From NCBI GenBank assembly GCA_009869945.1, contig WIXG01000196.1, positions 1 through 64,000 on the forward strand: a stretch of DNA of 64,000 nucleotides. The letters are read 5' to 3'. How positions within the stretch are numbered: the stretch's first letter is position 1; every line of letters starts with the position of its first letter. Both the position numbers and the translations under genes were made by a program. Shown piece after piece: positions 1 through 64,000 of this stretch. The DNA is from Mesaphorura yosii (taxonomy: Eukaryota; Arthropoda; Collembola; Poduromorpha; Tullbergiidae). The notes under the pieces were generated by a model. The model had not been told where the DNA came from. It worked only from the letters and a program-made list of their open reading frames with translations, and ran no database searches.

Positions 1-285
1 GCCCTGAAAGAACGATTTCAGATGAAACTAGTTAAAGAGAGCTTGTTTGCAGCCCGCATGAATGGGTCGTTCATTTCTTGGCTCATCACTCATCGCGACG
101 AAGATGAAAGAATCTCGTCTCACACGAGATGAAAGAGAGAACTGTTCTCAAGTGCAGATGTTATCTGTCGAAATGACTCTGACGCGTGTAAATTGCATTT
201 TAGCACTACAAATTGTGTGCATTCGTTTGTGAGAGTGGAACACGCAACGCGAATTTCATGGAAAGAGCCGTCTGTGTGAATTTAC

Positions 286-3200
286 CTGGCTTGGATGAAT
301 CCGATGAGTTTGAAGTCAGGGTTCCGCTTCGAGTAGACGACGATGAAGAGCGTTCCTCGCGACAGCGACTTGAGTTGGTCTAGTTCCAAAATCGTCCTGA
401 TTTCAATCGCATTTGTGTCATACTGAATCTTGTTCAGTTGCTGCGATTCCTCCACTCCTTTGCCAGAGGCGTCCGCGATACGAACACTGATTCCAATGTC
501 TCGGTCCTCCTCAAAGTCTCCGTTGAAGATAACGTTCATATAAACGGAGCCAGTCGAGGCCGAAATTGTAATGATTGCCAGTCCACCAGTCCCCTGCAAT
601 AAACAACCGACGAGCAACATTAAACAGGGCCAGAGTTAGAAGTCTTGTTTTGGTCTAATTAGTACTCACAGTCTGTGTGGATGGTTCCAGGAGCGAGCTG
701 TACAGTTCAGTGGAAACGTACTTTTGCTTTGCAACCCTCCCCGCCAGAAACCGGTCGTTGTCGCCATTGATTTTCTCGGTTACGAGAGCTGCGAAGAGTT
801 TTTCCTCCTTGAGGAGTTTTCGGTAAACACGGGCCATTTTCCTCCACACACCACAGATCTTTTTGGTTTCTTGCTGGTAGTTGTTGAGGGTGACTTCTTG
901 CTCCTCCACCACATTTCCCTCGCCGTCCACAAACTGCACGTACTTGGGTCTTGGGAGGGCGTCATTGAACACGAAAGAGAAGTACAGACTTCGACGAATG
1001 AACATGAAGCGACCCGAAGCCAGGCCGTAGGTCAGGGGCTCGCCAAGGCCAGTGGACGACATGATTTGGGAAGAAGACCGCGGGGTCAGGAGAGCCGCAT
1101 ACTCTATAAAATTCAATTAACCCAGTTGAGTGAAGTCAAGTTCGTAACATAACCAAGTTGACCGATGTTCGGTTACCTCTGTTGTTCTCGGTGAAGTCGT
1201 TGTCGTCGGTTGATAAACCATCCGAAGTTTGATTATCAGCACCTTCAAATTAACCGAAGACTTAGTTTCAAGTCATGTGCACTTGTAATTATTTCTTACT
1301 TTGAAACATTTCTGGGCAGGTTTTACAGCACTGGCCTGGGAGAGTGACTGCATCGGCGCACTCAACCTTGGGGCAGGTGCTCCGAATATTCTTGCACCGC
1401 ACTCGACCAACTATCCGCCGCTTTCTTTGGTTCTGAAAACAAAAACAATGCAATTTCGCATACAAGATTTCGTATGACCTCGAATCTACATTCGCAGATA
1501 GCAACGCAAAAATTGTTAGATTTTGTCAAGCGTGTATACTGGAAAATGGCAGAGTTAAGTATAAAATGGCAAGTGATATAAGTTTCTTCGAGCAATTTGT
1601 CAGGAGACATGTCGGCGTGAAGGCCATTTGATTTTTCTTTGCAACTTTTTCGCTGACGCAAGGAGTAAAATCAGTATAAGTGGGACTGAGTCGAGAGTTT
1701 GCTAGTTGTGGAGTGAATCACGGATTCCTTATCAGATTTGTGGCACGCGTTGACGGATTGCCTGCCACAAAACAACCCAAAACACGCGGCGTGTTTGCGA
1801 GGTGTACACAAGTCATATGTGCCAGCGAACGAGGCTTGCTTGCTTCCTCGCATGTCGCTTCCGTTTGCGAGAAGAAACCGAGTAATTTGCCAAGAAATCG
1901 GCTTCATTTCTTACGTTTACGGGACGAAGCGCAGCGTTGTGCAGAATGGAAGCGGTATTGACGACGCGAGCGATGGCGATATTACGTCCGTGTGTCAAGG
2001 ACTCGGACGGAGCGAGTTTGAATGTGCAGACATGTGTCAAGACATCACAGGCTCATTTCTACGCCTGGGTTTTTGGCAAACAGTTTACAACTTGGATTCC
2101 ACACTGCATTTTGAGATGAAATATCAACAGCCGACTACCCATAGCCAGCCGGGCCCGTCTCCGGCTCACAACCTCCCTACGATGAGAGCTCTCATAAATT
2201 CAGCCCAGCGTCGCGATGACCGCTCCAAGCCGTTGCGTTATTGGAAGGTGACTCATAGTCACGAGTCACGTGGGCCTGTGACACGTCTTTTGCAGATTTA
2301 TTGCCACGAATTGGGTCGCAAAGACCTTGCCAGCGCAGTGTAAGTTTGAGAAAACAAATAAATCATTCATTGAGACTTAACCCAAATCTCCCGACTTGCG
2401 ACTGCCAATTGCGTAACGCTGCGCTCTCGGCTCTCCGTACGAATCACGGGCACAGACTTAATAAAAATATGCGTCGTATTCGCTGGAGCTGGACAGTTGC
2501 AAGAACGTGCATTCTGGAGATGAAAATAAATATTGAGAAGGCATTTTCAGCTGACAAAAGCAGTGATGTAATTCCGCGTGCTTGCTTGTTGCAAGTTTGT
2601 AAGAGCCAAGCAGAAAGTTTGCACAAAGTTGCATCGTCATTTTAAAGTTGAGATTGTTATTGGACTTTTATCGTCTTATTTTGCGAGCGAGGTCGCGCAG
2701 ATTTTGAGTGCTCTGCCAATGAGAAATGAGATTGAAACTTTCGCGAGTTGGTTGGGCGTGGAGTTTTGAGTCCGCAAAGTGCCTTTGCTCGTAAAGCCTT
2801 TATCGCCGTAATTTACTTGATGAGTTCCATTTTTGCTGATCGCGAAAACTGCCTCTGAATTTATGGGATGCGCAATAAAAATGTGTCAGACTGCATTAGT
2901 GCCGTTACTGCACACTTCAAGGCCACCCCAACAACTCCTCCGGACAACTCCTGCACAGTCAGCACTTTTGACGAACAATTTCGTCCCGCAGCAAATTGAA
3001 GGTCATTCGAGAAAGAGGAGCCAAGACGTTGGAAAACACACATGCAGAGTTCAAGGTAGAAAAGACACGCAAATGGCACCAGACAATGGATGAAAATTAA
3101 AAGCCTTGAACCATTGGCGAAATAAAACGTAACATTTATCAGTATAGCTGGTCTGAAATGATTGCGGAGGAAAAGTTGCAGGAAGGCGACTCTCAAACGC

Positions 3201-6200
3201 CAAACAGCCGACCCGAGAGCCAGAGGACTTGGAGAAGGAGCGGTTCATCGGTCGGTCCGAGCCTCTGCGGGCCTGTGGGATGCCTCATTCTGAGGATCCG
3301 GCCGAGTGTGTGATGTCGTTGGAGTGGAATTCATACAAACTGCCAAAATTCCCCACATTTTGTGGACCCGCGTCTCTGCCGAGCATTAGCGTAATGGTTT
3401 AGCCCATAATAAAATGTTGGCTTCGTATTTTGCTGTGTGAAATGACAGTTTTAAGTGGATATAATTTCTGTGAATATTTATTGCATTTAATGGCACAGCG
3501 TAAATTTGGACTTCATCATTCTTCCTTTGCCAATCAATTAATTTGAGCAGAAGCCACCTCGGAATAAAACGCTTCACTTGTTTGACTGATCGCATTTGTC
3601 GACTTGGAGGGACGCCAAGACTGAATTAAAGTTGGCAGCTCGGCAAATAAAGCATCCGATTCAAAACGAAAACGACTCACAAACAAGACAGCCAAACACG
3701 GCCTTCCTGAAAACAACGCAGGAAGTAACGCAGGATCAAGAAAGTATCAGACTCCAGAAAGCACAGTCTCAGCCCAGTGAAATCATCCGCCGTTTCATGC
3801 ATGCTGCACTGTAATTACGAATTTGGAAGTGTCCAGCAGACAGGCAGCGAGGCAGCTCAGAAATTAGAGATGAGGCGGCTGACTCACCGCTGCCGCCACG
3901 CCGAGTTGAATAACAAGTCCATTATGACATGCACAAAAAAGGCAGGCGACTGGGCGGCACGACGCGTGTCAATGTCAGCCTGCTCGTTCCAGAATCGTCC
4001 CGTGTATCATGTTAATAATGGCCTGCATGATTTGAATCACTGCATTCCAACCATGAGATCATCTTCCAATTGATTCAATTTTTTGCAACCATTTTTATCT
4101 CGTTAGCATGCGAAAGGGCAAAGGCGAAAGATGCGAGAGCGAGAGAGTTTAAGAGTAAAGAGACGGACTTACGGCTTCGCAGGTGCACTCAATGCAGTGC
4201 ATGATGCCAAACGGTTCTCCCAAGTCGGGGTGCCAAGTGTCACCAATCTCGTGCACATTCTTCCCCAACCGACATTCTGCAACAAAAAATAAGTCATGCC
4301 ATTAAACGCCCGCCCGTCTTCACACTCGTGAGAGAGCAACAAGTGAACTCGACTCTGCACCAAATCTCCAATAAATGCATCAAATATTCTAATAAAAGTG
4401 TATTTTTATTTTTATTAATATTCTGGCTCCGAGGCTCCGTTCAAATTGTCAAAACTCGGCTTGGAGGCCGGCCAATTTTTACTCAGCATTCGCAAACAGG
4501 ATTCGCTCATCTTTCTTCAAAATTTCTGTTTTGCAATTTCAGTCGCAGATCCCTAAAATTTCTAGAATTCCTAGCTTATATCGCTTCATATATGGACAGG
4601 GCACCGTGATCAGCGCGGTCAATGAATCAGACGCGTGATGCACTTCAAACGGGAGACGTTGGATGATGGAGCAGAATGGACCACCATGCAGGCGTGATCT
4701 CCGACTGTGAAAGCGGACATTTGCAGAAGCGCCTGCTCGTGAAGACCCAAATAATTGCAACGGATTTGATGTTATGCTGAGTCGCAATTGACATCAGAAG
4801 AGAAGAGTAAAGTCGAAGCGCCAGAAAGTTGCAAAAAAAGAAAAAGTTGTGTTGTCGGAGTTGTTTATTTGCCATGCACACATGAATGAAATTCCTGGCT
4901 CATGAGTTTCGCCTGCCAGTGCCCGTGTGTGCTCGTTGAGTGTCGGCTGTTGCTGTTCTCAGGCAGGCGTAATATCAAAAGTACACAGGCCGTGTTGGTT
5001 TTATCTCGCAGACTCAAAATTGCAGACTGGCAAGAAAAAATCGTGGCGCCCAAAATCTTGCTCCGTTAATCTTGATGCCTCGCAGCAGCACAACTTTGCA
5101 GACTGACTCCAATCTGCACAAATCCTGAATTTATGACACTCCAAACTCACTTCAGCCGCCAACATCTTTCGATGCCATGCGAAAAGAGTAAACATAAAAG
5201 TGAGTCTTGCAAATTAGGCAGTGTTTAATGCGTTAATTGCCCGCCTCGCCTGCATTGTTGCAGTCTGACGTCTGTCATTAAGCAACAGAAACAGTGTTCG
5301 ATGTCATAAAATAATGCGCTAGTCGCATGCCGTGCTTTGGTCGTGGCCAATCACAGCTCGTTCCTATCATAATTATTATTTTCTCTGTGATTTTTTTGTA
5401 GCCGTGTGTCTGGCGTCAGGAGTCCGACTACAACGCAAAAAGTCTCCAACTTGTTTGTCTGACGACGGCGAGTTTTATAGGCTGGCAGGGAAATATATGG
5501 CAGCGGGCTTGCAGAAATTATTAATAATCCGAGCGACTCCAATCCACAAACTCAGCTCTTTATCTTTGTTTACATAAAACTTTTATGACTGCAGCGCAGC
5601 GATCTCACTCAATTAACTCACTCCACTAATTCATTAATTTATGACATGTGCTCCTGCTCTCCCGCATTCCATGAAACATTCTCCCTGTGCTGCAAATCTG
5701 CACAGACAGCACTTGCCTTTTCACTTCAGTCGCCACGGTTTATGCAGGTTCGAATAGTTTCCTTGCAAAGGTCAGACTTGTCTCAAGCGTGTTTAGTTTG
5801 GAAAATGAGTTTCAAATCGGACTAATCGGAGAACTGCTGAGACTGCACTCTGGCCTGAGCAATCGGGAAAGTTGCCAGATAACCGCCGCCGTGTCTGTTT
5901 GGGAACGAGCAATTGCTTTGTTTGCATTCTTGTATTTGCCATTGCCATTTACTGATTTCCTCTGTCGACCCATCAAAATATTGGTTTCCGAGTAATCCGT
6001 TGGAAATGGCAACTGCAAACAGACAACACATTTCACACCGTCTTGGTCTTTCCTCGTTACATGACAAATGAGTAGCGTCTCTCTGATTCTCAGACTGAGC
6101 CTGAGCTGGTTGGTGCCACTCTGACCAACCTACCACAACTCCACAACGCACAAAACCAAGAAGAGTCGCGGCGGTGTGAACTCGAACAGCGACAGCATGT

Positions 6201-7417
6201 GGCCGCTTATCAGTTGGGTGACGCTGACGCAGAACTTTGCCGGCTCTGAACATGCCACCGTGCAAATATCCACAAATAGAACTCAAATTTCACTACGAGG
6301 AGGACACGACTCAAGTACGGCCCAGGGTTAATGCATACGCGTACGAGCAAGCACGTAGGGGCAGAGCAATGAAGTCGTAAACGAAAGCTACACGAACGCC
6401 ATTTACGTTTACGCATTGTTGTCTCAGGCCGCAATTATCGAGTCTGCATTGTGGCGTGGCGTGGCCGTGGCAGGAATTGTTGGCCAGTCGTCTCTCTCGC
6501 GCGATGCGCGTATTAATAAACGGCGCGGCTGGTGAATATTCATCAGTCGTTTATTATGCATTGTGATTGCCTTCCAAATTGATAAATCTCGGAGCACGAC
6601 TTATGCTAATGCAAAAAGTGAGACAAACAAAGGGAGACAATGACAGATCGCAGTCACAGGCTTAAAATTAGCCATCCTGAGAGAAGAGTCTAATCTGTAG
6701 AGAGATCTTGTACGTACGAGTGAGTATGCACGACGAGAAGCAGAGCGTCGCGTCGTATCTCCGCCGTCATCTCGCCCTTCTCAGTTTTATAACCCTTCAG
6801 ACCGACAATGCAATGCGATGCGGAGACGCAACGCGCGGTGGAATGCGATCTTCACAGACGCAGACGCACAAAACACCATGCAATTTCAATGCCGACTCAA
6901 GCCAGGCAGTGGAAAACTTGAAGTCGAAGCACAATTCACAGACTCGGTTAAGAATGACGCGAGTGGCGAGTGTCAATGCTGCAACTTTTTAAGCAGCGTT
7001 AATGCGAGATCAAAAGTGTGAAATTCATCCTGCGCCCTTCCCCTTTCCGTTTCCCTCTTCATTACTCACAATGAACACACAAATTCGGCATTCACTTCCA
7101 GTCGGTCGTGGAAATGATTGCGTATAATTAATTTGAATGCAAGGAAGGATAAAAGATGTCTAACCTCCTGCTCGTCGTCCCTTCTTGCGTCCGAGACCCC
7201 CGTCCACGGGCTTCAGAGGGAACTTTGACCGGTGCGACCTTCGCAGGTTCCGGAGTCCAGCCACTCGCATGCTGTTCGCGCCTCCTCCATTGCCACCACC
7301 ACCGCCGCCAGAACCGCCACCGCTCTTGGCGCCCTCGCTGACCGACACTTGCGTCGACAGTAGGAGCACCAGCACCGCCGAACTCAGCATCAACCACACA
7401 CATGCGTATCGACGCAT
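286..7417 (-). CDS. sog: Chordin / short gastrulation, N-terminal part (gene runs off the left edge)
   Basis: Secreted BMP antagonist that binds BMP ligands through cysteine-rich (VWC) domains and sets dorsoventral pattern. Six coding exons join in frame: 7165-7417, 4173-4276, 1300-1432, 1177-1242, 670-1103 and 286-593, giving about 432 residues before the edge. Exon 1 starts MRRYACVWLMLSS, a hydrophobic signal or signal-anchor segment, then a glycine tract and a basic GRKKGRR stretch. Exons 2 and 3 together form one VWC domain, with ECRLGKNVHEIGDTWHPDLG and later CPKVECADAVTLPGQCCKTC. Exon 4 encodes a short acidic linker. Exons 5 and 6 carry CHRD domains, recognisable from EYAALLTPRSSS, RFMFIRRSLYFSFVF and TLFIVVYSKRN. 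The exon 1 donor is a weaker GTTAGA. Introns of about 2.9 kb on either side of exon 2 are long compared with the right half of the window. The remaining CHRD and VWC domains must lie to the left of position 1. The family call is firm; exon edges are inferred from splice consensus and phase. Confidence 0.9.
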
Positions 7418-10207
7418 TTTGTGGCTTCGAATTGTAATTGCACGGACGAAGTTTGTCCAAACACTGAAACACGGAACTTCAGGTTCTCAGCGGAGGACAC
7501 GAATTCACGGCTAATCAAATGAATAAACTGTAAATTAGACTTGAAGTTGCGACACAGAGTCACATTCTGAGTTTGGGCTCTTCACAAACGATGTAGCAAT
7601 TAAATAAAAATTCACCATTCACGAAAATCTTCGCAATTTGTCTTGTAATGAAATGTAATGAGTTTGTCACAAGTCACAACTTTCCCGTCGTCTTTGTCGA
7701 CTGGCTTCTGAGTTTCAGCTTACTTTTTTGTGTGTCTCTGCGCAGTGTTTCTCGGTATGAACACCAAAGCAAACTGAGCCCAATCGAAAGAGACTCTTGG
7801 CTTTTGCGAGTTCCAGTCGTGCTTTGTGTTCACTTGCACTCGTCGGGGAAGCTGATACAGCCACAGTCTCCGAGCCAGCAGAACAAATGAAGTGGTGAGG
7901 AACCAACACGCAGTCACATCGCGATGGGAATCTGTTTTTCGGTACTCGGAATTCTTCCTCGCATTCCGCTGTCACAGTTAACCTGGCCAGTCAACGAGGA
8001 TGTTTGTTGTTTCGCACCTGCACTTAATTGGACACTGGTCGCACTTCAGGCACAAAGTGCCAATGCCAAATTTGGGCAGGTCAGAGCTAAAATGCACGCT
8101 GAAATTTCCTTGAACACGAACTGTGCCGGCTCATCTGCTGAGTCTCAACTGAAACACCCACAACAGAGTCTCAGCCAGCCGATCCTCTGAAACAATGCAC
8201 TTCCCTTCAAGTACGCAGTCACCGCGTGTGTGTATTAATTAGTAAGGAAAGGATTAAGCTCGCCCGACTCACGTACACACTTCTAATTTTGACCATTTCG
8301 GTTTCCTTGTGTCGCATACGAACTTCGATTCTTAAAACGCAGTGCATTCATGTTCGGTGTCATCTTCCCGAAAGACAAAAGCGAATGCGAATGTCGACCC
8401 TTCAATTGAGAACTAATGAACATTACCATTGAAATGATCAAGCGATGCATATTCTTAACCTGAATACTATGCTGGGTCTTCCAACGACACGACGCATCCG
8501 AAAATCAGAGTCGAAGCTCGCATTCCAAAGGCGCAGGTCGGAGAAAGAAGGAAGAGAGCATGAGAATGAGAATGGGATTGTGAATGAATGAGCGGACCAC
8601 CCTCCTTGGTGGAGTGGATGAGACGACGGATGAATGGCTTGGCAGCAAAGGTGAGTGTTTGTGTGAAGAGACGCGCCTTGACTACAACTACACATGTTTG
8701 CTCTTTCGGCGCAGCGCAGCAAAGGTGAGAAGACTCCGGAGGAGGCCATCCCGAGCCTCCTTTGTGTAAGTGACACTCGACGCTTCAAAATATCACTCAT
8801 AAAACACTCGGCAAACACAAATTGAGCGAAAGAGCAAAGGCAAATGAAGGAGGCAGGCAGACAGCGCAGCGGTGCACTTGGCTTGGCAAACGGAAGACGG
8901 ACCGGCGGGCGGGTGAGGGACAGAATGTCTACGAATTCCTTTCTGCTCAAACAAAATCCCTTTCTTAAAATAACTCCTGCCTTTCAAGACGGATTGACGC
9001 CTTTGTTGTCTCGACTGTCGGTAATTCCTGACTCGACTAATTACACTCGACACGTCCACCGTCAAAACAAAACTTCTCACGATGGCCATGACAGAGTTCA
9101 CGCTCACATCAACCACTCAACTCGGGCTTGACGGCGGAAAACTGGCGATCTGACCAAAATGAAGGATTCCGAAGAACTCAAACTGCGTCTCGCAAGAGCA
9201 GCAACGAGACAGTCCTGAATCGCCAGAAACAGGGCTTTGCGCATTTGAAACTGACAGCTTTTCACATTTCACAAGTAGCGTTCCAATTAGCGTTCACGGT
9301 TTCGGGTGATTCCTGGTTTATGAGCGAATGGCTCCTCCGCCTCGGCCTGCTATTCTGTTGAACAAGTGTGCAAGAGGCCTCGACCAAATCGGATTAAAAT
9401 TCCACGGGCTTATGTCGAGCGAGACAGCTTGGCCCTAATAAATTTAGCAGTAAATTCTGAACCAACAATTCATTTTATTATTCCAACCAATTCGGTAGCA
9501 GAGGATCAGGCAGGAGCAGAATGCAGCGATGCAAGTGGGCTCATTGTTCGCTCGTAAATGCCTCAAAGCAGAGATTTAAGGCTTAATCCATTGGTTCGAA
9601 TTCAAAGAAAAGCCTCAGCTTCAAAGGAAAGAAATTTGCATCGTAAAGAGGTGAGAAACTTTGTTTCCAGTTTACAACGTTTACTTCGTTTAGAGATTAC
9701 GAATCGACTGCCCCTTTTGTCCAGTGCTCATTCTCGTTTCGTCTCAGGGTTTACGACCGAGTAATCCCATCATCCAATTTTCTTGGTAATTTGTTGTCGC
9801 TCGAGACAGAGTGGAGGCGGACAGAGGCGGCTCTCCTCTTTCTGCCACCTTCCTCGGGCTCCGTGAACAACGGTTAGCTTCCTCTAATCGACTACTCTGT
9901 AGCGGCAGACAATCGTCTACGAGTTCTAAGATATTCGCTTTGACCACGCCAGATGGCGCGCGCAGCCCTTCGTTCATCGCTCATATTCAGATGACAACAC
10001 TCGTGCGAATAGACTATATTTCGAATCATATTGGATACACGAGCAAACTGACACAGAATGCTTCACAATTTACTTTATTCCTGGAATTTGAGGATTGAAA
10101 ATGTTATGTTTTCAATAAACGAAATAAATTGACGGGTGTGAAAATCTTTGAGATTCGAAGAAGTAGAAAGGCATTGCTTGACTTTTATACTTTTGAGTTG
10201 TGATGTT
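7418..10207. other. Intergenic: sog upstream region and calaxin 3' side
   Basis: This stretch lies between the sog start codon and the calaxin stop codon, both on the minus strand. It should hold the sog promoter and 5' UTR and the calaxin 3' UTR. A minus-strand AATAAA (TTTATT at 10074-10079 on the plus strand) sits about 130 bp past the calaxin stop and is a plausible polyadenylation signal. Long open frames here show no recognisable domain and I do not call them genes. Confidence 0.5.
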
Positions 10208-13200
10208 TTACTTGTGGGTTACGAAGTGATTGACAGATTTAAGAGGGAGTGGATAATTCCGCTGAAACGTGGAGAGAAAGTGGGCCTTGGCGGTTGAGGA
10301 GGGCAGACAGTTTCCGCAGGCGAGGAGCAGCAGCTTGTCGGCTCGCACTGCCGCCTGGTAGTCTTGGAAGGTGATGCTTCCGTTCTTGTCCACGTCCAGC
10401 TTCTTGAGGGCGATGTCGACAATGTCCTTGATGCTCTCCTCAATGTCCTCCTCGATCCCGGGTAGCCGAATGAGGCAGGTGCGGAGGCAGTGGTACAGCT
10501 CCTCACGCGCCAACGCCCTGTCCCCGTTGATGTCGTACACCGAGTAGCAGAAGTGAATCTGCTCCTCCAAACCGCCCTTCACCAGCACCGAAAGGCCAAT
10601 CACCCACTCCTTCTCGTCAACCTACCGCATCGGCAGAGGCGCAATACAACAAGAAGAGGACATCAATTAACCATCTGCCCGTTAACCAACGACAATTTCC
10701 CCCGTTAACCGAACAGCAGTTTACATGCATTATGAGAATAATTTCCGCAGGAATGAATTAAGACGTCGTAAATTATGCATGCATTCCGCAACATTTAATC
10801 CATTTTGCATGGGGAATGGCATCCCCCAGCCAGTTGGATGGCAAAGGTTGGAAAGGCGGTGAGTGTGATATTTGCGGACGTTGAATAAACATAACCTTTC
10901 TGTTGTCATTGTGTGGATTATACAAGTCGTCGTAAATAAATGATTTTTTTCATTCCATTTCATCCACACTACACTGCCTTTGAATCCCCCGTGCAATGGC
11001 AATTACGTGCGAATGAACCGCCTTTTGTCATCCGGCATTATCCCACTACTTATCTCAAAAGAGCCTACTTTAATTGCCCCAATTTGGACGGGAATGAAAA
11101 GACTCTCTCCACACACAAACATAGCAGTGCGCGTCTGCCCTGCAAGGCATTGTGTACCCTGCAATTTTGTACGTGCGCGTGCTTTGTCTCAGCCTGTGTC
11201 AACAACAGCCGAATTATCCTGCCAAACATGTCATTCCACCAAACCCGCACCCACGCACACAACTAATTAAATGGCCGATTCTCTCTCGAACGTGCATTGT
11301 CCAAAATCACAAAATAAAGCACACGGACAAAGAAAGAGGGACTTAATTTTAGTAACCAGCGCAATTATCAGACACTTAAAACTATCAGAAATCGATGCGC
11401 AAGGAATTCCAAGCGGGGCAAAATCTAAACAACTTTTGTTTCTGGCGGCTAAAAATTCAAGGACATTGTAAGCCTGGATGGCCTTGAATATTTCTAAACC
11501 ACAAAATGCAAAGGCACAAACGAATGTGAAATCCTTTACCGCGTTAATTTCCGGATTTCTGCAATTCGATTAGATGGGTGCCAGACTGTCTGGTCCCAGG
11601 TGGCTTGAGCACGTGTGGGAAAGCGGTTTCCACTCCGTGCTAATTAATTTGCTACACAAATAAAAAGTGTCGCATCCCGAAATCGAAGACGCTCACTCTG
11701 CACACTCGCACATGACAGCGGAGTTGGCAGACTCAAATTCGGAGCGAGAAACTCAACACTTTAATCTCCCAGCACTTGATTGAATCGCTACACGAAGGCG
11801 AGGCGGGCAAATTCTCCACGCGCAGCCCTCACGCGGTCGACACGATACGCTGTCACAACAAAGTCATTAAATTACGTGGCAACGTGAAAGGCAGCGGGGG
11901 AAAAGTAGCTCGTCGTTGTGCTGTGCCGAGAAGAATGAATGAAAGGCTTGCAGTGACGAAATGACGGAATTTTATGGACGGAGGCTTTACAGGCAGCAGA
12001 ACAATTGAGGAGGTGCGAGAGTTTTACGATTTCCCGAGAGACTTCGTTGCAGAGTGACAATGGCAACTTTTACTCTGCCGTTGAGTTACAAGGTAAACTT
12101 ATCAAACAGTCATCTGCAAGGACGGGTTGCCCAAAATTAGATTAGGCCACGGCTCAGCACGGGTCAGCGTACAAACGCCGACGGGAATTGAATTCGACCG
12201 TCCAACAAAATTCGTCTTTGAGAGTGGGCACAATGACGAATGCGAAAATGATGACGAATGAAGGCCAGCCTCGAAACCCCTTTGCGAATCTCCAAATATC
12301 CGTTTGGAAATCATGTGCGAATAAAATTTTCTCTCGTCCGAATAAGTTAGCTCACTGCGTGGAGTCTGCGAACTTTGTTGCAGGAAGCTTAGTCTCATTA
12401 TGCCCTCAGAGACTACGAGTTTATGTTTATGCGGTTCCCGTTTTATGACGAAGAGAAACACGCCACACTCGGCTTAGCTTATTTGAATAAAAAGAGACTA
12501 TTCTACTCTGAAAGTGAAAGCACTTCCGTCCGTCTTATTTCGCAAGGAAACAGGCACATTACGCGTTCCCTTTTTCATGCCCACCACGCCTGCTGCCTGT
12601 TTGTTTCTCATGCAAAGTCATAAAATGAGTAGCGATATTCATTTCGGCAGTAACATTAAATGCGGTGAAGTGATCAAAATCTAAAGAAATGATTTTGTGC
12701 CTCGTTCCATTCATGCACTGCACATTGTACTGATTGTACGTGGTGTGAAATACGAAGCGGCGATTTGAGGTCAGAAATCACGTGAACGCTTTCACTCCAG
12801 TGCATTGCTTTGATTTGTCTGTTTCCAGTCCTTTCTATTATACTCATTCCTGGTACAAACAAAGCGAAAGCGAAAGAGAAAGAGAGCGATAAGCCAATTT
12901 CCAAAAGTATCATTTGCGGTTGCAATTGTTCTAGTTTGGGCTTCGATCTCGTAATTTCAAGACCACGGGGCCCTGGCAGGCGAAATTCTGTCTCTGTACT
13001 GAGAAAACTGTATTTAAGACTCGCAAATGCCGTGCTTGTGCTTGGGTTCTGGCTTTGAGAATTTTATTTGGGACTTGAGTGAACTTGTTTTGATGTGCGT
13101 GTGTCGTCGCTTCGTGCTCGTCGCGTTCTGTGCAGTCACAAACGCAATTTCACCGTGGGGATTCGTTTTATGGACTTTTACTTCGATGTCGCCGCTTTCC

Positions 13201-14905
13201 TTCGTGGAAGAAATGAAACGGCCACGACGGAAACTGCTGCTCTATTCTGTCGCCCACAGCTAAAGACCATTTAGACGACGACCATGCGAACACTCGCAAC
13301 AGCCTCGACCGTGATGCATGGCAGGCATATGGCGAAAAATCAGAATTCTCTTATCTCTCAGGGCGGTTATCATAAACTCAGGGTAGGCAGCCAGTCATGT
13401 TGTGTGTTGTGTTTGGGCCGAGCGCTGTGCAAGCCAGTCTCAGCGTCACACTTTTTTATCTCTCGGAGGAAGAAACACGAAACGCGAATTTTTGGCAGAC
13501 GCTGTTGTTATGAGACCCGTAAATAAACGGAAAACTGAACAATCTCGAAGATAGGCAGGATTAAACGGCAACAGCCGGTGGAGAGCTCAAAGTGTGCTGG
13601 GTGATTAAAACCATGCAAAAGTCCCCAAGACCCATTTTGAATTGATGGCCTCGAAATAATTAATGAAGAGGCGGACGAGAGTGTTCTCGGCCTCAAAAGC
13701 GTCGTGTCTGATGGGCTGAGGTGTTAAAAGCGGCATAAAAATCATGGTAATGGCCACAATCTCGAAAGTTGAGTGAGATAAGTGCGGAGTGGATGATGGC
13801 GTGTAGCCTCCCGCAGCGCAGGGTAGGACGCATTTGCGCGATTGCAAGTGAGAGATTTAGTGTAATGACAACGATACAACAAGGAGCCATCATTCAACAA
13901 GGAAAATGAAAACGCGATGAAAGAGACAATTCTGCGTATGCAAAGTAAACCAAGGAAGAATGCGAATGTGGAGAAAGTGCAAATAAAGTCTCATTTGGCT
14001 GTGGTATTGAGATGTCAATTTGGGTTCATCCGGAGCGAGATTATGCTGACTAAATCAGCGATGCGGTTTGAAGTCGGGATCAGAATCTACTTTTCCACAA
14101 GCTGGCTTTCTACTTTTGCCTTTTGCACTTCACACACGCGAATTAGCATTCCGTGTGTAGTGGTGGACTCACAATGCCGTCGTTGTTTGTATCAAAGACT
14201 TTGTGTGCTCGATCGAGCATGATGTCGTCTGTGATGTCAAAGTTGCGTTGCACGACTTCTCGAAAGCAGAGTCGATCCATTTTCCCCTGAGGTTGAGACG
14301 CCGTCACTCGCGCGTACATCACAAGCAGACTCAGAACCTGCAATGGAAACGAGGAGCCACATTACTCGACCCGAATATTAAATTAACCCGCTAAGAACAA
14401 CAACGGAAGAATTGCGCTCGGCTGCCACGACATGAAATTGATAAATGGATCAGCGAATCAATACAAACACGGTGAGGGAGGGCAGAGGCAGAAGGAAAGG
14501 TCAGCCTAATCGCACAGGCACTCATAAATCCTCCGTTTATTATAACTCTCATGAAATATTCATCCAAATTGCTCCGAATTCCTCACCCGCCTCGCACAGC
14601 TCGAATCTCGCGGAGTGTCGTGTACTGAGTGACACAATGCAAGAATAATGTACAATTTAAATGCATTACAATTTTTGTCAATTCAAATGCGAAGGAAGAG
14701 TGGCGTGTCGAGTGACGAGGATCGATTGAATAAATTTGCAATTAAAGTAATGGCAGTCTTGCCTTGCCTTTATTTGGTGTCTTACCTCGTTTGTGGAAAA
14801 GTGCGTTTTGCGAGCCAGTGTCTCCGCCAGAATGTGGCTCTGTTTGCTCAGCTCGACTTTCGGCAGGCCGCCAGAGCTGCCAGCACACGGATCCAATAAC
14901 TCCAT
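10208..14905 (-). CDS. CLXN: Calaxin (EF-hand ciliary dynein regulator)
   Basis: Calaxin (EFCAB1) is a calcium sensor bound to outer-arm dynein in motile cilia and sperm flagella. Three exons join in phase 0: 14786-14905, 14173-14337 and 10208-10621, giving 232 aa against about 211 in human. The start ATG at 14905 begins MELLDPCAG. The N-terminal segment ELSKQSHILAETLARKTHF matches the calaxin leader helix. EF-hand 1 is DTNNDGIVDEKEW, split by the second intron after DGI. EF-hand 2 is DINGDRALAREE and EF-hand 3 is DVDKNGSITFQDY. The tail LLLLACGNCLPS corresponds to the conserved LLEAFGPCLPD of the family. The intron of about 3.55 kb before the last exon is much longer than those in the right half of the window. 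An extra 5' exon cannot be excluded, but the ATG is close to where the family starts. Confidence 0.88.
10622..14172. other. Calaxin intron 2 (about 3.55 kb)
   Basis: Non-coding as far as I can see. It is AT-biased, with scattered short open frames on both strands that carry no domain, no splice-consistent neighbours and no compositional signal of coding. No repeat or transposon ends were noticed. Confidence 0.55.
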
Positions 14906-17900
14906 TATTAACACTACGCCTAAAATAATATGACGCAGCAATTATAATGCGTTCAATATTTGCTATTCGCTCACAACACACAAGGCAAGCCAACCTCTGC
15001 TTCTATCCTGCGAAGCTTTTGAAGCTCTACTGCGCTGCAGAAAGAAAAGACGTTGCCTGGGATCGAATGCAAAGTCAGCAAAGTATTGTTTAATCAATAA
15101 TTTAAGGCTGATTACACCAAGAGCAGACAGACATCTGTTTATCTCGCGAGAATGATCCGGGAATTAAGGATTACTCGCCTCAATAAGAATTTATGAATTT
15201 ATGTTGTCCTTCGGGGCGCCCAAAGTGACATTTCATGCGAAATGAACGCGCGCGCGCGCGCCTTCCCCGTCAGTTCTCGTTAAGACACAATTGAATTTTC
15301 AACTGCTTAACTTGTCAGGGACGCTTTCTTTTGACTTGGCTTGCCTCTTCTGGTGCGCTGCGAGCGTTGCGTCTTGCGTGGAGTCAGATCCAATGACGCT
15401 TATAATGAGGATGAGCCCAAAGCGATCTCCGTAATCTCCCGACTCTTAAATCAGGAGTCTGCCTGCTCGAATGACGTCAACGTTGCAAAGTTGATCTTTA
15501 AACTGATACTCGTTAGCTTCTCCCTCGACTGGAGTATACCGGAGTCGAGTGCAAATAAAATTACAAAAATTAAGTTGAGCTGAGAGATGGCGGACGGTTT
15601 CTGGCAGCGCGCGAGTTTATAAAAGTTCTAATTACCCGTCGCCCCAACACGAAATCCGAGAACCAAAATTCCGACTAAACTTTTTCTTATTAATCAAGCC
15701 CGATTCGTTAATGCTCTCACGAACTTTTCGCGTGCCGAACACAGCACGAGTGCATCAAACATAAAAGGGCGCTGTTCGCGTACTAATTCGGCAATGCCGT
15801 GCCCTTTTCTGTACGTGGTGACATTGAACTGAGCACTGAACACAAAACTGGCCAATTAGTTAAATTAGTTTGTGATTTTATTATGCCTGGTGTCTGGTTT
15901 AACAGCCCGCTCGTTAGAGAGTGGGACGTACATCGCTTTCACTGCGCCGCGGCCTTGATTTCATTTCATTCAAAATGCAAATTTCACACTTGGAGCGAGT
16001 GATGATGATAAGAGCAATAAAATTTGGTCCGCCACCGAAATTGCGTTTGGAGTAATGTGCCGATGCGATCAAACTCGTTTCCAAATAATCATCCGGAGCC
16101 AGAGCGAAGACAGGAAGACAGACGCAAGAGTAGGCAAAGTCAAGGCATAGAGAGGAAGCCGTCGTAGTTTTGTGTGCAGCTGTTTCGTGGAGTAATAAAA
16201 TGAGGCATTTGATATATCGTGTTTTATTTCTCGACAAATTCCCGTCCAAGTGGAGCTTATTTCGCGATTTCTGAGTCGTCTCTAAATGGAAAGATGATAT
16301 GATCAAATATGTCATTCCTCTTTCGTGTTCCACACCACGCGCTCTCCGCCTCGCAGACTGCGCCGCTCCGTTCCTCGCTTCTCGTTCGGCTCGTTGCTCA
16401 GTCTCGCCTTCTCGAATGGGCGCAATTTATTTGTGAATATGCTGCACGAAGGAACTCGTTCTCATTCATTCAGCGAACGAAACGCACAAAAAGTTGATTC
16501 CGTGCCAAGAAGCGAGCGAGTGGATTTCTGGAGTGAAAGTGGAGAGAAAAGTCGAGGGAGGATTTGCGTCTCGAACTTCCGGATATTGCACTGCGCGCGG
16601 CACGGACCACAATAAGTCGAGTGAAATCGGTTCATTCAATCTGCCCTAAACGCCTGCGCCACGCACGCCAAAGATTCCTTTGTGAATGACACGACTCGAA
16701 AATGATGCTGACACTCGCCGGTCTTCAGCCGATAACAAAGTGGCTCAAGTTCCCAAATAACAACAGACGAGGAAGACCTTCGCCATGCCGCCAAGCAGAC
16801 GCGCTCAAGACGCTCCGCGTCCCACATTCGGATTGAGAGACCTCGCAGCTACTGCGAGACTTGGCATTTGGCATTCATTCTCTCTGTGTTTAGTATGCAG
16901 ATTTATAAATAAACAACTTTTGTCTCACTATCTTCATTCAACTCTGACAAGAGCATCATTCAACAACACAAGGCACAAGGCTCACAAGAAATTTAAACAG
17001 AGCGAAGCATGCGCTCACGCGCTCACGCTTGAAGACGCCAACGACTGACCCCCAAATTGATTCAGCAACTGGCGACAGAGTCGTTCACACGAAACAGCGT
17101 TCAGGATATTGACTTCCGAAATGGCTCGGTGGTTAAGACAAAGCTCGGCCATTTCAGCTGACATTTCCAGCGCCAAATCGTCGTGATTCATACGAGCACG
17201 TGTGGCCTTTGCGACTTGATGCGAAATTTAATTAATTCAGTACATTTCACTCGGAGCAATAAATCCCTGTCTTGCGAATCGCGTATCTTATCTCATTTCG
17301 CTTCAAGTGGCTCACGCTGGCTTCCATGTGCTCAAACAGCAGCAGGCAAGCAGCACGTGAAATGAAAGGACTCAGCTTGTAATTGCAATAAATCGCGCTG
17401 TTCGGCTGAAGCCGGAAATTTGGGCTCAGTTTGATAAAGAGAGAAACGAAACGACGTTGGCGGCGAAGAGCAGACTTCCCGAAAAGAATAATAAACACCA
17501 ACTACAAAGTTCAGTCGCGTTGTCGGTCTCGTTCTCATGAAAACTTTTGCGCATATGTTTCGGGCCGCGAGAGGAAATATTTCTGCTCCGATTTCTTCAT
17601 TCCCGAATTCCACTTGCACAATGCACAGGATATAATTTGGAGTATTCCAATCCATGCTCGCTTCCCCCTTCGGATTAGCTTAAGCCCTGAGAACTGATAA
17701 GATGTCACTCGCCAAACACAACCGGAGAAATGTGTCGTGCTTGTAAGCTGATCTTCGCATTCGCATCTTAGCTCGGATTCTCTTCATTAAGCCTCGAGAT
17801 GGAGAATAATTAATTATGCAAATAGAACATGAACTCCACCAACTTTGGAAGCGGAGGCTAGGCCTCGGCCTCAGATTAATTTTCTTAAAATTTTAAATCA

Positions 17901-18445
17901 AGGTGGCTCGACTTTTGCGCCCGTGTTTCTCTTCAGCAAGTTTGACAAGCAGGGCGGAGGATTAAAAAGATCGCAGAGAGATTAAATGAACAAAATAATG
18001 CTGCTTTATTTCGTACTATTTTATGAGACTGCACATTGCACATGTTTTGTTGTGTAAATTCTTGGAACTACGAAGGAGAGAAGTGAAGATGAGTTATTTT
18101 AAGTGGGAGGAAGACGACTCGATACATTCTCATCTGAATATGTGCTGGTATGCTTGGTCTGAAAATCATAAAGTGTGCTGGTACAGGGAGAGTGACGAGT
18201 TGATACAAGTTGTTCCTCCAATTCACACATTTGGCACACGAGTCGGAGTGACACGGTCGCATGGTCCAGAAAACACGTATAAACTCAAGGCAGCTACGTT
18301 CGAATTACGAATATGTTTACACTTTAGCGTTAAACGTTGAGATATGAGTACGAGAGTGAAATGAGTCTGATATTGTTGGTTGGTTGGTACAAGGAGAGAC
18401 AGGTTATGTCTAATCGCTTGAAAGGGAATGAGTACTTGGTTGGCG
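14906..18445. other. Gene-free stretch upstream of calaxin and downstream of the 18.4 kb membrane gene
   Basis: About 3.5 kb with no gene that I can support. It should hold the calaxin promoter and, at its right end, the 3' UTR of the minus-strand membrane protein gene. A minus-strand AATAAA is present (TTTATT near 18005). It contains the alternating CG tract listed separately. Confidence 0.5.
15247..15260. repeat. Alternating CG tract, seven units
   Basis: Seven CG dinucleotides in a row in otherwise AT-leaning intergenic DNA upstream of calaxin. It is a short simple-sequence run with no evident function. Confidence 0.8.
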
Positions 18446-20029
18446 TTACAGGTGAGTGATCGAGTTCTTAGAACTCCGCCGCACATTCTCCATGAAGCCC
18501 TCCGAAAGCACGAGTGTCGACAGGTCGATCGCAGACTTAGTTTTCCTCGACGCGCTCTTGAGATTGGATCCGGTGACACTCACGATCGACAGCGGAGACG
18601 TCACGAACACGGAGTTCTGCCGCGGGCGGTTGGTGGTGGCCAGGATCTGCTGCGCGATGGCGCTCGGTCCTGACCCGATAGCGCCGATCCCGCCAGAGCC
18701 CCCGAGCACGCCAACGCCGTGGTAGTTGCACTTGGCAAAGTGCGGAGACGCCCCGATCTCACTCGACAGGTTGAACTTGGAGTACGTCCTCTGAAATCAA
18801 AACAAAAACCCACGTCACTTCACAGGCCGAATTCTCCACAGCACACTTGGCAGTTGGCACTATGGGAATAAAACTCTGATTTTTACTCTGTTTCGCACGC
18901 TCTACTTCGGACTTGGATTGAGGTCGAATTTTGCCTGCTTTATGGCAATTTTTTAAGTTCGTGTTAGTCAAACAGTGAAAAATTCATGGAATAAGAAATT
19001 ATTTCCGTTCTGCTGAGCGTTTTCAGAACAGCTAGCCTTTCGGCCTCCATTCTTTTGCGCAAGAGCGGAGCCAACTCCTGAACTTCTGATCATGCATTAC
19101 TGTAATTACTACAATCTTTGATCCTCGCCTCGGCTTGCTTAAACCCGTGCAAAACTTGGCGAAGGAACCCTTCCTGATTCACTGATTGTGCGTTGGATTG
19201 GAAACTGATTTACTTACGGGGCCATGAGGGAGTCCCGTCACATCCGCCATGGGACAACTCAGGCGATGACTCTCCATAAACTTGGGTTGGTAAGGCCTGC
19301 GTGACAAAAAGAGCATGAACATATTGCCACGCTGCCTCTCTCCACGATCTTAACTTGTTAACTCACTCGAGCATTCTTATTTTGCCCCATCTGTGGAAGA
19401 AGAGGACGATGGCGCCGACCCATAGGAGCAGCACCATGATCACGATCCCAATCTCCTCGCCCCGAACCACCACGCGGGGCTCTTCGGTGGGGTCCGCACT
19501 GCTCGACGTCATTGTCGTCGTCGTGCTGCTGCTACCAACGTACTCAACGCCACCGCTTTGCTTGTACTCCACGCGAAAGAGGTGGCCAGGCAAGTAGCCC
19601 GGCCCCGGGCGTCCTCCAGCCGCGGGGTCGAGGCCGTTGGCGGAGTTGACGTACCCGCCGTACTGCAGAGCGTATTTATCAAGGGGAAAAGACGCGTTTG
19701 TGTTTGCAGGTCTCGGCTCGTGTCCTCCTGCACAATTTGCACAAATTTCGTTCGGCATGAGTCATTGTAGGAATGAGAAGTCGTTTCGTAAACAAAGAGG
19801 CCATGAAACCCGAACCGCGAAACCGTATCGGAGAAATACGTGGGCAGAAGAATAGTAAAACTGAACGCATAGCCCGTACGCGAGTCTATTTTCTATGCAA
19901 ATCGATGATCCCCATGTGACAAGTGACATCACACCGATCACAGTGACGGACACGCACGGAAACCGACTTCAAATTATACTTACCGGGCACTGCTGGGAAG
20001 GGATTTTCGCCATTCACCGATGGAGCCAT
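18446..20029 (-). CDS. Single-pass membrane protein of unrecognised family (paralogue A)
   Basis: I do not recognise this family. Four exons join in frame: 19984-20029, 19367-19727, 19218-19296 and 18446-18790, giving 276 aa. The start ATG at 20029 has a strong initiation context (CACAATGG). No signal peptide follows it, so the protein may enter the membrane through its single internal helix. Residues about 1-90 are Gly/Pro/Asn-rich, followed by a Ser/Thr run (SSSTTTTMTSSS) typical of O-glycosylated stalks. The membrane segment is EIGIVIMVLLLWVGAIVLFF, and directly after it comes HRWGKIRMLEPYQP. The cytosolic tail holds a glycine-rich stretch and RPRQNSVF. The TM and HRWGKIRML block and the RPR.NS motif recur in the plus-strand gene at 26538-28350, so the two are paralogues lying head to head. 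In-frame sequence upstream of the ATG (to about 20125) is open but is taken as 5' UTR. Confidence 0.72.
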
Positions 20030-23000
20030 TGTGGCAGTGATTGAAGCCTCGTTATCTGAGTGGTTCACGAAGCGGGCTGATACCCACAAAGTACGAGTCA
20101 CAATGAAGTATTGATGAACTCTGCACTGCAAACGTGTGGCGATATTTTTCTTGCTGTCATTAAACACTGAACGCACCTCGGCTATGAGTTTACTTGCCTA
20201 ACTTACAATTTTCCTAAACTCTATCACCTGATTAAATTCGCCGCTCCACCAATTACTTTGCAACTTAATCTCGCCAAAATAAAAGTTTGTGCGCCAACTT
20301 TCATTTTCTTCTTGTCCTTGTTAACACGAGCACTTTGCCAAGTGTCGAAACTTTTTTCAAAATTCCACTCTGCCGTCGGGGTCAGTTGAGACGATCGGCG
20401 AAAGACGTTCACTGGTGAAGGGTAGCATCTGCAAACGAGAAAAACGGAAGCGACTCAGCTTAAGCTTGGATTTAAATGTCTTATTTCTACGTAATTCTAG
20501 AACTTCACATGTGTGCGTAAGATTCGGTTATTCAAAAGGGATTAACGCGGCGGAAGAGAAAGTCAGAGTCAGAGAATGAATGATGCCACCGATTTAAGGC
20601 CCGGATATTGAGACGTGAGTAACGCGAACGCGAGTGGCAAGTGTTCATAAAGCCATGATATTAAACAACAATAATAAATACGAGGGAGCACAAAAGACAG
20701 CTTGGAAGGAAGTCTGAATGCCAGAAACATTCTTGAAAATACTCGAAATGGATTTATTTGTGTGGAAGAAGAATCGATTTTTCGATGACTGCTCAGCCAA
20801 GGCAAAGCAGGCCTGCATTGTGCTCTGGAAAATAATGGTTGGGCTTAGCCAGGCATTTGACTAATGACGTGAACATGCGAATTGCCAATGTGCAATTGCG
20901 TAAAATGAGTAAAATCCGCACAAACAAGTGCGCAACTTCCTGTTTCAATTTTTCGATGCTTTGCACAGTCAAGCTAATAGTCGGACAACTTGACTCGAGA
21001 CTTGGCTCGCTGATTTAATTAGGCCCAAGTCGTGGCGATGATTGACGACGTTCCAGTCGCACTCGCGTGGTGCGGCCGGAACGTGACATTTTGCTCAGTC
21101 ATTTATTCAAAACATTCGAGTAGAGTCAAGACGGCGCGGCGAGTGGGAAATTCCAGTTGTGTTGTGAGTGCTGCGTGCGAGTGATTGATGGTCTAATCAA
21201 TCAGTCCTTGTTAGCATGAGAGCATTCGTTTTTGCACGGACGCCAGTCTCTTCGCTCTCATCACTACCACGTTAAATATTTAAAGCCAACTTCCATGAAC
21301 TTTGTAATGGAATCACTCCGCATTTCAAAATTCCTCAAAGCCCGGATCACTTCGCCCGCTGGCTTCCTGAAAGAAGTGAAATGGAACGACATGGAGCCTC
21401 TGGACATGTTTTATGCATGCGAACCCACACAAACATTTTCCTCAGAATCTGCATTCGACCACCCACAAACGCAAGTTGTAATTTCTGCTGCCTTCTCGAC
21501 GGCGCACACGCCTGTAAGTTCCAGAGCATTAGAGCTCTCGGAACTCTCGTTTGTGGATTAGCTTCTACAATAATTACATCGCATTAGAACCCATAAAAAT
21601 GGCAGTTTATTCTCTCCGCTCGCGCTGCCTCGTTTCCGACTGTTAATGAGACAAGGAAAAGCTAAATCCCTCAGCAAAAGTGCACGCCTCATCTCAATAA
21701 AACGCTAATTGGCTAAAAGCGCATGTATAAATGGGGGATGCGCCGACTAATTAAAAGCAGAGTATTTATTGCCTGTTAAATTATTGCCAACTTGAACTCC
21801 ATTCTGATTTACAGCTTACAGGCACTCGAGACAATATTTATTGCAGAAGTTGAAGAACTTTATAGCTTTTGAATTAAAAATGCAATACAACTTGAGAATG
21901 GAAGTTGGTGACTTTTTAATGGCTTCGCTAAAACTTCGCACTCAAATCACACTAACTTTGACTTCTTTAAACACGCTTTCTTCCATTACCTGCCTTGCTT
22001 TGGCCTTAAATAATGCTGTCGATCTCCCTCTACGGGCTTTCGTGTGCTGAATTAGAAACGATTCCGATTAAATAGAACATGTTGAAAATGAAATTGTGAC
22101 ACAATAAAAGCAGCACTGAAACAACTTTGTGTTATTACGTCTGGTCGGTAACTGAGGGAATTGGTTCCCTGCCACTTCCTATTTCGGGATCTAAACGCTC
22201 CTGCTTGCTGTACGGATCCGAGAAAACTGTTTCACTCTTTGTCTTTCTCTGCAACATTTCATTTGATCCAGAGACAATGAAATAAAGCCTGTCGAGACCT
22301 GATTCGAGTATTCCAGATCTCATTGCCTTGCCTTGCTTCTCGTTGTCTGTCTATCGCCAGACTCAAATGAATTGCTTTGTTTCTTCCGATTATTTGATTT
22401 CGTCGAGACTTATCAACTCGGTCTCATTATTAGCCAAGCCAGGTCTTTGAAGTCACGATCAGAGTGACGTGCTTCAAGATTTTTCATTACAAAGACGAAA
22501 ACGAGCAGTGAGTCACTGAGTCACTGCGTCTTACCTCTTCTCGAATCAAATCACTTGCATTGTGCTCCCAAGACTGGAGACTCAAACTCTGCTCTGCTTC
22601 GGCTCAACTTTTTACAAGATTTGTCACTTATCCATAGTTTTTGTTGCTCCGTCCCTTCAAAAGCAGATCGGGTCACAGCGTCACAGATTAACAGACAAAC
22701 GAACTTTCTTCCTGTTTTTTCTGAGGGTCTCGACTCTCTCGATCTCTCAATCTGCAAATTGAATTCTCTGCAACCACTTTGTTCACAACTTCTCACTCAC
22801 GGCACTGCACGGCACAACTCGCAAGCCAGGATTCAAATTGTAATGAGATTCGAGTGGAATCTCGGCGACTGTGAACACGACTCCAAGACTATGACTATGA
22901 AGCGATGAACGCAGTTGACTGCCGAGAGTCGCGTCTCTAATAAAGCTTCTGTTCCATTCAGTATTCAGTTCCTTGCCTGCCGTGTTTCCTGGCTCTTGGC

Positions 23001-26000
23001 TTCGTACTCCGGCTTTCTTGCGAGTTGCGCACGCACTCGCCATTCCATTCTGTCCCGGTTGCTCGCATTGTACGTTTGCACGCGGTAGAAGCGGAACGAA
23101 CCACCAGACTAACTACTACTATTATTATGGCTGTGAGCACGAGCAAAGTCTTCGAAAGAATGCGTTCCGAATCGATGCATGTTTTCTGTCCACTCTTTCA
23201 TAAACTCCAATTAAGCTAATTACTCGACGCGACTCGGTCGCGTTGTTCGGACAGAATGAGAAGTAGGCAGCATTCCACGAATCGTATACGGAAATTTCGC
23301 TTGAGAATGAACTCCACATTCGACGTTTCCATTCGTTTGTTCTCGAGTTGCACGTGTGAATCGAATACAGTATCTCGAGTGCGCGTACAATTATCTGAAA
23401 TGAAATCTCAAGCAAAATTACGCTCCGCATTTCATACTCAACTCGATTTCAATTTGAGAGCATTCTCGGAACCTCGCTCCTGGGACCGCTTTCTCTTCAC
23501 AGCACAGGCTCCTTCGTTCGACAATCTGAAATTCCGTCACAGGCAGCCACAACACGGATTCCGTGTTTATGAAGTCAATCTTCAATGCATGAACACAAAC
23601 CAGAGCGTAATTTTAAACAATTCGCCCACACAATCTGAATTCCTCGCAGTATTGTATTGTAGGTTTGTCTCGCTCTTTGCTTGTGTTAATTTCGCAGATT
23701 GACAAGTGTATAAATAACAGCTCGGTTTATGACGCGTGTAGTTAATAACTTAACTCCACAAACAAATTCCGTGTAAGCCTGTGAATTTGGGAGCGATCCA
23801 AGCAGAAGCAGGCGCACGGTCACGGTCGAAGGGAAATTCAGGCAAAGCTCGAGTCTGGACATGTGCGAATGCGAAAGCCGGCCAGGTTGAATGTTTGCTT
23901 TTCTGTCGTTGCGACACCATTCGACGAGCTGGCGCACGAGTGATTCCTGGAAAACAAAGAGTCGACGAAGTGGCTGGTGTGCGTGCCGCTGAGTGGTGCG
24001 GCTGGAACCACCAATTTCCAGGTTTCAGGAAAGGTTCCCATTAAATCGACATTCCAGATTCCATCAGAGTTTAATCGAAATTAGTTGGCAGTGTAAAATT
24101 GCATTACATTTCTTATTATTTCAACATACGTTGAAAATAATTGCAGGGGAGAATTGCACATTGCAGCGCACCGGTTTTTGTGCTTAGACTCCGCAATTTG
24201 CACAAACTTAGAAAAATTTAATTGTCTCAAAGTGTTCATTTTTGGGGAATTTTTGAATTGCGAATGAAGCAATGTTCTGAAATCTTAAACGAGCAAAAGC
24301 TGAGCTGGCAATCGATGCCTGAACTCTGAATAAGAAATGATGTAACTGTCACTCCGCCTGCCTTCACTTTAATTCTCCACTTGAAACAATGAAAATACGG
24401 GCATCCAACAAAAGACAAATGCACAAAAGCACTGCGTGCCTGACACAAGACAAAGAGCGATGGCTGAGCTGAGTTGGCCGACCGACGACCGGTCTGTCGT
24501 CTGTTGTGTTTTCGGATTTAGCCTGGATCAATGCTAATAAAGTAATGGATTGAAAGGAATCAATCAAATCGACACAAGTGCTTCATACTCGCCGCTTCGC
24601 GCATTCTCTCAATACACTGCAGCCAGTGCCAGTGCATTGTGGACGTTATCAGTTGGTCTAATCCATTTCTCCACTTGGCATGCCTTACTTTGTTTCTGCT
24701 CTGTTTCGGTCCGCGCACGCAGAGGAAAGCAAAACACAATAAATAATTGAATGCATCGTGATTATGATGTCTTTCCATTTCGACTCTTCTGCCCTGCCGG
24801 TGGTCAGCGTGTCGTCTCTTTGCCCGCCTCCATCACGGGACAAGCCCAATTGGGCCCATTGCCTCACCGAACTCAAATCATGCCTCCACATTGTGAATCA
24901 GCCTCACAATTGTTCCTCGTTCGTCGTTCAGAGTTGGATGGCGATGGGCCGAACCGACATGTGCAAATATTGCGAAATCATCACTCGCAAATGTTCATCC
25001 TCCACACACAATTCATTAACCAAGCCTTGCCATACTTTCTTCCACAAAAGATAGACAATTTCATTGATTTTCAGCAACGCGGGCAAACATCACGGAGGTC
25101 GTTCCATTTTCATCTTTGCAAAGGGGCCACCCGGAAAGGGCAAAACATCCATTTGAATAATTAGCAAACTAATTCCATTAAGTCAACAAAGGAATGAGCA
25201 CCACGAAACATGCATAAGCGTTCCAGAAATTAACTCATGCGTCCACTTCCACACCTTGCGAGCATCACAAATTCCCGTCAGAATTCCAAACCCGCGTTTG
25301 CTTTCCCGGGTTTAAAATACAGGGACACGCTATCCATAATTCAATTATGCAAAACGTGCGGTAGTAAAAATGCAAGCGCACTAACGACTGGAGACACGCG
25401 ACACACGCCATGCCACGCGGTTTGCTCACGCAGGGTCATAATTCTGTCACGGTCGTAAACATTCACCCGGTCCACTGTCAAAGGGTCGGGGCATTCTTCG
25501 AGATTAAAAGAGTTAAGAATCATTCCGTCGTCAACATCAGCACACACAGAACATTAAGTAAGTAAGTATTTGGGAAAGTGCGCTAAATAATTAAGGAGAC
25601 TCGCCAGGCGATAGCAGTCGGTCGGTTCAATTGTAAAGAACTCAAAACGGGTGAAAACACACGAGCGACCCACTGCTCATAAATTCAGTGGGCTCAGTAG
25701 TTTACAGTCTAATATGGCAATCTAATATGGTAATGTGCATGATTCTTTGTGTGTAACGACGACCTTTCTCTTCTTTCTATGGAATTCGACGTTCGAATAG
25801 CAACGCAGCCTACATGACATTCGCTATTTCGATTCCGATTCCAGGTACATTCCGGCCGAGCCGATAAAAAGCCACAAGACAGCAAAAAGTGGCATTGTGC
25901 AAGCTTTTAACCCGAGAAATGGCAAACCATGTCTTTGTCGTGTTGTGCACGAAGCGTTGTCTATTCGAGGAGCAGTGACGAGGAGTGAGTGGACGACACC

Positions 26001-26537
26001 CCTGCCAGCTTATCAAATATGAATGCTGTCCCAATAATACGACGAGGGCAATTTCTCCTGCCCCGCGCGCACCCCGTACAACTACCAACTATACTCCATT
26101 GCAATTCTATCACGCAATCATAATTCAACGAGCTCTACTCGTGCCGTGCCTCACTTTGTTGGAAGCGCCGGGCTTCTTCGTCTCAGCTTGCCACAGTTCA
26201 GTGCGTGTCTGCTACACTCAAACAAGCTAAGCTCATCAATTGAACCAGGCCAATTTGGATAATTTGAATCCTTCATTTGAACCCTTGTACCACCACTCTT
26301 TTAAAGTGTTAAGCTTCCATTTACACCAAATTGGCACAAATCGTCTCAACAAACGATTCGGCAAATCCAAGACACAGAAAGCACCTCCAGCAATCTTCGA
26401 GAAATGACGGAGTTGCGAAAAGTGACCTTCTCGTTGCCCAACGTGTGAATCGTGAGTGCGTTCGTGCGTTGCCACTTCGAACCAGATTAGTCAGCTCCAG
26501 ATTGAATCCCTCGTTAGTACGCTGTGATTAATGGAAG
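20030..26537. other. Intergenic region between the two divergent membrane-protein paralogues
   Basis: About 6.5 kb that should contain the promoters of both divergent genes. I see no gene I can support. One minus-strand open segment (about 25433-25547) ends at a good GTGAGC donor and looks mildly coding, but it cannot be spliced in frame to paralogue A. No tandem repeats or transposon ends were seen. Confidence 0.5.
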
Positions 26538-28350
26538 ATGTTTATGATGACTCTTATTGTGTTATCCTGCATACTCAAACCAACGGTTCCTGATGGTAAT
26601 CCAAATGCAATTGCCACATTAATCTGTTCTTCAGCTAAAGCGAGCACGAAGACGATTAATCGGACGTGTGCCACTGTCACTTGCATTGCAGGTTCGGAGC
26701 TGGTGCTGCTGAAGGACACGTACTCTTACAATCTGACAGTTACCCACCTCAATTCGCACTCGCTCGGACTGAGCTGGAGTTGCAAGCACCAACACCTCCA
26801 CGACAAGTATGAAGTCACGCTCAAACCGCTCAAGGCCACGTAAGTGCCCACCATTGTCACTCTCCGAACCCCCAAATCCCAACACACTAAACTCCGCTGA
26901 TTCTTCGTTTGGACTCTGCAGTTACAGGGTTATTGAGACTGTACCGCACAACAGCTGCTCACTCACGATCGAAAACCTGATTCCCGACACAGACTACCAG
27001 GTCTCTGTCACACTCTTCTCGGGCAAATTCCGCCGTCGTTCCAACTCCATTACCATCAAAACACCAGGTAACATTTGTGTGTGTAGAGTCGATAGCGCGT
27101 ACTTGTTTGACAAGGTGCGCTGTTGCAGTTGAGGAGGCAGAGGTGGAAATTGACGAGGTGGTGGAGGAGTCGTCCCGAGAATTGAAACTTCCACATGTGC
27201 AGCTGGTGGAGCTGAGCCTGGTGGCTTTAGCTCTTATTCTCTGGCTCGGAGCCATCGTCCTCTTCTTCCACCGCTGGGGTAAATTGTCCAAAACAACTTC
27301 CACTTTATGATGACACTTTCCTCACTTGTTCTGAACTGTTTTGAAATAGGAAAGATCAGAATGCTCTTGCCCTACCAGCCAGGTACGAAGGAGCATCAAC
27401 AGTTCCCGTTCCTACCCTGCATGAGCCCCAGCTAGAACAGTGTTAATTTGGGATTTGTTTTACTCGACAGATTTCAAGGAAATGAAGCCTACTGGCTCCA
27501 CGTGTACCAACTGCACCATCACTCCTCATCATCAGGTACGAACAGTCTGCCAGTCTAACTACCAAATTCCTTGCTTAAATTGTCTACCACCAAAAACTGT
27601 AAACACTGATTTGGCGTCAAGTGAGATACAACAGAGCACCAAATCAATCAGATGCCATTGTTTCATCTCAATTGCAACCAAAATGCTCAATGCATCCCCC
27701 ACACGAATTTATTCTTATCACTTATCCTTCGACACCTGACACGAGCTTTCGGACTTGCCCCACTGTCACATGAAGGAAGCATGGCTGTCAGTGGCACGTT
27801 TCCACATTTTGCGCACCTTGCCGCTCCAGCCACCATACCAGTCTCACATTTGTGATGACGAATTGCAATAAAGTGTTGCCTTTTGCTTTGAAATGATAAT
27901 GATGGCCCCGATGGACGGGGTTCAGTTGCATGGGTCGAGGCGAGAGGGTCGACGTGCTTTTCATGTTCGTGTTTGTGTGTGTCCCCCAGTCCGCCAGACT
28001 GCAGCAATTGCAGACTCAAGCAGAATTGCATGGATTCAACGCAGGCGGTGGACTGGTCTCCTTCACCGACGTTGGATGCAGCCCTCTGAGGAGGCCACGG
28101 CTCAATTCTTTCATCGGATACAGCTCGGTAAGGACACACGCACAATCAGTCAATCAGCCACCAAAATCCCCTCCCCGCTTCTTCTGCCTGTGCCGGGTGT
28201 CGGTGTTCATCGCCTCCTCCTGTCTGTTGTTTGCAGACGGACGACCCCATGTTCATAGCTGCCGGAATGGGCAGGAAAACACGCAGCGCAGAGGAACTCG
28301 TGCTCGGAAGCTCGTACGAAGACTACCAGCTGGAGTTTGTTGCCTTCTAA
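26538..28350 (+). CDS. FNIII-domain single-pass membrane protein of unrecognised family (paralogue B)
   Basis: I do not recognise this family. Eight exons join in frame: 26538-26595, 26692-26839, 26922-27067, 27129-27278, 27350-27382, 27471-27535, 27990-28127 and 28237-28350, giving 283 aa. The start ATG is supported by an in-frame TAA shortly upstream. A short hydrophobic leader (MFMMTLIVLSCIL) is followed by one fibronectin type III-like domain: SYNLTVTHLNSHSLGLSWSC, then YEVTLKPL, then LTIENLIPDTDYQVSVTLFS. An acidic stalk (VEEAEVEIDEVVEESS) leads to the helix LVELSLVALALILWLGAIVLF. Next comes FHRWGKIRMLLPYQP, nearly identical to paralogue A. The tail has RPRLNSFIGYSS and ends YEDYQLEFVAF. 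The first intron is 96 bp, without a stop and in frame, so it could be retained and add 32 residues. A receptor or adhesion role is only a guess from the architecture. Confidence 0.8.
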
Positions 28351-29311
28351 GTAGTACCGATTAAACGTAACTCATTTTCAAAGCCCAGAGCCTTGCCTTG
28401 CAGCGTTTGAGTGCAATTGTATTCTAAGTTTATATCCGTAGAGAATTTGAGAATTCTATCAACTAAAAGTTTTATCACCGAAATTGTGTCTCCCCTACAA
28501 GATCAAAATTAAAGCCGTACTACATTCATTTCGTCTGCGTTTGTTGCTTGATCTGGATTTGCACAATGATTCAGTTTTATGATTCAATTGATCAAGGTGC
28601 AGAGAGGCAAGGCTGGCCTTTTCGATTAATTCGTCAGAATGGTCAATCTCACTGCACGGGCTGCAGTTGCGTCCTGACTGTGAGTCTGTGCACGCCACCC
28701 AACGTCCAGGATTCGTGTGCATAAAGAAAAGGATCGACTGCTACACGCTCGTGGGTTCAAATTGCGCCTGTAGTGCAAATTCGTTGTGGCATTCTTAATG
28801 CTCCCAGTACAGTTCAGTCGTAAAGAAAGACAGGTACAGCAGGGTCGAGTCCAAAGTCATCGCTTAGAATTTTGATAAATTAGCAGGAATTAATCAGGTA
28901 TTAATTAAGAAAGTTTTATGTACCTTTTTTAATGGTGTTTGCTCGGCTAATTTGAATCGGAAGTGGGGGAAGAATAAAACAGCTTTGATCATTACTTGCC
29001 AGTGTCAGGGTCTGCAGCTGAACAAGACAGATTACGTCAAGTCTCGACAATAAACGCCTACCTGGAAAGCAACTGATGAACTGACCAGTGGCATCTCCAG
29101 TGGGCAGGCAATCCGGTCGCGTGTATCCGTCGTGTAGCCTCACGTCTCCAAGACAGGTATCATGTCAATGAAAATATTTTATTATAAAAGACCTATATCG
29201 ACTTCTGCTAGCATTAATGGTGTCATGGGCCTAGGGCGAGATTCAAGTCATCTAATATGAATTGAGGATTCCTGTTTTAGATCACCGTTGTTGGATCCAG
29301 GAATTTGGAAG
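28351..29311. other. Intergenic: paralogue B 3' side and CDK12 5' side
   Basis: About 960 bp. An ATTAAA lies just after the paralogue B stop. Near the right end a TTTTAG at about 29275-29280 could be the acceptor of a CDK12 5' UTR exon. No gene is seen. Confidence 0.5.
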
Positions 29312-32300
29312 ATGCATCGTCCTGTGAGGCGGTACCGTGATGTCCGAAGGCGCTCTTACACACCACCCCCAATGCACGGGTATTCCGATTACTCCCATTC
29401 CCAGCACTACTCCCGTTCTCGTCATGACCGTGGCCATGAGTCCAGGAGTGGCCGCGACAGTCGAGATTATGCGGATCGAGACAGAAGACGATCTAACGAA
29501 TTCTCTGAAGTGTCTTCCGAGACGTGGTCTGAACCAGAAGCTGGGGAAATCGAAAGTGAAGATTCGGACAGGGAGAGAAGCAAGGTAGCAAAGAAGGTCA
29601 AGAAAGACAAGGGCAGACATAAGGAAAAGCGGAAAGAGAAGCGGAAGAAACCAAAGAAAAGTAAACACAAACACGCCAAGGTGAAGACCACCAGCGACTC
29701 TCTCAGCAGCAACGACGGCAAGGCAAGGCCGTCGAAGTCCAAGTCCAGATCGCATTCACCACTTCCCGCTTCTGATGTCTTGGGCAGCCCTATCAGTTCT
29801 GACGAAGACCAGGAAGACGGCGACTCCCTCACCACGAAAAAACTTCCACCGAACTCGCGAGTCGACGACAAATCCAAGCCCAACGACTCTCCAAGTCGTA
29901 AATCTGTCGCCTGTGATAACTCAGGCAAGGAGAAGGTGTTCGAAACTGTTTCACCATTGCGGTCCTCCCCCTCTTTGTCTCCGCACACTCCTCCTCTGCC
30001 CCCCAAAGCGTACGAGAAGTATATTCCGCCCAGCTCAAGCAAGAGGAAGTTGCAACGAAGTCAGGGCGAGGATGACGAGGACAAGCGGCATGTCAAGAAA
30101 AGACCAAAGGATGTCGACAACCTTCCTGCAAAGGATCCTCAACCTGGAAAGAGCGTTGAGAACTCACGCGGGTCACCATGCCAGAGCGCATCTGTACGAC
30201 CAAAAGACGCCCTCGACGACAAACTGTCCGCGACCAGTTTCTTCGCCAAGCTTCGAGAGAAAATGCAGGGTCCGATTCAGCGCAAGAGATCGCCCACACC
30301 TCCGCCCGTACTCTTCATTCCTGACGACTCTGACAAGTGCATTGATCTGCATGACATGTCGACATTCCCTCAGGATTTGGGAGCATACAACACTCAGCCG
30401 GTGGACCCAACTTCAGCAGACGGCTCCGGTGAGGTGCTGGTGGAAAATCAAGACTCTCAAGCAGGAGGGGTGATTCAGCCTTCTGCAGCCGCTGGCGGCT
30501 CTGCCTTGCCTGAAAATGTGAACCTAATGCAACTTCCGTTTCCTCCTGGCGTCGGAAGGAGCGACTTAATTCCAAAGGGCTTTTCCACGGCCGCAGCTGC
30601 GCTGAAGACTTTAACCGATCCCAGCTTGACCAAATTGTACCCTGTGGACAGCAAAAACTCCAAGTCCAAGATAGTGAGCATCACGAAGGATCTGCCGATG
30701 CCTCCTGTCATTCCTGGGGCCATTTTGGAAGCAGCGTTCAACAGAAGGAAAATTCTCAAGCCACGCATCATTCATAGAAGGAAGGAGTTGCCGGATTGGG
30801 GAGACCGTTGCATCGACTCCTTCGACGTGATTTCTCAGATTGGAGAGGGCACGTACGGACAGGTGTACAAGGCCCGAGACAACATAAGCAGTAAGTGACC
30901 AGAAAACCTTTGAGTTTATACGGCACGGGGCATGACAAGAGAAGAGAGAGTTTCACTCACTTGTCGATGTTTCTAGATGACTTGGTTGCTCTGAAGAAGG
31001 TCAGGTTGGAAAACGAGAAGGAAGGATTTCCAATCACGGCCGTCAGAGAAATCAAAATCCTTCGTCAGCTGAACCATAAGAATATTGTCAACTTGAAAGA
31101 GATTATCACGGACAAACAGGATGCACTTGATTTTAGAAAGGTAATAGTAAGAATTGATTTATCACAATCAGTGTTTGTATGGGAAGGGTTTATTTGACGG
31201 TCGGTAGCGATGGCCATGGCTGGAGACGAAAATTGAAAGCGTGCTTCTTCCTCCTTTGTTAGGATCGAGGCAGTTTTTACCTTGTGTTTGAGTACATGGA
31301 CCACGACTTGATGGGGCTCCTCGAGTCCAACATGGTCAACTTCACGGAGGAGCACAACGCGAGTATGATGAAGCAGTTGCTGGACGGACTGAATTACTGT
31401 CACAAAAAGAACTTTCTTCATCGTGACATCAAATGCAGCAACATTCTCGTCAACAACAAGTAAGATACGTTAATTTTTCTTGAGCTTTTGGCGTGGCTGA
31501 CCTTCCAAAGGCGAGCAGTAACCTTTCGCTGTACAACGCAGGGGGCAAATCAAACTGGCAGATTTCGGGTTGGCTCGGCTGTACAACGCGAGGGACAAAC
31601 AGCGGCCGTACACCAACAAAGTCATCACGCTGTGGTACAGACCTCCGGAGCTTCTGCTGGGCGAGGAACGCTACGGGCCTGCCATCGACGTGTGGAGTTG
31701 TGGCTGCATTCTGGGCGAACTTTTCCTCAAGGAGCCCATGTTCAGAGCAAGCACAGAACTCGCTCAGCTCGAACAGATCGCCCGGATTTGTGGCAGCGCG
31801 ACCCCCGCCGTGTGGCCCAACGTGATCAACCTGCCCTTATGGAGCACCATCCGCCTGAGGAAGACGTACCCACGAATCCTTCGAAAACATTTAGTCGCTA
31901 TGCCCCCAAATGCTTTAGACCTGTAAGTGCACCTGAACAATCTGATATTTGCTTCTACATTCAAAAATGTTGGCATTAATGCACGAGTATCTGTCAGCGC
32001 TGATGGATTCCATGTAGTAGTCCTTGCGTAACTGTTGTTTCCTTTTAGCCTGGACAAGATGCTCGAGTTGGACCCGGACAAGAGAATATCGGCGGAGGAC
32101 GCGTTGCAGAGCAAGTGGCTGAAGGGTATGAACCCAGATAAGATGCCTCCGCCCGACCTGCCAACCTGGCAAGACTGTCACGAGCTTTGGAGCAAGAAGC
32201 GACGGCGCCAGATGCGGGAGCAGAATGAGGCATCGCAGACTTTGCCTGCTGGCAAGGCGTCCGACGGCTACGAGTCACTCCCGTAAACACACTTTACTAT

Positions 32301-32580
32301 TCGCATTGCATTCTCTTTATGACCATAAATTGTAGCACCAATAAAAGTGATAGTCAAAAGGTCAAATTTTGATGAAATGCTCACTGGTTTCCATGTAGCC
32401 AATTATCCGTTCGTTTTTGTACCCATCACGTTCTTTATTTTTATTAACGCGGTTTGTGGCTTTTTGTGTTGCAGGTCTTCCAAGTCAATGAAGAAGGAGG
32501 CTGGTTTCGGAAGTGACGTGAGTCCTGGCGGAGTGGAGAACAAGGGCGTGTCACCGCTGAGCCACAAGAACGGAGAATAA
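29312..32580 (+). CDS. Cdk12: Cyclin-dependent kinase 12/13
   Basis: Kinase that, with cyclin K, phosphorylates the RNA polymerase II C-terminal domain (Ser2) and supports elongation and co-transcriptional processing. Six exons join in frame: 29312-30890, 30977-31140, 31263-31459, 31542-31922, 32049-32282 and 32475-32580, giving 886 aa, shorter than vertebrate CDK12. The first 500 residues are a disordered Arg/Ser- and Lys-rich region, as in CDK12/13. The kinase domain has the P-loop [11 protein letters not shown], the catalytic lysine in [14 protein letters not shown], the cyclin-binding helix PITAVRE (PITAIRE in human CDK12), the catalytic loop [11 protein letters not shown], and the activation segment [20 protein letters not shown]. 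The extension [20 protein letters not shown] is diagnostic of CDK12/13. The ATG at 29312 follows a probable acceptor. Polyadenylation signal AATAAA at 32681-32686. If the last intron is retained, a TAA at 32284 ends the protein early. Confidence 0.96.
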
Positions 32581-34299
32581 CGTGTGGACGAGAATCTCGC
32601 AGGCGAAGTTTGAAAGAGGCGTCTCTTAATTGTTTTATAATTAGTTTCAGCCCTCGCTATTCGTACTGACTGTAAGTTAGAATAAACCCACGAGTGCGGA
32701 CAGCCAGGCGAGGGCGGGTTGTGGAAATTCTGGACACGAAGTTCTGGTTTTCAGTACGCGTACGAAGCAAATCTGTGAAGGTTAGTCACCGTCTGTGGTT
32801 GGTAGCCTGTACCGTAAAATCATAAACAGTTGTCTTAAATAGTTTAATGAGTTGGTGGTCGAAGGATAGGCTAGATTTTGAACTCTTGCAATGTTTAAGA
32901 TTTACAAAATGTTGGAATGTACATAGCCAGTACGGCCAGTAGGTGGTCAGTCTCCGCATCTCTTCACGTCAACTGTCATCCAGATCGAGTGCATATGTTA
33001 CTTTATCCATGTTGTTAGCATTGTGTATTATGATCAAGAAATACAATCCAAACTCAAATTTAGTCGCGTGCACTGGAATTTGACTGGCAGAGGTAAGCTA
33101 TTTTTCCTATTTCAGCATCTAAAACTCAGCATCCGCATAACGGCATAACCATCCACAGTGAAGTTTAAGCTTAACGCGCATATGGCCATTCACATAAAAG
33201 TTCCGAAAATTTAGCTACATTTTAGCAGCCAGTCACACACAAAACTCATCCCCGACGAGTCCGTCCAAGGCCAAGAGCCATGGACGGCCCAGTGCAAGTA
33301 CAAGAAAGGAGATAACATCATGAGAAGTTTAATTCCTTTGCCGACGCCATCCCAACCTAATCAATCGATCATTAATCAATGATCAGCAAGTAATCAATGG
33401 CCCAACCCAATCATTAATCATCACAATCATGGATATTATTTGCACGGAGAAATCTCACCTCACCATTTTAATCACATTATATTGAAATTGATTCATTTAT
33501 GACCTCGACTCGTCAAGTAAAAGCCTACGAACACGATTAGATGAAAGTACCCTGATGATTCTGTGAGAACGTGGCACTCATTCATTGTCTTTCTCATCCT
33601 CCTTTGTGCGACTCAGCTCATGTCAGGCGTCCCACGATCCATCGCGATTACCGATTTTTTCGCTCTAGCCAGATTCAATTATTCGTCGAATAAACAGCCC
33701 AGGTTAGAAAGCCACAAGGCGCTTGCCAGTCCAGTTTCATTTGGATGTGAAGAGTATGTCGAATGCACAACAGAGAAAACATGGAAGTGGTGAAAGGGTG
33801 CATTGGCCCAAATTGTAATCCATTTTTGCCAAAGACCTTGCACAAAATGCCGTTATGCGTTTGTCTTTGTGACGATGTTGAATGCCAAGCTCACGTTATT
33901 CAAACTTGTTCTTATTTGTTGCAGAGCAGAGCAGCCATCTTTGATGGCCAACACACCAGCTGAACATACTCAATTCCCAAGATCGAGCTCCGAGCCGAAG
34001 AAGCGCAAGCTTCGGTTTCTGAGAAAACTGTAGGAGTAACGAATCTGTGATATTTGTCTGTGATCTTAGTTTTAATGAAATAAATGCCAAGTAATTTTAC
34101 ATTTTAGGGTAAAAGTTTTGTAATAAAACATGTACAAGTAAACTGTTTACAACAAACTAATTAACTATTCATGAACTGAGAATTCTACTTTAACAGAGGA
34201 AGCTTGATACTTACGGAAACGAAGTTATGTTTATTAAATCCACGTTAAGCCAATCCAGCCGATCCTCCCTGCTCCTCGTTCGTCGTTCTCGTTGGATTG
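32581..34299. other. Intergenic between CDK12 and POLDIP3 (convergent)
   Basis: About 1.7 kb, containing the CDK12 3' UTR and the POLDIP3 3' UTR (minus-strand AATAAA, TTTATT at 34230-34235). Around 33563-33790 a plus-strand open frame has a hydrophobic start, and around 33927-34034 another ends in a basic PKKRKLRFLRKL tail just before an AATAAA near 34080. Neither has a supported ATG or domain, so I leave them uncalled here and raise them as a finding. Confidence 0.45.
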
Positions 34300-35537
34300 T
34301 TAGTGGCCACCTTTGAAAAGCATTTTTGTTACACTGGATGTCGATGGATTGAACAAGACTTTGTGGATCGCTGTGATGTCCGGCGAAACCTTCTTCGAGG
34401 AAGAAGCCGATTTCGGTAGTTTAACTGCGGAGGATGCGCCAGATGCCGACTTGAGCGACAAGCTGGACTTACTCGCGACTGGAGAACGTCCACTGCTGCT
34501 GCTCTTCTCGTCAAACACGACGTACATTGGCCTGCCATCCAACAACCGGTTGTGATACGTATCTACGGCCTTCAGACAGTCGGCTCTCGTTCGGTAGTAC
34601 GCTTCTGCCACTCCACCACCCAAACTCTTTGCGTTAAGTAAATCCCCAACGTCAGAGAACAGCTCCTGTTCAAATCAGAGTAAATCCATCATTAGTATTT
34701 ATTTCGCTCTGCTCCACGGAGGGGAGCTAGATTCAGGATATTTTAATTGACACTTACCGCAACGTCCTCAACGCTCACAGTTGGTTGGAGATTTGAGACT
34801 CGAACCTTAAACTGATGGTCGAGACGGGATTGGAGAGAGCGTCGAACTGCCGGTGCTGGTCGATCGACATCCATGTACTCGTAGTCGGCGCTTAAAGAAC
34901 TGACGTAGTCACTCCGCATGTTGCTGTACCGTGCAGACATGCCAGGGACGCCTGGTGGTCGAGGCGTTGGGCTAAATGCTGCTGTAGATTTGCCTGGAGT
35001 CCTCAGCTGGCCATAGTGCAGGTTGTTTGAAATCGTCCTGGAGAGAATTGGCTCCGGAGAATAGGCTGCACTGGGGTAGGAGCCACCGTAGTCCCAATCT
35101 TGTCCAAGTCCACTCACAGCATTTTGAAACAGATTTCCCCTTCCGGCTGCCGTGTTGGTAGTCGTGATTATTAGGTTCCTGATTGGTTCGCCGCTTCGAA
35201 GAGTTCCTTGCAAGTCACTCTTGGCATTCGACTGACTTGACTTCAGCAATCTGTTGGCCTGGATTTTATTTCTGGCATCTGAGAAGGTAGATTTTGCAAT
35301 CCTGCCTCCTTGAATGCGGTTCAAGTTAATTTTCTGTCGAGCGTCCGTGACTCTGCCCAATGCTGGCTTTGCAATGCTTCCTCGGGGCCCAAGCCTGGAT
35401 TTGATCCCAGTGCTGAGTGAAGCCACCCCAACGCCGCCAACACCACGCCTGAATCCAAGTCGGGACTTCACAGATCCTGCCGCCACTCCTCCGACGCCTG
35501 CTCTCCTTGTCATGGGTGTAAAACCTACACGAGGCAT
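34300..35537 (-). CDS. POLDIP3: POLDIP3 / SKAR-like mRNA-binding adaptor
   Basis: POLDIP3 (SKAR, PDIP46) is an RRM protein recruited to spliced mRNA through the exon junction and TREX export machinery. In mammals it links S6K1 to translation of spliced mRNA. Two exons join in phase 0: 34758-35537 and 34300-34665, giving 381 aa. The N-terminal half is basic, with repeated DARQKI and DARNKI segments typical of the family. A single degenerate RRM runs from KVRVSNLQPTVSVEDVA across the intron to ELFSDVGDLLNAKS, AEAYYRTRADCLKAV and LLDGRPMYVVF. The C-terminus SPDITAIHKVLFNPST matches the family's VDPDTILKALFK ending. The start used is MPRVGF at 35537, with an in-frame TGA immediately upstream unless a splice acceptor intervenes. 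The UAP56-binding motif (ISLDELI in human) at the usual N-terminus is not seen, so a first exon may be missing. Confidence 0.87.
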
Positions 35538-36242
35538 ACTTCAACTGGTCTTAATACAGGGCTATAAACTTTTAAGGTGTGTTAAGTGAACGTTGAAAAC
35601 TTCTTTAACAACTTTAAACTTAAAATTATCCCATGCACATCCTATTGTCAAGTCCTCCCAGTTAATTGCGTGGAATAGAAAAACAATCGGAATGTTTACG
35701 AGGGACGAATTCTTTTCAGTAATTGTGTTGTGTTAGTTGCTAAGAGTTTTGGGCTTTATACTTTATGACACGCAGGGGTCACGGAACACGAAGCCAAGAT
35801 AAGAGATTGCGAATTTCCGGACAGAAAACTGAATACAAAACTACAAGTTAAAAGGTGAGTTTAGGTTAAGAATAAAATCAAGGTGATTTTGACTATCTGA
35901 TAATTATCCAAAACTTTTGTCGATAATAAATCAAATCAAATCAGCCACAACATAGCTTGCTCTGTCTGGCCCGGGTATACGCTTCAGCAGTCCTCAATCC
36001 TCAACTACAGCACACAACACTCACCAGCACCGAACCAGCACGGAGCGTGGGTACAGTTCGATGAAATGCGTTTTGATTCCACTGCAGCAACTGCAGCCAG
36101 GATCGTCAGCGGGAAGCCACCTTCAAAAACCTCAAAATCAAGAGTCTCATGGAGGCTTGTGAAGATTCGGCACATTTTGGATGGTCGCATCGAACTTGAG
36201 TAAGGTCCAAATCAATTGCCAGTAGCCAGTTAAGTCGAGGAA
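35538..36242. promoter_or_regulatory. Shared upstream region of POLDIP3 and MRPS22
   Basis: About 705 bp between the start codons of two divergently transcribed genes. It must contain both transcription starts, and possibly an extra POLDIP3 first exon. I see no clear TATA box; the role as a bidirectional promoter is inferred from gene orientation. Confidence 0.5.
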
Positions 36243-37633
36243 ATGAGTGCAGGAGTTCCTCTGCTCACGGTCACTCCGAAAGCGTCAATGCGGTTTCTGC
36301 AAGCGTTCCTGAGGACGGTTCCTGGACTGTCTGTTCACAACATGGGCACCTTTCCACGGGTGACATTTCTTTCTGGAAGTAGTCATCGACTTTACTCCTC
36401 CGTCTCAGGTAAGCACAACATTTTAGGATTCCAACTAACAACCCAAATACTTCCCAACTTTGATGCTTCTTCAAACATGCCTATGCTCTTGCAGCTCGCC
36501 ATGCGATCGGGAAGTTCTACAACCCTGAAGTGCAGTCCTGCCTCAAGCAACTATGCGGAGTCAACTTTGAAACAGTATTTCGAAAAAGGAAACTGGGACA
36601 GAAGTTGAGGGCACCAAAGCTGAGTTTTATGACCGAGTCGCAGCTTGAAGAAAACATCCGAACATCTGAAGAAAAGGCAAAATTCCTGCTTCAAATGCCT
36701 CCCGTGCTGCCTCGGAGAAAGGAGGTCGAAAAGATTCTGTCCTTTGATCCTCATATTCAGGGATACGATCCGGACAACTCCACGGTTATTTTGACAGACA
36801 TCACATTAAATGGGAGCGACCGGGTGAATAAAATTAGCAACAGTAATTCCAAACCCCCATGCCAATGAATAATTCGAATCGAATTTCAGGACCGCCTTGT
36901 GGTTGCTCGAGATCCCGACGGCACACTTCGAAATGCAACCTGGGCTGAGCGGTCTAAAGTGAACAGCGCCTACTTTCCAGTTCGAGGTCGTTTACACAGA
37001 ACCCCGAAAATATTTAGCGACAGAGATGTGCTTCATGAGGTTCTGGAGCGTGCCTCTCCGTCGGATAACACGTACGAATTTGTGTTGGACCGTGCATGCT
37101 TGCAGTTCGAGCCAGATGATCCCCAGTACATTGATGTTGTCGAGTCCACGTACAAAAGCGTTGACAAGAAGCAGCACTACGATTACTTGACCTCCACCAG
37201 ACACTTTGGTCCTCTCGTCTTTTACTTGGTGCGGACGCGACAAATGGACAACCTCCTCATTCATTACATCAAATCAGAGCGGTGAGACTTTTCTGTCACT
37301 TCCACTTTATTGCAGTTGCAAATTGCCAATCATCTCTATACGAGTAGGTCTGAAAGATTGTTTTTTATTCCGTATAGAATAACTCATGCCACACTGCTTG
37401 TTTCGCTGCACCACCTCATATTTTCCGAATCCGATTCAAAGTTACAAAGCAGTCGCGAAGTTTCAGCTTCAGGCCAGAGCCAGGAGGAATCCGATATCGG
37501 CAAGATTCGTTTCTACATCAAACTGGACGCGATCAAGAAGAGTGAGCTGGAGCTGGCCTTGAACTGGTACCTCGACACAATCAACAAGCAGCAAGAAATC
37601 ACGGAAGGGCTGCAGCGGTCTCATGGCGTGTAA
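36243..37633 (+). CDS. MRPS22: Mitochondrial small ribosomal subunit protein mS22
   Basis: Component of the mitochondrial 28S ribosomal subunit, specific to animal mitoribosomes. Four exons join in frame: 36243-36408, 36495-36823, 36890-37281 and 37378-37633, giving 380 aa against about 360 in human. The first exon is basic, Ser/Arg-rich and free of acidic residues (MSAGVPLLTVTPKASMRFLQ onward), as expected for a mitochondrial targeting sequence. The family core is clear: LKQLCGVNFETVF, FMTESQLEENIR, LLQMPPVLPRRKEVEKIL, VILTDITLNGSDRDRLVVAR, ATWAERSKVNSAYFPVRGR, CLQFEPDDPQYIDVVESTY and YDYLTSTRHFGPLVFYLV. The helical C-terminus KSELELALNWYLDTINKQQ follows the human pattern. Polyadenylation signal AATAAA at 37755-37760. 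It is head to head with POLDIP3. Confidence 0.94.
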
Positions 37634-38544
37634 CTGGATTGTTTTCTCGTTTCATCTCAGGCATTCAATAACCTTTCTGTTTTGTGCCTGCCCTGCATTT
37701 AGAATGCACATTTTTTCTACATTTAGTAAATGTTAGTCAACTTGGAGCTGCCCTAATAAACCTGTCATCGTTGGTAGACCGGTACTGCTGGTTGTCACTT
37801 AAAAATCAGTCGTCCGTCGTGCTGCCAGTTTTCCCAATCGAATGATTCGGGTTCCTTGTAGCATCACGAAGATGTGGGATTTGTAAATGCATAGACCAAG
37901 AGAAGGTCTTTGAACTCTCGTAATAGCTTAGGAGTAGGAGAAATCGCTCCGTCCTTAAAATTAAGCAATAATGTCCATGTCCACAGTACTCCGTCCCGCA
38001 GCCGCAGGTTTGAGAATCAGTGAATGTTCCTGTGTTCCCTTAATTTATTCCATCTGCTTTGCGTTAAAATATTGAATGCCATTACTCACTCGATTATCGG
38101 ATTCTCATTGCCTCATGCCCTGAGAGCAGCACAGATTTGAATGCGCAGCTTTCACTTAATTGGACTCCATGCCAAGTCGAGTTCATCTGGCGCCGATTTG
38201 CCATTTCGGAAAACTTTCCCTCTTCACTGTTCAATACGTCGCCAGAAATCTTGATAACGATTCAAAGTCACTGATCAATGCAAGAACTTAGAACAACATG
38301 GGCATGTACAGATTGCAGATCGAAGGAGCGGGCTCCTGTTTTTATAGATTACTGTAATGACTACGTGATTCAGTCCATGCCATGCAAACATGCAAATAAG
38401 GTGATTTGCACCATTCATTGATATAATTAATAGCATTCATGTTGGATCCATCCAGTTCCAATCCTTCCTAAGAACAGACGACGAGCTCGTCCCCACATTT
38501 CTCTTACAACTGTAACTCCTCGGAAACAATCTCCAGCAAAGGAA
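37634..38544. other. Intergenic between MRPS22 and the secreted-protein gene
   Basis: About 910 bp holding the MRPS22 3' UTR and polyadenylation site, then the presumed promoter of the next plus-strand gene. No open frame of interest. Confidence 0.55.
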
Positions 38545-39655
38545 ATGGTTAGTTTGTGGCGACTCAGTCTAGGTTGCCTTCTCTTGGCCTGGACAGCTGC
38601 TCAGATTGTCCGAGCTGTGAACCCTGACGATGACGAAGCGTTCTACGCGAGCGTCGAAGCGGAGATCGCGAGTGAGGTGAAGGAAGCGAAGGAGGTGCTG
38701 GTCAAACAGGCAAAAGTGGTCGAAGAGGCCACAAAGAATTACGCTGCTGCAAGAATGAAGCAAAACATATTCAAGGTGAGACTCTCAGCGTCTCGGCCGT
38801 CGACTCATCTTTCCATATTTTGTCACGTTTTTCTGCATGTTGCTAAAAGGCGCTCCGAGAGGTTGCAGAGAAGGAGCTTGAGCGCGAGCGACTGTCGATG
38901 CAGGAGAGACTCCGGCAGCCCAGGCAGGAGGACGAAGAAGACGCAACGGACGATAACGAAGCCACCACGCCAAGAACAGTCCCTCTCATTCCAGTCGTGA
39001 GCACCAAATTCACTTCCACGATAACTTGGGTTGAGTTGTCGGTGGATGCAACCGAACCACTAACGTCATTCTAACGCAGGTTGCGAACGTGCTGAAGGCG
39101 GTGTTTGGTGGGAACAATCAGACTGGCTCAGGCGGAGTGAATTTGACGTACCACTTGCAGTCTGTGTCCAACCTGATCAACACCCGAATCAGCGGACTCA
39201 CCAACCTAATTGGCGGTATTGGCGGGAGAAGGACAACCCAAGCTCCAATTCGTATCATTCAAGTGTTGCCAGTTCCCGTCTCGAATTCAAGCGTCGACCC
39301 AGTCTACAAACTACTACGACGAGAGAAGTTGAGCAACGACGTTCCTTGGGTGCACTACTTTGAGTCCAACACAAGTAAACTGAACTCTCCGTTCAAATTC
39401 AGGAATACTTGATTGCAATTTTGTTGGGTTTCAGCCACCGCTCCAAGGACGAGTACAGCGAAGGCGGTGACAGCGAATCAGACTAACTCGGAGGCGCCAG
39501 CAACAGCCGCTCCAGGAGTGATCTACATCGATGCTCTGACGAAAGACGTGCAAGAAAACTTGGGTGAACTGATCAAGGCGATGCCCGACTTGTTCAAAGG
39601 AGTCAGGGAGGCTATCACACTGATTTCAAGCATCCGAGAATTCTTGGATGATTAG
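38545..39655 (+). CDS. Secreted protein of unknown family
   Basis: I do not recognise this protein. Four exons join in frame: 38545-38775, 38850-38996, 39080-39374 and 39435-39655, giving 297 aa. The N-terminus MVSLWRLSLGCLLLAWTAAQ is a classical signal peptide, with cleavage probable near IVRAVN. Residues about 25-100 are highly charged and predicted helical, with long runs of Glu, Lys and Ala (EAEIASEVKEAKEVLVKQAK), which suggests a coiled coil. The middle has GGNNQTGSGGVNLTYHLQSV and ends in PVSNSSVDP. The last third is Thr/Ala-rich with more NxT/S sequons, then a helical ending FKGVREAITLISSIREFLDD. No cysteine pattern, membrane helix or known domain is visible. It is probably an extracellular glycoprotein, perhaps lineage-specific. 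Polyadenylation signal AATAAA at 39718-39723. Confidence 0.78.
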
Positions 39656-40070
39656 ATTTCGTAGCGGGTTGCTTTGTTGAGACAAATGGTCTCCTGTTAA
39701 TTCTTAATTCTCATATCAATAAAGCTTGCAGCGATGAAGATGTAATTTCTCCCTTGCATGCATCTTGCATAGTCATTTGTGAAATGTATTTGGAAACTGC
39801 GTACTTGAATGTTAGGAAACTTCTACAAATGTAATCGGTTCATCATCCGCCACAATGTGGTTCAGGAAGAGAACGTCATCGGAAGCTTCCCAACAGTTCA
39901 AGTCTTACAATGACAATTTTCACAATAGTATAACATTGGAGATTGGAGCTTCAATTGACCTTTCGCAGAAACGTCTTTCCACGTGCAAGCTCGGATATCA
40001 GAAAAGTAAAGAAAGTATTCACATTAGGTGCCTTAACGTTAATCTGCCTAACATAAACTATCACATTAAG
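39656..40070. other. Convergent 3' regions of the secreted-protein gene and SelT
   Basis: About 415 bp between two stop codons facing each other. It holds the 3' UTR of the upstream plus-strand gene and at least the start of the SelT 3' UTR, where a SECIS element should lie. On the SelT strand a hairpin with two 12-nt arms sits right after the stop (40017-40058), but it lacks the GA half of a SECIS core. I could not identify a convincing SECIS by eye. Confidence 0.5.
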
Positions 40071-41023
40071 TTAGATGTAGGCTTTTGTTGCATCCATGTC
40101 AAAGTGTCGCACGCTGTCTGACTTCATGAGGTGGTGCTCCACAATGTGCACGATTTCCTGAGCAGAAGGAACTCGACCTGAGCGAAGTTTTGACCAGACT
40201 TGAACATCTGCTCCCAATCGCAACGAAAACATTTAGTGAGTTGTGACGACCGCATGGATTGGGATGAAACAGTGACAAAACATACCGTCAATGTAAATTT
40301 CGAAAGCGCCCGTTGACAGCAACTGCGTTTCGATGAAATTACCAACGAAGAAGCCCATCAGGCAAGCGTAAATTTTGTTCTGTGTCATCCAACTAATTGT
40401 GTTGTTCGGTACGCTTATAAGTCTTAGCAAGTCGTACTTGTTCAGCAGGATACTGCCAATCAGGAGCATCTTGACAATGTTCTAGAATTAATGAAATTAA
40501 ATTAAAGTTCAGGTTCTTTTAATTTTTCACAACATTTTGCAATGGCATACCACAACTTTCGCGACAAAGCTTCTCCAGGCGGCCGGTGGATAATTGTCGC
40601 CTGATATGACTAACGTGGGGTTTCTCTCGAGCAGAATTCTCTCGTACTGAATCATACAAGCAAGATTGATTACTGGAGAACCTGTGACATGCTGAGAGTT
40701 CAACTCACTTACCTGCTCGAAGGCGTTGCGGTACCCTCAGGAGGAACTGCGAACATATATGAAATGAGACTAATGGCTATGAATTACTCAATTGGATTAT
40801 TGGTTACATCTCAAGTTTTTTACCAGTAAAGGAAGGTGACTGCAGGACCCTGCCCAAGTCCAAACTTTGGCAATTCGACATCTGCTCCGGCTCCTCCCCC
40901 AGCATGACTCTTCTTCACTTCCTCGTTCCCTGACACAGAAGGTTGGCTCAACAATAACAAGTAGTCTTTCAGCGCCAGGATAGCTACGAGCAGAAGAAAG
41001 TAATGAATCGATTCCAAAGCCAT
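40071..41023 (-). CDS. SELENOT: Selenoprotein T with in-frame UGA (selenocysteine)
   Basis: ER-membrane thioredoxin-like oxidoreductase. Five exons: 40824-41023, 40713-40746, 40551-40646, 40286-40481 and 40071-40207. Read through one TGA, they give 220 residues including selenocysteine, slightly longer than human. The N-terminus MALESIHYFLLLVAILAL is a signal sequence. The redox motif is CSSU followed by GYRNAFEQY, matching CVSU-GYRRVFEEY in vertebrates. The U codon (TGA) lies inside a 34-nt exon whose first base completes the motif cysteine (TG|T). Later blocks match the family closely: NYPPAAWRSFVAKVV, NKIYACLMGFFVGNFIE, LLSTGAFEIYID and VQVWSKLRSGRVPS. A membrane-interacting hydrophobic helix follows NIVKMLLIGSILL. 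Gene finders that treat TGA as stop will break this gene. It is head to head with RNF139. Confidence 0.93.
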
Positions 41024-41782
41024 TGCTCAGAGATTGGAACCGAAGAAAATCAGGGTGCAGCAGGGAGTGATCGTGGCTTTGTTTTCACACAATCCTGCCA
41101 GGCAGCGTCATTAGTGTTGCAACCGCCCACTCTGATAAACATAAAAAGCAGGGTTAGTATTGCAGCCTTAACTTAATTACAGTGTAGCTGTGGTTAAAGT
41201 GAACTGACAAATAAAGTGTCAAATTCCAGGTCCAGATTGCCCAATCTGCTTTGTCAGCTGTGCACCAGAATTTAGTTCCAGAAACTTCACTGGCACAGAG
41301 AAAAGGCTGTCAATTGACAGATACTTACCAACAAACAATAAAGTAAATTGCAATTTGCAGCAATTAAAGGAGCGTCAGCAGGATGGATGCCGTTTTTACT
41401 TGTCCACCACTTTTGAAAGTGCTATTTCGCACATTTTATTGTCGATTGCCATGGGTGAAGGGTGCGTTTATGTGAGACATTTAAATAGTGCATGGTTTCA
41501 TTGATTGCTCTCAGCTGCACAGCGCAAGTCACAAGGACAAACATTTCACGAAAACTGACGAAACTAGACTGACGAACCACATCAATTCTCCGCGAGCCGC
41601 ACACCAATTTGGCAAAATCACCAAATAAAATTCAAGGAGATAACGCCTTCAACCAGTCTTCTACAACCGCAGGGAACCCACAGAACAACGAAGGACCATG
41701 AATCCAGCCAGCCGTTGAGGAAGGGGCTTAAAGGCGAGACAACATGAATCCGGGGCATTTGTGGGCGTAAAAGTTCGTCGAG
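41024..41782. promoter_or_regulatory. Shared upstream region of SelT and RNF139
   Basis: About 760 bp between two divergent start codons, both encoding ER-membrane proteins. A bidirectional promoter is inferred from the arrangement; no core element is obvious. Confidence 0.5.
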
Positions 41783-44472
41783 ATGACTCTGCGCACAAAG
41801 ATCTTCCAAACATTTGAGTCGCTTCTACGTGTGCCACCTTTGCTGCTCATTGATGAAATCCTGCGATATAGTTTTGGTCTCGGGGTTTCCAGATTCGCTG
41901 GGTCCGGTAAGAATCCACGCAAAAGATGTTTTGTTTTTGTTTTGCTGTCGCTGTGTATGATATCCAAATTCTATTCCTCAGGCAAATCGTACGATGGCAC
42001 AGACATGTCCAAAGTGGTGGCTCAGAGTGAGTTGTCGATGCCAGTCGGGGCTTGGTACACTTCATTGTTGGCACAGTCGTGGGTTTGGAAGGCATTCCTA
42101 TCCTGCTTACCAGGGAGTTTGAAAGGGGAAACCCCACCCAGCGACGAGACCTCTGACTTTGCATCCTCACAATATCTTCTACACATTAGCTTAGGCAGCA
42201 CCGAGTGGAATGTAATTCATCATATGGTTTCCAATGATCTTATGCGGTGCGTGGAAGTACTCGCGTGCCTCATTTGTAAGTTGAGTTTCCTAATTAGCCT
42301 TGTCGATCAAACTTTCCGACATTAATCTGGTTAATATCCATCTTTGCAGTGTTCTCTATGATGGTGATCGTCTTCGTGCTATCCACCGAGAACCTGATCA
42401 AACTTTACATTCAGTATCTTTCGTACGTAGTCTTGTACGTAGTGTACATTTTGAGTCCGTTGCCCGCTTCGTCATGGCTAGTCTTCACAGAAGTCGCCTT
42501 CTGGTACAATGTTGTGATACGCCTGTCTCTGTGTGTTGTTTACGTGCTGGCAAGTTCGTGGTCCGCTTCACGACAGAGCCAGGAGTCAGCAGTATTGAAC
42601 TATTTGATAGTGCCAATATTTTTCGTGGCTGGCGTGGTTCGTATGCCCCCCGGTATTTATGTCGTGGTGCTGCTGATCCTCGAAAAGAACTTTCGAGACA
42701 ATATTTCCACGGTGGCCAGCTTCCTGAGAGCCTCGTGGGACGAGACGAAGCGCATTAGACACGAGTTTGGACTCAATCACCTCATCCACGTCCACTCCGG
42801 AAGACTAAGACTTAACAGCGTGTTCAAATTGTTCTGGATTACGAAGGCATGCTACGATGCCTGTCACCAGTGCTGTGATTCGTCCCCTGAAGAGGTCGTC
42901 AAACACGTCATGACCCAAGGAACCGAGGTAACTTACGTAGACTATCAAAATACGTCTGTTTAGCTTCCAATTGCACTCCTGTAGAGTTGACGGTATTTAT
43001 TTTAGACTCTTACGGGTATAGTTGGAATAACAGCAGTGATCAGCTGTATTGCAAATCAGGTAACGGGTAGGTTGTTATTTACGAAGCGCCTGAGGAAATG
43101 AACAAATTCTCTTGACTTAGTTTGGGGAGCTCATTCTGTGGATTCTGTACTGTGGAGCCAATTCTGAGACGGATGCAAATAGATTTGGGTCAATTTCCAC
43201 AGTGCTTTTCTTTATTCTGAGCTTGCAAACTGGACTGACGACGCTCGATCCGGAAAAACGACTGGATCGTCTCACAAAGAACTTGGCGTTGCTTCTCACC
43301 GCGCTCCTCCACGCCTTACACCAAATGGTACAGCAAAGCATTGGCTCACAGCAATGCTTACTTCACTTTGGCTCTCTTCTTAATTTGAATAATGCCTGTT
43401 CACAGGTGAGCCCCATTCTACACGCGTATCGTTCGCTGCAGGGGTTGCAGATCAGAGCCGTGCTGCTCTCGCTAACCTTTCTCGGGATCTCCGTCTATGC
43501 CACGAGCCGGCTGTTGCATTCCGCTCCGATCTCGACGTGGTCGCTGGCAGTCTTCGCTCTTGCCATAGAATTCAAAATCAAAATCCTAGTGTCCTTGATC
43601 ATTGCAGCTGTGCTCTACACGTCTCAACTGATCGTGTATCCGCAACCGATCAGGAGAGTGGGACACGTCGCTCGCCTTGCGCTTCCTCAGAGCGTCGTCC
43701 GATTTGGCTCGTACCTTGGCGATGAAATCTCCCACGAAGACTTGGTTTTTTATCTCAAGACTTTCGCCAACGTTGCCGAGTTTGTGACGGGAATTTTTCT
43801 TTTCGCCAATGCCATTTTCATATTCCTTTTCGAGTCTGCCTCTGCCATTCGTGCCATCGGTGAGGTGTAAACATGACTTACTCCCAGGAGTACAAATCGA
43901 GTAATTATTGCCTAATTTGCATTAAAGGCATGTCGATCCACGCGTACTTCAACATTTGGTGCGAGGCCAAGAAGGGCTGGAAGATTTACTGTCAGAGGAG
44001 GACGGCAGCTGTCAAAATCACTTCTCTGAAAGACGCCACGGAGACTCAGTTGCTTGGAAAGAAGGACGACGTGTGCGCCATTTGCTACGAAGAAATGGAG
44101 AATGCTAAGGTCACCTTCTGCAGGCATCTCTTCCACGCTGTGTGTCTGCGAAAGTGGTTGTATCTCCAGAACACGTGCCCCCTCTGCCACGAACTCCTTT
44201 ACTCCGAACAGGCTCTGGCGGGAGAGACCCATCGCGTCGGCGACCACCGGCCACCACCTCACTTGGAAAGAAGGCGGATGCTGGTTGACTTGGACAGGGG
44301 GCTCCGACTCCACGATGCCCGGCTAGGTCTGGGGCCAGAGGTCAGCTCGGATACTGAGGACTCGGACACGGAGCACTCGCGGGACTCCGACGACGACGCA
44401 ACCTTCGGCGACCTCGAAGAACAAGAAGTCAACAATCCAGACGTCCCCGATGGACTGGTACTGCTCTTTTGA
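41783..44472 (+). CDS. RNF139: TRC8 / RNF139 multi-pass ER ubiquitin ligase
   Basis: E3 ubiquitin ligase of the ER membrane with a sterol-sensing-like polytopic domain and a C-terminal RING-H2 finger. In animals it acts in ER-associated degradation and sterol homeostasis. Seven exons join in frame: 41783-41906, 41982-42275, 42350-42927, 43006-43059, 43121-43327, 43406-43859 and 43928-44472, giving 751 aa. Many hydrophobic segments cover residues about 120-560, for example SMMVIVFVLSTENLIKLYI and VFALAIEFKIKILVSLIIA. After the last helix comes GMSIHAYFNIWCEAKKGW, a signature of the RNF139/RNF145 group. The RING-H2 follows: CAICYEEMENAKVTFCRHLF, then HAVCLRKWLYLQNTCPLCHE. The tail is acidic and serine-rich (SSDTEDSDTEHSRDSDDD). 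AATAAA at 44527-44532. It is tail to tail with cyclin L, with 161 bp between stop codons. Confidence 0.93.
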
Positions 44473-44633
44473 ATTCCAAACAGGTGTTGGACTATCTATG
44501 ATATGCGAAACCAAAGTGAATCAGGAAATAAAACAAAAATGAATGAGCAAAAGTATGGAAGTTTTATCTAAAATTTAACTTTGCTTTATTAAAATGAAAT
44601 CCGTTTAATTGGTGGAATAAATACACACTTTCA

Positions 44634-47408
44634 TCATCTGTGATAATATTTTCGCTTGTGATGATGTCTTCCTGGCTCCGGACTTCTTTCGCGCTTCTTC
44701 TTGGATGCTCTCCTGTCACGAGATCTCGACCTGGAACTAATTAGCCAACGAACTAAGCTTTCGCTCCGTGGTGGTTGAGCAAAAACACACGCAAGTCTTA
44801 ACTTGTTTCTATGTACCTTGTGTTCTTCTTCCGTTTCTTGTGTCTGTGCCTTGAAGGGCTTTCTGAGTATACAATTGGCGAAGGACTTCTTCGACTTCGT
44901 CTTTTCCTGCATTGAGAAAATGGTATCTTTTAACAAAATACGAAAATGGTTTCAAGCAGTTTTAGCAGGGCAATTCTTCAGTACTTACGGAGAGGCCTCC
45001 TGCTTCGACTTGGTTCTCATGTTCCCGTTGACCTCCTTACTGAATTTAGTCTCGCTTCCACTCGTCGGGGATTTCTTTCGAAGTTCTTCGTTCTGCTTGG
45101 TGCTTGCAATCAAGGGCTGAGCTTGAATGGCGTCAGTCTGCACAACGGCTGGATTAGGAGTTTCTGCTTTCGTCTCCTTGGCTGCTGATGGCTCCGCTTC
45201 GCCCGCTCCAGACCGACCTTTCAGCCGGGTTTCCTGATAAGCCTTGGTAAGTGCATGGACTTTCGCCTCCAACTCATCGACGTTTATCTACACGAGTTAA
45301 AACAATGCAATGAATAAAATCTGAGGAAGAGGAAATGGTCATTCAATTGGTTGGCAGGTGCCGAACTTTCTTACTTTGGGACGTTCATACAGCTGGACGA
45401 TCTGCGTTGAAATCTGAATCAATTCTTCTTCCTGAATGTCGAAAACCAAGAACCAGGTGGCCGGGAGCGAAATGTTGAGCATTCTCCCAGTCAGGTAAAT
45501 GCACGCGCATGCAATGGCCTCCGGCGTGTGAACAACGAAGACTGTAGTGCGCAAAGCATCGTTCATGTAATTCCTAAACCAAGAACGAAAGATGAAACAT
45601 TTAAATCAACCTCAATCAAAAACACGGTGCCTTGCCTGTGTTTTACAAATACTTACCAGGCCATTTGCATGAACTTCTGCTCTTTGCCATAGCCAAGCTG
45701 CTGCATGTATATCACAATAAGCTGAAAGAGAACAATAATTAAGCGAGTTACACATTTTTCCCCAGAGCTGAATCGTAATCAAGAAACCAAATGTTAACGT
45801 TACCTTATGAGGGTGTTTAACATGAACACAAAAGCCAAGCTCCTTCAGAATTCGTCTCTCAGCAAGTGTGACATCACTTTTCAGGCGGATGTACGCAGGA
45901 TCCAAGATAAGAGGCTGAATAGGCCTGGAAAGTAAAAACGATTCATGGTTAGTTAAGAAACCACAGAACTCTAGTTTTGTTTTGGATGACTAAGCCGAAT
46001 CCTGACTTTGACTGTCAACAGATTCGTCGAACACTCACTGACTCACACCCGACCATCAAACTGCTCATCCCCGTCAAACCGGTATTGAATTTTAGTTCTA
46101 ATTCTTTTGTTCATTTCGAAGCACTCTGCCGATTTTACGAAGCCTCAAGAGAAAGAGAACAACTGCCACAAACGGGTCGCATTCATACTTCTACTACCTG
46201 TTTCTAGTGTGATATCACCAAATTTCAAAGTTCTAGTCCACATTCAGTTAAAGGACTAATTGTAACAGGACCATCTTTATAATTTCGTACTTCTTAACTC
46301 CAGTTTTGTTAAGGCAAGAAGTTTAGAATAAACTGCAACTGTACAGTACTTGTAGTTGAACAATAAAACAAGAAAACTTCTGCACAATACCAACCTAATA
46401 TAACCACGCAAATCGACGTTCTCCACTCCTCCTTGCGTTCGTTCATGCATTATTAATGCAGTACTCGACTCAATCAAAATTCTAAACTCTGTCACCGATA
46501 CTGGCTAGGGCCACAGACAGATCAACGTTAGTTAATTAAGTCGCTCAGCAGAAATATAATCTTTTACAGTCTGAGCAGTAAACCCAACTGGTTCTTCAGT
46601 GTCACGTTCCACCAGGCACGCTCCATGGCCAATTCGGACGTAATTTTTACTCTTGACACGAAGCGGAATTCCCATTAAGCATAAAGTGGTGAAGTTAGCC
46701 ACTCTTTCCAACAGAGACCAGGCGAGAATGAACAAAAGAATTAATCCCCAAAATTCACCTCGAATTTATAATTTTACTGTTACCGTAAACCGTCAGCACA
46801 AGGCTTCTTGTTTTTGGACTTCGCTGATGACGGGTTTGACGAGTGAGTATCGAATTCTCCTACAATTTTTAACATTCTCTCTTTATAAAAGAACTTTACA
46901 AAATTGGTCTGAAATATTTGGGTGCTTACTTGTTTGAACGATATTGTCGGATGTGGTGAAACACGTTGATTACATCGCGAATTCTTCTGGGAGCCTCTTC
47001 AATTTTGGAGGCAAGATACACACAGGCTATTGCTGTTGTCTCCATCGCCTGCCTCACGAATGATTTGGAGAAATAAAATCGCTGAAATAACACCTGACCG
47101 GTCGCCATCGCCGTCTATACACATTAATCAGAATAAATTGATAAATTGAGAGCACCTATGCTGATACGGGCCTTACGATTTGACCGACTTGGTAAATGGC
47201 AATTGAATTAAGGATTTGACAAAATGTAAGTTTTTACCTGAGGCAGTTTGAGCAGTATGCCTGATGTTTGAATTAACTCGCAGCCAGTGATCCGAAGGTC
47301 CATCTCGGTTGTTGCATCTAGTCCATCGTGAAAGGACGGTGACGGGCTGAGCTTATCTCTTGGCAATAAAACGTTCTCTAATGTCAGGATAACCTTTCCG
47401 TAAACCAT
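44634..47408 (-). CDS. CCNL1: Cyclin L
   Basis: Nuclear-speckle cyclin that partners CDK11 (and related kinases) in pre-mRNA splicing control. Eight coding exons join in frame: 47238-47408, 46930-47114, 45804-45924, 45657-45721, 45375-45573, 44989-45287, 44817-44906 and 44634-44730, giving 408 aa. The ATG at 47408 (AGAATGG context) is in an exon whose upstream frame has a stop in the probable 5' UTR exon near 47500-47560, so translation starts here. The cyclin boxes are clear: [20 protein letters not shown], then [20 protein letters not shown], then [20 protein letters not shown], then [19 protein letters not shown], then [20 protein letters not shown]. The C-terminus is an RS-type domain, shorter than in vertebrates ([11 protein letters not shown] and [14 protein letters not shown]). 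Minus-strand polyadenylation signal at 44585-44590. It is head to head with SSR3. Confidence 0.95.
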
Positions 47409-47974
47409 TCTACGAACCAACTCAGGTGAAGGTTTCGTTGGCAAACAGACGCCTAAAAACAAGATTGTTGATGGAGATAAGAAAAGTGATTTTCAGTCAA
47501 CCTACCTTTTGTACCCAGAACCAGTCACACTTTCACACAACTTCACTTCCGAACAGCAAAAAGCAGAACACGATCCAATCAATCCAATTATTTAAGTAAA
47601 ATAGTTAAGAGTGAATTATTTTGTTGGCTGAATCGACTCAAGCCAAGCGGAGAAGGAATCAAACTTGGTACGCCAGCAAGTGGATGTTGCGAGCGTGCAA
47701 AGTCAACCCGCCAGGGGTCGTGCGGCGTTTCGGTGTAGTCAGGTCGGGTGCATGCGAGTGTTGGGCGAATGGACGTGTGATGACACGACAGCCTTCTCTG
47801 CCAACTGTGTACACATTTTAGCCGGCATGTAGCAACCAACTACAGAAGAAACGGGACACTTTCAAAGCGACAACACATTCGATCAGTGGATCTTTGATCT
47901 TTGCAGTTACAGCAGTTCGTTTCTCACGTTAATCAAGCCAGAAGTTTCAACTTGGAATTTGGAGTTTGGGCAAC
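47409..47974. promoter_or_regulatory. Shared upstream region of cyclin L and SSR3
   Basis: About 566 bp between divergent start codons. It includes a probable cyclin L 5' UTR exon ending in AAAG|GTAGG near 47505 on the minus strand. The bidirectional promoter is inferred from orientation. Confidence 0.5.
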
Positions 47975-48872
47975 ATGTCGAAACCGAAGCAGTTTACTCG
48001 CGAAGAAGAACTTCTGTTGCAGGATTTCAGCCGAAATGTTTCCACCAAGTCCAATGCCTTGTTCTACGGGAATGCGTTCATTGTCTCTGCCATTCCCATT
48101 TGTAAGTCAACTGAAAGTATTCAAGGGGTTCATATCGATCTTACCGATGAATTTGGTATACAGGGCTGTTTTGGCGTATCCATCTGATGGACCTTTTTAC
48201 CGCATCGCCGATATTTCTGATTGTCACTCTCCTCTCAACATGGTTGATGGCCTTTGCGTACAAAAGTACCAAGTTTTCACTCAAACACAAGGTAAGGGCT
48301 TCATCAACACAACAAAGCATCCAAGATTGTATGGGTAGATTAAATGACAGGCTTGTCCTCTTTGCTTTAGGTTGCCGTGAAGCGAGAGGAAGCCGTAGCT
48401 CAGGAAATGAACAAGAGGTTGTCCGATGATAAGAAGATGAGCAAGAAGGAGAAAGATGAAAGGTACTTGACTAACTTGAGAGAATACATGCATGAAGCGA
48501 AAATATCTGGAAGCTGGTGGCGCCTGATTAATGCCCAGATATAGGATCAAAATGTAATTATAATTCATGTTTTAGAATTCTTTGGAAAAAGAACGAAGTG
48601 GCTGACTATGAAGCAACCACCTTCTCCATATTTTACAACAACGCCCTCTTCTTGGCCCTCATCATTCTCGGGAGCTTCTACGTCCTGCGCTCCTTCTCAC
48701 CAACTGTGTAAGTGCAGTCAGAATCTCGGAATGGGCACTAAAACTAATTAGACTAGTATTGTTTGGGGGAAAATGAAGGTTTATTGGATATTTTCATTTT
48801 ATCAGGAATTACGTGCTGTCGGTGAGCTCGGCCGGAGGACTCTTGGCCCTTCTTTCGACTGGTTCACAATAA
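47975..48872 (+). CDS. SSR3: Translocon-associated protein subunit gamma
   Basis: TRAP-gamma, a four-helix subunit of the ER translocon-associated complex next to Sec61. Five exons join in frame: 47975-48101, 48164-48291, 48371-48462, 48576-48707 and 48806-48872, giving 181 aa against 185 in human. The start is [20 protein letters not shown]. Four membrane segments are visible: [20 protein letters not shown], then [20 protein letters not shown], then [20 protein letters not shown], and [19 protein letters not shown] at the C-terminus. Between helices 2 and 3 lies the basic cytosolic loop [20 protein letters not shown] with [11 protein letters not shown], as in the family. Polyadenylation signal AATAAA at about 48919. 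Confidence 0.95.
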
Positions 48873-49147
48873 AACTTATTAGCGTCACATCCAACATTCG
48901 TTAATTCTAAAAGCATTCAATAAAGTTATTAAGAAGGTGCTTTGCTGGGGTTGAATTTATGCGTGCTGGCTTCTTTTGATTTATCATTTAACGCTTTGAA
49001 TGTCTCTGGCGTCTTGATTCCACTTGTGGAATTTTAGATGAGGAATTACCAGTAAATACAAAATCAACTCCAAATGCAATTTCTTGACCGAAGTTTTATT
49101 TTTTCCGACTTAAACACGACGAATTAGATACAAAATGCTTTCTTAAT

Positions 49148-49726
49148 CTATACGCCTGCGTACTTGACCTCGTCAAAGGCCTTTCTTGCTTTCTTCAGCT
49201 CCTCATTCATGCTGAGAAGGTCTTTCACTCTGGCGTATTTTCGCTGATCTTTTCTTACAAAGAACATAATGTCTTCGACGGTGACTTTACCTGGTTTGCC
49301 AACTTCCATCGCCTTCTGAGTCTAAAACGAGACAAGAAACAAAACGTTAATCACACGCAATTGTCATGTGTCATTTGTATTTGTATGTAATGCCTATTTG
49401 TGAGGTGTGGTGGCCTTACCACTTCGGTGATGAATTCGATGACAAGGTCCTCCAAGAGGTCAACGCTCTCTGTGAATGGGTTCTGGTCATCTCCAAAGCC
49501 AAACATCATGCATCGTAGTTCCTTGGAGAACATGCGTTTCTTGTCCTCAGAACTCATCTCCACTGCATCAGTGTGCGTCGACTCCTGCTCCATCGCTTCG
49601 TCAGCCTATTGCACAAATAAATTGTCAATTTAAGAATTTAACAACTTTTGCTGTCGTGACTTGCGAGAGTGTTCACTCCATGCAATGTAATGCAAGTTCA
49701 ATGCTTTTGCATAACTATCTCACCAT
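49148..49726 (-). CDS. TAF13: TFIID subunit TAF13
   Basis: Histone-fold subunit of the general transcription factor TFIID, pairing with TAF11. Three exons: 49724-49726 (only the ATG), 49420-49605 and 49148-49321, giving 120 aa against 124 in human. The first exon ends exactly after the start codon (ATG|GTGAGA). The second begins GCTGACGAA, so the protein starts MADEAMEQES, like the human MADEEED. The histone fold is almost invariant: FSKELRCMMFGFGDDQNPFT, then ESVDLLEDLVIEFITEV, then KVTVEDIMFFVRKDQRKYAR, then VKDLLSMNEELKKARKAFDE. A simple open-frame search would start at the internal ATG at 49593 instead. Minus-strand polyadenylation signal at 49095-49100. It is head to head with SRPRB. Confidence 0.95.
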
Positions 49727-50373
49727 GTTTGAATAGAGATTCTGATTGTGTTAGCTCGCGAAGTTAGCCTTGCTAAAGTTCGTATCCGCTTTTGTGAACT
49801 GGGCGATGGTGGCTGTGGGCAGGTGTGGTTTAACGTTTAACACCAACTTTGTTTACCAAATTAACGAATCAGTGGTTCAGTGGGAATTGTGAATACTGTC
49901 TGTTTTGTACTGTTTTCCAATTTTTCCGATTCGAGTCCGAAGTGAAGTTGTGTTTGGAATTGGTAGCTGCTCCTGCTTCCTTGGTCTCACCCATCGCGTC
50001 GTGTAAATTTAGAATTTCGAAAGAGTGAGAAAAGACACAGATCAGCGAACAGATGCTAACGCAAACCTTGCCGACAAATTCTCTTCAGCTGGTCACTTAT
50101 TGATCATTCACACACATTGTTCACGATTGTTGATTAAATTCTTCTTTCACATCATCACACCACATTGTGATTATTTTGAACTTTTGCAACCACTTTGCAG
50201 GAAAAGCGAAAGAGAAAAGGTAACCTTCTCGATATTTAAGATTCAGTTTTAATGGAGAGCGACTTTATGTTTGGCTTTTGACTCCCGTATTCAGGCAGAG
50301 ACCCGTTCGCGAAACAAGTACGTACGAAGTAAGCTTTGCTATCAACTGTTGGAGTGTTGGATTAGGGGTGGTT
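49727..50373. promoter_or_regulatory. Shared upstream region of TAF13 and SRPRB
   Basis: About 647 bp between divergent start codons, containing both 5' UTRs. Each flanking first exon ends right after its ATG. The bidirectional promoter is inferred; no clear core element. Confidence 0.5.
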
Positions 50374-51348
50374 ATGGTGAGTTCTCAGGTCTATTTCCTC
50401 AAGGAGGAATCTCGAGATGAAATCAAGAGAGATGTACCATTTTTATAGTCATCGCCGGCTGCAGTGGTAGGTGATCCATCGCCTTTGGCGGATGCGTGGA
50501 ACCTCGACCAATCCAAAATTCTTGCTCTGTTCATTACATGCGTTCTTATCATTCTCACCTCATGTAAGTGAATTGTGTCCTATTTGTGGAGTACACGAGA
50601 GAAATCACAGTTCTATGTGATGTACTATTTTATTTTATGATTTTATCTCATGCCAATCACCAATTGCAAAGCTTCAATAGCCTTTACTTTTTGATTTTTT
50701 GGCTTAGTGTACTTCCTGATACTTGGGCGCAAGAAGGGCCTTTCGGTCGTCTTCGTTGGACCATCTGAAGCTGGGAAAACCTCCATCTTTGTCCACCTGT
50801 TGAACAGAATTGGTCAGGAGACTGTTATTTCCACTGTTGCCAATGTCGGAGAGTTTAAGCCTCCGGGAGGTAGTCAGACGCTAGTGCTGAAAGACTTGCC
50901 TGGCCACGATCGAGTTCGCACCAAATGGTGGGAGAGTCACAAATCTCGGTTGCTGGGGCTTGTCTGCGTGATTGACTCGTCGGGGGGCTCGAAGGCTATT
51001 GGGGAAGCTGCCGATGTCCTGTACAGCGTGCTCACGGACTCTATCGTCGCATCTCTCAAACCACGGGTCCTGATTCTGGCCAACAAGCAAGACTTGCTCC
51101 CACCTGGACGGGAAGTCAATGTTAAAGTGCAATTGGAGAAGGAACTTACCATGTTGAGGCTCACCAAGTCAGCCAGCTTAAGCACGACGGGCGGCGCAAT
51201 TACCAGGAAGCAGCTCGGAAAACCGGATCGGGACTTTGACTTTGAGCAGATCTCACCAATTAAAGTGGAATTTGCGAAGTCATGCGCAAAACCAGGAAGC
51301 GCCAATCTCGGCGAGTTATTGGACTGGCTGAGCATTCTCGCACGATAG
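50374..51348 (+). CDS. SRPRB: Signal recognition particle receptor subunit beta
   Basis: ER-membrane small GTPase that anchors the SRP receptor alpha subunit. Three exons: 50374-50376 (the ATG alone), 50449-50563 and 50708-51348, giving 252 aa against 271 in human. The first exon ends ATG|GTGAGT; the next begins TCATCGCCG, so the protein starts MSSPAAVVGD. A single N-terminal membrane helix follows (KILALFITCVLIILTSLYFL). The GTPase motifs are G1 FVGPSEAGKTS, G3 DLPGHDRVR and G4 NKQD (LANKQDLLPPG). The C-terminal region PIKVEFAKSC and LGELLDWLSIL agrees with the family. The start codon assignment rests on frame closure and the lack of another upstream ATG in frame. Polyadenylation signal AATAAA at 51535-51540. 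Confidence 0.9.
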
Positions 51349-52038
51349 TAGAATCAGCATAACACCAATGTGTAATTAATTAATTAATGAAAATGGAAGA
51401 AAATTGAAGTGCTGCGTTGTAAAATTGTACACGGCTTATAATGATGATGGCACGCGACATGCTTTATGTGCTTGTGCTTGTGTCAAAGGGCGGAAACCAC
51501 TAAGAATTCTTGGAGATCTTGAAACTGCACACTGAATAAAAATGACCATTGAATGCTCTGACTCCTGGACTAAAATTCGGAAAACTGCAAGTCACACGTG
51601 TCGAGTTCTCAGCGAGCCTCCAACCGTTTCATTTCAACCCTTTTCCTAGCAGGCAAGCATTTCGCTGTGCGTAAAATAACCGGGAGCAGAGTTGTACGAT
51701 TCATTTTCATTTTGATGTTGGCCTGATTCTAGATTGTCTCTATGAACTAAAGTTCCTACAGCTTAACAAGACATTGCCCAGTTGATATTGGTGTTTTAAT
51801 ACCCAGTTACCCAGTTGTGATCTGTCTATCATAAAGGAAACGTTAAGAAGTGAGTTCAGCTTGAACTCGCGTGGACTAATATTATTTTAATTTCATCCGG
51901 CTTCGTACTCAACTTTTCAACTTGGGTTTCTACTCTGTAGCGCAATTTACTGACAACTGAAAGTTGAAAGCGGTTGGTCGTTAGTTGCTTGAAGTTAGTT
52001 AAAGAGGGAGAGAGGGTTGTCAGCGGCCATCTTTGACC
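51349..52038. other. Intergenic between SRPRB and SZRD1
   Basis: About 690 bp containing the SRPRB 3' UTR with its polyadenylation signal, then the presumed SZRD1 promoter and 5' UTR. No open frame of interest. Confidence 0.55.
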
Positions 52039-52604
52039 ATGGAGTCCACGGACGAATCACTGTCACGGAAGTCAACGATCGTCCAGAATGGCAGTAAACA
52101 GGAATCCCCGCTGGCATCAAATTCGAAAGAACCGAAGGTATCCATTCTGCGTCGCCCCAAAACGAAGGCACAGGTGACCACACCGAAGCAGAGTCCAGGT
52201 GAAATCCCTGAGCCTGATCAGTCGAAAGTCAAGCCACTGTCCCAACAAAAAACATTAGAGCAGGTTGGCAATTCTACAATTCATATCTTAATGCCTTAAT
52301 GCGTGCTCGGGACCCCCAAGGACCCAGCCCAACTGAGGTTGGCGACCTCCAATCAAACACTCACTCAGAGTGGGTAGGACTTTATTGTTGTGCTCGTCTT
52401 ACTTTATTTACAGAGTGTTCATTTTCTTTACAGCGTGAGCAGGAGTATGCGGAAGCTCGCCGTCGGCTTTTAGGTGATGTGAGGTTTCCGGAGGAGGAAA
52501 GGGAGGCCGAACTGGAATCCAGACTCACACCAGCCGAAATACTCAAGATGAAGATTGGGGAGGCGATGCAAGTCAACCCTGGCGGAGGCCCAAGCCCCAG
52601 CTGA
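52039..52604 (+). CDS. SZRD1: SUZ domain-containing protein 1
   Basis: Small, mostly disordered protein with a SUZ domain, a conserved RNA-binding motif class; the cellular role is poorly known. Two exons join in phase 0: 52039-52263 and 52434-52604, giving 131 aa. The SUZ core is split over the intron: KVSILRRPKTKAQV in exon 1, and EQ then REQEYAEARRRLLGDVRFPE in exon 2, matching the human block IRILKRP with QREAEYAEARKRILG. The end LTPAEILKMKIGEAMQVN differs from human and has no recognised domain. The start ATG has the context GACCATGG, a strong initiation site. It is convergent with CDC73, with about 330 bp between stops. Confidence 0.88.
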
Positions 52605-52936
52605 AAGGATCTCACAATTGATGTCAGTGTTAGCGCAGAAGCTCATCGATACGATAAATTCATAACTTGTTTATTGCCACAAATACTCCACCTACAAATG
52701 TTACTCATTACGAATTGAGGCATTATTAAATGTTTACGAACTATTACAACTATCCGCGAGACAGAAGTAAAAATTACTGGTGCTTCATTTAAAATCTATA
52801 CACAAGAGGATGTATATTTGATCAAGACAAACTCCTATCGAGTCTTACTTCAAAATTGAATATTCAAGATGTCACGTGCGAAGCTGATTGATCAACTGTC
52901 AAGTGTGCCGCACTTCGAAGATATGCGGTCTCGAAA
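52605..52936. other. Convergent 3' regions of SZRD1 and CDC73
   Basis: 332 bp between two facing stop codons. A minus-strand AATAAA (TTTATT at 52670-52675) fits CDC73, and an ATTAAA near 52725 is close to where SZRD1 should end. If both are used the two transcripts overlap. Confidence 0.5.
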
Positions 52937-55169
52937 CTAGTACCTGAGGTATGGCTTCGTTTTCGCAATGTACCTGTAATCACACAAATACAATAGGAAC
53001 AGAGTTAGGTAAGGTTTGGCCGGGGATTGCAAATGAACTTACACATCGAGCTTTTCCCAGAAGGTCATTAGTGCAGCCCTGTCTAAGTGCCGCTTCGTGC
53101 GTGACAGTTGAATCACGTGCACCGCCCATTTGGCGACATTTGCGTCCAACTTGAATTCGTCGTACTTCAGGTGGAAAGCACTTACTGAAAGAAATGTTCA
53201 AACTATAACGTGCGAACTCGAACAGTGGTATTTGCGTGACATTTTCTTTACTTTTTGCGAATATTTCGGTTGGATTTCCGTCCCACGGCCATCCCTTAAA
53301 CTGCCAGGCTGGGCCCATCACAAACACCGCCACGACTCGGTCCCAGTCAGTCAACGACAGCTTCTGCGGGTTGTCAATGACACGGTAAGGAACAGAAACG
53401 CCGTTCCTTTGACGGTGAATCAAGATCTCATTGTCGCGTCGTGCGCCCTGAGCCTTCTTCTCTTCTGTGCTGATGAACCTCATGTCCTGCAAGATCTCCT
53501 TGGCGTTGAAAAGCGTTATGAGCGATGTGTTCGCAGCTGGGATGATGATGATCGGGGTTCGAGAAACCCTCTTGTTGCCTGACGACAAATCAGGACTCTT
53601 CCCCGGAACCTGTAACACAATATGATTAAGAAAGATTGAGCAACTCGAACGAAGCGATTATTTTTATTTCACAAGTCCTGAAACGTACTTGCACTTGCAT
53701 CGCAGCCGACGAGGGTGTCATGGGTGGTTTTGCAGACGTCTTCAGCGGGGTGCCTTCTGTCACAGACTTGAGTGTCATCCCGTGATACGTGCCCAAAGTG
53801 TCGATTTTGAATCCCTCGGTTTCTGGATATAAATGAACATTCATTGTACACTGTGGAAAAGGAAAGGATCACTACCGTGGAATGGCTGACGTACCTTCCT
53901 TGCTCTTGAAACGTTCCTGATCGTATCGATTGTATACTACAGGTTGAGGCGCCTGTTTCATTGCTGCGATTGGTTGTAGAGTGGCCACTACCGGGGCCAC
54001 CGTAGGCCTACGGAAGGCAAAAGAATATGCCAAGTACGCTCAATATTCCCGAGCACAATCCAGCAGGATTTCGTGAGGCATATGTATTGTTCGCTTTGAG
54101 AGTTTTTGTTACCTGACGGACTTTCCCTCTTCCCTGGCCTTTACTGAATTCAGAATGGCTAAAATGTTCTTGCTGAATTGCTTTCCGTTGCTCTGCAGAA
54201 TCGTGCTCCGCGTCCTCCACTGTCGTTCTCGAGAGACGATGTCCTTGGTCACGTCCAAGTCGTAATCCAGCATGGTTCTTAAGTCTGACCCCATCTCGAT
54301 GTCATCATGACCCTTGATCGTGGTTCGCTTCTTCGACAATCGCTTGGCCTTGATCTCAGCAATCTTTTCCATTGACATGGCGTCGGAGAGAGACCTGGGA
54401 GAGTGCCGCAAATTAAACCATAGAACATAACCTATCTAGTGGAATGGGGATATATCAATGAACTATGAACTGATGCGATGCTTTCGCCTACTTTGTGATG
54501 CTGTTGATGGCGACTGAAGCCTCTCGAGGGGCATCAAGGCGAGCGGCGAGCTGATCCTTCACGCGCTGCAATTGCGTGTCCTCAAATCGAGGCTTCTTAG
54601 CCAAAACTTCGCTCGGTTCTTCGATCGTTCGTTTGACTTGCGTTGGAATTTCCAGAGGTGCCGACTTATCGATATTGGCACTGGTGGCCGTCTCTCCACG
54701 TAAGTACGCCAGAACATCCTTCCTGTCAGGTCGTGTCACGACGGGTACAACTCCCTGAATGAAATCAGTCAATTAATACACCATCCAAACAAGACGGACA
54801 GAGAAGCATCCAGGAAAGTCACTTAGCCACTGGTATACTTACAGCGGCGTGTCTGACGTAGACGGGGTGACTTAGGTTAACATTCTTGAGGAGAAACAAA
54901 AGGCACTCCAACGTGTAATAATCCTTCGGCTGTCCATCTTTCCCGGACCTGAATCAGATCAGTACAGCAGTTAAAGCCAGCTCATTCCCCCAAATCACAG
55001 TAAGAATTAGAATTCTTGACATGTTAATTTTAGCTCACCCGTAAATGGTGTAGTTTGTCTTGACGTTTTTGGGCCATGAAAACTCCCCGAAGATGATGCA
55101 GTTGTCCTTTTCTATAATTTCCTTCTGGCTCACATTATACTGACGCAAAAGCGATAGAGGGTCCGCCAT
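52937..55169 (-). CDS. CDC73: CDC73 / parafibromin (PAF1 complex)
   Basis: Subunit of the PAF1 elongation complex, which travels with RNA polymerase II. Nine exons join in frame: 55039-55169, 54843-54948, 54492-54754, 54113-54394, 53895-54007, 53689-53822, 53252-53609, 53043-53184 and 52937-52973, giving 521 aa against 531 in human. The N-terminus [20 protein letters not shown] and the block [20 protein letters not shown] are nearly invariant in animals. The middle is charged and poorly conserved, with [20 protein letters not shown]. The C-terminal Ras-like domain shows [20 protein letters not shown], then [20 protein letters not shown], then [19 protein letters not shown], then [17 protein letters not shown], then [18 protein letters not shown]. 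The protein ends KPYLRY, next to the family's SHLRF. The last coding exon is only 37 nt. Confidence 0.96.
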
Positions 55170-55724
55170 GATGAGAAGGTGCACTGCAGGTCGCCCGAAA
55201 CGCCAACTGTCCTCGTCGTTGTCAACTCTGCCAAGAACTTTAGATTTTAGACGCTTAATTAAATGACTACGATTAACCTTTGAAGAACGCGGAATGTAAA
55301 GCGACAATTTCAAATCCTCAGCTCAAAACTGCGCAACGCTGCTGTGTGGCTAAACGCAAGGACGGTTCTCATAATCATTGGTCTTTGTTGCGTACACGAT
55401 TCTAACTTTTCGTAATCTGCATTAACCCGAGTTGGCAACTGTATTTGCCACCGTCCTGATCAAGAAACCATCCGCCCTAGAATAAGCTGTCGATTCATTG
55501 GTTCGCCAATACAATCAAAACATAACCCTATTGGTTCGAAGCCAAGATGATTAAGTGAAAGCACTCAAAATTAACGCAGCGCAGCGTTCAAAAATGACAA
55601 ACTGCAGCAGCATGCTGGTGGGAATGCATTATAATTCGAAAAAATGTTTATTCTCAGAAGATTGGGGGAAAATAACAAATTAAATGGTTAAAATGTCTAC
55701 AAGTCAAAGTGTGAGTGGAGGATG
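55170..55724. other. Intergenic between CDC73 (5') and SF3B1 (3')
   Basis: About 555 bp. It holds the CDC73 promoter and 5' UTR and the SF3B1 3' UTR with a minus-strand AATAAA (TTTATT at 55647-55652). The two genes are on the same strand and closely packed. No other feature is seen. Confidence 0.55.
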
Positions 55725-58700
55725 TTAGAGCACGTAGTTCAACTCGTGCCGCGTGTAGGAATTCCTCTGATCGTCAGGTATTCGAGGGTAGCCGGCAACC
55801 AGGGCGTCCTGACCCCCGATGTATAGTGAGTTGTAGATCTTCCAGTACACATCCCTCACCTTCCGAGCAGGATGAAACAGCCCCTGGGGAATAATCAACA
55901 GCATAATTAGAGTGATATTTCATAGGACCCGTTGGAAATGATTAAGCGAGTTTTTTGTACCTGAAGTGTGTACTGCAAGATTTTCACGGAGCCCAGCGAC
56001 ACTCGCATGCCTTCCACGGCATCCATGAACGCCTGCACCAAGTGCGGCGAAGTCTCGAATATGTTGGGCCAGACGTAATTAAGGAGGTGAATCAGGGCGT
56101 CCTCGCAACCGAAGCCGTACACGCCAAGCGCCATGTGCTTTATGGCAGCACACGCAGTTTGCCGATGCACTAAATCCCTGGAAGATAAAGACAAGAAGCA
56201 GTTAAGATTCTGAAGTAGAATGAAAGCTCGGCACAAAATGATGACTACAAGCCTACAGCTTACCTGTCCATCAGTGCGTCTTCTAGCAACGGTGTCACGG
56301 CGTAAATGTAGTCCTTGCCCATTTCTCCAATGTACTCGAACAAAAATGACATTGACTTGAGTACGCCGTTCTGAACGTTCAGCTCTGGAACTCTGTACTC
56401 GTTCATCAGGGCAGGGAGCACAGTGAAGGGCGAACAGGTCTCGGCCACGATGGCGATTGCGACCGTCGTGCAGACTCGGTTCTGCCGCTCCTGTACTTTC
56501 AAGTTGTTCAACAGCGTAGCCAACACATCGTGAGGGCTGCAAACATAAATGTACAAATTAGCGACAGAACTTAGGTCTTTTTCATGCTATTAGCTACGCT
56601 CTTACCCAATTGCTTTCGCAATGTAGCCAAAGGTGTTGACTGCAGCGCGCCTGATGGCCTTCTTGTGAGCCTTCAGCAACTCCAGCAACTCGAAGCAAAT
56701 TCTCATCCACTCTCTCGCGGAGACATACTCAGGACCACGATCAGCAATGCGGCCAACGAGGTCGATGCAGTTCTCCTGCACCTTTTCGTGTCGATTCTTC
56801 AAGATTGGGGTGAGTCTTGGCAGCAAGTCCTTGATGGGCGGGGTCATCTTGGTCATTCCGATGACGTTCACAATCGCCTTCAGCGCGCCTAGGATGCTGC
56901 CCAACACTTCGGGATACTCTTCTCCCAAATACTCGTACAACACAACGCCAAGGTGGCCCATCAGTTTCTCCTCCATGCACGTCTTCATCACTGCTGCGAT
57001 CTTCGATATCAAATCGGCAGCCTGTTGCCGAACCTTCGCTGCCTTGTTGTTCAGCCGCCACAGAATGGTGCCACAAATTTGAGGAAGGTACGGTTTGACA
57101 CGTTTCCCCAGCTGATTGACAATTGTTCCGAATCCGTTCAGCAACACGACGTCCTGTGATAAGAAATCAAAACTTTGAGTATGATGCAGACTAAACTAAA
57201 TGAATGGTAAAAGGGTTGCCGAAAATAAACCTCTGTAGTTTGTTCTTGGAACGCGTAAAGAATGCCATCGATCAACTGCTCCTCCAGCCTTGAATCTGTT
57301 AACCGTATAGAATTAGAATGAAGTATCAATATATTGTATACACCAATCAAGTGCTGGATTTGAGTGTTACCGATATCAGCAGCGCCCAGATTTCCCATGA
57401 TCTTTTCAATAGTCTCGACTACCATTTTCCTGTATGTCTCATTCTCGTCCTTCAGATCGTCAACAATTCGGTTTATGATCTCTGAAGCCCCGACCTTGTT
57501 TGCGATTTCCACTGTCGTATCGACCAATTGCCTATAATTCCGCTTGTCCAAAGCCATTCTGTGATTCCAAAAGTGTTTGAAGAAATGGGGCAGAATTTCG
57601 TCTTTGATGTATTGCGGCTCCACACCGTCCGTCGCACAACACTGCTTCACAACCTGTAATGAAAGATTAATAAGTAGGCTAAAGACTTCATACGAAAATC
57701 AAGATTTTGAGATCATGACCAGGCCTAGTGCTCACCTTGAGTACGATCTTCTTCATCTCTTCGTCGGGCGACTGGAATTCACGAATCAGAATCAACATGA
57801 CTTCTCTCGTGTAGTAGTTGGCGTACTCGGCGTCCATCAGCGGAATCAAGTAGCCAATCGCCTTGAGAAACGCAGCCAGTCCCTTCCCTCGGTGGGACCG
57901 GATTCCTTTCCACAGAGGCTTCAACACCGAGTCGAAGCTCTCAATTCCGTACGGAGTCGCAGCCTCAGCAAGAGCTGTAATTCACAAGAAATTAGTGCAT
58001 TAGTGGCAATTCAATTTACACACAAACAAGCTTTCTAAATTCATGATGTACCTGCAATTGCCAACGCGGTAATGGTTCGAACTTTCTGCTGCTCATCAAC
58101 GAGTCCGTGCTCAATAATTTCGACAAGACTTTTGAGATGCGGCAAGATGGCGCATCCCATCAAAATCGAAATCTGCTGTACGATTTTAATTCCTGTGTGC
58201 CTGGCTTGCCAAGACTTTTTGCTTTTGCAGACTGCTTTCAGAAACGGCAACAAGGAAGGAATTCCGAGGGCCGACGCAACCACAGCGAATGCCCTCGCTG
58301 TTGTGTTACGCACGAATCTGAAAGTAAAATGAAAATTAACAATCATCCAACAACCGAAATTGACACTGAACATTGAAACTTACTCATCAATGTTGTCAAT
58401 GTCCGGTCTCATTGTGGATATCATCGTCGCCAGACCAGCTGCTTTTGCAAGGTTGGAAATGATTTCTCTTCCCTCGACACGAGCGTAGTAATCTTCATCA
58501 ATTAGCAGGGGCTCAATTACCACCAGAATCTATAAATGTAGCATTAAACATTAACTCAGAGGGAAAATTGGTACTTATAATCTTAATTTGAAAATGGCGA
58601 GATCTGACTAACCTTGTGGACGTAGGGTCTGACGAGATCGTCCAACTTGTACAGGACTCGATCGATGACCTTCACCAGCAAATGCCGCTCTTGATCCTCC

Positions 58701-60477
58701 AGCGTGGGCGACATGAGCAGAGGCAGAATCTGATTGAACAGAGGGCCAGCCTGAAACTCCCGAGCCTGTAGAAAAGAAAAGAAACAGAACATTAGACAAC
58801 TGACCAAAGTTAGGACTGGATATGTAAAGAAACGTAGGATCTTACCTTGTCAGTTATTTGTCTCAAAGCTGACTTTCTCATTGGGGGAGTTCCATTCTTG
58901 ATCTTAAGGAGCAGTTTCATGATCTTTCTCTCCTTCTGCTCTTCGGGGCTCAAGCTCTCTTCATCGACATCAAGCAGAAGCTTGTCAAAGTACTGCGCGT
59001 CTTCCGGCTTCAAAAACGGCAGGTTTCCTCCTTTCGGTTGAGTGTCGATGAACTTGGACGATTTGTCCTCCGTCTGGATGAAGAAGCCTTGCGGCGTTCC
59101 GGCAATTGGCGTAGGCGTTGCGGAAAGTTTCCGAGCAGGTGTTCTAATTGGAACGTAGCCTGCTGGCGGAGGAAGAATCTTATAGCCTGGGGGAAACATT
59201 TGATCCAGCTCGTCATCCGAAAATGGTCTGTTCCTGTCGTCGATTTCTTTCTCCCACCTGTACGCTTGCAGTTGTTCTGGTGTCATTTGCAGGAGCTGAC
59301 TAGGCGAAGGTGTGGCCATACCCATGGCTTTCGCACCCATAGGTGTAATTCCTCCCGGCGTCATCATAGATGGTGTGTGAGGGGTCATCGGAGTTGCTGG
59401 CGTTTGCGGAGTCATTGCCACTGCCGGTGTTTCGTCCCAACGACTCTTCCGTTTGCTTGCTGATGGGGTGGGAGTCTCCTGAATCATGTCGACCCCGCTT
59501 CTGTCTACTTTGGGCGTTTCTGCCCAACCACTGCTGTGCCCCGGCGTCTCGCGCTCTGTCTTTGGAGTTTCATCCCACCGGTTGCGTCTGACCGACGCCT
59601 TTTCTGCTCCCGGTGTTGCGTGGCCTGGAGTCATGTGAGCTGGTGTTGGGTCCCAAATACGCTGCGCTGGTGTGTGCCCAGGCGTCTCAGCACCTCCACC
59701 TCGATGGCCTGGTGTTTCATCCCAACCAATATGTCCAGGAGTCTCGGCGGTCTCCCAGTTGGGTCGCTTCTTCTGTGGAGGCACGACATTTTCATCAGCG
59801 GCTGCTTGCTGATCCCACCGGCCCTTTCGCTTCACAACTTTAGACTCTCCATTGCCCACTGGTAACAGGGGGCCATCCTTTGCCTTCTCAATCAAGCGGT
59901 CTCGAAAATCCTTTCGCGCTTCTTGCAGTTTGTTTTCTCGCATTATGTCTGCGTAGGTTCTGGCACCCACGTCTGGAGTTTTCCCACCGTCCAGAAAGTC
60001 GTCAACTCGTTCAGGGGAAATGACACGTTTCGCGGCCCTGGACAAGTACTCGTTGTGTGCCTGCCTTTCCGCAATCGTTTGCCTTCTGTGCTCTGCAAAC
60101 ACGTCGACATCTTTCTCTGCCTGCGGAATATCATTTAGGAGAGATAGTGGAGCGGTGTAGGCCTTCCCTCGCCCCGGTGCAACTGGCGCCGCGTCGATGT
60201 CATCTTCTTCCGCCTCATCATTTGGTGCGATGGACGTGTAATAGCCGTCAAATCCGTCCGTTGCGCCGTAGATGTCAACGTCGAATTTGCCTCTCTCTCC
60301 AAGCCCAATCCTCGCCTCCTCCGGAACCTCAACACTTTGCTTCTTATTTGCTTGCAGTTCGTTGGCCAAGGCAGCAATTTCTACAAAATAAGAATCTTTA
60401 GTTGTAAAGGGTGAAACGGAATCCATTTTAAGATAAAGGAGCTTACCTTCTGCCGTTTTGGGCACCGACATTGACAT
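55725..60477 (-). CDS. SF3B1: Splicing factor 3B subunit 1
   Basis: Largest SF3b subunit of the U2 snRNP, which clamps the branch-point helix. Twelve exons join in frame: 60447-60477, 58846-60380, 58613-58765, 58384-58529, 58052-58317, 57736-57974, 57371-57653, 57231-57295, 56606-57153, 56264-56536, 55961-56177 and 55725-55883. They give 1304 aa, the same length as human. The N-terminal third is disordered, with RWDETP-type repeats ([18 protein letters not shown]) that bind UHM domains, and many TP sites. The HEAT-repeat superhelix is almost invariant: [20 protein letters not shown], then [20 protein letters not shown], then [20 protein letters not shown]. By exon-length counting, the lysine of EQQKVRT is residue 700, the position often altered in human cancers. 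Two donors are weak (GTTAGT after exon 3, GTTTAT after exon 8). It is head to head with enolase. Confidence 0.97.
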
Positions 60478-63817
<3,340 letters not shown>

Positions 63818-64000
63818 ACAACAAAGGGAAAAGAAGGTTTGGGGGTGGGTGATAATAAATGTTTGTCTGAGCAGCTAGTCTGGATTGCAAATCAATAAAT
63901 AGTGTAGCGATGCAGAACTACTGCAAGGCCTGGAGTCTGGAGGGCATCATTTGGGGGGCTTGTGCCTTCGTCGTAACAATTTATTTGTCTGTTCTCTTCC
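63818..64000 (+). other. Enolase 3' UTR and right edge
   Basis: G-rich stretch followed by AATAAA at 63854-63859 and a second AATAAA near 63894. Nothing else is seen up to the window end. Confidence 0.6.

Follow-up and report, generated by a model that had tools for sequence, protein, structure and literature searches.

In Drosophila, Iditarod (Idit, CG33143) has been identified as the homologue of FNDC5, with one irisin domain and one transmembrane (TM) segment, and it is the single fly homologue according to this work (Cobb et al., 2023; PMC10523451). Flies need Idit for the autophagy that Atg1/Atg13 induce, for endurance in exercise and for resistance to cold; its authors suggest membrane trafficking or signalling through the cytoplasmic tail as possibilities, and a conserved cell-autonomous role was proposed (PMC10523451). 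A further fly protein, CG12541, is annotated as FNDC5-like, but its predicted structure is described without an irisin fold and it forms the outgroup, distant from Idit and FNDC5, in all trees of that study (PMC10523451). CG12541 is reported to mark a neuropeptide-producing cell type in the larval fly nervous system (PMC6894929) and to be selective there for specific peptidergic clusters (PMC9404646). CG12541 lies on chromosome X (PMC4692483) and CG33143 apparently on arm 2R, an allele carried over CyO having been tested in the mapping of a 2R interval (PMC7252270). The domain DUF4808, which is central to what follows, is given by name only in one paper (PMC8615036).

We analysed a window of 64,000 nucleotides of Mesaphorura yosii DNA (contig WIXG01000196.1), in which two neighbouring genes stand head to head, ~6.5 kb apart. 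Gene A (minus strand, 20029..18446) has four exons and a predicted product of 276 aa; gene B (plus strand, 26538..28350) has eight exons and a predicted product of 283 aa. Both models were spliced by eye from the DNA, with splice sites picked so that introns have GT...AG ends and preserve the frame, as the 3 introns of gene A and the 7 of gene B, 10 in total, do. We think it very likely that A and B are paralogous single-pass proteins of the FNDC5/Iditarod family that share the DUF4808 module, gene B with the layout of an irisin precursor and gene A without fn3, in the manner of CG12541. The exons are as follows.

Gene A exon 1, 19984..20029, minus strand: MAPSVNGENPFPAVP, with start-codon context CACAATGG, without a hydrophobic leader (splice model; a further 5' exon is possible)
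Gene A exon 2, 19367..19727, minus strand: ectodomain, TM segment and GAIVLFFHRWGKIRML, with DUF4808 beginning here (profile 1-36)
Gene A exon 3, 19218..19296, minus strand: PYQPKF with the proximal part of the cytosolic tail; the DUF4808 match here begins at profile position 35
Gene A exon 4, 18446..18790, minus strand: distal part of the cytosolic tail, including RPRQNS, where DUF4808 ends (profile 80-121)
Gene B exon 1, 26538..26595, plus strand: hydrophobic leader MFMMTLIVLSCILKPTVPD (splice model, hydropathy)
Gene B exon 2, 26692..26839, plus strand: first half of fn3, with an NLT glycosylation motif
Gene B exon 3, 26922..27067, plus strand: second half of fn3
Gene B exon 4, 27129..27278, plus strand: acidic stalk, TM segment and GAIVLFFHRW; start of DUF4808
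Gene B exon 5, 27350..27382, plus strand: 33 nt encoding GKIRMLLPYQP (profile search and splice model)
Gene B exon 6, 27471..27535, plus strand: proximal cytosolic tail (splice model)
Gene B exon 7, 27990..28127, plus strand: tail containing RRPRLNS (splice model)
Gene B exon 8, 28237..28350, plus strand: C-terminus, ending in LEFVAF before the stop (splice model)

The homology of the two genes, their domain layouts and their exon structures are observed on the DNA itself. Critically, both products match Pfam PF16066 (DUF4808), gene A over the whole profile (121.2 bits, 4.9e-35, positions 1-121 of 121) and gene B over positions 2-117 (87.9 bits, 1e-24), and both scores exceed the curated threshold of 27 bits; Pfam matches below their cut-offs were left out as evidence. 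The block shared by the two proteins is the start of this module, which Pfam labels a domain of unknown function. A sequence-only reading of the same DNA had assigned the block to no named family; its membership of PF16066, an outcome which that reading had itself named as refuting, overturns that statement and rules out a new protein family. In both genes, each DUF4808 piece has an exon of its own and the pieces run in profile order, which supports both gene models. When the 93-Mb assembly was searched with the profile, exon by exon and for first-look candidates, all five matches fell in genes A and B and none pointed to a third DUF4808 gene, although a divergent copy could escape a search of this kind. 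The family is probably wider than this animal, as had been anticipated, since the C-terminal part of human FNDC5, in a provisional sequence, also matches DUF4808 over profile positions 2-49 (30 bits, 8.5e-7), only 3 bits above the cut-off. The ectodomain of the same sequence agrees with PDB 4lsd_A at 98 of 98 aligned residues, which confirms that part and leaves the tail provisional.

In each protein, the strongest 19-residue hydropathy windows fall on the one TM segment. The 15 residues that follow it contain four Lys/Arg in gene A and three in gene B, and acidic residues outnumber basic ones in the 15 residues before it in both. By the positive-inside rule the basic flank of a TM segment is cytosolic, and the N-terminus of A and of B is therefore predicted to lie outside.

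The ectodomains of the two proteins differ. In gene B, a single fn3 domain is recognised by Pfam (46.4 bits, 4.7e-12) behind a hydrophobic N-terminus that is, by hydropathy only, a putative leader and candidate cleavable signal peptide, so that the hydrophobic start and single fn3 described earlier for this gene both hold; the one TM segment, with the DUF4808 module, comes after fn3 and the stalk. Within the stalk, DEVVEE resembles the DEVTMKE cleavage region described in PMC10523451, although the two are aligned in only one of the two alignments that span both. An ATG 7 bases upstream of the gene B start opens an overlapping short frame (window positions 26531-26593, MEDVYDDSYC...), which by eye stops within exon 1; such a frame could reduce translation of gene B. 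The gene A ectodomain is 104 residues long and had been called Ser/Thr-rich, a description that does not survive counting, as Gly/Pro (27) outnumber Ser/Thr (17) and a single local Ser/Thr patch is found just before the TM segment. By Pfam gene A has no fn3, and it has no evident leader in the present model, both as previously read. Its exon 1 was started at an in-frame ATG, and part of it may be missing; with no leader in the model, the 5' end is uncertain.

We compared gene B with irisin and both tails with FNDC5. The fn3 of gene B aligned to irisin (4lsd) with a score of 63, which none of 1000 shuffles reached (maximum 47), with 24 of 87 alignment columns identical and the NLT of gene B in register with NVT of irisin. 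In a search of PDB sequences with gene B, several fibronectin, tenascin and engineered fn3 chains ranked above 4lsd (E 0.1); taken by sequence alone, this fn3 is thus not especially irisin-like. It is because one fn3 is combined with DUF4808, rather than on account of fn3 alone, that we place gene B in the FNDC5/Iditarod layout. Against the provisional FNDC5 tail, the tail of gene A scored 68 (maximum 46 in plain shuffles) and that of gene B 62 (maximum 41), in both cases with 0/1000 shuffles as high. As a TM segment alone can raise such scores, these comparisons were redone with shuffles that preserve its composition: 1/2000 was then as high for gene A (maximum 69) and 0/2000 for gene B (maximum 53).

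Between A and B, similarity is concentrated at the membrane exit and in the tail. BLASTP aligned the two proteins at 3e-19, with 52 of 155 residues identical in a main alignment within the TM segment and tail, and their local score is 173, where 1000 whole-sequence shuffles gave 64 at most. The two proteins carry the same GAIVLFFHRWGKIRML, which is followed by E-PYQP-K-F in gene A and L-PYQP-D-F in gene B; farther along, the tails carry RPRQNS and RPRLNS. The common block ending in xPYQP and the RPRxNS motif, both noticed earlier, are thus borne out in the spliced models. Hydrophobic segments commonly look alike, and the gene A ectodomain is unrelated to the fn3 of gene B (983/1000 shuffles score as high), so one may ask whether two unrelated single-pass proteins have converged on a similar TM segment with a basic flank. 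We give this reading almost no chance: 1000 shuffles that preserve TM composition reached at most 68, the identity continues beyond the membrane into PYQP with RPRxNS in register in the tails, and A and B each independently match nearly the whole DUF4808 profile. True paralogy, then, with similarity focused where it had been reported and ectodomains that differ as claimed, accounts for the pair. The introns around the block do sit at different places: gene B is interrupted within the G codon that follows HRW and once more right after PYQP, with the 33-nt exon in between, and gene A has a single intron there, in the E codon right before PYQP. This bears on a further possibility, that gene A is a decaying, non-functional copy of gene B, suggested by its position next to B and by its missing fn3 and leader. 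We judge it highly improbable, as the four exons of gene A have intact splice sites and frame, gene A fits the DUF4808 profile better than gene B does (121.2 vs 87.9 bits), the differing intron positions suggest an old separation of the two, and a fly gene, CG12541, is reported with this layout (PMC10523451).

A more substantial alternative is that gene A does have fn3, on upstream exons missed by the model, in which case both genes would be ordinary FNDC5-like genes. The absence of a leader from the model, together with a frame that stays open upstream of the ATG to 20197, means that exon 1 may indeed be incomplete. Nevertheless, a Pfam scan of every stop-to-stop frame of 33 aa or longer on the minus strand from 19985 to 26530, 70 in all, showed no fn3. 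Its sole match was RNF152_C (0.017, under the cut-off of that family), and the frame that holds exon 1, scanned separately, gave DUF1416 at 0.21 only. At this minimum length, the scan covers the 6.5 kb that separate the two genes. As a positive control, the second fn3 exon of gene B was detected in the same scan at 2.4e-5. Pfam is weak on single exons, the first fn3 exon of gene B reaching 0.024, under a spurious 3A match at 0.0034; from these scores, an exon as clear as the second would be detectable and one as weak as the first might escape. The ectodomain that gene A does encode compares with irisin at chance level (score 24, 413/1000 shuffles as high), and CG12541 is likewise reported without an irisin fold (PMC10523451). 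We therefore regard a hidden fn3 in gene A as unlikely. Another contig (C96) has a weak fn3-like stretch (E 0.0025) with five stops in its aligned part.

Searches for tRNA genes and Rfam families in the window gave no match, and among 10 neighbouring frames submitted to Pfam five match housekeeping families, listed below, and two have no match at 0.001.

Protein kinase frame, 31522-31923, plus strand (Pfam)
Mitochondrial ribosomal protein S22 frame, 36869-37282, plus strand (Pfam)
SRP receptor beta frame, 50695-51345, plus strand (Pfam)
SF3b1 frame, 58813-60507, minus strand (Pfam)
Enolase frame, 61658-62140, plus strand (Pfam)

The frame at 43864-44469 (plus strand) encodes a RING finger and is directly preceded by a short match to TRC8_N (5.1e-5 and 22.8 bits, under the family cut-off of 27), which we take to suggest a membrane ubiquitin ligase resembling TRC8/RNF139. 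Upstream of a kinase exon, an open frame of 545 aa with RS- and lysine-rich stretches (29261-30895, plus strand) has no Pfam match at 0.001 and is presumably the N-terminus of a kinase like CDK12/13.

What A and B have in common is the membrane and cytosolic module, not the irisin domain. This module would comprise the TM segment, the basic juxtamembrane stretch up to PYQP and the tail with RPRxNS, held in both proteins in a predicted N-out/C-in orientation; gene B would place before it a leader, one fn3 and an acidic stalk. Because positions in the TM segment, the membrane exit and the tail are kept between A and B, and partly with FNDC5, we propose that the module may recruit the same cytosolic or membrane partner in both proteins and so could give them a cell-autonomous role in signalling or trafficking, for example in autophagy as for fly Iditarod. 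Gene B alone would in addition display, and maybe shed, an irisin-like fn3. A more speculative extension, which we hold to be unlikely, is that the DUF4808 module rather than the irisin domain is the ancestral and most conserved working part of the family, and that the adjacent head-to-head genes preserve an early state with one fn3-bearing and one fn3-less member, co-expressed, whose near-identical TM segments pair so that A tunes B. If this were true, CG12541, set aside for its missing irisin fold, would be a genuine functional paralogue. FNDC5/irisin is mostly treated as a shed hormone, and the pair, with one member apparently lacking the irisin domain, gives reason to look at the uncleaved protein and DUF4808 for the conserved cell-autonomous role proposed in the fly (PMC10523451). 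The family itself is known already; what seems worth following is the fn3-less paralogue and its adjacency to gene B.

Altogether, gene B resembles vertebrate FNDC5 in combining fn3, a TM segment and DUF4808, as far as the provisional FNDC5 tail allows the comparison. That tail is shorter, covers DUF4808 only over profile positions 2-49 and has neither HRWGKIRML nor PYQP as such; counted from HRWGKI, the tail of gene B runs for 119 residues, and that of the provisional FNDC5 sequence for 51 from the corresponding position. Iditarod, likened here by its published description, has one TM segment and a cytosolic tail behind a single irisin-type fn3, which is how gene B is laid out (PMC10523451), and its tail is reported to be longer than the mammalian one (PMC11853655), as that of gene B is longer than the provisional FNDC5 tail. 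By description too, CG12541 (Q9W3T1) resembles gene A, whose TM segment and DUF4808 tail without fn3 correspond to the layout reported for this protein, annotated FNDC5-like and without an irisin fold (PMC10523451). In the fly, CG33143 (apparently 2R) and CG12541 (X) are apart, whereas A and B are adjacent. If gene A is the orthologue of CG12541, the outgroup position of the latter speaks against placing A in the family proper; on the same premise, the DUF4808 score of gene A and its likeness to gene B suggest that CG12541 may be a relative after all, though one without the irisin domain. The pair also matters for whether CG12541 was rightly set aside as a homologue.
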